A stretch of 64,000 bases of DNA from assembly GCA_029204225.1 (NCBI GenBank), contig CM055095.1:20885348-20949347 (forward strand), in the 5' to 3' direction. The notes beneath the pieces are model-generated. The model was not told where the DNA came from. It ran no database searches and saw nothing but the letters and a program-made list of their open reading frames with translations. This DNA comes from Diphasiastrum complanatum. Its lineage: Eukaryota; Streptophyta; Lycopodiopsida; Lycopodiales; Lycopodiaceae. A program made the position numbers and the translations under genes. Below, one piece after another: positions 1-64,000 of the stretch. The number at the start of each line of letters is the position of its first letter. The stretch's first letter is position 1.

Positions 1-2720
1 TACATTTTCTTGGCACATCTGCTCAAACAGTTGAAGAGTTTCCTTGCCAAGCCCATGCATAGCATATCCACCAAGCATTGCACTCCATGAGACGGTATCC
101 CGCATGAGCATGCCAGTGAAAATCCGGGAAGAATTTTGTATGCTACCACACTTGGCATACATGTCAATCAAGCAACTAAGCACGTAAATGTCTGAGTCCC
201 ATTTACTCTGAATGATCTTTGCATGTATTCGCTTGCCCTCTTCCAGTGCTGCTATACTAGCGCATGCACTTATAGCACCTATGAAGGTGAATCTGTCTGG
301 CTTCACTGGTTCTTGCTCCAGCTGTCTGAACAGCGTCAGTGCCTTCTTACCCTGTCCACACTTGACCAAACCCACTATCATGGTATTCCAAGAGATTAAA
401 TCATGCACAGGCATAGTCTTGAACACTCTAAAGGCATCATCAATGCTTTTGCATTTGAGATACATGTCAACCAAACAGCTCCCCACAACAATATCATCCA
501 TGTAGCCACTTCGAATGATTTGTGAATGAATCCATTTTCCTTCCTTTGAGGCCTTTTTCCCACTACATGCTTGTAACACAGCCACAAAGGTAATCCTATC
601 TGGTGCCACTGGTTCCTGCTCCATCTGTTGAAACAGTTCTAATGCTTTCTCCCCTTGTCCATAGTTGACAAAAGCCATGAGTATGGTGTTCCAAGACACA
701 ATATCACGTTGCCCCATATTGTTGAATACTCGCATGGCATCCTCGATTCTACCACATTTGGCATGCATGTCAATTAAGCTATTTTGCAGAGGAGTGTCTA
801 ACTCACATCTGCTGTGCACAAGTTCTGCATGGATATGTCTGCCTTCTTCCAAAGCACCTACCATGCCACTTGCCTTTAAGGCACCCATAAAGGTTACCAT
901 ATTTGGTTTTACCCCCTCTTGCTGCATCTGTAAATACAGTTGCAGTGATCTCTCAGCCTGTCTGCATTTGACACTGCCCATTATCATTATATTCCACGAC
1001 ACGACATCTTGTCTCTCCATGCTGTCAAACACCCTGCAAGCATCTATCAGGCTCTCGCATTTGGCATACATGTCAATTAGACAGTTTGTCAAAGATAAAT
1101 CAAGTTTCAACCCACTTCGAAGGATCTCTGCATGTAAGCGTCTGCCCTCTTCAAGTTTCCCTGCATTTGCACACGCATTTAACACACCCACAAAAGTTAT
1201 CTTGTCTGGTTGAACCTTAGCTTGCTGCATCTGTCTGAATAATTTCAACGCTCTTTCACCCTGCCCACATTTAGCATACCCTGAGATCATGGCATTCCAG
1301 GAGACAATGTCGTGTTCCCCCATTTGCTTGAACACCCTCCAAGCATCTTCTATGCTTCCACATTTGCAATACATTGTAACCAAGCAATTCAGCAAAAACA
1401 AATCTAGCATGCACTTGCGTGCTATAAGTACAGCATGAACCTGTTTGCCTTCTTCAAGTGCCTCTATGCCAGCACATGCATTTAAAACACCCACAAAAGT
1501 TAATCTATCTGGATCCACCTGCTTTAACTGCATCTGGTGAAACAATTTTATTGCTTTCTTCTCCTGACCACAATTGACATAACCCATAATCAAGGCATTC
1601 CATGATACCAGATCCTGAGTCTTCATGGTGTTGAATACTTGATTAGCCTTATCAACTTCACCACATTTTGCATACATATCAACAAGGCAGCTCGCCACAA
1701 AAACATCCGATTCACATCTAAGCCGAATGACATTTTTATGGACCTTCATGCCTTCTTCAAGAGTTTTGAGGCTAGCACAGGCCTTGAGAACCCAGACAAA
1801 AGTGAATTTGTCAGGATGAACTCCTCGACCGAGCATTTCTTGATACAATTTTAATGCCTTGAGATGTTCACCATTCTTTACAGTTTTTTCTATGGAGACA
1901 GTCCATGAGAAAGTACTCCTTTGTACTGTACCAGGAACCATGGCAGCGAGCTTTTGTTTGACCCACTGGGGAGTTGATGGTGAGCTGATCCAAAGGGCCT
2001 CCTGGGTCTTCTTGTGCTTAAAATCAGGGTAGCTTGCACTTCTCTAGTTACATGAAATCAAATTTCAGCTGATCCATCAGGACCCACTTCACAAAAATTG
2101 ATGAGGTAAAACCTAAACCCTAAGCCATTCTTTGACATTTCAGAGGCTAACAGGAATTTCACCTTGTAACAACTGTGATCCCACCACTGTGAGGTATCAG
2201 AAAAAAACTCCTGCCATAGTTGTTCTGCATTTCTTTTGCTGCCTTCTGCAAGAGAAGTCAAACAAACCATTTTTGCTCAAATTACTGATAGAGTGAAGAC
2301 ATATCTTCCATAATCAGAAGCAGCCTTCTACATACTGAGTCATTCACATAGGCACATACTCTTGGTTTCCCATTCCTAAGCCATAAAATCAAATTCAAAA
2401 ATAAAACCGATCCCATAAGGAGTGGCCAATACCAAACCCTAGCTTTGCACAAAAAAGACGGAAATGAGGGTAAACTTACTTGCAGATGAAGGGACAGGCG
2501 ATGAAAGCATTGAGCATTCCAAGTGCAGACGGGAAGCATAACATCTTTGATATGCCGCAGTTGGGATGATATCAAAAGAGGTGGAATTGAAATGTTTTTC
2601 CAGTAAGCTAGAGCTTGATGCAAGTAGGCATGCAGCAATGCTTCCAAGCTGCAAGCTGCCATGGCATAATTGCACATGATCTTCCACATAACAACTTCTC
2701 ATAAGCAGCTTGCCTTCCAT
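1..2720 (-). CDS. PDF motif-PLS-class PPR fusion protein, three exons, 3' end beyond window
   Basis: Exons run 2720-2480, 2245-2163 and 2043 to the left edge. Introns are 234 and 119 bp (donors GTAAGT and GTGAAA; acceptors TTGCAG and ACTAG), with phases 1 and 0 that keep one frame for 789 residues. An in-frame TAA lies 6 nt before the ATG, which fixes the start. Residues 1-80 are hydrophobic, Ser-rich and poor in acids at first, fitting an organelle leader. Residues 90-138 match the PDF motif of OSB proteins: LWQEFF, WWD, YPDFKHK, EALW, PQWVK. From about residue 153 come repeated PLS-type PPR units (DLVSWNALI, DRLTFVGVLNACA, LEEGKQVHA, VDMYAKCG) up to the edge. No OB-fold precedes the PDF motif. 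PLS PPR proteins bind organelle RNA, often for C-to-U editing; the PDF motif is known to bind single-stranded DNA. An E or DYW tail may follow outside the window. The splice model is read by eye, but motif spacing and phase both support it. Confidence 0.85.
1999..2222 (-). other. PDF motif split by a 119-bp intron
   Basis: Exon 2 ends in WWDHSCYK and exon 3 opens with RSASYPDFKHK. Joined, the spacing between WWD and YPDF equals that of OSB-family PDF motifs. Unspliced, the downstream part meets a TAG at the intron's 3' end (the acceptor itself), so the motif exists only in spliced mRNA. Pro114, Asp115 and Phe116 are the residues that name the motif. Confidence 0.82.
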
Positions 2721-2860
2721 CGATTATACACATAAAAATCTAAATGGGTTCATCCACATCTCATCTCCACGCCACAAACCAAGCCATCTTCAACGCTCCT
2801 CCATACGAGAGAGAAGATGATCGTATGTACCATCATGGACAAGGTGACCTCCTGCAGGAA

Positions 2861-3233
2861 GTCACCAGCCCTAAATGATGCTGTCACCAACCCTAAAAGG
2901 TCGTAGATTCATGATGGGGAGTATCACTTCAATTTTAGGGTGGATGTTATTAGTGCATATCAATGTTGGGTGGGTATATGGTGTGTCACCAGCCCTAAAT
3001 GATGCTGTCACCAACCCTAAAAGGTCGTAGATTCACGATGGGGAGTCATCACTTCAATTTTAGGGTGGATGTTATTAGTGCATATCAATGTTGGGTGGGT
3101 ATATGGGGTGTCACCAGCCCTAAATGATGTTGTCACCAACCCTAAAAGGTCGTAGATTCATTATGGGGAGTCATCACTTCAATTTTAGGGTGGATGTTAT
3201 TAGTGCATATCAATGTTGGGTGGGTATATGGGG
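2861..3233. repeat. Three-copy 124-125-bp tandem repeat
   Basis: Copies begin at 2861, 2985 and 3110 with GTCACCAGCCCTAAATGATG and are nearly identical. Each unit ends with the same 8-bp target site (GTGCATAT) and about 20 bp of the left terminus of the neighbouring hAT-type element, so the tandem copies include the junction between host DNA and transposon. The unit also carries AACCCTAAA, which resembles the telo-box found in plant promoters. It lies about 140 bp upstream of the start codon of the PDF-PPR gene. Confidence 0.9.
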
Positions 3234-3949
3234 TTATGGCTCTTATCAACCCGGGTATCATAACTCCTACCAGTCTGGTATGTAAAAATGAGATACCCTC
3301 CAATTAACCGGATGTCGTTGGTATTAGATCGGCGACACCATGGTCAAAACCAGACCAATGTGGTATAAAACTTCTAGATATCCCGGATATACTCGGACCA
3401 GGGCAAAATTGAGGGTACCACCACCCTATGCCCGAGTATCATATCTTTAAAAAAATTATTTTTATTACAAGCCTTAAAATAGCAAGCTGATGCTCCATTT
3501 TGGCTGGTCGCTTTTTAGGCCCCGTGCTCCATGCTCATCATCTGCACCTCATTGTGCTCATTGGTGGTTGATGCTCCATTCTCCATTTTGCTGGCTGGTC
3601 GCTTCTGAGGCTCCATGTTGCTCAAGGACTCATTGCTGAGATTCCACCTTCCACTTCTAGCCAGGTATTTGGTTTTGTTTCTCTCTCCTGACTCTTGACT
3701 TTGCTGGCCATTGATGCACTGCTGGTTGCTCGCTACTAAAACTTTCTAAAACTTTGTCAAAATTCTAACTATTTATACCTGGGTTTATGACCGGCTGGTA
3801 TTACCTTTGCAATACCAGTTTGAAGTTTGTAAATTATGTCTATGTCCATACCCGACTGGTAATAGAAAACTTATTTTCTTTAATATCATGGAGTACTCCA
3901 ATACCATGACTGGGCTGGTATTTAAAATAGTGATACCCACCCAACACTG
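3211..3949. mobile_element. Non-autonomous hAT-type element, 739 bp
   Basis: The ends are inverted 17-bp repeats, CAATGTTGGGTGGGTAT on the left and CAGTGTTGGGTGGGTAT read inward from the right, with one mismatch. They are flanked by 8-bp direct repeats, GTGCATAT (3203-3210) and GTGCATAC (3950-3957). An 8-bp target duplication with termini beginning CA is the hallmark of hAT elements. There is no transposase frame inside. The interior has its own imperfect duplication around a GCTGGTCGCTT sequence (about 3490-3625). Confidence 0.8.
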
Positions 3950-4587
3950 GTGCATACTTAAGAGAAGGGCATTCACCCTCTCATATTAGAGGCATGGCCC
4001 TTGACCACAGTTGCGCGAGCACTAGCAATATGGATTGGTGAGGTGAACCTCTACTATTTGTTGCATCTAGCCTTAAAAATTTGTCAAAGCTTCGCCAATT
4101 GAACTGATAGGGGGCAAATTTTTTTTTTCTAACGGAGAAGCAAGCACATGTTTTTCTCACAAGTTAATACATGCACGAACCAACTTCACATGTTCAAATA
4201 TGTTTGCACTAAGTGAGATATGCGCCCGTCTAGCTCACACCTATGATGTATCGCTTGCATGTCTCCGATGACTATACTCTCGACCTACTTGCACGGCTTC
4301 TATGGCCATCTCGGAGTCATATGTGCAAAATAATTGCATGGTGTGTGGCCATGATTGTGACTTGCTTGCATGGCTCGTTGGCAATACTTGCAATCTAATG
4401 CACAGCTCATTGTACAATTTGTATGAATGTTCAATGTACTTTGCAGTGCAACTTTTGGCCACTCTTGAATATTCACCATGTGGCACATTAGGTCGTGGCC
4501 CAAAACTCTTGCACCTACAAGAGTGGCTCACGATGGTTTGGGCATAAGGCTTGTACAACATTTGAATGTAGGCCATAATGAATATTT

Positions 4588-4632
4588 TGGCCAATGAATA
4601 TTCCACCAAATGGTGAATATTCATTGGGCCAT
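4588..4632. repeat. Near-perfect palindrome
   Basis: Arms of about 21 bp (TGGCCAATGAATATTCCACCA and its near-complement) are separated by AA. The segment around it, 3958-5470, holds no gene that I can support; short ORFs there share a recurring CCATGTGGCACATTAGG phrase (4477 and 4711) that suggests degraded repeats. Confidence 0.6.
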
Positions 4633-5475
4633 GCCCAAAGCTCTCACACGCGCTAGACATGCGTTTACGTCTCCAGCAGGCCTTCACCTTTTGAAATTCA
4701 AGTTTAGTGGCTCCATGTGGCACATTAGGTGGCAAAGACTATTTCACATAGAATCGTTCAACTTTGGTTCATTTCTTTAACCCATCTCCATGTTTAGCAT
4801 GTTGCAATGGCAATTTCAACAGGACTTAATGTCAGGTGCCCATTTTGTGGCATTTCCACCATGACTCTCATGTGGATAGCCAATCAAAGATTGACACATA
4901 GCACATGAAAATGCTGGCAGAATGTGCACGTGGATAGCCAATGATCGGCTACCACATGGCACAGACACATTACAATAGAATTTGCATGTGCCATACGACA
5001 ACTTCTCATTAGTACACACATTATGCAGCACAAAAAAGAGCCAAAGAAAACAATCTTAAATGGACAAATAGCCCTAAAACTAGAGTTTTGTTTGCAAATG
5101 AATTGAAAATTTTGTTTTCCTTCTAAATGAATTTCACATGTCAGGACCCTAATTCTGTGGAGTTTTGACATGACCAATTTGGTTCACAACAAGTTTCGAG
5201 CAAGTGAAAACTTGGTTCACTGGCATCTCTGATGTGCCTTACTCAAACGGTCATGGATTCCTCCTAGAACTGTTTTGAAATATGATTCACCACCTTGCTT
5301 GCTAACTATAATTACATTTGCTTTGATACAAAGTTCAAATTCTGCAATTATAGCAATCACATACAATCAAGTGAATTGTCATGTGCCAATCATAGCATCC
5401 TAACATTTAGTCCATTGATAAACATCAAGACATCATGGTGAAATATGAAAACAAGAAGATAGTTAACAAACCAAG

Positions 5476-5700
5476 TGGTATCGGAGCAATAAGCTAGTTA
5501 ATGCTTTGATTTAGTACAAATGTCTTTTCTATCAAGCTCGTATGGATCCAAATAAGTAGTGCTTGTACAAGTGATCAACTAGAATGGACGATAGGAACAA
5601 ACAATGTTAATACATGTGATCTATGTGGGAGATCGATGGGCAAGAAAGATCATGTTAAACGGTAAAAAACCAAAAGGTGGAATGTTGGGAATGATCAACG
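5476..5700 (+). mobile_element. Possible LTR-retrotransposon remnant (primer site and polypurine tract)
   Basis: TGGTATCGGAGC at 5476 differs by one base from the usual copia primer-binding site complementary to initiator tRNA-Met. At 5671 CAAAAGGTGGAA is followed directly by TGTTGGGAATG, which looks like a polypurine tract and LTR start. Only about 195 bp separate them, as in a miniature (TRIM-like) or deleted element. I could not find a matching second LTR upstream, so this is tentative. From about 5700 to 6240 I see only possible LTR sequence and the leader of the next gene. Confidence 0.35.
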
Positions 5701-6241
5701 TGGATGCTCTGCCATCCAATGTTTCTATGTTCTCCCAGTAGGTTATACATCGAGAGATAAAGCCAATGGCCAAGTTGGTGCCAAATCATGGACCTTTAGA
5801 GGGTAAATTTGGAACCCTCCCCTCTCAAATAACTGCAGTCTCGAGTTCAATAAGATCTCAATTGCTTTGCAGTAGGTTGGTGAGATGGTTGCGGGAAACA
5901 ATCTTTTACGAAAATCTATCAAGAAAATGAGAGAATGCATGGGAAGAGAAGGGTCATGGGAACCTTCTCTTAGTTGTTGTGCCTAAGACACAAAAGGAAT
6001 TTTAGTTGAGATTCAAGCCAAAGAGTGGGAGTTTATCTTTTGGAATTTTAGTTAAGATTCAATGCCAAAGGGTGAGGCTCTCTCTCGTCTTGACTGATCG
6101 AGAGACAGCCCCACCGTTGGATTCATCTAGCAGCATTTGAGATTTTGCCACGTGTAATCACAAGCCATTGAACAATCTACAGGTGGCAGTTTAACACGTG
6201 GATGACATCCAAGTGAGCAGACGATCGATGGTCGCGTTAAG

Positions 6242-6262
6242 CCCCCCCCCCCCCCCCCCCCC
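6242..6262 (+). repeat. C21 homopolymer in the PPR leader
   Basis: Twenty-one consecutive C residues end directly at an ATG (6263). That ATG opens a three-codon frame (M-G-R-stop) whose TGA overlaps the ATG at 6271. The run could form an i-motif, or a G-quadruplex on the other strand, and its length may be imprecise in the assembly. Confidence 0.85.
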
Positions 6263-6270
6263 ATGGGGAG

Positions 6271-6435
6271 ATGAGCAAGAAAGAGAGAGAGGAGACAGAA
6301 AAGAAGAGGAGAATAGCGATGGCGGCATTGGTAACACAATGGGATGGCGCTCTCACGTTTCTCTCTCCTGTGGCTTCTCTCCCTCCCACAACCAGCAGGC
6401 ATGCTACCCCTCGCCATGCATTCCGACGTAATCAT

Positions 6436-6467
<32 letters not shown>

Positions 6468-8940
6468 GCAGCATTCTGAAACAATTAGGTCAACAACGTG
6501 TTTTCATTCAATCCCATCTAAGTTTGGAAGGCTGGGGTTTAGCAATTCCTTTCTAGGGTTGAGCAAATCCGCTGCTACGGCTGCTCGGCTGAAGTTTGAC
6601 ATCGCTGTTTGGGATTGGAGAGCGTCGATTTGTGAAGACGAAGCTGCTATTCCTGTCCCTTCGGAAGTGCAGAGCGGTTCTGTTGATGAGAACCCTAATT
6701 TAGCCAATGGGAAGGATTGTTTGGAAGCAGTAAATGGTGTGGAAGGTCAGATAGGTGGAGTCGAAAAACAGAAATCTGAGTCCCTTAATGGCACAATCAG
6801 CAATGTTGTCGAAGCTCGGGTTGGTGGCATCGAACAGCAGGAGTTGGAGTCCCTTAATGGCGCAAATAGCAAAGGTGTTGAAACTTCGATCGACGGCATG
6901 GAACAGCAGAAATTTGAGCCCCTTAATGGGGCAAATAGCAATGGTGTGGAAGCTCTGGACAGCAGCATCGAACAACAGAATTCTGAGTCTTCTAATGACG
7001 GCATGGAACAGCAGAAATCTGAGTCCCTTAATGGGGCAAATAGCAGTGGTGTGGAAGCTCTGGACAGCAGCATTGAACAACAGAATTCTGAGTCTTCTAA
7101 TGCTGGAACTAGCAGCCATGTTGCGACGCAGATGGACAAGTGCAAGGAAGTCCTGTGGCTGTTCAAGGATAGGAAAATTAAAGAAGCAATAGGCCTTTTG
7201 GGTTCGATTTCACATCTTGATGAATGGGTGGTTTCAACCTATGTGGAGCTTTTGCAAGACTGTGGCAAAGTAAAGGCGGTCACCGAGGGCAAAGAGCTTC
7301 ATGCTTTGGCTTTGAAACACGGATTTCTATCGAATGGGTTCATAGCAAGTACCCTCATCAGTACATATTGCAAGCTTGGAATGGTCCCCGAAGCACAGAA
7401 AATCTTTGATGGCATGCGTACACGTAGCGCCTTGTCGTGGAATGCATTGATTTCTGGATATGCTAAGCACGGCTACCACAAAGAAGCCGTAAGGCTTTAT
7501 CACAGCATGAAGGAGGAAGGGTTTCAACTCGATTCCGTTACATATATTTTGATGCTTAATTCATGCGCCAGCAAAGGGGATATTCAGCTTGGGAAGCAGA
7601 TTCACGCCGATGCTAGGAAATATGATTATGAATGTAAGCTTTGGGTTTCTACCGCTCTTCTAAATATGTACGTGAAATGCGGGGATTTGGAAGATGCACG
7701 TCGGGTTTTTGATAATATGACAAACAGGAATGTGATCACCTGGACTTCTATGATTTCTGGATATGCCAAGAGTGGCAATGGGCTCGAAGCCCTAAACCTT
7801 TACCAGCAGATGAAAAGGGCAGGTGTGAAAGCAACTGAGATCACTTTTCTGTTCCTTCTGAAAGCTTGTGCAAGCCTTGCAGAAATTGAGCAAGGCAAGC
7901 AGATACATGCTGATTTAATAAAAAGTGGGCTTAGTTTGAACGCATTTTTGGGGACAGCCCTCATAGACATGTACTCGAAGTGCGGGGATATGGGGAAGGC
8001 ACAAGAGGTGTTTGATAAAATCCCCACTCCCAATGTAGTTTCTTTTGCTGCAATGATTTCAGGACATTGTAAGAATGGTAATAACAAAGAAGCTATCAGA
8101 TGTTACATGCAAATGAAGCAGCAGGGCTTCAGGCCTAATGGAGTGACAATAGCCTCCGTCCTGCATGCTTGTGCCAATGCCGAGTCCCTGGAAGAGGGAC
8201 AGCAAATTCATGCCGATGCAGTCAGATATGGATTTAGTTCAGACGTCCGTGTTACAGCTGCCCTCGTGAACATGTATTCACAGTGTCATAGATTACAAGT
8301 TGCTCGTGAACTCTTTAATAGGATGAGTCATCAAAGTGTAGTTTCTTGGACTGCCATGATTGCTGCATATGCGAAAAATGCAGCTGGTGAAGAGGCTTTT
8401 AAGCTTTATGATCAAATGAAGAAGGAGAACATAAAGCCAGATGCAAGTACATTTGTCTTTGTTCTCCATGCTTGCGCTACTACGAGGAATCTAGAGATGG
8501 GAAAGCAGATTCATGCTGAAGTCCTAGAAGCTGGGCTTGAGTCTCATATTGCAGTTGGAAGTGCTCTTGTCGACATGTACTCCAAGTGTGGGAGTCTAGC
8601 TGACTCACGCCTTGTCTTTGACAGAATGCCCACTAAAAATATTTCTACATGGACTTCCATGATAGCAGGGTATGTTAAGCATGAGAATTCTGAGGAGGCA
8701 TTCCAACTCTACAGACAAATGAAATTGGAGGGTTTGAAGCCAGATGCATGGGTCTTTGTCTGTGTTTTGAATGCTTGTGTCCAGACTGGATCTTTGGAAT
8801 ATGGAAAAGAAGTTCATGAGGATATCCGTAAAGCTGGCTATGAGACTGACGCCACAGTCAAAAATTCATTGAGCATCATGTACTCCAAGTGTGAAAGTCC
8901 AGAGGCCAGGCAAGCACAACAAGCTCTGCAGCAGGCTTGA
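6271..8940 (+). CDS. PLS-class PPR protein without E/DYW tail, 889 aa
   Basis: A single-exon, organelle-type RNA-binding protein. The longest frame starts at 6271, but the ATG at 6319 (residue 17) has a better context and gives a typical targeting start (MAALVTQWDGALTF), so it may be the real one. Residues 54-67 are a His-Gln run. Residues about 150-290 are a low-complexity acidic linker with Gly-Glu-Gln-Asn-rich repeats. From about residue 310 to 880 there are PLS-type units with the usual phrases (SWNALISGYAKHG, GKQIHAD, ALLNMYVKCGDLEDARRVFD, SWTAMIAAYAKN). The protein ends soon after an S/L-type repeat (SIMYSKCESPEARQ) with no E, E+ or DYW domain, so if it takes part in editing it would need a partner in trans. 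It is divergent from the PDF-PPR gene, start codons about 3.55 kb apart. The family is certain; the RNA target is unknown. Confidence 0.93.
6431..6472 (+). repeat. CAT/CAG trinucleotide run coding His-Gln
   Basis: Consecutive ATC/CAT units pass into CAG units and encode four His and nine Gln in the N-terminal region of the PPR protein, between the presumed transit peptide and the linker. Such runs vary in length between alleles. Confidence 0.85.
6895..7104 (+). repeat. In-frame 105-bp duplication in the PPR linker
   Basis: Two copies of a 35-codon unit start at 6895 and 7000 (GMEQQKFEPLNGAN and GMEQQKSESLNGAN, each running to EQQNSESSN). More diverged units of the same kind lie upstream, so this linker grew by repeated in-frame duplication. 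It has no known fold. Confidence 0.85.
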
Positions 8941-11020
8941 GCTACTTGTGTCCTTGCCTATGAGTAAAGCATTAGCCCAGGATGCAAATAGCAAAAGTGG
9001 ATAATACTAAGCGCCAAAGCTTGAAGCTGACAAAGATCTCGGCTGTTCCCCTGTTTGGTAGATTGGTATTAGTTTTATGGCAACATTGTAAAGTATTGTT
9101 GGTGATGAGACAACTGTCTCCAGCTGATTGCTTCGAGCAGTTTTTTTGTAGGTAATGAGATAGAGGTCTTATCTTGATGCCTGTTAAAGAAAGCCTGCCT
9201 GGTCTTGTAAAAATGTGGGTCTGTAGAATTCTGTGGCAATGAAGTTATCGGATCTAAACCACATTGTTGGTGCATCTTTTGGTCAGTGTGCTTTGTTCTA
9301 AACTGAAACGTCCAGGAGGAGGACACCTTCTACTTGGCTGACTCATTGAGTTGATGGAAGAAAAATCAAGGAATGAGTGATAAGGCGAGCCAGAAGTTTA
9401 AACACTTGTGGAACGTCTGTTCAAGTTATTATGTGTAAGTACAGCTTTCTGAAGACATTCTGATTTATGACATCGATAGACAGAAACACTGAAAAGCATG
9501 CATTGAACTACATTTGTGCGGGGGCATGAAAAGGTGCAGCGTTTGAAATTACACAATCACATCAATTTGAAGAAGCTAGGTAACGTTGATCTTCGTCGAT
9601 CAGAAAATCAACACTTTCTGCAAAAATACAAGAGCTTGAAACTGCATTCCCTCTTCATACTGTTGTATTGAGATGTACTTTGTCACAACCATTTTATAAA
9701 AATTATGTCGGAGCTGGATACTAGAATTGTCTGAAGTCATGTGAAAGTGCCCTATGACTGTAAGTTACAGTAATTCAACACAATATTGAATTAGAAAAAT
9801 CTGCAATATTGGACCTTGGTCCCACTGCCTATACGAGAAACTTTTCGCCAAAGTTTCAGGGAGTGTGGGGACACAGGAATGTATTATTCAGAGCTAATTT
9901 GTTGGTGACTCCATTATGAACAAACAAAGGAAGTAGTCTGCCTTTGAGATTTTAACTAAAGATGGGATTCAATATTTGAAATATGAATATAGGCAGTCGC
10001 ATGGCCCAGTTGCTTTGTGAAGTATAATGGCCACAGAAACGGCCTCTTAAGTATATTACTGACTTGTTCACGAATAACACCAGCAGTTTCTATTCACTAG
10101 TTGTATAATAATAATTCTTTAAATTATGTGGCATACACACTCACTGTAGTCGGAGCTGGAATTATCAGGACACGAACAATGCATGTCATCTTCCATGTGG
10201 GTTTATTATTGTTTGAAAGAGGTATCAAGTATTATTGGTTTAATGTTTGCTCAGTATCTGTCCTCAAGGTTATATTTTTCTTCTTTATAGACAGTCCAGT
10301 AGCAGTAAATTTGAAACCAGGGAGTTAAATGATCCTCAAACATCAAGGCAAGAAACACGCTCTCTTTAACTCTCTCTTTACTGTTTCTGACATCAAATCA
10401 CAAAAAAAAGAGATTCACATCAACGTGAATTGACTCTATATTACAATTGAGCTGCTACTGCATCAATCACTAAATGATAGTATTTGTAGCTAAAGCCGAA
10501 TTCTGAATCTAGAACCCTAAACTCGACTCAAACTAATAAAGTAAAAGATTTAAAAGCTAGATAGGATCTTACAGCTTGCTTGCTTGAAGCTGTTTTAAAG
10601 TATTTTCATTCTTTTAAAGTTGAAACTCAATATGGTTGTGAGCAGAAGCATTCTCAAAATCTAGTTATCTGTGTTTGAATCATCTATACACATTAAGTGG
10701 CTTCACATGGCTCTACAATATTCTTAAAATGTGGGCTACTAGTAGAACTCCTAAGAATACGGGCGGATTCATAGTGGCGACAAGTACGATATCTTAGCCC
10801 ATTTTTCTTTCCAACCATTTTTTGGCCGTGGCAAGTGAAATGATGCCACTCCTCTTTTAGATTCTCATCACAAGTAAATAGGCTGCTGCAACTTGATTAG
10901 CCTGTTTTAATTGTTACCATGCCATTGGTCCATTATTCTGAAGTTGGCCTTGGTGACTCAAGTTCATGAGCAATGTCCTCAAGTACTAAGAGCTACCTTC
11001 TCTTGTTTATAGATCGCAAT

Positions 11021-11080
<60 letters not shown>

Positions 11081-11789
11081 CATTTTGTTGCATCCTATTA
11101 TGACTTGAGAAACTTTATGGAAGCCTTTAGTTCTTTTGGCTGAAGCTATGATTCATGCTTTGCATTGTTTTTGAAATACAAGGCCACATGTTAAGAGTGT
11201 CTTTTATGTTGGAGAAAAAAAGAGGCTCATTATTTCAGCCTTGTTATTATCTACACTCTGCCTTTCACCACCGACAATGAAGACGAGTCACGATTATGTG
11301 TGATCGATTTGATTGTGGTACAAATGTGGTTATTACTTCATGCATTTGATGTGTACCTATTTCTAATCTATGTATATATGATGTTGTGTCGATACTAGTA
11401 TGCATGGAGTTGATGGTTTGAGTTTGTATTAAGGTAATGTGTCGGGGTTTTTAGATTCTTTACTATTAGAGGTGGACGATCTTCACAAACGACATGCATG
11501 CACATGCTCGCTCATTCGTGTGCGCACACAAAAACATATACACAACCTATGACCTTTCTATTAAGAGAACAAGTACCAACACATGTTATGCTAAAGTTGG
11601 ATCATTGTGTCAATGCTTGGGAGCTCCAACACATGCCCATATAGATTTTAATTTTATCTATTGAACAAGTCAAAATACTTTTCATAACAATTATTAATTT
11701 GTTATTAGAACCTTTCATTTCGCCTCAAGTGCCTTCGATGTCTAAAGTGGTTATAATTTTCTTTTCATTTTCACCATTTTTTTTAAAGA
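8941..11789. other. Non-coding interval after the PPR gene
   Basis: I see no supported gene. Short ORFs have no recognisable motif. The first few hundred bases are likely the 3' UTR of the PPR gene. Confidence 0.6.
11022..11080. repeat. Compound (CT)n-(CA)n microsatellite
   Basis: A CT run to about 11058 passes directly into a CA run of roughly eleven units. Confidence 0.95.
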
Positions 11790-12470
11790 AAATTGCCACT
11801 ACTTCACATCCTTCTATGCTTTGATGGACACACTCAACTTGCAAGCGTGATAAGTTACTACAAAAATAGGCATTGTCAATGCCAGAACTCCATCTATCAG
11901 GCTCAACACCGCATTCTATCAGGCAGAGTTAGAATTGCCCCTCTTTTAGTAGTTGCAATAGCCCCACATTCACTAGCAAATTGAAGCCTCTCTTAAAATC
12001 CTCCCATCCTACAACCATGATCACAAGGACATAGATTGATTTGGAGTTCTAGCATACACATAGCCTAGAGAGAGCGTACAAAGACTAAACGTATTGTTAA
12101 ATAAAATCAATGACCTTATTGCTTTTATCTAAGACTAATTGATAGTAATTAGATCAAGTAAATTTTTCCCGATAAATTTGTAAGGACACTAGAAATGCTA
12201 AATATTCTTGGTGTTATTAGTTGCAAACAAAGTAATTTTAAATAAAAATCTAGATCAACTCTCCAAAACCTTGTTGAATGTTGACCTTCAAATGTTGTCA
12301 TGCCCGTCGAGAACAACTAAAATTTACATCTATCAACTCGATGACAAAACCTATTCTAATGCACACATATAGCATAGTTTTCAAAGAATTTTATTTTGGG
12401 ATCTTTCCAAATGTAAAAAGGCAACACACTCATTGAATGCTCCTCCTTGCTATGAGAAGTTCAGATCCAA
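11790..12470 (-). pseudogene. Decayed duplicate of the 3' end of the fructokinase gene
   Basis: This stretch aligns, with many substitutions and indels, to about 15722-16390, which contains the last coding exon of the fructokinase plus flanking intron and 3' sequence. The pseudo-exon spans 12008-11876: an acceptor-like GTAG precedes it, and peptide scraps such as ECGAIATTKRGAI survive, but a 1-nt deletion causes a frameshift, a second indel breaks the end, and the normal stop GCATAG has become GCATTG. It lies 3.9 kb beyond the true last exon, on the same strand. Confidence 0.85.
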
Positions 12471-13340
12471 AATGCACTTAATGATCAACAAGATCTTGGC
12501 TAAATTTGGATGCACATCATTCACATGTTATAATTCATCAATCTACACATGCTATAATTGCAAAATACAAGTAGCTTTGATCATAAGCACTAATATCTGA
12601 TATGGTATTGTCCATGTCCGTACAACGGCAGCAACATACAGCTTTTCACACGTGTGGATTCAAGCACAACAAGAAAAATCACATTCTATACACTAGAACT
12701 CAAGATATCATGAGAAATATGCAAGAGATGAACATAGAATCAAAAGAGGAAAGAGAACTTCAAGATACTTTCTCCATGCTGGTACAACTATTTATAACAG
12801 CCACAGTGCTATTTGGCCACTTACCCTAAATTAGCCCCAAAATAACAACTTCTAGGTACTTCACCAAAAACCTAGTTTTTAGTGACTAAATGCAATGTAT
12901 CTATATTAGCCAATTAGAATGGGTCCAAATCCGACCTCATCCACAAATATACTTGCCAAAAATAGTTCAAACATTATTTAGGCTTTATTGACATAAAAAA
13001 ATCTCTAAGTTGAAATTTCATATTGGCCTCAAAATTGCCAAAATAACTCAACTAACTAGTTGGATTTTTCACACTCCCTCTTCAACTAGTTTTAACATAG
13101 AATTTGATAGTACTCGAAGATGAGTTCTATGCTTCATAGACAAGTCCTTTCCCAATGCAAGATGTGTGGAGGGAGCAGTTTAAGAGATGGAAACTTCTTC
13201 CACAAACATTTCCTTGCGATTGCCCATGTACTTCATCCACTATGTAGATTTTCCAGGCAAGACATGGATGTTGAGCTTGGTACGGGATGGAGCACATACA
13301 CATAGTCCATGTTTGTACTTCAGCTCAATTGAGGTAGCTT
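12471..13340. other. Non-coding interval
   Basis: AT-rich sequence with no supported gene. Confidence 0.5.
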
Positions 13341-13790
13341 TATCGAGACAATGTGGACTTTCAAGAGGAGGATGTATTTTTTAGGGTGATGGCAAAGGAT
13401 AAGGAGTTGATATTGCAGCCGATAACAGTGTGGAACATCTTTCGAAATAGCACATTAGAGTTACAGTGGTTGGCCAACAGGGTTTTGCCACATGAGTTTC
13501 AACTTCCACATGAGAGCTGAATTGGTCCATCTTGTCACCCATCCATACAAAGAAGAAAATTCATTTGAGTGTGAACAGTGTGTGTAGTTGGTGTATTGTG
13601 CAAAACCAACTTGCACCTCTTGTTCATGGTGTGGAAGTGGGGAAGATCATGCAATTGAACCTAAATAGGTTGCATGGTAAGGACCAAATGCCTAAGCAGC
13701 CAGAGGTAGATGTGGTTAGAGAAGAAAGACATTTGGTTGGAGTGTTGCTAGAGATGATGAGACGAAGCAGAATGAGATCGGCGAGGTGAT
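13340..13790 (+). pseudogene. hAT transposase C-terminal (dimerisation) relic
   Basis: One frame reads NSTLELQWLANRVL near 13455-13496, and after a stop and frameshift another reads IHTKKKIHLSV, then LVHGVEVG, near 13541-13640. The order and spacing recall the C-terminal dimerisation region of plant hAT transposases (LQxLAxRVLS, IHxKKRNxL). Several stops and a shift show that it is dead. I did not find its termini. Confidence 0.5.
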
Positions 13791-14009
13791 GATCTTCTGG
13801 GTGTGGAGAGGAATGTCACCATGCAAGTTGATCTGAAGGTAGAGAGGCAACATGATCCTTTCTAACCCATTTGCAAACCTAGAGGTAGGCTCTAGGCTCA
13901 AGTAGATAGAGGTTTGGAGGCAAATCCAACAGCAGAGGCCTTGTCACACGCACCTTGCAGATTGAGAAGTACAAAAGGCAAAGGTAGAGATAGAGGATGC
14001 TCACACGAT

Positions 14010-14012
<3 letters not shown>

Positions 14013-14047
<35 letters not shown>
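14013..14047. repeat. (GA)n microsatellite followed by (GT)n
   Basis: An uninterrupted GA run, followed by a short GT-rich stretch. Confidence 0.95.
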
Positions 14048-14049
<2 letters not shown>

Positions 14050-14111
14050 CGTGTGCGTGTGTGTAGGCTATGATGGTTAAATGAGATTCTAATTCATCCG
14101 TCTCAAATTAG

Positions 14112-14262
14112 GGTTTTGACTTATCTTGACCGTAAGTGTTGCTAATTATGATTTTGACTTATATTGACCATTGACTTATCTTGACCATAAGTGAATTATT
14201 GCTAAACATGGACCATTGACTTATCTTGGCCATAAGTAGATTATTGCTAATTATGGTTTTGG
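14112..14262. repeat. Diverged tandem repeat with TTGACTTATCTTGACC core
   Basis: Three to four imperfect copies of a unit holding TTGACTTATCTTGACCATAAGT and ATTATTGCTAA follow each other. The TTGACY phrases contain the core of W-boxes (WRKY sites), but no gene starts nearby, so a regulatory role is not supported. Confidence 0.65.
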
Positions 14263-14357
14263 CCAAGTGTCAATTGCATGCCCTCACGCTTTTGGAAACT
14301 TCTATTTGGTGAATGTTTCCAATCGTGTGAGAGAGAGCGCTAGGAATCAAAACAGGT

Positions 14358-14360
<3 letters not shown>

Positions 14361-14392
<32 letters not shown>
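14361..14392. repeat. (GA)n microsatellite
   Basis: An uninterrupted GA run. From here to 15824 I see no gene other than the expected 3' UTR of the fructokinase next to 15824. Confidence 0.95.
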
Positions 14393-14395
<3 letters not shown>

Positions 14396-15824
14396 TGTTT
14401 CCTCTTTGATAGCGGCTGAATCTCTTTAAAGGCTGAAAATGATGAGTAGGGACATCATACTAGATATGTTGGCACCACTTGCTAGGATTATACATATGTA
14501 GAGTCTTGAGCGTTCTGGACATAAGCTAACATTGTTAGAGCCACTTTTGTTATATCTTTGAGCCCTAGTCTTCTCAAACATTAAGTTCCGTTTTGGTTGT
14601 GGAGTGGAGCTCCGGTGCAATGCCATTTTCAATGTGGTATAATGTTATTATGGTTCATTTTCTTGGTGATGCCACTCATCAAAGAACGGTTTCATTTCAA
14701 TATGGATTTCAAAGCTTGTAAGACCTTTTTTTGTTTTCAGTACTGCATACACTTAGGGGTCCTATACACAGCTTATAAATTTTACAGTTTTACACTTTTC
14801 GTAGTGCTATACTGAATTCATCCCAAGACAAACTTTGCGATAGATGTTGATCACAACAGGATATATATATGCTAAACGTAGAGTTCAAAAGTTGATTGTT
14901 ACACTTATATAGTTCTCTTCTGCGTAAAAGGATGTTTGCCTCGTAGAGATTAAAAAACGTACATTGGCTTCACGCTCGTGACAGCCTAAAGGATCCAAAC
15001 TTCAGTTGTCAAAAAATGCCATAGATTATGACAGTTTCTATGCAGTGCATCCATCTCATGTCCAATTCAACAATTCTCTATGGACGATACCGCAGTAGTA
15101 ACATTACTACGACTTCGGGCAGGTGCCAACCCGAGATACTAAGATTATCCTGGCTATGCTAAGTCATCTGTCATATTGTCTACCTGCATCTGGCATGTTG
15201 TCAATTTGCAACTGCGAATTAATGTTCAACTATTCTAAACTCTAGGCAAATGACTGAACAAACAGGCCCAAACTGAAGCTTTTAGTTTCTTATTTAGCTA
15301 CAGAAAACTGCTAGATGCTCAAACACACGATTGACTCCATAAATTAATTCGCAATCTGTCATTATAAAATTCCCATTCCCATAATTTGTCGCTGCAAAGG
15401 TAAAGCTTCCCATTGTAGTAGCAACAATGTTTACTGCATCTGGTGCAGAAAAACCAGTGATCTTCCTTATACATGTGAATTAGGACCACCTGTATTTCTT
15501 AGTAGATTCTCTAAATTGTTTTTTCTTCTCTCCCATTCTTGGATGGATTCACCTTTGATGGACTGGGGAAAACCTTGCTACTAGGACTCCCAAGAGAAAA
15601 TGAATAAGACATCAAACAAGTTGCATTTCCTTCTACTCAGTCATTGTATACGGCCTATTTGGTAGCATAAATAATAGCGGAATCTTTGCTCTATGAAACA
15701 TCTGCCAATTGTTTTCTAGAAAACTGCCACTCCCCCACATCTCGTGATGCTTTGATGGATACACTCAAATTGCAATCAAAAAGGTGTATCATCTCCAATA
15801 AGCTACTACAAAAACAGATATAGT

Positions 15825-18800
15825 CTATGCAGGAACTCCATTGATCAGGCTCAACACCGCATTTCTATCAGGCAGAGCCGGAATTGCCCCTCTTTCGGTA
15901 GTTGCAATAGCCCCACATCCATTGGCAAATCGAAGTGCTTCTCTTAACCTGCTCTCATCCTGCAAGCAGGATCACAAGGACTTCGTAATTCTAGCATACA
16001 CATATCTAAAACGTTACAAAGACAAAATACTGAATAAGGCAATGGCATTACATTGATTATATTTAAGACTTATTGACGATTATTTGATCCAGATCCAGCT
16101 ATAATTCCCTGAGCATTAGAAATGCTGAAATGTTTGCTTATTGCTATCAGTTGCAAAACAAAATGATGCACAGATAAAGATTCAGAGAATTTCTCCAGAA
16201 CCCTGCTGAACATTAACTTTCAATGTTGTCGTGCCCATCAAAAACTTCTGAAATTTACATCTGCCAACTCAATTAGATTCCACTACAAATAAATTGACTT
16301 TCAAGGAATTTCATTTTGGGGTTTTCCAGATGTCAAAAAGTTAACACACTCATTGAATGCTCCTCCTTGCAAGTGCATTTGTGAACCAGAAATGCTTGTA
16401 GATTACCATTTTGATTACGCATGAAAAACTTCTCAGGTGTCAATGCAAAATAGTGCAAGGTTTTCATTCACATGCAACAAATGCACATAATGCTAAGAAT
16501 ACCTTACCGTACTTGAAAAAGCAACAGCCTATATCTCTGTTTTAGGTGTGCAGTTAGAAATATGAGGCTACCATCGAAAGCTTTTGTGATATCATGGGAT
16601 GAGCCTCTAGATTAGTTCGCCTCATCATACTTTGAAATCGCCATCAACATAGTAGTGGTAACTTATTATATGGACAATTTTCTCATTAATTTTGACAAAG
16701 CCTTGCTTTAGGCATCCAAAGCTACACATACTCGATCTTCTAGATCAATTGCCCACCATTTATACACTCTATCTTGGGTTCAGGGCCCCTGATTTATTAT
16801 ATGAGCAAGGAAGTGGCTTGATATCCTTGGTATGGAGCATGCAGACTCTACACTTGTATCTTATGTGGACTCAACATGTTTCAGGCCTGGCATGTTGGCA
16901 CAAATAGGGGCACAGAATTCTCGATGGGCATGCCAAAGGTCCTAAAAGTGGTATCAAAGAGTTTCAAATCCTTGGGGGATTAGGCAACTATAGGGAAAAT
17001 AGACTACATGAACTTGGGAAAGTTCAGTCATGGTGGGGAGGTTTGTTATGCCATTCCTCAGGTCCGAACCCAAAACCAAGTATGTAAATAGACCTACCAT
17101 GAGAAATGGGATTTTTTGTCCCATAAGCAAGGGAGTAGCTGTTATCCTTGGTATACAAGGAGTAAGCACACTTTATACTTGTATCTTTGTGGCCTCAAGA
17201 TAATTTAGGCCTGGCATGTTGGCACATGTAAGGCTGCTGAATTCCTGGTGGGCAGGGGTCCTAGATTCTGTCCTAGGTTTGATACCTATATGTTTGAAGA
17301 GGAGATAGAGGAAGGTAACTTATAACATGGACTAAAGATCAATTCAATCAAAGCTCCATATCTTTACATGAATCCTCCCAATGCATTCAATCATAACTAG
17401 GTCAACTTAACAAGATTATGAGATGTTGCTTGGTCTAAGAATAACCGACGAAGATTTAATTGTCAAATGTAATTTTTGCGATAGCTTCCCTCATAAATGG
17501 TCCAAATGACTAACTCTATATAGTGCTACTAAAACCACCATATTAAGGTTTTATTACTATTTCTTGGTAAGGCATCTCCATATCGTTTCTATCTTTCTTT
17601 GATATTTCACATCAGGAATCAAAGACATAGAAATCTCATTAAAATCTATACCAACCACTTTAGCTAGTGTTCCTATAAGGTTGGAGCAAGCAACACAAAA
17701 TTATTTTTCCAACCAAGCCAAGCCTTTGCCCCAGTTCCTCAATTTATCGTATGGTTCACAAGACGTGCTTACCAACAAGGGGGACATTGAATAGCAAACA
17801 GCCATTACTTGTCCCTATCAATGCTATCAAAGCACACATTAACTACGTGCAAAAATCTTTCAGTATGTTTAACACAAACCAATACAATGAATCATTCTTT
17901 CACTTCTATGAAGATCAATACCCAATCTTTGGAAGCAATAGCTAGCCTAGATGAGTGGAGCAGATAAATTGTGCATATAAACTCCAAACAAAGAGAATAA
18001 ACATATTGAAGTGAGTCATCAAATAGTTTGTATGTAACTCCAAGCAACAAACAGATTGGATTAGATTTATCACTAAAAATCGGTGAAGCTCGATACAACT
18101 AAGTTACAAGTAACTAAGAGGATACCTGATACAAGGATTTATCTCCAACTAGTTGGCTCAATATACCTCCAACAAAAGCATCACCAGCACCTGTAGTATC
18201 AATGGCTTCAACTTTCACACCCTCCACTCTCCCATTGAAATCCTGCTAACAATAACACGCATTAAATATTCGATACACAGAAAATTTCCTTCTGTGTTGG
18301 GTGATTAAAAAAGGCTCGATAGAAATTATCAAAAGGCAGCAACTCAAGAAACGAAGGAACAATTTCATATATGACACTGTAAGCTTCAATTTCAAATAGA
18401 ACCTTCACAATAAGTGATAGATCTTAAATGATTCAAGAAAGAGATACAGCAAAATGATAAGTAATGCAATTCCTCATGCAAAAACACTAACACTAGTTAG
18501 ATTATTCCCACATGACCTGGCTTAAACCTATACTATGCTAAGAACAGTCAAACGACACAAGGGGAGTCACAATCCACATTTTATGTGATGGTAGCCTATC
18601 CCCAACCCCAAAGAAAGATTCAAAAATTTTAGAGGGAAAACGCGCTATAGCTTGCTCCAATCACAAGTCCCCTTGCTGCCATAGAGCAAGAGAAATACAT
18701 AGTTGAAAGATTATATCCATTTAAAGATCCATAAAATTCCAGTAATTTAGTGAACCACATCAAAATCTAAATGTCCTAAGTTTCCCAAAATTAGAAATAA

Positions 18801-21078
18801 GTGCCAATATTGTTGATAGAAATAAGATGTGGCAAGATAGAAAAGACCACAAAAGGATGCACAAATGAGAATATTGTCAAAATGAAGAAGTCACATAATA
18901 TCAAGCTAATAAGGCCTGAACAAGCAATTGATAGCTGGGAACACATCCACAAACAAAACATCACGCATGGAAAAGATGACAACAAATCTTAGAAGCCCGT
19001 TCCGACCATTTTGGGTCGGAACGTTCCTGGAGTTCCGAAACGTTCCTGGTCGGAACAAGTTCATGTAAAAAAGAAACAAGGCATCAAAGTGCCACCTACT
19101 GGCCGTTATCTTCCTTCTTCGCGACCTTCCTTCTTATGATATATTGAGGGACGCTTATAATGCACTGAGGGACGCTACAGATCAGAAATCGATTTCAAAT
19201 CATTGTTCAAGACGTAGGTTCAAGACAAGACATATATCCGAGCTAGAATCGCTGTATCTTGATACATTGAATACAGTCATCAGAGGAAAGAGGCTGCCAA
19301 CCACTGGCCTACATTCCAAAGACTTAACACATTGATCTTGAGTGACTTTTGCCACGACTCAAATTTAAATCAAGAAACTGCCTTCAAAAAAAGGGACTGC
19401 ATTGCTTACAAAAATGTTGTTTTTGCCATTTGCAATTATGTTTGCTGCTTTCAGTTGTAGTGTACGCACTTTTTTGAACATTCATGGTAGGATATCAAGC
19501 TCAGGCTTTCTAGCAAAGATTTTGATGCTGATAAGAAAATAGTATTTCTCTGTATAAATAGGACAACGCTATGTAACTTTGTATCTAAATAGGACAACGC
19601 TATGTACCTTTGTAAAAAAACGTATTATTTCAAAAAAAAAAAATTGGAGTCCCGTTCCATTCTAGAACGTGTTCCAAAATGCGTTCCGTTCCGGAATGGG
19701 CAACTAAGCAACAAATGATGACTGTATATAAATCTCCAACAAAAGACATCATATAATTTGATATAAACAACATCTATAGCTTGGAGAAGTAACAAATTTA
19801 TTTAGAAAAAACTATTGTAAAGTCTCAAAAAAACCAAACGACTATAGTTCTCCTACGAGTATTTCATTTCTATAAGTTTAGAAGCCCCAACCTTCTAGAA
19901 ACAATGTCAGAAGATTAGAGCTAAGATCCTCATCCCTTATCAAATCAACAAATTTTGAGAGGTGCCTTAGTCTAGCTAATAAATGTACTCATAGCCCTAA
20001 ACATTATTAATGAGGCTATTATTAGTAGTTAGTGATGCACCGGAATGCATTCCGGGGGGGTTTAGCATTCTAAAATGGCCGTTCCAAAATGCTATAATTT
20101 CTTTTTTTTAATATACATCTCCAATGCAACGGAATGCATCCTGTGAGGGTTGTGTTCCAAAACGCTGGTTCCAGAATGCTAAGAAATTTGCAATAAAATT
20201 GCAAAAAAATTTTCGCACTTGGTCGCGACCTCCTGGAAGAGAAAAAGTGTTTCAAATTTTTTTACACAGGTCGGATTGAGGCGTATGAGCACTCCACAAG
20301 CATCTATTCAACGATTGTTATGATTTTAGATGGTTCTGTATGGCTACCAATCAGTGCATGTCTAATCAATGCATCGGCAATAGATATGATTGTATTTGGA
20401 AAAAGTAGGCTTATACAGTGTATAAAAAAATTTGCAAAAATTATCACTCCAAAAACCCATGGAAATCCTATTTTTTGAGACCCATATAAAAAATCTAAAA
20501 AATACATTCCGAGTCAAAAGGCCGAAATATGTTCTGGAACGCGTTCAAGATCGCCCTGTGCATCTTTGCTTCCATTTGTCCCCCACTCTCTGGGATTAGG
20601 AAATATGGGGGAAGATCGCAAGTCGCCGAGTATGCTTATAGTTTTCGCCTTTCTTTGCATATTTCTGCAAATCCTTGCTTGTATGCATGAATGGGTCATA
20701 TTTTGAGATGATGTCATTTTTGTACATAGGTGAATAGCAGGGATTTGCAAAACAGCACGCCACTAGAAAAAGTTTTTCTGCGTTTAGCTTTGAGGTTATT
20801 GGCATCATATTTCACCTTATAACTACCTTAACGTATTCTTTTTCAAAAATAGCAAGCAATACCCCCACATCCTTTGCCTCCTATATGCTCTTTGTATTTG
20901 CCACTCATTGCACAATGCAAGTTACGCATGCCCATAATCTTTGAAGCAAAGGTATTAGTATCGTATATTTGCCACTGAGCAATTTTTACTATCGTAATGG
21001 AAGACTCTATTTTGACCCCTTAAAATCAGAAATTTTTTCCAAACATTCCAAACAGGTTTCAAAAGTTCTCAATCGGAG

Positions 21079-21113
<35 letters not shown>

Positions 21114-24100
21114 AACACATGAATACAATAACCCCAAGAAACAAGCTCCAAGGACCAGTTTTCTTTACAGATTAGGCACTTGTAGATCCTCTAAAAAAAC
21201 CAAAAGAGAAGCTTCCTGAATGTAACTGTACCTTTGTATAGTACCTACAACCATCCTGTCCCTCAGTCACTAATAAAAGCTTCAGGCCCGGATGTAGAAG
21301 TGATCTTGCAGCGTCATCGCTATAGCCATCTCCACCCTCAGTAAGGAAAGCGACTTCCTCCTCACTAATCTGCATAAAAGAATTAGGAATTGACAAACTA
21401 GTCATAAGCACAGATCATTGTCGACAGGAATGGAGTGAGGTGCTCACTGCTTACAGTTTGGTATATGTTGAAAAAAACTTGGAGTTTGACATCAAAAATA
21501 ACTACTCAGAAAAACCCTGTTCAAATAGAATGAATGGCCAGTTTCTTATGCTACCTTGATGAAGTCAGCAGTGTTCCAAATACTCAATATGCCCTTCCTA
21601 GCTTCAGAAGCTGAGGGCCATAAAGGGAGTCTCAAATTTGGGTCATACGACAGGAGGGCACCTCCAGCTTTCGCTGCTTCCATTGCAGCAAAGTGTGCAG
21701 ACCTACATGGTTCTGCAATCAAACTGATTGACCCATAATGGAAAATAGAAGCCTGCAACACACATTGTTTTCAAATCAAGATGAGTTCAATCTGCACTAG
21801 CTTGAAAGATTTAACCAAACAACTTACCTATGGTTACATAGGATGGTATGTCCCCTCCATCTTCTTCTTTTCATTATTGTTCTCTGTTATATTCTGTTCG
21901 ACTTTGTTCTTGTTCATCTTGCATATGCTCATACCCCAACTTTTTGAGTGGAGAGTTAAACTTTCTTGAATAAACACCAATAACATGAGGGGTCCCAAAA
22001 ATGTTAGGCTGGGATATTAAAAAATTTCAGGAGAAATAAGAGATACTACAATAACATGCAAAAACAGGAGTGAAAGGACGAGACAATGATAATAATGTGC
22101 CAAAAAACGAATGATTCTAACTGGTGGTGAGGTGAAGATGCCTTCATGAAAAGAATACTTGGAGCTCATGGGAGCTAGATTGTCAAGGCGGCCATTCCCA
22201 ATTACTAATCAGAACGTTGGAACTAAGGTCGTAAAATATGACCATACATACAGTTCTGTAAAAAGCCTTACTCACATGAGAGAGATTGCGGCTGGCAGAA
22301 ACTAAATAGAAGAATAGAGATATGCTCAGCATACTACATGTTCCAAAAAAGGAACAAAAACAAGTAATGATAAGAGTAATAAATAGCAAGTTTAACTAGC
22401 AAGGAAAAAGGAGAAACCATGGCTAATGTTACATATATTTGTAATCAATGGTTAAATAAGAGAAGGTAAAACCTCCATAAATGATAATATTCACAACCAT
22501 GCTGAGATCGCGTATAGACAGCAAATCACATTTACAAACACATGTGTCCCATTTTCTTCCACCCTTAGATTTTTCGGCCACCCAACCACACGATCTCCAA
22601 TAGGATTCTCAAACAAAAACACTGATGCACAACTCCATCCGAACTATGCAATGAAGACTGACAGGAAGACCACAACTTGAAATGGGAGGGTAAGTCATGG
22701 TGCCTCTAAATTTCAGCCTTGCCAGGACATTTTCCATAAGATAGTCATTCTACCTAGCAACCTTTAGAAGGAGCAAAACGAGCAAATTCGGGTATAGACA
22801 GCAACATTTAACTTTAGATTGGCCTGCCACACGATCTCCAATAGGATTCTCGAACAAAACGCTGATGCACAACTCCATCTGAAGGAAGGTGAATGGGACT
22901 AACTATGCAATGAAGACTGACTGGAAGACCACAACTTGAAATGGGAGGGTAAGTCATGGTGCCTCTAAATTTCAGCCGTGCCAGGACATTTTCCATAAGA
23001 TAGTCATTCTAACCTTTATAAGGAGCAAAACGAGCAAATTCTTTTCAATCTAAAGCATAAAACAAACCATTTTCTGTGTCAAGAATCTCTGACACTCAAA
23101 TTTAGAATCTCTAATATTACCCTTGTGCAACATCGAGCACTAAGATTCTGTTCATTTGGAATTTACGAAACACACACTTAACAAAAACTCTAACATTAAT
23201 GATTAAGCATGTCATCTCCAACCTACCTGTTTGATCAGATCCATGTCAAGCTCAGATGGTTGAAGCAGCATATCCGCACTAGGATTCCTGTAGAACATGA
23301 ACTCTCTTTCACCATCTTTCCGCAGTGTCACAAATGCTAAAGCAGTTCGAGCGCCAGTATCATATCTCATTCCTCTACTTTCCACATTGTTTTGTTTCAA
23401 AATATCAACAAGCATATATCCGAATTCGTCTTCACCCACCTGCATATCCATGCATATATCAGTCGGTTGGCAAAGCTGATATAAACAAAAAACTTGTGAA
23501 AGAACCCAAAGCTTGCATAAAATGATTTGCATAGGTCAAAGAATAAAAATTACGACCGTGATGTACTATAACTCGTATCTCAAAGAGACACCTGCAAAGC
23601 CTTGTTAACAGTTTTACTTTCACGTAATATCTTGCCAAGCAACATTTAACCCTTAACCCGAAGAGCCAAAGACTACATACATCGTACACAAACAATCTTG
23701 TCGGAAAATTGTCCAGACGTGAAAAACAAAACGGGATGCTACATAATAATATGGTGTATTTAACAGAAGGAACAGTTTTGACCCAGCACTTTTCGAATTT
23801 CATCTCAAAAACATTACTACTTCCTACTAGATGACTCTGCATAAGTTGACATTTATTTTACTAGTTACATTGTTCGCAAATGGCAGTTTCACTTCTGGCA
23901 CACCACGCAAGGAGGGCGTTTCACGACAGAGCATAGCTTCCAGATTGAGGCAGAAACCTGATTTTAATAGCACTTTTCGGGCGCAAGCTCAAATTTCCAC
24001 AGGGCATAGTACCTTAGTTCCAGCTAGGGCTAGTATATCCTCACTCGCGGATACATCAACTTCGAACTTGGGTGCGCAAGCCCACAACCCAAATTCTTAT

Positions 24101-25586
24101 CTGCCCCGGTGCAGATACATGCCCACAAGTTAAGCTCTTATCCACGGCGCCTCAGACCCTTGGATCCGACCCTTCTTTTAGAAATAAAAGCTTTTCGTTA
24201 AAAAATTTGTACATATTGCACCAGTACTGGTCGCTCCAACCTGGGCACTCGGGGACAGATAAGCCACATAACAGCATACTAGAAGAACAAGTGCACAGCA
24301 ACTTTACCTTTCCAATAAAGGCAGAGTTGCCACCTAGGCGTGAAATTCCAACTGCAACATTTGCAGGTGCACCTCCTGGTGCTTTCTTGAATGCGGGTGC
24401 CTCGGCTAGAGATAGGCCTCCAACGGTTGGAACAAAATCAATGAGTAGCTCTCCAAAGCAAACGACTAGGTCCTTACTTTGAACCTCTTCTCCGTCCACC
24501 CTCAATGCCCTCACAGATCCTGCACCGCACCAAAAAACCCGATCCTTTTAAGAGCTTTATTAAGTGCACATCAAGGGAAAGTGACAAATACCTCCATAAC
24601 ACGCAAAAATAAGCAGCAATTTTGCAGATAAGGTTGCTCGGGATCTATCAAAATCCAATGCTAAAGAAACGAAATCCTGAAGTTACATACGTTTGGAACT
24701 CAGACTGCAAAAAATAACCTCCTCCGATAAGGGCGTGTTGGTGAAGATTACCTTTCCTCTACTAGAGGTCTGGAGTTTGACTCCACTCAGTCACAAAATG
24801 AGGTACAAGAGAAGATATATATAACTACGACTGAAGCGCATGAATGATCTATTGCTCTATCGTCTAACCAAACTAACAGGCTGAAACTGATGCACAACCT
24901 ATGGAACAATGGCACATTCAGCCTACAAGGCATCGTATGATCACAGCACGAATCCAGTCAATCACAGCACGGACAAAGGCAAATGTATTGGAAGTTTGTC
25001 CTCCATTTGACATGGTACTGAAGACATCATTTCCTCTTCAGGTCTAGAGTTCGACCCCACTCAGCCATACGAAAAAGGAACAATACAAGAGAGCAAAAAG
25101 TTAAAGACTGCAAAAGAAATCTATTTTCAATCTCTAAGATTTGCCGTCAAGAATGGCATTCCAAGAAAAAATGAAAGTCCGCTCATAATGATGCAGATTC
25201 ACAAGCAGGAAAAACCAATTCTATCCTGAATTATAATGCTTAGAAATTATACCTTAACGAAGACTCTGAATACAATAGATTGACAATATACCTTGACGAC
25301 GAATCTGCTTACCAGGTATTCAAATTCATTTACCTTGACGAAAACTCCGCTTGCAACCGGTTGAAAATAACGAATGTGGCACACGCGCATCAAGAAGTCT
25401 TCCATTTTGTGTACTTTCCAGAAAACTGTTTGGCAGCAAAGAAGTCTTCCTGCTTCCAGAATTTTGCCATGAAACAAAGCGAGACTGCGTGATGTAATTG
25501 GAACTCAGAGAAGAGCTTTCGCCATGATCCGTAGGTCCAGCATAAGCATACGAGGCGAAACACGCAGAACCAGCATACGCTGCCAT
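15825..25586 (-). CDS. FRK: Plastid-type fructokinase (pfkB family), seven coding exons, 421 aa
   Basis: Fructokinase phosphorylates fructose with ATP to fructose 6-phosphate, feeding sugar into starch synthesis and glycolysis. Coding exons are 25586-25334, 24519-24308, 23439-23227, 21752-21555, 21369-21232, 18242-18126 and 15959-15825. Every junction has GT-AG ends and all phases agree (the first intron splits a Gly codon; the others fall between codons). An in-frame TGA lies 9 nt before the ATG. Residues 1-95 resemble a plastid transit peptide (Ser-rich, few acids at the start), as in FRK3-type enzymes. The pfkB marks are present: [10 protein letters not shown] (106-115), [10 protein letters not shown] (131-140), [11 protein letters not shown] (204-214), FHYGSISL near 231, and [12 protein letters not shown] (353-364) with the catalytic Asp359. 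The protein ends [17 protein letters not shown], the usual length for the family. Introns are 814, 868, 1474, 185, 2989 and 2166 bp and hold repeats listed below. All catalytic motifs are intact and the gene looks functional. Confidence 0.93.
16800..17265. repeat. Diverged direct repeat in fructokinase intron 6
   Basis: A phrase running from an ATGAGCAAGGAAGTGGC-like start through TATCCTTGGTAT and AGGCCTGGCATGTTGGCACA occurs around 16800-16905 and again around 17123-17235. The spacing of about 325 bp suggests an old tandem duplication or two copies of one repeat family. Confidence 0.6.
18988..19708. mobile_element. Non-autonomous hAT-type element in fructokinase intron 5, 721 bp
   Basis: The exact 8-bp direct repeat CAACAAAT (18980-18987 and 19709-19716) flanks inverted termini CTTAGAAGCCCGTTCCG and CTTAGTTGCCCATTCCGG. 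Subterminal sequence is rich in repeated GTTCCG/CGGAAC phrases in both orientations. A 63-codon frame inside (19144-19335) is not recognisable. There is no transposase. The insertion is in the intron, away from both splice sites. Confidence 0.75.
20036..20550. repeat. Second cluster of CGGAATGCATTCCGG-type repeats
   Basis: Phrases such as CGGAATGCATTCCGG (20041), CCAAAACGCTGGTTCCAGAATGC (20156) and GTTCTGGAACGCG (20530) resemble the subterminal repeats of the element at 18988-19708 and of 59924-60010. I could not define ends or a target duplication, so only family relatedness is suggested. Confidence 0.4.
21083..21109. repeat. (GA)n microsatellite in fructokinase intron 5
   Basis: A short uninterrupted GA run, about 120 bp downstream (in gene sense) of exon 5. 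Confidence 0.9.
22511..23042. repeat. Tandem duplication in fructokinase intron 3
   Basis: Two copies start at 22511 and 22791 with TATAGACAGCAA and both end in GGAGCAAAACGAGCAAATTC. They are highly similar over the shared part. Copy 1 has an extra stretch near its start and copy 2 has an 18-bp extra piece in the middle. It looks like a recent local duplication. Confidence 0.85.
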
Positions 25587-26010
25587 CTTATGTCAAGAAA
25601 AGCACAAGAGCTTTGTGAATGAGCAAACTTCTTTGATCTTATCCAAAAGAGTCTCTGCGCTTTCAGTTTTACGTCGATCTGAGGAGAAATAAGCGGAACA
25701 TCGAGCCTATTTACACCCTTTAACACTGAAGCAAACGTACCATTGTACTAGCTACTGATAAAGCACCAACTGGCAACAACCGATCACTGTCTGCTTCATC
25801 AGATCTGGCTTCCGACAGACAGATAGAAGAAAAATTACTCGAATGTAAAGCTCTCGATCCTGATGCAGCCTTGCGTGGATCGGATCGAACAAAATCTCTC
25901 GTCGAAGAAGGAGAAGACGAAGAAGACGAAGAGAAAAAGAAGAAAAAAAGTGCCAAGTTTAAAATTTTCCAAAACTACACCGAAAAGCAACACGCTTTAT
26001 GAACCCCTAT
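25587..26010 (-). promoter_or_regulatory. Probable 5' leader of the fructokinase gene
   Basis: On the gene strand this stretch is pyrimidine-rich (TTTTTCTTC and CTTCTTCG runs near 25905-25950), typical of plant 5' leaders. It contains an upstream ATG at 25956 opening a 78-codon frame that ends at 25720. A possible 62-nt leader intron (25740-25679) has GTACGT and CTCCTCAG ends but is short. I could not place the TATA box or transcription start. Confidence 0.45.
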
Positions 26011-26653
26011 AGCTCTGCTGCTCCGCCGTTTTTGGGCCATGCCGGTGCCAGGGCCTTTACTGGTTTATGTTTGCTTTTGACTTTTGCTTTTTTTAGGGCA
26101 CTTGCCTCTAAATTTGTGGTGAACCCTCAACCTCTTGGCCCTTGGGGGCACCTCTAGGGCAAATATGGCATGGGGACCATCTTCATCGATGATGATGGAT
26201 GCTAGATAGAGAGAGAGGCTCTCGAGCAATCATCGGCCTTGGATGACATCCAGCTCATGTCACATTTGCCCTTGGTCCTAAATCTCTACTCTCTCACGGC
26301 ATGGGCAAGAAGAAATCCACATCTGTTTCCATCTCTGATTACTTGATTTTTTAAATCTCCAAAAAGTTTATTTTGGTCCTCATAATACTCGAGTTGGATA
26401 AAAGTGCTACATGTAACAATTGGTAGTCGGGCTCGAATCCCAATCTATGCATGAAAAAGACATATCTAGCCTCTAGGAGCCAATCAATATTGGCACTTGT
26501 TGTTGCTTCCAAAGTAGACATAATGCCTAAATATTACACATAGTTATGCTAATGACTCTTGGTGCTTGGTGCTCAACTCTTATTTTAGATACAAAATGTT
26601 ATGTCCCTAGCCAAGGCATTAGGACCCGCTATGGAATAAATCCTAGTCATTGA

Positions 26654-26898
26654 TGTTGGTCTTTTGATCTTATATTGAATGGATGCTACGGTAAGGGTAG
26701 AACCACAATGTTATGTCCCTAGCCAATCTAGACTAGGCTAGGCCTCAACCATGGGTTTAAAACTTCCCATGCTATAACTACAATATCCTAACCCAAGGAT
26801 ATTATACTTATAAGGGTGTAAAAACATGAGTAAAACCTGCAGAATTGGATAGATGAATTAATGTAGATTAAATATCGATTATTTGGATAAATCCAACA
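26654..26898 (-). mobile_element. LTR of copia copy A
   Basis: On the minus strand the polypurine tract TTAAGGGGGAG (26909-26899) is followed at 26898 by TGTTGGATTTATCC, the LTR start. The far end is tentatively placed at CCAACA (26654), giving the TGTTGG/CCAACA inverted ends usual in copia. Its start resembles the LTR start at 48617, so the two elements belong to one family. From 26011 to 26653 I see no gene. Confidence 0.6.
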
Positions 26899-29660
26899 CT
26901 CCCCCTTAATCTAACCTTCAATCTTAGTTTTGCACAAATCTTTTGTGAGCATTGAAGCTCAACGCCTTCTTGAAAACATTTGTTATCATGTCTCATGTCC
27001 CGACAGTACTTTAAGCTTACCTCTTTGTTGAAAACTTTACTTCTAATGAAATGATATTTTATTTCAATGTGCTTAGTACTGAAATGAAACATGGGATTGA
27101 GCGATAAAGCCATGTTAAAGTACATTACTAAGGACCATAGATGAGCCTACGAAAGACTCCAAGAGTGATTGATTGATTGACAAACCAATCTATTGCAAAA
27201 CTTGTCATCAATTTCTTCATCTAGATTAGAAATTTTGGATCACACAATCAAGAGCAATAAAAAACAATGATCAAACATGCAAATCCGACCACACATGTGT
27301 GGTACGGCCTCCAGTATGGCCTGCTATCAGATTTTGAATGTAATCAAGTTTTGTCTTGTGATTTTTATAAAGAAATCATAAAATCACAAGACAAATGTGG
27401 GGAAACTCGAGATTGCCAATTTGCTCTCATGATCTCCATGAAGAATCTTTTGCCATCTCTTGAAGGATCTCTTACAAGATGTTCCATTGATGTGTATTCA
27501 TACATGCATAGATCCATATGAGATCTACTTAGAAATAAAGTAGCAAGCTGAAATCAATAAAATCTATCAAGAAAAGTAGACCTCAAGCTACTTCAAAATA
27601 AGTTAAGATGCCAAGATTTAGCATTTTGCACCTTCTTGATGCTTACTTCAATGTAGCACACCTCAAAGCTATGCATCATGCCAAGCTCTGAATTCCAAGG
27701 AAATTTGTACACTTGATGATGTATCAATTGAGCTTATAAGTGCATAAGGAATGTTGCCAAATTCAACTTGCCTTGCTTTATCCATATACGTGAGCCTTGA
27801 TGGCTCCATGTTGTTGCTTGAAGACTTTCTTGGATTGGTTGGTTGATGATCCACACATGCTTCTTCAAACTTATAGTTTTGCCCTTCATAGAAGAATACA
27901 TCTTTGCTAATTACAACTCTTAGTAGAGAAAATGCAAATCCAATAAAATTTTCTTGAAGAGCAATATCCTACCATTATTCCTATCATTGATGTAGGATTT
28001 TCTTTGGTCCTTACATTGGAATGATCATGCACTCAAAGATTTCCAAAGCAAACATACTAAATGATGTTTTATCCTTTATGACAACATTATTCAAACTATT
28101 ACAAAAATAGTTATTCAATGAAATTGCTTTATCAACAACAAATGTAGATTGGAAAGCATTCAACTTCATTGTCTTGTCATATCCAAATGATGTACTAAAC
28201 ATCATGAATGTAAAAGATAAAAAATAAGTCACTTCAAGTCTTCTAACACTATATATGAAAAATTCAAAGATAGTAGCATCTCCATTGCCTCACCCTTGAA
28301 TAGATTGCATGAACTTTGATGGCTTGAGGCCTTTGTCCTTGAGGAACTTTTTGGAGCTCTCGGGTTTTGAGGTTGATCCTCAAGATCTTCTTCTCTTTGA
28401 TGGTCCTCCTCAACTCTAGCAAGATCACACTTTGCCAAGGTCTCTACTTGAGTGATCTCCTCCTTTGCCATGTTCACACTTTCAATAGAAACATTAGCAT
28501 CCAACTTAAACAATCTTCCATGTTAACCCCTTTGTTATGCAAACATTATTTTTTAAAATGGAACAAACACCATGCTTGAAGTGGACATCCAAACCATTAT
28601 CCATAAGTTGACCAACACTTGGAAAATTTCTGGTGATTGATGGTACATAAAGAACATTGTCTTGGAACCATTCCTAGACACAAAGGAATGGTTCCAACAC
28701 CATCTATTCCACATTCTTCATCACTTAATGTAAATATGTACTTTTTAGCACCATTAAAAGAAATTAGAATTGAGAAATAGTCCTTTTCAAATGTCATGTG
28801 GGAGCTAGCCCCACTCTTAATCCACCATGACTCCCTTGAGTTGCTCTTGCTTGTTGATAAGGATGTAGATGCCATTAAGGATAATTCTTCTTCATCATTC
28901 TCCTCTTTATTTGCAAGGTTTCCTTGTTTGCTCTCCTCGTGTGCATTTTTCCTTTTCAAGCATTCAGATGCAAAGTGCTCCTTCTTTCCACAAAAGAAGC
29001 ACTTAAGCTTGGACTTATCTATCTTGCCCTTGGCCTTTGAGCTTGTTGGTTGATCCTACTCCTTGGCCTTCTTTCGTTAATCCTTCTTGGATCCTTTGGT
29101 GGTCTTTTTTTGCCTTTGAATGAGAAGTTGGCTTTCTCATCTTCATCAAGGATATGGAACTCATCCTACTCTTGACATTTAGGATCCTACACTCCTGGGC
29201 CACAAGCACACTATGTAGCTTGTCAATAGAAGGTAAGACCTCTTGGATGGCAAATTTTTGGACTGAATTGGAGAACTCATCTGCTAAGCCATTGAGGATC
29301 ACTTGTACTAGCTCATTATCAAGTATCTTGTCTCCAATAGAAGCTAGTTCTTTGTTGAGAGACTTGATCCCTATAAAATATTCTTGTGCACTTTCATCAC
29401 GTCATGATTTGTAAGACTTGATTACTTAGCATAAGCACTATTGAAGTGTTGTTGGATTCATGTATCGCTTTTAAAGAATCCCAGGCTTCCTTGACCGATG
29501 TACAAGAGGCTACCTCCTTCAAGAGGTCATTACTAACATTCATTTTGATGCAACGAAGTGCTAGTCTTGCCTTCTTCTTGTATTTGAACAATTCTTATCC
29601 TCCAAGATGCTCATCTTCTTCATCTAGGACAATAAAAGAGGATTTTGAAGTCTCCTCTTG
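26899..29660 (-). pseudogene. Ty1/copia gag-pol relic (copy A), internally deleted
   Basis: On the minus strand the order fits a copia polyprotein. Gag (29591-29397) has YKKKARLALRCIKMNVSNDLL and KEAWDSL. A zinc knuckle and a protease region follow around 28995-28600, where the usual DSGAS reads KSGASSHM, losing the catalytic Asp. A linker lies near 27854-27669, and the RNase H end (27125-26868) has STKHIEIKYHFIR and ends LRGSVG just before the LTR. Integrase and most of the reverse transcriptase are missing or unreadable. Stops and shifts are frequent. No 5' LTR was found to the right. Confidence 0.75.
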
Positions 29661-30825
29661 GTAGATTCATCTTTACTTAATCGTTCGGTGATGACGACTA
29701 TTAGACTCGGAACAATAAATTCAGTAGGCATTATGACTTCCTATCCATAGACCAGTTAATGACTTTGCCCATTTCACATCAATAAAAACTGTGTTATCAC
29801 TATTTGTTTGCTCTATGTCATCCATCAAATGAATATGGGTGAATTATAGTTTATTTAAATAGTTCAACAAAAGGGCTGAAGGAATAATTGGTTGTTTGTC
29901 CTTATGAAATGGCATGGGTAAATAATGGCTAAAATTTATAATGATAAGAGTATATGACCTAGTACACATTGGCATAATTCAAGATTCATAAATAATACTC
30001 TAATGTTCATGGTGGGTGTAGTTGTTGGGCCATTGTTGTTCTTCATGGTTGGCGTAATTGACCATTTAATGACATATGATAGGCATATGAATACGGAGTC
30101 GAAAAACCACATAAAGTTAAAAAGTAACTTAAATTAATATTTTTTTGTGAAAGATATATTTTACTCATACGATATCTAGCATGGCATCAAGATGATGATT
30201 CCCCATAGATCTATTTTTCACAACATACAAACCCATGCTTAAACTTTCTTTTCTACTTTCAATTTCATCACAAAAAAACATTTATATGCACCTTCTACAT
30301 AAGACTATTGTTACTTTTTCCATTCTTATGATAGTTTGGTGTTTTTTCCTTTTGATTAGTGTACTCCTAACAATCTATAGACCTATGTTTAGAAATAATA
30401 AGCACTAGAACACTGTAAATCTAGCTATCATATAACAAAGTATTCAACAAATGACAACTACATCTCCAACAGCCTTTGAGTGGTAATTTGTCGAAGGTCA
30501 TACGAGTGACATTTTGATGCATATGAAAACTTTTAAGCTTGAAAAGTTCCAAGAAAACTCTCATATTTAATTCATATAGCCAACACCAATTAGGCCACTA
30601 GGTTTTTGAAGTAAAGTAGTCAATCTTGACTTGGACTTAGATGAACTTAACTTTGTAACTGCATCATCACCTTGCAACATGTGAGCATCACTGGAACTTT
30701 AGTCTATTGTAGTGGTTATTATGACTAATTGAATAGGATTATATAGTAGCCCCTAACTCACACATATATTTCAAGGAGTTATTAGTTAAGTGACAATGTT
30801 TTCCCCCCTATCATCAACCACGGTA
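29661..30825. other. Non-coding interval between retroelement relics
   Basis: AT-rich sequence without a supported gene or clear repeat boundaries. Confidence 0.5.
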
Positions 30826-31190
30826 AACCCCTCAGACCATTCAAAGAGCATGTTGAAAATCAAACTGGCAAACAAATCAAAGCACTGAGGTCAGCTAACA
30901 GGGGAGAATACATCTCCAACAAATTCAAGGACTATTGCTTTACAACGGCATTGAGCAACAATACATCACTTCTTATTCGCCTCAGTCAAATGGTCTTGCT
31001 GAGAGAAAGAACAGAACCTTAGTTGAATCGGCAAAGTGCATGTTATCACATGCGACACTTCCGAAGTGCTTTTGGGCTGGAGCTATTTCAACAACAACCT
31101 ATATTCAGAACATATGTTCTACTAAAGGCCTCTCAAACAAAAGACCATTCGAAGTTTGGACAAGTACCAAATCGTCTTTATCAAACTAGT
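30826..31190 (+). pseudogene. Ty1/copia integrase fragment
   Basis: One frame reads HVENQTGKQIKALRS and GEYISNKFKDYC. After a 1-nt shift it continues GIEQQYITSYSPQSNGLAER with NRTLVESAKCML, the end of the copia integrase core including its Glu (NGLAER). It is cut off at both sides and abuts a gypsy sequence in the same orientation, so one element has inserted into, or recombined with, the other. Confidence 0.75.
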
Positions 31191-32110
31191 GTACCCTTGA
31201 TGGTGGTCACCAGAGCACAGAAGCATAAAGAACCAGTAGCAGATTCAGTACCTGCTGATTCTATACCATTGAACGATATACCAATAGCATCTTCATGCAG
31301 AAAAACAAAGATATCAAGATATGAGGCAGTGGATTAAACATCTGCAAGAAGAAGAGGAACTTGAAGCCTCTAAAGCAACAATCGAAGTACGTTCTTCACC
31401 ATTGCAGCCACCAAGAAATTCACGTATAGATATGAATGATCAATTGCATCATCATGAAGAACCCTTCAAGATGACTGAATCTGAAGCGCCGCAAACAGAA
31501 TTGTTCATGAATATTTTGTCTCGTAAGATCAATATTTCATTGGGAGAGTTCCTGAACTTGGTGCCAAAGGCAAAAGAAGTCTTAGCGCAAAAGTTAGCTC
31601 AAGTAGAACCAGAAGTCCATCAAGAGCCACTTTTTTGTGCTGGATTTGAAGAATCTAATGAAGTCCTCCATGTCGGAGCCACTTGGGAAAGTGAACAAAA
31701 GAATATCACTCTGTCGATGCAACATAGACAATTTCCTAAGAAAGCAGCTATGATAGATGGCGGTTCAGGAGTTAACCTAATATCTACAAAGCTATGTGCG
31801 AAATGGGGCCCTACAAAATGGGGCCTGCAACTTTTCCCATTAAGCTAGCTGATCAAACGATAGTTCGTCCACAAAGAATGGTTGAAGATATACCTGTAAG
31901 AATTGTGGGAGTATAGTTCGTCATTACTTTTGTAGTAATGGACTTACCAGAAGCACCAAATGTCTACCGAGTCCTATTGGGACGTCCATGGTTACGAGTT
32001 GCACAAGTGATTCATAACTGGGGTACCGGGAACATCACTTTTGAAAATCGTGAACGTGCAGTCAAAGTTGATCCTGCAACGTGGACTATCAAACCAGTGG
32101 TTTAAAAAGA
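31191..32110 (+). pseudogene. Ty3/gypsy gag-protease region
   Basis: The frame from 31321 reaches a retropepsin-like motif (AAMIDGGSGVNLIS; Asp present, Gly-Gly in place of Ser-Gly at the active site) at about 31735-31790. A frameshift near 31835 moves the reading to another frame (IKLADQTIV, then LLGRPWLR near 31975). In-frame stops lie near 31917 and 32104. It leads into the reverse transcriptase part. Confidence 0.7.
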
Positions 32111-32162
32111 AGATGATGATTCATCAACAACGGATCATACTTGTGACCGACTAGAGAAAAAT

Positions 32163-34133
32163 TTGGGAGTTCATTACGATTCTCAAACGGATACTGTCAA
32201 CTGGAATGAAGCTCTTGCAACGATTGATTGTACAGCAGGATATATGTGTCAACAAGATAATCAGTCAGATTTGAGTGAGATTTCATTATTAGATCGAACT
32301 TTGGATACACCGATCACATTTCCATTGAATTTGTTGAATGTAGCTTGGATATCAACGGAACCTATACCAGATCCGATTGAAGATGACCTCATACCTGTCA
32401 GTCATGCCTTGACTTATGATGACAATGCAGAACTTACTGATGAGCATATTCTCAATCATATGGATCCGACTAGATTTGGAGTGCGTAATGTTCCTGATGA
32501 ACCAACAATAAAATCGTCCAAAGTAGTTATATTAAAGGAAGATAGGATCACAGGATCAATGACGAAGAAACAAGCCAAGCGACATTATAATACGGTCTTG
32601 AAATGGGAAAATCCTCCTCAAAAGATTGATTTAGGAAATGTGCCACCCTTATTGGATAAAGACAAAGGGAAAGTCAAGGATGATTCTACAAGTCAAAATT
32701 CTAGCAAGACATCATCGCCTCGGAAGTCATCACCTCCACGATCAATTCTTGCTAAAAAGACTAAGCGAAGATCCAAGACAAATCCTTTTGAAAGAGAACA
32801 AGCAAATATAGTCCAACATGATATGCCTGAGCATTTTAAACGTTATACACTGGATGATGTGGTTATCATATTACCTAAAGCGCATCGCGAACCTGAAGAA
32901 CACATGCCAGATTCAAAAGATGTCTACGATGGCCCAACTAGAACATAGCCAATGAATCTTGCTGAACCAGAAGAACCGGAAAAGATTGTACAAGTTGGAT
33001 CACAACTTAATCCTGAACAGTATCAAGCACTTCGCATGTTACTTATTAAGTATCAAGATTGCTTTGCATGGACTTATCAAGATCTGAAGGGTATTTCGAC
33101 GTCAGTTATTGAACATACCATACCTTTACTACCTGATGCAGTTCCAAAGGTTACAAAATTCTATCACTATAATCCTAATGTTGCGGATCTGATAAAGAAA
33201 GAACTTCAAAGATTGCTTGACGCCGATTTCATTTATGAGATCGAGCATACCGAATGGATCTCACTGATTATCATTGTTCCTAAGAAGAATGGGAAATTGA
33301 GAATCTGTGTGAATATCAAGGCTTTGAACAAAGTGACGTGGAAGGATCGCTTTATGTTACCTTTTACAAAAAGCATCTTGGATCGCCTTGCTGGAGCGGA
33401 AGCTTATAGTTTCTTGGATGGATTTAGTGGTTACAACCAGGTTAAGATTGCACATGCAGATCGTCATAAAACCGCTTTTGCAACAGAATGGGACACCTAT
33501 GCTTACAAAGTTATGTCGTTTGGACTCTGTAATACACAAAGTTCATTCCAAAGAGTAATGCAATTTGCTTTTAAAGATTATCTATAGAAATTTCTTGAAA
33601 TTTACTTGGATGACCTGGGAGTCCATAGTTCAGATGCAGACCACCTGGATCGATTGGAGAAAGTATTTGAAAGATGCCGCAAATATCAAATTTCTCTAAA
33701 TCCAAAAAAATGCCAGATATGGGTTTCTCACGGAGTTGTGCTTGGGCATGTGATATCGAGACATGGTATTGCCACAGATTATTCTAAAATCAAGATTATT
33801 ATGGAATTTCCACCGCCAACAACGATTCGTGGAGTTTATGTGTTTATGGGTCATGCGAACTACTATCGCATTTTTACTATCTTCTTTGCGGATTTAGCAC
33901 GACCTATATACAAACTAACTATTGTTCCTGTTTGGATAGTAGAGGCGTTAGAAGCCTTTGGAAAATTAAAAAAAGGCATTAACTTCAGCACTAATCCTAC
34001 GTTCTCCATATTGGACGATTGAATTTCATGTTCACACGGATGCCTCGAAATATGCCATTGGATCAGTTTTGATGTAGCCAAGTGATTATAAGAAAGATTA
34101 TCCTATATGATTTGCAAACAGTCAAGAAAAGTG
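32163..34133 (+). pseudogene. Ty3/gypsy reverse transcriptase-RNase H region
   Basis: One frame runs from 32163 to 34022 with just two stops (32946, 33585). After a charged linker, the reverse transcriptase starts near 33000, with IIIVPKKNGKLRICVN, YSFLDGFSGYNQ, FATEW and the catalytic YLDD (IYLDDLGVHSS) just after the second stop. LGHVIS and a decayed HTDASKYAIG RNase H start follow to about 34075. Sequence ends abruptly at about 34133, where an opposite-strand copia begins. No integrase or LTR of this element is seen. Confidence 0.85.
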
Positions 34134-35800
34134 TTAAGTCAACAATACCATGATCTTGGTGCTTGCTTTAGTCCATAGAGACTTTTGAAGAGCAAGCAAA
34201 CTTTGGTCTTGTCTTGGATGAACCCAAGGGGTTGATCCATATAAATTTCTTCTTCTAGATATCCATTTAAAAATGCATTAGAGACATCTAGTTGAAAAAC
34301 TTGCCATTTGAAAAAACAAGCAATAGAAATAATGATTCGAATTGATACCATCTTTGCAACTGGAGCAAAAGTCTCCTCATAATCAAGTCCATAAACTAGC
34401 TTGAGCAAAACCCTTTGCACAAAGCCTTGCCTTATACTTGCTGATTGTGCCATCTTGATAATATTTAATTCAAAAAAACCATTTGCAACCAATGGTGTGC
34501 TTGTTGGATAGAAGATCCACAAGCTCCTATGTCTTGTTGGCAATCAATGCATCATATTCCTCATGGCTAGAAACCATTCTTTTGAATTGAGTGCATCATA
34601 TACATCCTTTGGCTCCTCATGTGAAACAAAATAAGCATAATCAGTGGAGTTGAGTTCCACATGCTTGCCTTTATCTCCATATGTAAGCCTCTTAGGTTGA
34701 GATCTTTCTCTTTGTGATCTCTTTGGTGAAAAAATTCGAGGTGACTCCTCCTCAATTCTTGGCCCCATCTCTCCATGATAATCTTAAAGGATGATGGTAG
34801 GAGAATCCTTTTGAGAATCTTTGATCTCGGTCTCATCAAAGATGTCTTTCTGATTCTCATGGAAAATAACATCCCTACACTCAATTGTAACTGAGGTAGA
34901 GGAAACATAACTTTTGTATGCCTTCTTGTTGCATGAGTATCCAACCATGATCCCTTTGACTGAGTTTGGATCATCTCTTTTCCTTGTTTCCAAGGGTACA
35001 CAAACAAAGCAAGCACATCCAAAAACTCTAAGGTGATCAACCTTAGGTTTCTTCTTGAACAAGACTTCATATGGTGATCTTCCTAAAAGCACATTGTGAG
35101 GTAATCTATTGCACAATTAATTGCTTCTCCCCAATATTCAATAGGCAAAGAAGCTTCAACACGAATTGCTTTAGCACATTCACATAGAGATCAAATTTTT
35201 CTTTCAGCAACTCCATTTTGAGATGGAGAATAAGCACAAGAAAACTCTCTCTTAATCCCTTCAACCTCACAATAATCTGTTGGAGATGTATTTACCTCCT
35301 CCATCACATCTTAAAGCTTTGACTTTGAAAGAAAATTGTTTCTCAACATAAGCTTTGAAGACTAGGAAGTGTTCAAATACCATAGCTTTTGAAGAAAGTA
35401 GGTACAACCAAGTATATCCTGTAAAATCATCAATGAAGGTAACAAAACAAGTTGCACCACCAATACTTTTTGAGGGTGAACATCCAAGTGAATTAATTTC
35501 AAAGGATGAGAAGTCTTAATAGAAGACTTTTGATATGGCTTTCTATGTGATTTTGCAATAGCACAAGTCTCACAAGGCTTGATATCCTTGGAAAGTGATG
35601 TTGGAAGTCCAATAGCCTTATCATTCTTGATCATAGAAAGCATAGGCTTATAGTTAGGATGCCCCAACCTTCTATGCCATAACTCTTCCTTAGACATAAG
35701 AGCAATTTCACAAAAGTTTGCATTTTCATAAGAATTTAACTTGAAAATTCCACCATATTTAGATCCATTAGCTAGGATCTCATTTTCTTGATAAAGCAAG
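34134..35800 (-). pseudogene. Copia copy B: integrase and reverse transcriptase part
   Basis: Reading on the minus strand, the HHCC region reads LWHRRLGHPN and CETCAIAKSHR (35680-35540). It is followed by broken integrase core frames (NGVAER near 35200) and PYEVLFKKKPKVDHLRVFG (near 35050). The reverse transcriptase start has YEETFAPVAK, WQVFQLDVSNAFLNG and LYGLKQAPRSW, and stops dead at 34139, before the YxDD motif. Several frameshifts and stops are present. The truncation point is the junction with the gypsy relic. Confidence 0.85.
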
Positions 35801-36416
35801 TATTAAAATTGAATTTTACATCACAACCACAATCAAGCAATTTTCCAACAATTATGAAGTTCTTTGTAAGCTTAGGAACAAAAAGAACATTGGAAAGTGA
35901 TAGAACTTTAGAAGAAGCAAGTTTTAATGAAATGTTGCCAATTCGTTCAATACAGCATTCATGATCATTTGCAGTATAAATAGATCTTTTAAGTCCTTTA
36001 TAAGGTACAATAGAGTCAAAAGACTCCTTTGAACAACACATATGTGAAGAGGCTCCACTATCGATGTACCAAGCTCCATCTTTCTTGAATTCAGGGTGTT
36101 GAAGAAAAGCTTGACACCATGAGTGATCCTTCTCCATCACTTGCAATAAAGTCTTCTTCTTTCTCATTAGAGAGATTTGCTTGTTTGAGTTGATTTTTCT
36201 TTTTGAAGCAATTAGAGACATAGTGTCCCTTCTTGCCACAAAAGAAACACTTGACTTTCTTCTTCTTGGTCTTTGAAGTAGAAGGATGAGTTGAGTCATA
36301 CTCTTCACCATCTTTGTCTTTGTTCTTGGCTTTGTCTTTGTTGAAAGCTTGAGAAAACTGGTCCTTGCTCCTCCCTTTATGCTTGTCCTTGACAAAGAGT
36401 GCTTTGTCACTTCCAA
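35772..36416 (-). pseudogene. Copia copy B: protease region
   Basis: The frame holds WYIDSGASSHM, the intact aspartic protease motif of copia, followed by LSNVLFVPKLTKN. It overlaps the gag frame above it in a different phase, so a frameshift separates gag from protease. In active copia elements these are normally one frame. Confidence 0.8.
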
Positions 36417-37068
36417 TATGCTCGAGTTTGTTCATCCTAGAAAGTTTGTAACTTTGCCTTGCTTCTAAAGAGATGAGAATTCCTTGAAGAGTTTCCAAAT
36501 TGGGCAACTCCTCCTTTATGGCAAAGGATTGAACAAGATTATCATAGTCTTCTTTTAAGCCATTTAGAATGACTTGTACTAGCTCATCTTGATTGATTGT
36601 GACACCAACACAAGCAAGCTCCCTATGAAGATCTTTTACTCTCAGAACATAATTTGATGCACTCTCCTCACTTCTTTGTTGAAAGATCTGATTTCTAAGA
36701 GTGAGTATTCTAGAAGTGTTCTTAGCTTTATAGATGGACTTGAGTGCATCCCAAGCTTCTTTAGCAATGGTGCAAGATCCAATTTCTCTCAGAATGTCAT
36801 TAGAGACATTCATTTTAATGAAGTGTAGAACCATTCTAGCTCTCTTCCTATACTTTGGTGTTTCAAGCTGTGCTGGAGGCTCCTCCTCAATACCAAGTAC
36901 TATGTCCATAACATCCTGGAGTATAAGAACTGACTCCATTCTAACCTTCCATATTGAGTAATCGGAGGTACTTATTCTTTCACTTGGTTCTAAGAGATAT
37001 CCTCCTACAGGTGCCATATTGTGAAGACTTTTTGTTATTGGACAATTATATGTTTGAGCTTGTTCCAA
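36091..37068 (-). CDS. Copia copy B: gag, 325 aa, open frame
   Basis: This is the best-preserved retroelement frame here. Gag forms the particle that packages the element's RNA. Features in order are YSIWKVRMESVL (about residues 37-48), the conserved YRKRARMVLHFIKMNVSND and EAWDALKSIY (UBN2-type gag), a Lys-rich stretch, and the zinc knuckle CFFCGKKGHYVSNC (CX2CX4HX4C) near residue 275. The start ATG is about 720 bp downstream of the primer site. The frame is open but the downstream pol is broken, so it can act only in trans if it is expressed. Confidence 0.85.
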   Translation of the reverse strand: MEQAQTYNCPITKSLHNMAPVGGYLLEPSERISTSDYSIWKVRMESVLILQDVMDIVLGIEEEPPAQLETPKYRKRARMVLHFIKMNVSNDILREIGSCTIAKEAWDALKSIYKAKNTSRILTLRNQIFQQRSEESASNYVLRVKDLHRELACVGVTINQDELVQVILNGLKEDYDNLVQSFAIKEELPNLETLQGILISLEARQSYKLSRMNKLEHIGSDKALFVKDKHKGRSKDQFSQAFNKDKAKNKDKDGEEYDSTHPSTSKTKKKKVKCFFCGKKGHYVSNCFKKKNQLKQANLSNEKEEDFIASDGEGSLMVSSFSSTP

Positions 37069-37774
37069 TCAGACTTGATGTTGCTACTCACTTTGCACTA
37101 TAGGTATTTTCAAGGGTGTGCTACCATTCCTATGTGAAAAACTTGCAACTGTATTTGAGATAGATCTCAAATACTCCACAAAACAAGATAATCTAGATCA
37201 ATGTCTTAAAATGGATTGAGGAACATAGACAAGTTTGGATTCTACTTTTGGCACGTGTTAGATGTTACAAAAGAAAACACTAATGATTCAAAGAAGGCTC
37301 AAAAGTGTTCAATAACATCAAACTCTGTCTTGATCTTCAGTTTCTTGTGTTGACTACTCAAAACAATGGATTATGAATCAAGCAAGATTGAATCAAATCA
37401 AAAAGTGGTTACTCAGATTTTGGACCTCTCCCTACCCTCTATAAGAGCTTATAGCTCTTGATAGACACATCAGATTGATTTGGGATCAATTGCAATGGAA
37501 AGTACATTTATAAGCTTTCCATCAAGCTATAACATCAATATCTTTGGACCAAATATCAAGGAATTAAAGAGGTCTGAAAATCTTTGATTTTCACACGTGC
37601 GGAATTCCAGAATTCTGTACAATGTCAATTTTGATTCGAAAATCTAGTTTCTATCCTCTTTGATCCAAACACTTTTCAAGAAAGGTAAAGAAAAGTGATA
37701 AACTACTTTTTTTGCTTGAATTGGGCTCACAGATATTTGAACAATCGGAGATAATAGTATGCAAAGCTTAATTT

Positions 37775-37787
37775 GGCCTTGATACCA
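37775..37787 (-). other. Primer-binding site of copia copy B
   Basis: TGGTATCAAGGCC on the minus strand resembles the complement of an initiator tRNA-Met 3' end. It directly adjoins the LTR on its right. Confidence 0.7.
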
Positions 37788-38651
<864 letters not shown>

Positions 38652-38917
38652 CCTCCTAAAAATAATCTATGTTGACTTGAACATGGATCTTGGTATTATT
38701 CCACGATTGGATCTATGCTTGATGAAGGAATTTTAGGAGGTATCAAAGCCAAATTAACCTTTGCATGCTATTATCTCTGATTGTTCAAGAATCTGTGAGC
38801 CCAATTAACTCACATAGAAAAAACTTTGTGACAAGCCTAAAGTCAAGATAGATGATTTTTCATTTCTCAACAATCCTCCTAAAAATAATCTATGCTGACA
38901 AAATTCCAGCAAGTTCA

Positions 38918-39364
38918 CACGTGTGGGGAATGATCCTTGGGACATGTCGGTTTGCTGGACTCGATATGTGAAACTGAATTGCAAAAACGGCCCTCTTATA
39001 TATACTATAATTTAGAGGATCTGAACCGTACACGTCTTTCAGAAACGTGCGGTCAAAATTGCCTCACGTGTGGGAAACGATGGCCAAATCATTGCATGAC
39101 ACATGTATGTTCCAAATCTTGACATGTGTCCTCGCACGTGCATGCCACCTGTACTATTGTACGGACGAGTCATCCCGTGACACGTGTGTGGTCCAGATCG
39201 TGGCACGTGTCCTTGCACGTGCATGCCAGCCGTATGATTGTACGGACCGGTGATGTCATGACACGTGAGTGGTCCATATGTTGACACGTGTCACCACACA
39301 TGCGGGGAATGGAAGTGTCACATCACACGTGTGACAATGATTAGACGTTCAACAGGTATAAAAG
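38918..39364 (+). promoter_or_regulatory. CACGTG-rich promoter-like segment with TATA box
   Basis: CACGTG palindromes occur at 38918, 39065, 39135, 39181, 39204, 39216, 39262, 39285 and 39326; the last eight fall within 267 bp and end 26 bp before GTATAAAAG (TATA at 39357). Pairs are embedded in a diverged repeat with GCACGTGCATGCCA and TGTACGGAC. CACGTG is the G-box/ABRE core bound by plant bZIP and bHLH factors (light, abscisic acid). No clear coding region follows, so it is more likely the U3 of an LTR than a host promoter. Confidence 0.55.
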
Positions 39365-39685
39365 AACGTTTTTGCCTCATTTTTTGATTTCAGATTTCTT
39401 GGTTCCCTAGCGCTCCTCAAATTTATTGGTTTCCTATCACTCCTCACTATCCGCATATCACTACCACGCGCCCAGTCAATCAGATACCCATACACCTTCC
39501 CCTATAGGGTCGAAGATCTCGTGTAGTATTGCCCTCCCGCCTGTCAACAAGGGTTAGATCACTGGATAGGTGCCTAACTACGAATAGATGCTACTTTTAG
39601 TTAGTTCCCTACTTTTTTCCTAACTCTACCACCATTAACACTACACACCCCTAACCCTACTCCCCTAAACTACCTTCATCATAAT

Positions 39686-40329
39686 TGTTGGTGAAAGGGA
39701 AGGGAAGAATAGAAGAGATTGAGAGGAGAAGAGAGAAAGAGAGAGGTAGAGAGTGAGAGTGAGAGTGGAGGTTAGCTCAAATGCTCCTTATGCTTGCTAA
39801 TGGAAAAACATTAACTATGGCAACCAATAAGCATGAAAATAGAAAGCAATGGAAAAACACAAACAAGAACATTAGCAAGTAGTGAATAGCAAATGAGGAT
39901 GCTTCTCTTCCAAAAATGTTAGAGTTTACTCCTTCTCATTAAGCATGGAATTAGAGTACAAATGGTGCCATTTTATAAATGGGGAAGCCCTTGCCCCAAA
40001 ATCCTATTGGCTAATATTCACATAGATCCTAACCATTCATCTTGGACCCAACTTGATCCAAGGGTCCACAAAAAGTACAATAAAAATCACAAGATTCATG
40101 TGAGTCCAAAATTGGACCCAACTCTAAAAAAGTAAACTCTAAGTTTAAAATTAACTTTGGGCCTCAAGTTTTATTTTAATTACAAAAGGGCCTAAGTCTA
40201 TTATTTTATCTACACTCAACTTGCGTGCTCATTGGGCCATGGGCTTATACACGCAAGATGTCATGCCCTTGCAACACATTTTATTGGCCGATATTATTTA
40301 TTTACAATATGTTGGGAATACCCCCAACA
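39686..40329. mobile_element. Possible 644-bp LTR (TGTTGG to CCAACA)
   Basis: The segment starts TGTTGGTGAAAGG and ends CCCCCAACA, giving inverted TGTTGG/CCAACA ends. The right end is also a small hairpin (TGTTGGGAATACCCCCAACA). I find no target duplication, primer site or polypurine tract beside it, so it may be a solo or truncated LTR. It abuts the unknown reading frame to the right. Confidence 0.4.
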
Positions 40330-42358
40330 AGACCCATGGCCTGAAGTAGTGTCGGTCCCTTGGCACTCTGTCGGTTTAGTATAGAGTCTTCTTGGCCCGC
40401 CTCTAGTGGATCAGGTAGCCCGTGACATCTTCCATGAAATTGATTTTGTCCATTTTCTTCAAGTCCTTGGGCGTGTGAAGGGACTTGTGGACACCTGTTA
40501 GCCAGTTTCGGTCGACCCACGTTTGGAATCTGTGCGTCCAGGGATCGCCAAGGAATGTAGCTCGGTGATAGAATCGAGCGACTGGCAGCTGATCTTCTAC
40601 TTTTTCTGAGGCTAGCAGCTTATTAGGATCAAAGAATATGGGGGGGGGGAGAAAATTGTCCCACTTGGTTTCAATCCCCATTAAATGCTCTAAGTCTCGG
40701 ACGTAAGTGGTTGTTGCGCACTATTGGGTCAGGGCAGTTGAAATACTTATTCGCAAATAGGGTGAGAGCCCTTCGAGCGTCTACATCCATATCCCAACCG
40801 TGCTCTGATGGAATTCTTGGCCAATTGAAGTTCTAGATGGTGATTTTGTTTAGAGGGGTGTCTGCCCATTTGGATCATCGTGTGCATGGTAGAAAGTGCA
40901 CGTTCACCCGTAGCTGTTGCAGACTTGTCACATAGGCCCTGATGGCCACAGGGTCCCGTTCAAAGAGCTGCTGGCGCCACTCTAGTTGTGGTTGGAGGGC
41001 GGGTAGTGCTTGCAGCTCGTTGCCTTTTATTGTTTGTGCCGAAAATGAGATCTGCCAACCGTCTCTTGATGACTTGTGGGGATACTTGGCTAGAAATTTG
41101 CTGATTTTCTCCTCCACGGACTTTGGGCGTCGGAAGGCCTAGTTGTCAGATATGGTGCGCGAGCCTCTTGATGAGGAGGCTTATCCTTCCTCTTGACTAT
41201 GGTTGGGACCTGTGTCTTGGCCTTGGTCCCGCGTCTCAGCAACCGTATCAATTGGTCCTTGGTCTTGGCCTTCTGACCCTTGATCCTGGCTTATCACCCC
41301 TACTGTCTGTTGGCCTTGGTCCTGGCTAGCGCTTGCCTGTGCAACATAAAAAGGTGGCGTTGGAATCACCACTGGGGTTGGTTGGGTCTTTTTCTCCATA
41401 TATTGTTGGCAAGCCTTGAGGGCTTGTTTGGCCTGGGCGAGCTCGTGAGTTGCGCTTGCCCGGTATTTGTCGAACTTCATCTAGTAGTTGTTCAAGTTTG
41501 GCTATACACCTGCACTTGATGCCTGAAGAGGTTCATCTTTGCTTGAGAGAGCGGCCTTGAGTCTGGTGCAGGTTGAGCTAACCAGACGAGTTTTTCACTT
41601 TGTAGTGCTTGCACTTCTGCCCCCAGGCGCGTATTCTCTGCTTCATAGCTTTGTAGTTGTGCTTGGAGGGGAGCAAGTTGTTGGGACGCTTCAGACTGAA
41701 GCTCCTACACCTTTGGGAAGGCATCTGTCAGCATTGTGGAAAGGGTCTGGATATATTGATTTAGGCCATCCTCCTCCTGCTGCAGCTTGGCGATCTCCCG
41801 GTGCCCGTCTTGTTGGTGTTGTTGAGCTATAAGAAGCTCTTGTTGTAGCTTCGTGAGTTTCGCTCGCAGCTGGGTGTTGTTTGTTGCCAAGTGGAGTACC
41901 CGGCTGTCCAATGTGGCCCTGATTGCTACTGCCTCCTAGATGTATGTTCCCAAGGCTTGGTATGTCGTCATTGAATTCGTTGGAACAACCAGTACGTTGG
42001 CACTGACAGGGGCTTGTGTGGTAGTGGCCCCGAATACCTGTACAGTGCCGTCATCATTGTCTTAGATAAGGTTCTTAGGGGACCTTCTATCATCTGAGGT
42101 GGTGGAATCTGCCCGATCTAGTGATGGAATGAATATTGTTTGCACAAATGCGTCATCAGGCAGCGGTTGGTTGCCCTCGACAACCTTTGATGGCGAAATG
42201 GGTGGTGTGGGAGAAACAAAAGTGGAAACAGGGGTGGGGAAGTTTGTCCAAACAAGAGAATGGGTGAAACAGAGGGGAATTGGAGTGAGGTGTGGAGTAC
42301 GAGGTGAAGATGGAGAAAATGTGAAAGCTGGAGGGCTTAACGATTTCCCTCCATGCAT
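40330..42358 (-). pseudogene. Unrecognised broken reading frame with coiled coil (C-terminal part)
   Basis: From 42358 leftwards the minus strand reads a nearly continuous protein with stops and shifts. A Pro/Ser/Thr-rich start (PTPPISPSKVVEGNQP) is followed by a long coiled coil near 41911-41550 (LRAKLTKLQQELL, IAKLQQEEDGLN, LQAQLQSYEAENTRL), then a Gln-Asp-Gly-rich linker with repeated QDQG (41480-41181). Last comes a globular part (RDGWQISFSAQ, WDMDVDARRALTLFANKYF, DPWTHRFQTWVDRNWLTG) ending near 40400. I do not recognise the family. Its place among LTRs suggests an extra or gag-like ORF of a retroelement, but this is inference. Confidence 0.5.
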
Positions 42359-43181
42359 GTACTATGCCTATTATTTATTGATTACATAGACAAACACAAA
42401 AAAAATAAGCGCAGCTTGCAGGAGCATTATATTACATTGACATTCACCAATTAGTCATTAAATTCGATTATACGGATATGAATCAGCTTACAAGACCAGT
42501 GAGGAGATGAGTGCATTCAAGTTGACACAAAGACTGAACACAATAGGACTCTTGGAAAACATGAAAATGTATATGCAGCAGAATATAGAATGCAAATCGA
42601 TAGCTATAGCTATGACAACCACACACGCACTCTCTTTGACTGTCTAATGTCTAACTCACTCTTTTGCTACCATTCTAAGTAGTTAATCAATACAAATAGA
42701 TACATGCATTGAATTAATTTTTGTAAGTTTTCGACTTATGAATGAATAATCTAATAATATGTTTACAACATAGATCATGCTTGCAATCAATTGTGAAAGT
42801 AGTCATCATGAGTTCCGTTGTGATTTTTTAGTAGCACTAGCTGAAGCTAATGTTTACTCCATCATTCGAATATATAGATGAAATATGTACAGTCCTTAAA
42901 GATTTGGACTAGGTAAGTGACGAGCTTCAAATTAAGTGGCACCATGAAAAATGTCGATCGACATTTGGATACGTCGCATCGGCACACATCCATTGACATT
43001 TTGGTTGACCGGTCAAAGTCGACATTTGTGTCAACCTATGCCAATCAACATTTTACTTAGGCATTTCGGCATTTTTGACACTTTTTAAGGATAACGACTA
43101 TATGACACATGTGACTTAGTCATGTTTAGTTCATTTGTCAATTTTAGGCCAGTATGCATTTCATACTTAGAGATAACCTAT

Positions 43182-43845
43182 ATAATGATCTTATTAAGCT
43201 TTGTGTTTAGCACAACACCTGATTCTAGATTGAATACCAAGATCTAGTACATAATTTTATGGCTAAATCACAATCTAGCATGCTAAGAATCAAAGAATGA
43301 TAGATTTGAAATATAATAGAGAAAAAGTACAAGAATTTAATGCATTAGCATAAGCCTCTACTCGAGTTAGAGAGAGAAAGAGAGAGCAATATTCAAGCAA
43401 ATGATAGTGTAGATCCAAAAGAACATGGAATAGCCTCAAGGCTTGGTTCTTCATCAAAAATTTTGAGAATGTCTACACATATTTATGGAGTTTGAGGTAG
43501 CTCGAGGTAGAACCACATCCATCCAACTTCCATTCACATCCATAAGTGAAAACTAGAGTATTCGTGACATTTGTCACTTCTCATGCATGCATTTCTACCT
43601 ACTTTACCAAGTGTCATATTTTCAACTAGAATTGTACAAATCATCATGCATGTGTCCAATTCACTTTGTGCATGCCTTGCATGTCACTATGGATCACTTA
43701 CAACCATTTCATGTGATATGCCACGAGTTTCTACAAGCCTATTAATGACATTTCTAAGTCTGCAATCTGTATGCAAGTTGTACATTACCAATTAGACTTG
43801 AAGAACCCATGTAGCTCGAGTTTCTTCTAGGCCAAATTTGGCATG
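43182..43845 (-). mobile_element. Partial LTR copy inserted in the unknown reading frame
   Basis: It matches 37825-38570 closely, from AATGATCTTATTAAGC to CCAAATTTGGCA, with the AG run much shorter. It lies between the two parts of the broken frame (40330-42358 and 43846-45443), so an insertion may have split that gene. The remaining 42359-43181 has no gene that I can support. Confidence 0.8.
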
Positions 43846-45443
43846 GGTGAATTAGCAGGTTGGGTGGAGGTGGTGGTGTTAACTAGTGAGATCTGACTTT
43901 CCCCCAACTGATCTGCTTTTCCGTCATCGACGTCATCTTCTATCTTGACTAGGTCCGCAACATCGAAATATGAGGATGTGTCCGTGATGATATGGACAAG
44001 CTGGGACTGCTCGTCTTGTGGTGCTACTGTTTTCTTGGGAATGGTATTCACATCTCCCCTCCCCTCCCAAAATTTGTGCTGTTGGTGTGTGGGGCTTGTT
44101 TGGATGTCAGCTTTTGTTTGTGCTTGATCTGCGGTTGACACCAAAAAAAATTTCTGGACTGCATGTGCCGTTGGTGATGTTGGCGGTGTTGGCGTGTTAA
44201 CCAGTATGGGTGGAGTTGCAACTAAATATGTTTGAGCCACTTGTGAATCTATGGTGGTGGCTGTAGCTATAGATGTATCGGCACCATCAGCAGCAACAAC
44301 ATCAGCAACATGAGATGGTGACGATTGTTGTTCGGAGGCTGTATCCGACATAGAGCTACCAACTTGTGAATCCGTCGACCCATGTGAAGTTTGCTGAGAC
44401 TAGGTAGCTGCTCTCATGGATCTTGGCATTCTGATGAGTTTGTCGCCATCGGATTCTGTCTCATCTATCTGTGTATTTGGAAGAGACCTCTTGGCTTTCA
44501 TCTTGTTTCTCGTCCTCACTTGTCGCGTCTCTGGTAGTTGGGCCTTGGTGGTGGTGTCATCCTGTTGAGCCGAAGACCCTTCTGGAGCAGTGTCTTGCTG
44601 AGATGTTGATGTCATGGGTTGCTTTCTCACTGTCAGCTTAATTATGCTTGTGTTCAGCCTCTTTGGTGGTGCCCTTGTGAAGAAAGGGTCCTCTTTCTGG
44701 AAGCTGCATGCTTTGTCTTCCTTGATGGAGCTAGAACGTCTCAAGCTTTATCAGCTATCTATAACATTTCTCGCAACTTTGGTCTATTGCTCACCTGCTG
44801 CAGTGTAAGATCTGTCACTAGGTAGCCCAGTAAGGTGGAGGGCTGCTTGTTCTTGATACACTCATGAAGGCAGTTGGATGCAAACTGGGCCCAGTGATAC
44901 AAGTTTTGGCCATGCAATCTTGAATCTGCCATAATGTGAACAAAGACATCGGTATATGGAGGATCGTTGACCTGTTGCATTGTGTGTATTTGGTCAGATA
45001 AGCACATGCGACAACTAGAGGGGTTTATCATTGATTGCATCGACTCAATATCCATCCTTGTTCAATCACTTATCCACTGCAGGATTGATATACTTGAAGT
45101 AAGCAGTGGTTTGGAGTGTTCCAGTGACTGCATTCGGTCCTCGAGGGAAGCTGAAGATATGGATGTCAGCTCCAGAGAGAGATATGTTATAAAAGTGGTT
45201 CCTGTTTGGAGGTAAAATGAAATGAAAAGATTTTTCAGTGGGGTTGTATGAGGCATAAACAATATGCAATACAAATGAGATCTGATAGCTAGATAAAACA
45301 GGGATTTAAAACTCAATCTGGGTCAAGAACTGATGTGCTTGTTGGTACTAGGTGGTCATTTCAGTAATATGTAGACTGTCCATGCTTATTTCTATCTTAT
45401 CTGCATCAGGGTTATTAGAACCAGAAGAATCATGGGTAGACAT
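43846..45443 (-). pseudogene. Unrecognised broken reading frame (N-terminal part)
   Basis: Starting with the ATG at 45443 the minus strand reads MSTHDSSGSNNPDADK and on to YASYNPTEKSFHFILPP and SGADIHIFSFPRGPN, through two in-frame stops, to a stop near 45066. A shifted frame (45055-44759) continues with YTDVFVHIMADSRLHGQNLY and HECIKNKQPSTLLGYLV. The next pieces (44744-44400, 44351-43846) are Lys/Thr/Ser-rich and of low complexity (DPFFTRAPPKRLNTS, VKIEDDVDDGKADQ). I recognise no domain. The preserved reading sense despite stops shows that this was once a coding gene. Confidence 0.5.
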
Positions 45444-45548
45444 GCTGGTCTATCTATAAGGACTCGGCTCGGTCAAAATTTGTAACAGGGTTATGGAGGG
45501 ACTTGGCTTGCGATCGAGACTGGACTGACAGACTCGATCCAACAGATG

Positions 45549-45943
45549 TGACTCAAATACTCAGTTGAGACATGACTCAATGGCTCGGATGTGGCTCAAG
45601 TACTTGGTTGAGATCTGAGTTAAGAGCTCGATTGAGATCTACTGACTCAAGTACTTAGTTGAGATGTGAGTTAAGAGCTCGATTGAGATGCGACTCAAGT
45701 ACTCGGTTGAGATGTGACTCAATGGCTCGGTTGAGATGTGACTCAAGTACTCAGTTGAGATCTGAGTTAAGGGATCGGTTGAGATCTGACTCAAGTACTA
45801 AGTTGAGATGTGAGTTAAGGGTTTGGTTGAGATCTTACTCAAGTGCTCAGTTGAGATGTGACTCAATGGCTCGGTTGAGATGTGACTCAAGTACTCGGTT
45901 GAGATCTGAGTTAAGGGCTCAGTTGAGATCTGACTCAAGAATC
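45549..45943. repeat. 24-bp minisatellite, about 16 units, each with TGACTCA or TGAGTTA
   Basis: Units such as GACTCAAGTACTCGGTTGAGATGT repeat with exact 24-bp spacing, alternating between TGACTCAA and TGAGTTAA types. TGACTCA is the core of AP-1/GCN4-like bZIP sites. The array lies about 105 bp upstream of the first ATG of the broken unknown frame (minus strand). Since 24 is a multiple of three, it yields spurious open frames. Confidence 0.9.
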
Positions 45944-46205
45944 TTTGACAATTCACAACTACTTAGATGAATTTCAGAAAAATCCAAAATGGGCTTACAA
46001 ATAAAGAATAAGCTTCATACTGCGAATCAAAAATTTCCATTACATTAGCAAATGAAATCATCCCAGATGGATATACATATTTTTCTCAACAATGTAACTA
46101 TTTCTTTACCCTCTTGAAAAGAGAGAACATGCTTCTCAAAATCTATATCAGGATGCTTAATAAATAACCACTCGTACCCTAGAATTATATCTGTATGTGC
46201 TAAAT

Positions 46206-47413
46206 CTAAAAATGAAAATCTATTAACTCTCTATAGTCTTGGATCCACACTGGGAGTTTTGGAACTTTGACATCCGATGTCTCCAACTTCGCACCTGAAG
46301 CTAGATATACTCGATATCTATGGTTACTAGCTTCAATTTCTAGGCCGAGTTTCTGCACAAGACCATAATTAGTAAAATTACGAGTAGATTCACTATCCAC
46401 TAAAATACTAACTTCACGTCCTTTAACAATGCCTTTTAGACGAAATAATTCATTTGGCAAGAATGAAGCAGTTTTAAAAGAACAATCACACTCACAATTA
46501 ACCTTGTTACTTTCCAACTTCAGATTTTCTTTACCTGGCATCTCAATGACTTGAGCTGCACCTTCTTTTCATTCTGGGCAGAATTTCATAACATGTCCAG
46601 ACTTACTACAATGAAAACACACATTCATTTTTCTAGCCTTTTTTCAGGACAAATGTTTTTTTGTCTAAACTTAGATGCAGCTTGATCCAGTTCGTCAAAA
46701 TACTTGGATTTATTTCCACGAACTCTCTTCTTTCCTTTCTTCTAGCTAGGTCAACCTGGATTAGCCTGTAATTGCTTTCTAGATGCCACACTATGGAATC
46801 ATACGCTTTCGCGACCCGTATGACGTCATCGAAAGTTTGAAGCACATTACGCTTGCACTCATTCTGAGAATATGCTGACCTAGGATAAACTGCCACAGTG
46901 CCAGTTTTGCATCGAATGAGGGAACCACAAATGCATAAATTTTGAGTCCAAACTCCGAGTACCCATTTTGCTGTTGACAAATCTTTGGTAGAAGTCCGAC
47001 TTGTCCACGACCACAAATGACTTTCTGGACACTTCCATGAACTCTTCCCATGTGGTAGGTTTCGGTTGTAGGTCATGCCACCACGATGAAGCTTTCCCTC
47101 AGAAGAACAAAATAACACCCTCAATCTTTTTATCTTCGTGTAGATTAAAATAACCGGGCCACTTGGATAACCAGTCATCTACAACCTCAGGCTTTTTCTC
47201 TTTCTTCTCTCCCAAAAATGGTTTAGGCTAAAAGCCCAAATTCGATGCAGATAGAGTTTTCACTTGATTCAACAATACTTCCATTTGCTGATCCCTTAAA
47301 GTGTTCTTGTTGTTTATTTCATTAAGCGCTTGGCTTAATGACTGGAAAATCTGCAGATAGGTAGGCATAGGCACCTGACTATCGAGAGCTGCAACTAAAT
47401 TATCATTTGCCAT
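46206..47413 (-). pseudogene. Ty3/gypsy gag-protease relic
   Basis: From MANDNLVAALDSQVPMP (47413) the minus strand runs through a stop and shifts. A retrotransposon gag domain shows WLSKWPGYFNL and WWHDLQPKPTTWEEFM near 47180-47040, then a decayed zinc knuckle (CVFHCSKSGHVMKFCPE near 46625-46570). A retropepsin follows with ILVDSESTRNFTNYG, where the usual DSGS reads DSES, and the frame ends at 46206. No reverse transcriptase follows. Its 5' LTR and primer site are not identifiable in 47414-48570. Confidence 0.7.
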
Positions 47414-48569
47414 ATTGATTTTCTGAAATGCAAAATTAGCTTAATTAGTCGATAGATCCGAAATCTTCAACTAACAAGTGAAGTTTTCTGGACCTTCATA
47501 ATTGGCCGATATTACTCAACAAGGTCTTTCACTTTATCAAGAAAATTTTGTTTAATCAATATCAGATTGATTTAAAACAACAACAACTACTTAGGACCAA
47601 TCCTAAAATTTACAAAAAAAACTGGGATTTTCAAAATCCATTTAAAATGGACCCACTGTGAAAATCGATTATAATGATCGATCTGTCAGATTCACAGGCA
47701 CTGTCACATATTGAAATCATTTTCAAACATCTTGCATGCAATAAATTTTACATGCATTGACATTTTCGAAAAAACAAATTTTCTTTTGTAAATAGTCTAG
47801 CCACTAGGAAATCAGCTTTTTGATCTAGAATTATCAAAAATAGCTTCATGCAAGAAATCTTTTGATCAATCTACTAATTACGCATGCAACATGCATCAAA
47901 GCATGCATACAGGTTTATCCATATATTTTCATCAGCAGAAAAACACTACACTAAGTTACAAGCATGCATGCATCAGAACAATTTGGAAAATTTTCAAATT
48001 TTAGCTCAAAAATTGTCAAACTTCCGATAGCCATAACTTTCTCTACAGCACACCCTACCATCTAGGCTTCACATGCGTGAGCATTAAATGTCTGAAAACA
48101 TGTAGGAGGGCGCATTTTCCAAGGTGATATGATAAAAAATCCATCTCCAGCCCAATAAGCATTCAATCAGAGGTTACAAGAACTCTGCTAAGGTCCATTA
48201 GAGAGGCATAGAGGCTTCTAACAGGTCCATAAAACAATCATAAGCTCAAATCATGCAAAAAATGCATTTTTGGACTCCTTAAACAAGCAAAACTTCAACA
48301 TAATGGTGCCTAAGCCTCACACAACCAAATTGGATGTATGATGGCTCAAAACAGAGGCAACTTATCGTATATTTAAACTTTTATTGAGAACCAATAGGTT
48401 AAGACCACATTTGATAGGTATTCATGCTCAAAAAACCCCAAAAACACACTATTTTTTGACTTTTTGAGACCCCTAATGGTGTCTAATCCTAAACAAACTT
48501 CATGAAAGCCTTATGAAAGCTTCATTACACCTTTGAAAACGTGCATGCAAATTATTGGCTATATTGAAC

Positions 48570-48773
48570 TAAGTTTGAAGGTCAAGGCATTCAAGAATTC
48601 AGATTAAGGGGAAGTGTTGGATTATTCTCCTTCTTACTAATCGACTAATCGGTTTTAATCCTCATCTATTGTTTATCCAATTCTGCAGATTTTTTCGTGT
48701 TTTTAAATAGTTTGCAAATTTACAAGTGTTTTTACACAGTCTGCAAAAATACACGAAGTTGACAACAATGTCG

Positions 48774-48849
<76 letters not shown>

Positions 48850-49800
48850 AATCTTGACAACATCGCCTGTAAGAAATTATGAGTAAAATTACAGTGTCAC
48901 ATTTTCGCAATTTAGCGACACCGTCGTCTGTTAGAAATCCCGTATAAAAATGCAGTGTCGCCTTTTTCGCTTTTTTCGTCTGTTAGGAATTACAAGTAAA
49001 TATGCAAAGTCGCATTTTTCGCATTTTTCAAAGTGCCTCAAATGTTAAGGAAATGACTCTGGCAAAGTGTGGGGCTACTTCAAAATGAAGGAAATGAGAT
49101 TTTAGGACATTGTCGCATTTTTTCGCAAAAAGCCAACACTGTCGCATGTGGCAATTTACATTCATTTCTGTAGAGTGACAGTTTTAGTTCATTTATGCAG
49201 ACAAACTGTTTACTTCCAATTTCATCGCTTATCAGCAAGCAAATTATGAGAAGGAACTAGATGAATGCCAGGGACTCCAGCCAACTGGCAGTCGCATTTG
49301 AAGACCTGATTACTTAGTATAAATCAGCTGTTCGTAGATCTCTTTTATCATTTGAAATGTTATTGTGAATCGTGAGGGGGCTAAGTGTTATTACACAACG
49401 CTTCTTGCGCTCTCATCAGGCAGATTGTTCACAATTAGAAAGTATTGTAGTTAGCTCTCTATCAAGCTTTCAAGCTTGAACTCTCTTGAGCATTCTAGCT
49501 TAGTCTTTTAGAGATTTATTTTGGAGTTGCTATTGCGCTATTGCTTATCAGCAGAGCTGCTTATTATCAGACTTATTCTCAGTTACTCAAAGACAACTTA
49601 GAGTGCATGGTTTCTATCCACTATTGTCTTGCACTCATTAGCATTTGATTTTGTTTTTCTGAATCAATACTATTTCTTATTGCGTTCAATTTATGTTAGA
49701 ATGCATGCATCTCTGTATTGCTTTTGTAATTGATAGAAATTGTCTTAGAATTCAATACTTTATGTTTGGCTAGGTAATCACTTAGTATCTAGCGAAAGTT
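48570..49800 (+). mobile_element. 3' end and LTR of a copia element (plus strand)
   Basis: A scrap of RNase H end reads FRLRGSVG, followed by the polypurine tract TTAAGGGGAAG and TGTTGGATTATTCTCC at 48617, the LTR start. This is the same arrangement and family as copy A at 26898. The LTR holds a CT run and a TATAAAT at about 49319 followed by transcript-like sequence. Its right end is uncertain (49133 or about 49800). Confidence 0.55.
48777..48847. repeat. (TC)n microsatellite, about 71 bp
   Basis: An uninterrupted TC run inside the LTR. The sequence after it has several loosely repeated phrases with GTCGCATTTTTCGC (48900-49150). Confidence 0.95.
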
Positions 49801-50527
49801 AGTTGCTAAAGATTGGATGTGATTTCTATCACTATTATCTGGTTCAATTTGATAGGCGTAGTCATGCATTGGAAGGAAGAAAAGTTTTTGTTTTCGCCAT
49901 TACTTTATCTACCCTATTTCTGACACCACGAGCACATGAGCGCTCTACCCAAGTAGCAAAAAAAAAATTTCCATCAAATTTTAGATTTATTTTATGACAT
50001 TCTTTCGTGTGAGCAAATGTTTCATCGATTTGAAAAGAATTATCAAATGCAATTTGTGAGTTCCGAATTGTTTCTTTTAATTTTTGAAGTTTAATATCTT
50101 TCTTGTCTAACCTCTGATTTTGGTACTGTACAAAGCACAAGTGATCAAATCGTCGAGCCTAACACTTTGCAAGCATTACTTTCGTAATCATTATCTAATT
50201 TTTTTATAATTTTGCCCCTTTTTTTCCTAAGTACTACATTTATATTTTATATTGTATTTCTTCAAACTTCCATATCTTTTCCATTTGACCTCATATTTCA
50301 ATGTAGTAAAAAGCAAAACTAATTAGAGAAACAAAAGCAACACTCTAATATAAGTTGTTGGTGTTTTTTGTAGTTTACAAGTCTCATTCTTTGAGGTCTC
50401 TGAATTTTGGGACGATGGAGAAGAGCGAATTTGTTATTTTATTAGTGAAATTCGTATGTGTTCCGAATCTTTTTCACTTCATTTATTATTGTGGACCCAT
50501 AATCCATAGGCTACCTATGACTATACC

Positions 50528-50923
50528 ATGGACAATGATAATGAATATACGTCAGAGAACGAAGATCAATGGGACGAGAATCAAAGCGACTTGTATGATG
50601 ATTATGGTGGTGACTGTGAACATGATGAAGAACAACTTGATAATATGGACAAACATGAACGATATCTAGATGAGGATCTTTTTTGTCAACAAGATGATTG
50701 GGAATATCAGCTTGGTGATGTAGATGAATATAATGATGGTCGACATGAAACCGAGTACAACAATGTTAATTATGAGGGTCATACTCACTTTGAATGGCAA
50801 CATGAGGACCAATATGAGCCTACATGGCAACCAAGTGATATCCCTATACGTTGTGATTATGATGAAGAAGATTCAATGGTTCACAACAAACACACCAAAG
50901 GAAAAAAAATCATCAGAAAATAG
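50528..50923 (+). CDS. Hypothetical acidic protein, 131 aa
   Basis: An open frame starting MDNDNEYTSENEDQ, very rich in Asp, Glu, Tyr and Asn over residues 1-115, and ending in a basic tail (KHTKGKKIIRK). It has no cysteine/histidine finger and no membrane segment. Codon use and the Asp/Tyr pattern (DDYGGD, DEYNDGRHE) look non-random, yet I recognise no family. Broken frames follow on the same strand, so it may be the N-terminal part of a decayed retroelement or transposon ORF rather than a host gene. Confidence 0.3.
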   Translation: MDNDNEYTSENEDQWDENQSDLYDDYGGDCEHDEEQLDNMDKHERYLDEDLFCQQDDWEYQLGDVDEYNDGRHETEYNNVNYEGHTHFEWQHEDQYEPTWQPSDIPIRCDYDEEDSMVHNKHTKGKKIIRK

Positions 50924-51039
50924 AATTACATCCCAATCACTACGTCAGTAATGACAAAGACTACAATGATGACTATGAAGCTGGCACTGAACAATATGAA
51001 GGTGAAGAAGACAATGGCGTTCTGTGAAGGCCTATAGTA

Positions 51040-51926
51040 CGAGATTCAATTGGTATCGTCTAAACTGAAGTGGCTTAATGAAGAGTTATCCATCCAACAC
51101 TATCTATGTGATCAAGATTACATTCGTCAAAATTTGGATAAAGTTTCCCAAGAAACCCCGACAATGATGGATGTAATGCAAAATGCATTAATTCAGTATG
51201 TCAGGGTAAGACAACAAAAGATGAAACCAAGGAACAAATTGGAGTCTTAACATGGACAAACTCTTATGCCAATGTGTTCAACTCTTCATAAGCACAATTC
51301 CTCAAAATAGTCAACATGCACACTCCTAGCTCACCAAGGTGGTGGTTTGAACAAAAGTATTTCAGAGGAAAATTCTTGAATTGATGGAAGATGAAAAGGA
51401 ATTATGGAACTGTAGCATGCATCTCTTAATCATCCAATAGAGCTTCAACATCAACAACATGTAGCTTATGATATACATCCTTCAAAATTATTGATAAGAG
51501 AACTTATAGGTTTGATGCTATCAATGTATATATAACAATATCATCTCTGGGAATCAAACTTGTGACAATCCTTATTTTCAACAAATTGAAGATGAGATGT
51601 TTAGATTACAACAAAATAATGGCCTCCTTAAACATAATGATGAGATGGATATTACTAGGATGTGGCCAAATTCGAATAATGTATTATTTGATTTGGAGAT
51701 TCACTATTTTGGATCGTCAAAAACTATACCAATTGTTTTGTTCACAGAGGAAACCAATGGATCTATGGTCATCCATCTTCAACTAGACATTGTTACTAAT
51801 CTTGCTCATATTGATCCATCAAGAGAAAACTCTAACAATCAATCAATTGAATTGGATGAGAAGATTGGTTTAATCAATGCTTTGGCATTACCATTATCCT
51901 TCATAGGGGAGCAATGGCAGAACTAA
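51040..51926 (+). pseudogene. Decayed reading frames of unknown element
   Basis: Plus-strand frames read LKWLNEELSIQHYLCDQDYI (51060-51125), and after shifts FRLQQNNGLLKHNDEMD and FDLEIHYFGSSKTIPIVLFTEE (51600-51760). They are in the same sense as the acidic ORF upstream and could belong to the same dead element. No motif was identified. Confidence 0.3.
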
Positions 51927-54900
51927 TGCAACGTAATACAATCATGTGTTTCATCAGTCTCTTCTTTAGTGATCTTATAAGTATCTATGAGATCAATATG
52001 CAGATCAAAAGTTTTTATGTAGAAGACTTGTTGCAACCTTGTTTTGCAACAATAAGCTAGAAGCTGAACATGAGGCAGTAATATATGTCTCAAATAGTAG
52101 TAAGGCCCATTCAGTATTTCATGTTAGCTAGTTATGAAAGGGTCTTAACTAGATCACATACTATGGCAGGGTATAAGTTTTTAGTTAAGCGCTTGAAAAC
52201 TCAACAAATTCATTATGAACCATACTAAAACATTTTTGATTGTAGGGAGACTCATAAATGTCACACCCTATGTCAAGAATACTTTGTTAATTAGAAAGAT
52301 CAGCCTATTGAGGTTGCCACTTGTAAAAGAGATAGTGTTTTTTGCAAATTATTTCATTTTGGGTGACTAAAAAACACAAAGATGTCAATAATATGTTCAA
52401 AAGTGATCCACTGATAGGTGAACATTGAAACTTTTTTTTAAACTTCTAGTTGTAAGACTTTAAATTTGAGGACTCATGACCTTCAACACCAAAAAACCAA
52501 TGTCAACACAATCATTCGCCAAAGAAAAAACATCAAACACAACAATTGGACCTTTCGTCACATAAATGACTAGAAATGTGACAATTACCAACTAAATAAA
52601 AAATATTTTGTTTCACAAATGACTAAAGCTTTCACAATTACTAACCAAATTCAAAATAGTTATATGTCAAAAAAGCTAACAACTAGCTTAATAGATTGGA
52701 AATACGAGATCTTACAAAAGAAAAAACCAAGTGAGGGTAAAATGTAATCAAACATATGAAGAGAAATAAATTTAAGAAATAACAAAAAAGTCTATCGATT
52801 GTCATGGAACACAATCTTGATTGCTAGTTAATGTTATGGTACCACAAATGCCAATGTGCCTAACCTAAAATCATAGTCATTTTCACAAAGATTGTTGAGA
52901 AAACAATGGACGTTAATGTTGATAACACAAGAACATCATAGTATCTATAAATTGACATGGTAAATAAATTGGAGAATGACAAACATTTACCAAATGGTGA
53001 AATACTACATGTAAGTAATAGTTGGGTACGCAAAACCTAGAACCTAGCAATGGATATCCTATGGCCTCACTTGCAAAAGAGTGTTTTTTGTTCAAAACTC
53101 TAATTCAATGCAAGCGACCAAAAATAGTTTAGAATTTATGATGCTCTATCTATAAACAATTCAACAGATAACAAAGACTGACTAAGCCTTTAGCTTTGTT
53201 AGCCTCTATTAGCCTTTGATATGTCAATTTAGAGCTATTTTAAATTCTTTTACATGATGTTAAAAATTGAAGCCCACCAATTATTACTACTATTGTTTTT
53301 CCATCATCAATCAACAAGATTTACTAAGTTCTAGGATTACCCTTCAACCATATGTGACCTAACCCTAGAATCATAATCCTAATATGGCCTTTTAGCCCTA
53401 ATGTTGACCTCATGAAAGTCAGACCCCTCAACAATGCAAAAATTGCTATTTTTGGCCTTATGTTCTCTCCAAGTCTAGAATGGCCTTTTGTTCTCACATG
53501 AAATAACACTACAAGACCTCAAATGAGGAATATGAACATTGTGAACTTTGTCTAAGCATCTATCCATGTGGCCAATGCCACATCATATTACAACAAACTA
53601 GTCAAGCTAGAATTGTGAAATTTCAATACTCATTCGGTGCTGGTGGATTTGATTCTCTCGACACTATGCATTAACCCTCTGGTGGAGATCACATTGCAAC
53701 TCATGATTCCATCCATGATGTATTTGAATCTGTTGAGCATGAAGATGGATTTCATGTTGTTTAGGACAAAACACACATTTTGCTCGTGTACGATTCATAG
53801 TCATCTCCTAGTCGTAGGTCGACATTGTTCTCTTATGTGAAGGGGTTCACACTCTTGGGGATGTTTTTTCTAATTTTTCATCAAAATTCCGCTATGCAAG
53901 GTGTTGTTGCTTCTCAAGCAACTCAAGATGAAGAGTGAGACTATTGTCATCGTGCTCTTGAAGAGGACTTTATTCCTTTGGCTTGGAAACATATGGGTGC
54001 CTAGCCTTTATCTATTATTACGTCCTACTAACATCAACAAATTTCTACCACTTTACAATGCATTCAAGCACTTGCAATATTACTATATGTCGTGGTTGTA
54101 GGATTAGTTGTTTCATAACTTTCTGTATTACCTAAACTTGCACCTATTTTAACCAACGATTTACATAAAGCAGTAGGCTTTGAGTAGTTACTTTGCTGGA
54201 TTTTTGCTTTGATATACTTGCATTACAACATCTCAATTATCCTTATGGCCTTTAAACTTTGTACATGCACTCTTTTGTGCTTTGATGAGTTTTCTCATAT
54301 TTTTTTAATAGAAACATGTAGCTTTTTCTTCTACTACTATTGACAACAACCTACATTAACTAGCTACTATTATGGCCATAAATAATAAAACGTGACACTA
54401 TTTCCCATAACCATGGCCTAGCCTGCTCTAGAATGTGCCAAATTTGAAATTGGCTCTATATGTTTCCATGAGCGTTGTGCACTTATTCGAATGAAATAAA
54501 TGACCTACGTCTTTAACTTGTCTCATGGAATAAAAAACTTGCCATTCGAGACATGAAGAGACAATTTTGGAATGTGATAAGTTGTCTTTTTCTTAGGTGC
54601 CTTTGCCATGAATGATTCACTCTTGTTCTTAGGTGCACCTTGCCATGACTCATTCATGCAAGATCATCATGAGAGCATAACCACCTCTTGGCTAAGTAGT
54701 AAGCAACCCACCTCTAGGCCTAATAGGAACCTACCATTGAACCATGGGTTTCCCATATCTAAGAGGCATGAAATAGTGCTTTTCACCTTCGTGACTGAAT
54801 AAAAAGTGGTCATATCATTTGTGATTGTAGTATGAATGTACTTTTCTTGTTCAACACCGTCACAAGCTGAGAACCTCACGAATCTGATGATGAATCTTCT

Positions 54901-55400
54901 AGCTAAATCTATAAGGAATAGAATATTTTTGAAAACAACCTCAAATAACATGAATTCTACATCGCCCTCATGTATGTTTCCCTATAAGAAAACTTTGGCC
55001 TTGTTTTGCTCATGTTAAGTATTAGAGTGATTATAGATGTGACCTTCCTCAAAGCCTTGAGTGGCCTTGTTTCACACGTGAACACTATGGGCCTTATTTC
55101 ACGTGTGAACCTTAGACCTCTCCCATGTGTGAGGGCCCGCCCACAGCCGCATCCCCATGGGGAATATCTTTAGGAATATTTAGTTCACCAACGAGATTCT
55201 ATTGAGGGGATTTTACGGCCCCACTGGCTATGTGGACGTGACTCTAAAATCTATACCCCCCTCCCCCACCCCACACACATAGGGTCACTTCTTCCTTCAA
55301 CCATGATCTAAATTGGTCCAAGGAAGATCACATATGACCAAATTTTTTTCTAAACAAAAGTTTGGGAGTCGCAAGGGTCGAGCAAGCCGCCATCGATCCT
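51927..55400. other. AT-rich interval without a supported gene
   Basis: Short ORFs on both strands have no recognisable motif or conserved pattern. No clear LTR or terminal repeat was found by eye. Confidence 0.5.
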
Positions 55401-56044
55401 CACCGGCAATAGCCGGTTTCATTTAACCTCAAACGGAGCTCATTATCGTAGTCAGTTGACCTCGACGAGGGGGCTCAGCCGGTAAAGCCCGAATATACCG
55501 GCCACTGCCGGTGGGTCGTTGAGACGAAAGAAAAATGCAGGTCGTGGCTATGGCGTCCGAGCACGAGAGAGGAGGGAGGGCGAGACAGGCCGAGGCAGAG
55601 CGATGGATCGTGATGACAAAAGAACGAGAAATCTCGAGAAAAGAAATTGTTCGAGAAGAGGATTTCATGTTTTCTATTCTATTATGTTGATGATTGTTAT
55701 GGTGAGTGCAGTATTTGTAAAGGCATGAATGATGTCAGACCCTTCTGTACTTTTTGGCTATGGCTTGTAGCCTATGAATACTGCACAGCGGTCGTTTGTT
55801 TGTAAAGGGAAGCCAGACTACTCACCATCGACATGGTTATTCTTTACTGAAAGTGGAAAATATTTTTCGTCTCACACGAACAGGCTTGGTTTACGTGATG
55901 TGGTTTGTTTTGCATGGGGAATAATCAATTTTCGACATGTTGAAGCAAGGTCGTAAATCTTGGTTTAGCTTCTAATCGAAGAAGAGCATTTGGATCTGTC
56001 ATACTGCCTTGTTCTGAAACCTCATCTGGAGATTTTTGGAAAGT
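55401..56044 (+). promoter_or_regulatory. Probable promoter and 5' leader of NC2-alpha
   Basis: The segment 55430-55680 is markedly richer in GC than its surroundings (GCCGGTAAAGCCCG, CCGGCCACTGCCGG), as expected for a promoter or leader. A frame with ATG at 55535 (MQVVAMASEHERGG) stops after 51 codons, so it would be an upstream ORF. ATTGTTATGGTGAGTGC at 55690 could be a splice donor of a leader exon. The transcription start is not located. Confidence 0.45.
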
Positions 56045-57380
56045 ATGAGGAAAAAGTTGGACACGCGATTTCCCGCGGTAAATAACATAATACCTGCTTT
56101 CAGTCTTGTAATTATTATTCTTCTTTCACCAAGTGGTGGCTGGTTCTTTCTTCGAACTTTTCTTGTGCATCGCTTTCGCTGTGTAGCAACTGCTATGTCA
56201 AGGACGAAATGCATTTTCGATATGAATTTTACGTTTTGACTGATTATTCTCACAACTAGTGTCGTTGCTTTCTGTATCTAAGATATGGAGGAAGAACTTC
56301 TTATGCTGCTACGCCTTTTCCAGCTTTTTTGTCGTACGCATTTCAATTCCAGAGGCTCATCCTGATAGCTGTGTACACCTAGGTTTGACTGTATGTTTAT
56401 CGATTTTCACTACATGCTGTGATTATCCTGTTACTGCTTGTCTGTCCACGATCATTATTCCATTAGCAGAAATTCCTGAATTTGCAATATTAATTTGAAA
56501 TTCATTTAGATCACATCTTGAAAATTTTGCAAAAGAAAGTACATGATGATATCAAGGAATTATTGCTGGTCACGTTCTGAAGTCCCCATTGCTGACTTCA
56601 AGCTTGGCTGTGGCATCCCTTGAATTTATAGTATAAATATTGTACATGATGATATTAGTGGTACATGATGATATTAGTGCAACTATTTACTGGTGCAAAA
56701 ACACAACACCTCTGTTTGTCAAAACATCCCACTTGGACAAGAAAGAGCATGAATTCATTTTATTGGCTTTATTTACTCTTTATAATCCTACTTGTGATCA
56801 AGAAGGAAGTGCTACTTCACCTTTTCACAAGTGAATATTCAGCTAACTTGTTGTTTAAATAGATATTTGGCAACACCGGCATTTTTGTGGATGAGAAATA
56901 TCGTTGTTGTCTTATCATGTAGTTTGATGTTCTAAGAGTTTTTCAGTATCCAAAGCTACTTATGTTGTTACATGAATGTAGTAGATGCCCTCTCACATGT
57001 TTCATATGTATGCGCAAGTTTGTCTTTCCAAATATTATTGTTCATTCGAGCAATCAATCTTTGCCCATTGGTTTGGGAATTTGCTATACCATGGTGCATT
57101 TTGTTTTGGGATAACATGTGCCCTTTCTAAGACACCCTTCTTTTAAACCCATGTATTCTCAATAGTTGTACATTTATAATTTAACAATGAGAAGTTTTGC
57201 ATTAATATCAAATTTTTTTCAATCTTTAAGGATGCTAACAGATTTTTTTTTGACAAATTTGCAATTGCACCTTTGAGCTATTTGCCTCATGTGACTTCCT
57301 TCAACAGGCTCGAATAAAAAAGATTATGCAAGCCGATGAGGAAGTTGGAAAAATTGCATTGGCGACTCCTGTGCTGATTT
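56045..57380 (+). CDS. NC2-alpha (DRAP1-like) transcription repressor subunit, first two coding exons
   Basis: Exon 1 (56045-56077) encodes MRKKLDTRFPA and ends at GTAAATA. Exon 2 (57308-57380) encodes ARIKKIMQADEEVGKIALAT and PVLI and ends at GTAAGTG, phase 1. Joined, they match the start of the histone-fold domain of plant NC2-alpha (Dr1-associated corepressor), which pairs with NC2-beta/Dr1, binds TBP on promoters and blocks TFIIB and TFIIA. The 1230-bp intron has GT-AG ends. The next exon should complete a Ser codon and continue the histone fold (usually SKxLELFLQDL); I searched 57381-64000 by eye and did not find it, so intron 2 either exceeds 6.6 kb or the copy is truncated. Confidence 0.85.
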
Positions 57381-59915
57381 GTAAGTGTTAAAGCTGCTCC
57401 TTTTATGGAATCCTATGCATAATAAGCTTCGCTGGAGGCTCAAATTTTTTCCAGACTTGCTCCTTTTTATGAAAATTAAATAATATTCTTGTTGTTTACA
57501 TATGTATATTTATCCTTTTATTACTTTCTTCCTCTTTTTTCACAAACACATAACCCCCCCTAAAAATAAAATAAAATAAAAATAATGATTAACGCAATGT
57601 ATAGATGTTGATAAGCATTACTATCATGCAATGATTGTTTTTTTGCTTGTAAAAGACATATGATTATGTGATTTAACTCTTTTTAGGAATAAGGATTAAA
57701 GCTACATCTAGGTCATAAGATCAATAAACAATCGTAGAATTATAAAGTTTTCAAATTGTAATTCCATATGCAAACATGCTCACAAGTGTTTGTGATCGTA
57801 ATGAATAGAACTTCATTGAAAAAAGATTCAATGTTAGGCAAAAATTCTCTTGAGCTATTTTCAGTGGTTGAGACTTTTTATGAGTACGTGCATCTATGAT
57901 TGTGGAACATAGTTATTCGAGATTCCTATGTCAAGTGGTTCGTGATTTCTATCCTTTGTGACTTGATCACAATTGAGAACTATGAGATGAGCATAGTGGC
58001 TATCTGTTTCTTGGAATATCTATGTATTATCCTTAAAATATTGCTTTGCAATTCCCATTTTTGGTTTTGTATACATGTATATATTTGCCAATGTTAATTT
58101 CTTTGAGCCAGTGCATATTTATAGTACTAGAGTTGCATGCACTTTGAATGTGTAAGGCGCATCAGATGCTAATTTTGATCTATTTATTCCTTAGACGCGC
58201 TCAAAGGAAAAACTTCTCTTCCAAAAAGGGAATCTACAATATCCACATTTATCGAAGCTCAAAGAGGAATGGGAGCTTTGGTTGGGGTTGGGGGGTCCTT
58301 CCTAGGAGGTTCTATTGCAACTCTTTGAGGGAGACTTGTGACTACTCTTCTTAGCTGTGACTGATGTTCGCGTAATTTTGTTGGTAATTTTGCTAGTTGG
58401 AGATTGCTTGATGCTTATCCATTGCCGCCTATTTGTTTCACGTGTGATTCTTATTTGTGATTATTTTCATAACTTTGTATTAGAGCATGCATTGAATCAT
58501 GTCAAGACAATTTAGATGCTTTTGATTTGTGAATTGATGGAGACATGGATGAAGCAGTCAAGTAGACCAAGGAAATCAAGAAGGTAACAAGAAGGGGATT
58601 GTAACTTTGTGCAGTGTAGGTGGCTTTATGAATATCCAAGATTTGAAGAACAAAGGAATAGCAGTTTGGTTTAGTGCAAGAGTACAAGTGTGGAAGCAAA
58701 TGTTGAAGTTGAAGCAAAGTGGAAAGGGCTTGGGCTACATCAACGAAGATGAAGGTTCTTTGAGGCAAGAAGAATTACAAGAAAGAGGACACTTCATTGG
58801 TTGTTGAAAACATTTGGTGAAGATGGACAAGGAGGCTATACTTACTGTTTTGGGACATGAAGTAACCATTTTTTTTGGGGGGGGGGGAGGGGGGCAATTT
58901 GGAGGAAAGGAAATTTCCTCGGTGCATGTACTAGGCCTATCGAATCAAAGCAGAGTATCAAGTCGAATGACTCGGTTGATTCTACGTGGTTCTGATTTCG
59001 AAGTCATCTGAGCCGATAGGATCTATTGTGTAGAGAAACACAAAGTTTGATGACTATTAGTTGGGAAGGCAGATAGTTCAGACAAAACTATAGGAGAGCA
59101 ATCAGACAAAATGATAAAGCAGAGTAGCATAACATTCACACTGACATTATTCTGAACACAATAAGACAATGAATCGATTCAAAAAGTAAAAAGAATACAA
59201 GTCAGGTAAATGACGAGCACAAAACAATTGCGGTAATAACCACGTACTCGAAACTAACTCTTAGTTCTGTAATGGCTACGATGATGTGAAGATCATTAAA
59301 TAGCTTATTCTGACTTTTCTTCTGAATCTAATTGATGTGATAACATCTACAATGTCTATTGATTAATTACAATGGTCATCCGATTCCGAATGCTTGTTTG
59401 CTTGATACAACAACATCATCGTCTATCAGATGATTATGGACATATATAGATAGAATGTATAAAGACGTTTGAGCTTTGCTGTCTGAGGTTGATCTTGGCA
59501 GCAATCATGGCTATCGTTATTTCAGGTGGGCAGCAATCGTGGATGTCACTATTTGGACAGGCTGTGATCGTGGCTCCTGTCATTATCAAAATAGTTGCAC
59601 AGTGCAATAGCTAGCTAGTATAGGTGACTAGCTATTTTTAGAATGGTACACGTCAGCAAGTCAGTCGACAGTTTGTTGATTCGAGTTGAAATCGTGTGGG
59701 TTGGAGTTGAGTGTGACAAGGGGTTGAATGTTCGATTCGAGAGTTGTTCAAATCGAACGTTTGTGCACTTGTCGATAGTCGATAGACTCGATACTCCTTC
59801 GATAGTTGGACCTTCCTTGATAGTTTGACTGTAGCATAGATACCTGTCTTTGATTCTTGCGTATTCTTGCAAATTGTGCGACAATGCGTTTAAATATGCA
59901 GCAACATGAATGAAT
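57381..59915. other. Probable intron 2 of NC2-alpha, no exon recognised
   Basis: AT-rich sequence with a G-run at 58873-58892 and a small set of repeated GGCAGCAATC phrases near 59497-59540. No coding exon is supported. Confidence 0.45.
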
Positions 59916-59923
59916 CAAGGTTG

Positions 59924-60010
59924 CAGGCCACGTTCCGGAATGCGATCCCAAACGCGTTCCGGATCGCGTTCTGGGAATTCCCATTAGGGTTTCCCGGAAC
60001 GGGTTTTTTT
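59924..60010. mobile_element. Possible hAT terminus
   Basis: CAGGCCACGTTCCGGAATGCG begins here, preceded by CAAGGTTG, which could be a target duplication. The following sequence repeats CGTTCCGGA and GGAACG phrases like those in the element at 18988-19708. The opposite end was not found. Confidence 0.35.
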
Positions 60011-60195
60011 TTTTTTTGAAATTTTTTTAATGCCAATATGGGTATCAAATGGAAGGTTTTTTCAAGGGCAGTTCATTTATCAAGTTTGCCATCAATTTCA
60101 GGACCATTGTCGTCCATTAACTTATTTTTCACTATTATATCATTTTTTGTGTGAAATGAAATCATGTGCAAAGCAAAGCATTCAAAGCATATTGA

Positions 60196-60198
<3 letters not shown>

Positions 60199-60238
<40 letters not shown>
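60199..60238. repeat. (TC)n microsatellite
   Basis: An uninterrupted TC run. Confidence 0.95.
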
Positions 60239-60242
<4 letters not shown>

Positions 60243-60382
60243 AGACCATGCTGGAAAAAAATCATATCGAAACACAAACGGATAGGACACAATGTAAAAA
60301 CGCGAAAATATAAATGTCGGGCTCAAGGCCAAAAAAAAAATAGAGTGATGTCCGATAAATAATGTCTTATAACAACTAACAA

Positions 60383-60610
60383 CTAACAATCGTCCTCTAA
60401 CTCAAAGTCTGAGTCATCAGTCTCTGTGGAACTGCCAAACAAGGAATCTGTAGATGACACTGAGGCTGTCATGTGTCGTGGTGAGCCTCTGCCTCTGCCT
60501 CTACCTCTGCGTCCGCCTCTGCCTCTTCCCTATCCCCTACCTCTCCCTCTCCCTCTCTCTCTCTCCCTCCTGCCCCCTCCTGGCTGGCTCCAACTGCTCC
60601 TCCCTATAAC
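60383..60610 (-). pseudogene. RG-rich C-terminal exon remnant
   Basis: The minus strand reads an Arg-Gly-rich stretch with one in-frame stop, then RRGRGRGRGSPRHM, then an acidic tail with DSLFGSSTETDDSDFE and a stop at 60385-60383. An acceptor-like AATATCAG lies just upstream. It could be the last exon of a transposase whose terminus is the sequence at 59924, but no upstream exon was found. The Pro-Leu frame on the plus strand is its shadow. Confidence 0.4.
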
Positions 60611-60915
60611 TGATATTTACATTGCAATTTACAATTGTCTCCACAGGACGATGACTTAGCCATTTACAATTTAATAACTACAATTTACAATTTACATTGG
60701 GAAAGGGATTTAAAATACATGTGACAGAAGTGAATTTCTCTTGCATTCTTGGTCTCTCTCATGAATAAATTTTGTAGTGTTGTGTACTAGTGAGGGTTTT
60801 TTGCTATGCCCTTTTTGCTAATGGTGTTGACTTGTACAATATTATTGATACTTTGCATTTTTTTAGCATAGGTTTTTAGTGCTTGTAATCTCTTGTACCT
60901 TTGAATCCTATTGTC

Positions 60916-61133
60916 TTGGAAGGAGAAATTTTGCTTGTGTGTGGGAATAACCCTTGTTGCTCTTGGAGAAACCTTGCTTGTGGGGAAGAGAGAGTGTGGC
61001 ATGTGTTGAGATTGCCCTGAGATGTTGGAAGGAGAAATTTTGCTTGTGTGGGGAAAAAACCCTTGTTGCTCTTGGAGAAACCTTGCTGGTGTATAAGAGA
61101 GTTTGGCATGTGTTGAGAATGCCCTAAGATTGG
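60916..61133. repeat. Tandem duplication, unit about 109 bp
   Basis: Copies start at 60916 and 61025 with TTGGAAGGAGAAATTTTGC and share CCCTTGTTGCTCTTGGAGAAACCTTGC-type phrases and the end TGGCATGTGTTGAGA. No gene overlaps it. Confidence 0.85.
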
Positions 61134-63510
61134 GTTTGTGTGGCGTATAGAGATGTGTGCATGTGCATAGGTAGTGAGCGTGGCTTTTGTGTGGGCGAAT
61201 CTCCTTCTTGAAAAGTCTCGTAGAAAGAGGCTTTGCATGTGGAAGTATCGTGTTTTGTGGATGGGGGAGGTTTGCTTACCAGCTTGCCCAAGTACATGTT
61301 TACAGTGACAAGGGATCTGCACACTCTATGAAATGAAAAGAGCTTAGCTAGACACCCTAATAAGCACACACCACAAGAACCCACCTTTGCTAATAAGAGA
61401 ATACAAAATTGCATGACATTTGACTTTCCCCACTTGTGGAGGGAAGGAGCCACACACCAAAGGACCTAGCCAATATATTCTTCAACCTGCAAGACCTCTT
61501 GGATTTGGCCCCAGTTGTAGCTTGGGCCATGGATACCTTACAATCATTGACTGTAAGACTTTTATGATGTGCCATACAGTACATTAATTCCTACCTAGCC
61601 TTTTGACCATTTGACAACCACTGCCCTATTTATTCCTAACTAGCACGTCGAGCTCCTTAAGTCATACTAGACAATGAATGACAATTCATGACTTATGGTT
61701 GGGCCATTATTGAATGACACTTACTGCTGACACAAGGCCCTCTCATGGCATCCAATTAAATTACTGACATAGCTGATATGGCAAAGTAATTATCAATTCA
61801 ACACAGGCTAACATGAACCACATGACACAGTGCAAAAGGAGCAAGTTGTGGATTGAAGATAGAGAATCCAGCGCTCCAAAGGAAGAGATGAAAGCGCAGC
61901 CAAATGGAGTACTTATCTATGTGGTGCTAATTGACTGTTGAGAAACCATTCTTGCAATTCCAAGAAAAGATGAGCAGCTATCATAGAAAGAGTCGAGTTA
62001 TTGTTAATTGGTTGTGAATAAGGAAGTACATTGGCTGCTGATTGAAGGCATTGTTGGTGGCCAAAGATAAGACACGATATGCAGCAGGAAACTGTCCTGT
62101 TAGCAAATAGCATCCAGCAAGAATCTGATTTGTTGTGTGATCCTCAGAATGGATCTAGAAAAAACTTCCTGTTTATTTGAAAAAGGAGAAACTTCTATTG
62201 GTGTACTAGTTCTGTATGAAGGAAAGCAAATTCATGACTTCATTTATTATGGGCTTATTGATGTGACTTTGTCCAATTGAAGAGAAAGCTTACTAGCATG
62301 CAACTGTACTCGATGCAGGATGAACTTGTTAAATTTAGTATAAAAAAAGACAGCTGAATACTTTGGTTTTGTACTAAATTTTTATTTTCCTGATAAGACC
62401 TCTAATGAGGTGCAATCATAAGACTTTTTCATTTTGTTGCCTGGTGACGAATGAATCTCTCATTTCATGAATGAAGCTTTTTGTAACTCATATTCAAATT
62501 CTCAATGGGAAGAGGCATTATTTAAGCGATGCCTGGTCTTCATGTGCCTGGTGTCTTGATTCCCACTGGAATTTATTCTGGGCTTGGATTCTTTTCTTGT
62601 TAGGCACACATTACCTTTCACAAGTCCAAAGCCTCTTTCTATTTCGTGGGTATTTACCGTCCACTTACACTTGAGCCCAAGTTTCTGTGAACCATAGCTT
62701 TTCAAATGCCCATTTCCTATTGATACTTATCTTGAAGCTTGTTCCAACTTACTATTTTACCCCATCATCAAGTGCCTGGATTGGCTTCAAGGAACTGTTA
62801 GGACAAGTTTTGCTTTTGTCCAGTTCCTTCTGCATCCTATATTGTGAGAAGATGTCCTACTTCCATTAGCTATGAGTTCTTCTTCAATAAAATGTGTCTC
62901 AATGTCTTAGTCTAGAAGGGAATCCTCCATAAACCCACAATGTCACAATCCGGCAGCCTGAGTGAAAAATCAAAAAAGAAATGCGCCTATTGGGAATCAG
63001 ATCCCTGTGTTAGTCAAGATGTACTCATATCTAAACGTTGATTCACTCCTGTAACAAGGTGGAGGTTGGTTGGAAATGCGTCCTGAAAGGGTGCTGGAAG
63101 GGAGAATAGAGGTTGATAACAGGGCAGAGGTCTGCAAGGAAAAGAAGGGTACTAGAGAAAGAGCACATTGTTATCCATGAATGGTAGACAGCCAGAACTT
63201 ACAGGCCCAGAAGGGAGAGCTAGAGTACTACAGGAGTGTCCTTGAAATGGAGTGATAGGCTTGAAAGGAGAGTAAGAGGTTCAAGAGAGAGCTGATGGTT
63301 GATGGCAGTGGGAGAAGAGCAGCAGCATGGATAGGGCCAAAAAAGAGAGGAAGAGGGCTGAAAGGGAGCAGAGTGAGAATGGTGGACTTTTGAAGACTTT
63401 GTCATAAGTAACTGAAAGTTAACCTTACACTTATCGTTTACTAAAGTGTAACACGGAATACACTTGATAATATAGGTGATAGTAGATGTATATGGAAGCT
63501 GACAAGCACC
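61134..63510. other. Interval without a supported gene
   Basis: Short ORFs on both strands carry no recognisable motif. This may still be NC2-alpha intron or intergenic DNA. Confidence 0.45.
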
Positions 63511-63514
63511 ACCC

Positions 63515-63736
63515 CTTCCCAGATTAGCAGCTGCGCAACAAGAGGCAGAACTGGAACCAGCACCCATGGATCCAATAGGCCAACCCGTACTTGTTGCTCC
63601 CTTGCAAGCAGTCCGGAGAGCACCACAGATGGAGATACCAAAATATGACGGATCATCAGATTCCATCCGCTTCATCCAGATCTACGAGCAAGCTTGTGAG
63701 ATCTACGGCGAACGGACACCTGCAGAAAAGTTGATG
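63515..63736 (+). pseudogene. Retrotransposon gag fragment
   Basis: The plus strand reads AAAQQEAELEPAPMDPIGQP and, further on, MEIPKYDGSSDSIRFIQIYE with QACEIYGERTPAEKL before a TGA at 63734-63736. The phrase PKYDGxxDxxxFxxxYEQAC is typical of the start of Ty3/gypsy gag. The frame is cut short, and after the stop no continuation is seen in the last 260 bp. Confidence 0.55.
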
Positions 63737-64000
63737 TGAATTTCGACCCAAATTCAGAAGATTTGATTAGGGTTTACATATGTTAGATTGCCAAAAAATT
63801 CGCATTGTAGAGTATTCAAACTGCTTGTGGTTCACATATGTCAGACTGCCAGAACTTGAAGTTTACATGGGTAACTGCATATAAGTTTAGTAGGTACTCA
63901 ACCCTAGAAGATTAGAATTGATTTGGGTTCATAGCTGGACTATATGAATTTAGACTTGATTCTAGATGAAGTGAATATATTAGGCTTTTACCTATAGAAA

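Follow-up and report, generated by a model that had tools for sequence, protein, structure and literature searches.

The PDF-PPR gene at the edge of the window (the whole stretch of 64,000 nucleotides of Diphasiastrum complanatum DNA analyzed here, part of contig 4 of the assembly) belongs to a large family encoded by this genome. The family appears to be an established class of editing factor rather than an isolated case, given that many related genes, some of them complete RNA-editing enzymes, show the same join. We consider it about evenly balanced whether these proteins, a large nuclear family that combines PDF modules, a PPR array and, in intact members, a DYW domain, are organelle RNA-editing factors carrying an extra clamp for single strands.

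The first-pass annotation had joined three exons in frame, with phases 1 and 0, into one predicted protein with a PDF-type module and a PLS-class PPR array. Both claims are borne out, the join by 789 stop-free codons up to the window edge and the architecture by the in-frame splice and the Pfam PPR_2 stretches. The gene is read from the minus strand. Exon 1 (2720-2480), placed by the in-frame splice in phase 1, encodes a leader with a putative start and a possible targeting peptide, and is followed by intron 1 (2479-2246; 234 bases, GT-AG, GTAAGT..GCAG). Exon 2 (2245-2163) encodes the first half of the PDF module (LWQEFFSDTSQWWDHSCYK), as indicated by the in-frame splice and by the presence of the same half in relatives, and intron 2 (2162-2044; 119 bases, GTGAAA..CTAG) splits the module. 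The start of exon 3 (2043-1939) encodes the second half (RSASYPDFKHKKTQEALWISSPSTPQWVKQKLAAM), identified from the translation and from a control over the window, in which DNA coding for PDFKHK, with at most one mismatch, occurs once against 0.03 occurrences expected. The rest of exon 3 (1938-1, and then beyond the window) encodes a short link and the PLS-class PPR array, detected by Pfam as 12 stretches of PF13041 (PPR_2; E 1.7e-109), with the P-L-S order of the repeats read by eye from the translation; within the first 152 residues the Pfam scan gave no match. The start in exon 1 and the organelle presequence are only putative, because no convincing upstream match to this exon was found in 20 relatives and because its 80 residues include 6 acidic against 5 basic ones. 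A version of exon 1 that begins at the ATG at 2662 was rejected, as it is out of frame with exon 2, whereas the frame from 2720 joins cleanly.

The reading frame continues for about 366 bases past the window edge to a stop, giving a protein of 911 residues with an E1-like end. A C-terminal DYW deaminase is absent from this gene; a scrap of DYW sequence (like GDCHxxTKF) lies about 250 bases after the stop, with a best E of 0.001 when one 3.2-kb piece was searched. Because the protein ends after E1-like sequence and only this scrap is found downstream, the DYW domain of the window gene is, as read from the DNA, decayed or lost. Alignments also show that two positions of the module that hardly vary in the family are changed in the window copy, with T for P and S for R. 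Elsewhere in the window, a 125-base tandem repeat in three copies (2861-3234; 97% matches) lies immediately upstream of the PDF-PPR gene, and a second PPR gene, 3.5 kb away on the opposite strand (6241-8937, plus strand), has an open frame of 899 residues whose start is rich in serine and histidine with charged repeats and in which no PDF motif pattern was found. Open frames at about 31288-33584 (plus strand) and 35775-37068 (minus strand) resemble, by eye, pieces of retrotransposon gag-pol.

DNA coding for YPDFKHK is found at 149 places in the genome assembly (1.745 Gb in 5176 contigs), and the first half of the module, searched as QWWD[N/H]R, at 266, with no occurrence of either reversed control, while PDF[K/E]HK is found at 423 places against 16 for its control; these counts include allelic or duplicated copies, many rows being paired with equal scores, partly on small contigs. 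With a query that runs from the module into the first repeats, PDF and PPR are spanned in one stretch by at least 81 of the 150 scored matches, a lower bound in that 150 of 2357 candidates were scored. These 81, of which the window gene is one, include 55 that are distinct by score and range and 2 with stops. A query from a sister subfamily gave at least 154 matches, with 150 of 2128 candidates scored. CCTGATTTTGAGCACAA also recurs at many places (on C1 and others, for example C1:82001836), with the other half of the motif absent from the lists, and these copies are perhaps an unrelated repeat. We opened 23 loci, namely the first 20 listed YPDFKHK places, the nearest relative of the window gene (L091) and two multi-unit loci (L092 and L093). 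In all 23, which were chosen for the motif and include two pairs of near-copies (L014/L018 and L022/L023), the motif is followed, 76-306 bases on, by a PPR match on the same strand and preceded, at 172-366 bases, by the first half of the module. The number of PDF units per opened locus, counted as copies of the first half, is one to three. The possibility that the window gene is a lone chimera or an assembly artefact was rejected, since the same split module and the same join are present in 23 of the 23 opened loci. L092 and L093, considered as candidate OSB genes with several units, were rejected as such, since both have PPR arrays.

The intron just before YPDFKHK, which splits the module in the window gene, is found in the relatives as well, judging from the sequence just upstream. 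The seam between module and array differs. In the window gene it carries no intron; in the sister subfamily, a second intron of 105-143 bases, in phase 2, lies between the module and the PPR array (10 of 11 loci by script, with L015 seen by eye), with a GT donor in 9 of the 10 measured loci, the exception being L022. Hence the placement of the seam inside exon 3, made in the first-pass annotation, stands for the window gene, but the accompanying remark that simple exon shuffling at an intron had not produced it fails for the family, because the sister subfamily has an intron at this very point. Either loss or gain of the seam intron would explain the difference. The sister subfamily has a conserved TGA in frame between its PDF and PPR parts. 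That it marks broken genes was considered and rejected, because the TGA lies within the conserved-ended intron.

The link to the DYW deaminase is seen from both sides. DYW marks are present in 15 of the 23 opened loci (L092 and L093 having been opened over 4 kb only, so that they may be cut), and stop-free frames run from YPDFKHK to DYW in L014, L015, L017, L018 and L025, as well as in L091, the nearest relative found. Conversely, a PDF pattern lies within 6 kb upstream, on the same strand, of 39 of the 63 listed DYW matches on contigs 1-10 (drawn from the best 150 of 472 candidates, and thus best-scoring and not random), against 0 of 63 in each of three shifts and 1 of 63 on the opposite strand. 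On contigs 1-5, those for which the lists of PDF places are complete, the figure is 18 of the 24 listed DYW matches, and 0 after shifting. Protein matches made by eye add five (C3:18946218, C4:64297822, C7:33142577, C7:33582882 and C8:11044902), bringing the totals to 44 of 63 and 20 of 24. By the strict patterns, however, 24 of the 63 listed DYW matches have no PDF, and beyond the by-eye additions the remaining ones have none either; because of these matches, the PDF module is not needed for editing. PPR-DYW proteins of one moss are described as editing by themselves in E. coli (PMC6397227). In ferns that have many DYW-less PLS proteins, DYW donors have been suggested to act in trans (PMC12548569), and the window copy, itself without DYW, would either need a DYW partner in trans or be on its way to loss. 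In this context the PDF modules could be docking or assembly surfaces, for example joining PLS-only members with DYW members. The proposal made for ferns speaks for such contacts, as do the occurrence of one to three units and the fact that the module is common to members with and without DYW, but the best described role of the motif is the binding of ssDNA, and we find a protein-contact role doubtful.

A tree built from 26 plant units and 2 phage units, with 13 of its 25 inner branches weak, groups the units according to their position. The first units of genes with three units fall into a single group, with support of 99/97, and the position labels require 4 changes against a minimum of 3, with an average of 12.0 in shuffles. 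The tandem array is therefore older than the spread of the family. As the tree is compatible with a single vertical descent of the units, the module might have come from one founding fusion and, having no role of its own, have been carried along as the PPR family expanded. The window copy, which has lost the DYW domain and the two nearly invariant residues, would then be a decaying example, and stops and frame breaks in some copies would agree with this. We regard such a history as improbable, because the PDF module is under purifying selection also outside the searched codons. With the YPDFKHK codons left out, the median dN/dS of the module is 0.29 in the sister subfamily (28 of 28 pairs) and 0.31 in the group of the window gene (27 of 28 pairs), and the corresponding values for the PPR part are 0.34 (28 of 28 pairs) and 0.20 (16 of 28 pairs, with dS near saturation). 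In the group of the window gene, the one with larger divergence, the PDF part is thus less constrained than the PPR part (0.31 vs 0.20). Between the window gene and its nearest relative, dN is 0.26 and dS 2.1 for the second half of the module, and dN is 0.34 and dS 2.6 for the PPR part, a comparison that shows past constraint only, because dS is saturated.

Likely relatives of the module were found in phages. A scan of viral contigs gave one match, to a protein of 182 residues that adjoins ORFs resembling, by eye, a replicative helicase and a primase. A broader pattern matched 48 viral contigs, with a Cys after PD[FY]K in 44 and none in 4; the pattern fixes the core, so that the identity of the core among these 48 phage loci is by construction and only the flanks are independent. 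The phage protein of L064, one of the four without the Cys, matches a plant unit over 55 residues, including both flanks, with an E of 4e-13 in a single comparison. A comparison of profiles of the plant and phage modules gave a probability of 98.3 and an E of 2e-14 over 37 columns, values that are inflated by the pattern-based choice. A Pfam scan of five phage proteins gave a match for three, two to ERF and one to a Rad52-type domain. A zinc ribbon, C..C...DNR..K.NPKAPDFKC, was observed behind ERF or Rad52-type ssDNA-annealing domains in 3 of the 5 scanned proteins (viral contigs such as L045, L058 and L089). The phage tails and the plant module have in common the core D-N-R..K..N-P-K-x-P-D-F-K, with L/I-W after it; the phage zinc-ribbon module has paired cysteines and no PPR partner was seen for it, whereas the plant units are without such cysteines. 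At the level of sequence, the plant module resembles a cysteine-less form of the zinc ribbon found on phage proteins, some of them ssDNA-annealing. Among prokaryote contigs, 0 of 54 stretches were confirmed as a relative of the module, and searches with the module against Pfam and PHROGs gave no match, the two PHROGs scans covering six protein inputs in all. Named phages searched by tblastn likewise gave no match to the module, and the best hit in the PDB had an E of 1, to a lectin, and is due to chance.

How might such proteins act? In their architecture, one to three PDF modules stand before a PLS-class PPR array, and intact members end in a DYW cytidine deaminase; we propose that they work in mitochondria or plastids. 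The array would select the RNA site and the DYW domain would deaminate the target C. The PDF modules, being N-terminal, would lie towards the 5-prime side of the bound RNA and may add a non-sequence-specific grip on single-stranded nucleic acid, strengthening or positioning the binding. The PDF motif of AtOSB1 is described as sufficient for ssDNA binding (PMC6963530), and OSB1 and OSB2 as preferring ssDNA over dsDNA or RNA (PMC4166229); given this preference, an RNA clamp fits poorly. The main rival to the clamp, which we hold to be unlikely though worth serious thought, is that the PDF modules keep the factor attached to single-stranded DNA of the organelle, for instance at transcription bubbles or R-loops, and that nascent RNA would consequently be edited during transcription; this is close to the idea in the first-pass annotation of one protein touching both organelle DNA and RNA. 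The published ssDNA preference and the binding of ssDNA by the motif alone argue for a hold on DNA, and so does the presence of ERF and Rad52-type ssDNA-annealing proteins among the phage proteins with a related module; no OB-fold, however, lies beside the plant module, and the sequence is silent as to which molecule the module binds. Our data do not separate the clamp from a hold on DNA.

In any event, the wider proposition can be made, tentatively and in the expectation that it may well prove wrong, that a large share, perhaps most, of the DYW editing factors of this lineage carry one to three single-strand-binding modules related to a tail found on phage recombination proteins. These modules would couple RNA editing to nascent transcripts or to the DNA of the organelle, and the PDF motif would have existed before plants and been reused in making a new class of editing factor. 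If so, organelle editing factors would be more than PPR and DYW, one lineage having attached a nucleic-acid-binding module of DNA maintenance to many of them. A physical coupling of editing to organelle DNA or to transcription would become testable, and a natural way to strengthen PPR binding would be suggested. Moreover, a likely phage relative would emerge for the PDF motif, which is described as occurring in green plants only (PMC4166229).

No report of a PDF-PPR fusion was found in the open-access literature searched, the subscription PPR surveys likeliest to mention one being outside that scope, and the passages of a review that names the PDF motif, pentatricopeptide and single-stranded DNA-binding together describe no such fusion. 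The closest known systems share parts of the architecture. With OSB proteins, here by description only, the plant module has in common a length of about 50 residues, an invariant Pro-Asp-Phe and an occurrence in one to three copies, and it is from published descriptions that it is taken to be the OSB PDF motif. Unlike in OSB proteins, the module is N-terminal and not C-terminal, a PPR array and in many cases a DYW domain come after it, and no OB-fold was seen: Pfam gave no match to an SSB-like OB-fold before the module in the window protein, where a diverged one could be missed, and of the 3 genomic matches to PF00436 none shows the motif inside the 3.2-kb loci. Because no OB-fold was seen, the PDF-PPR proteins are not typical OSB proteins, and while the assignment to the PDF type made in the first-pass annotation probably holds, the functions of OSB proteins cannot simply be carried over. 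With PLS-class PPR editing factors that have E and DYW domains, the family shares the P-L-S repeats (their order read by eye), an E1-like end and, in many members, the DYW deaminase; it differs from them in the PDF units before the array, and the window member in ending after E1. Designer PPR proteins, finally, are described as following the same rules when they bind ssDNA, though their affinity is impaired (PMC13041630); in these it is the array itself that binds ssDNA, whereas in the PDF-PPR family a separate module is attached.
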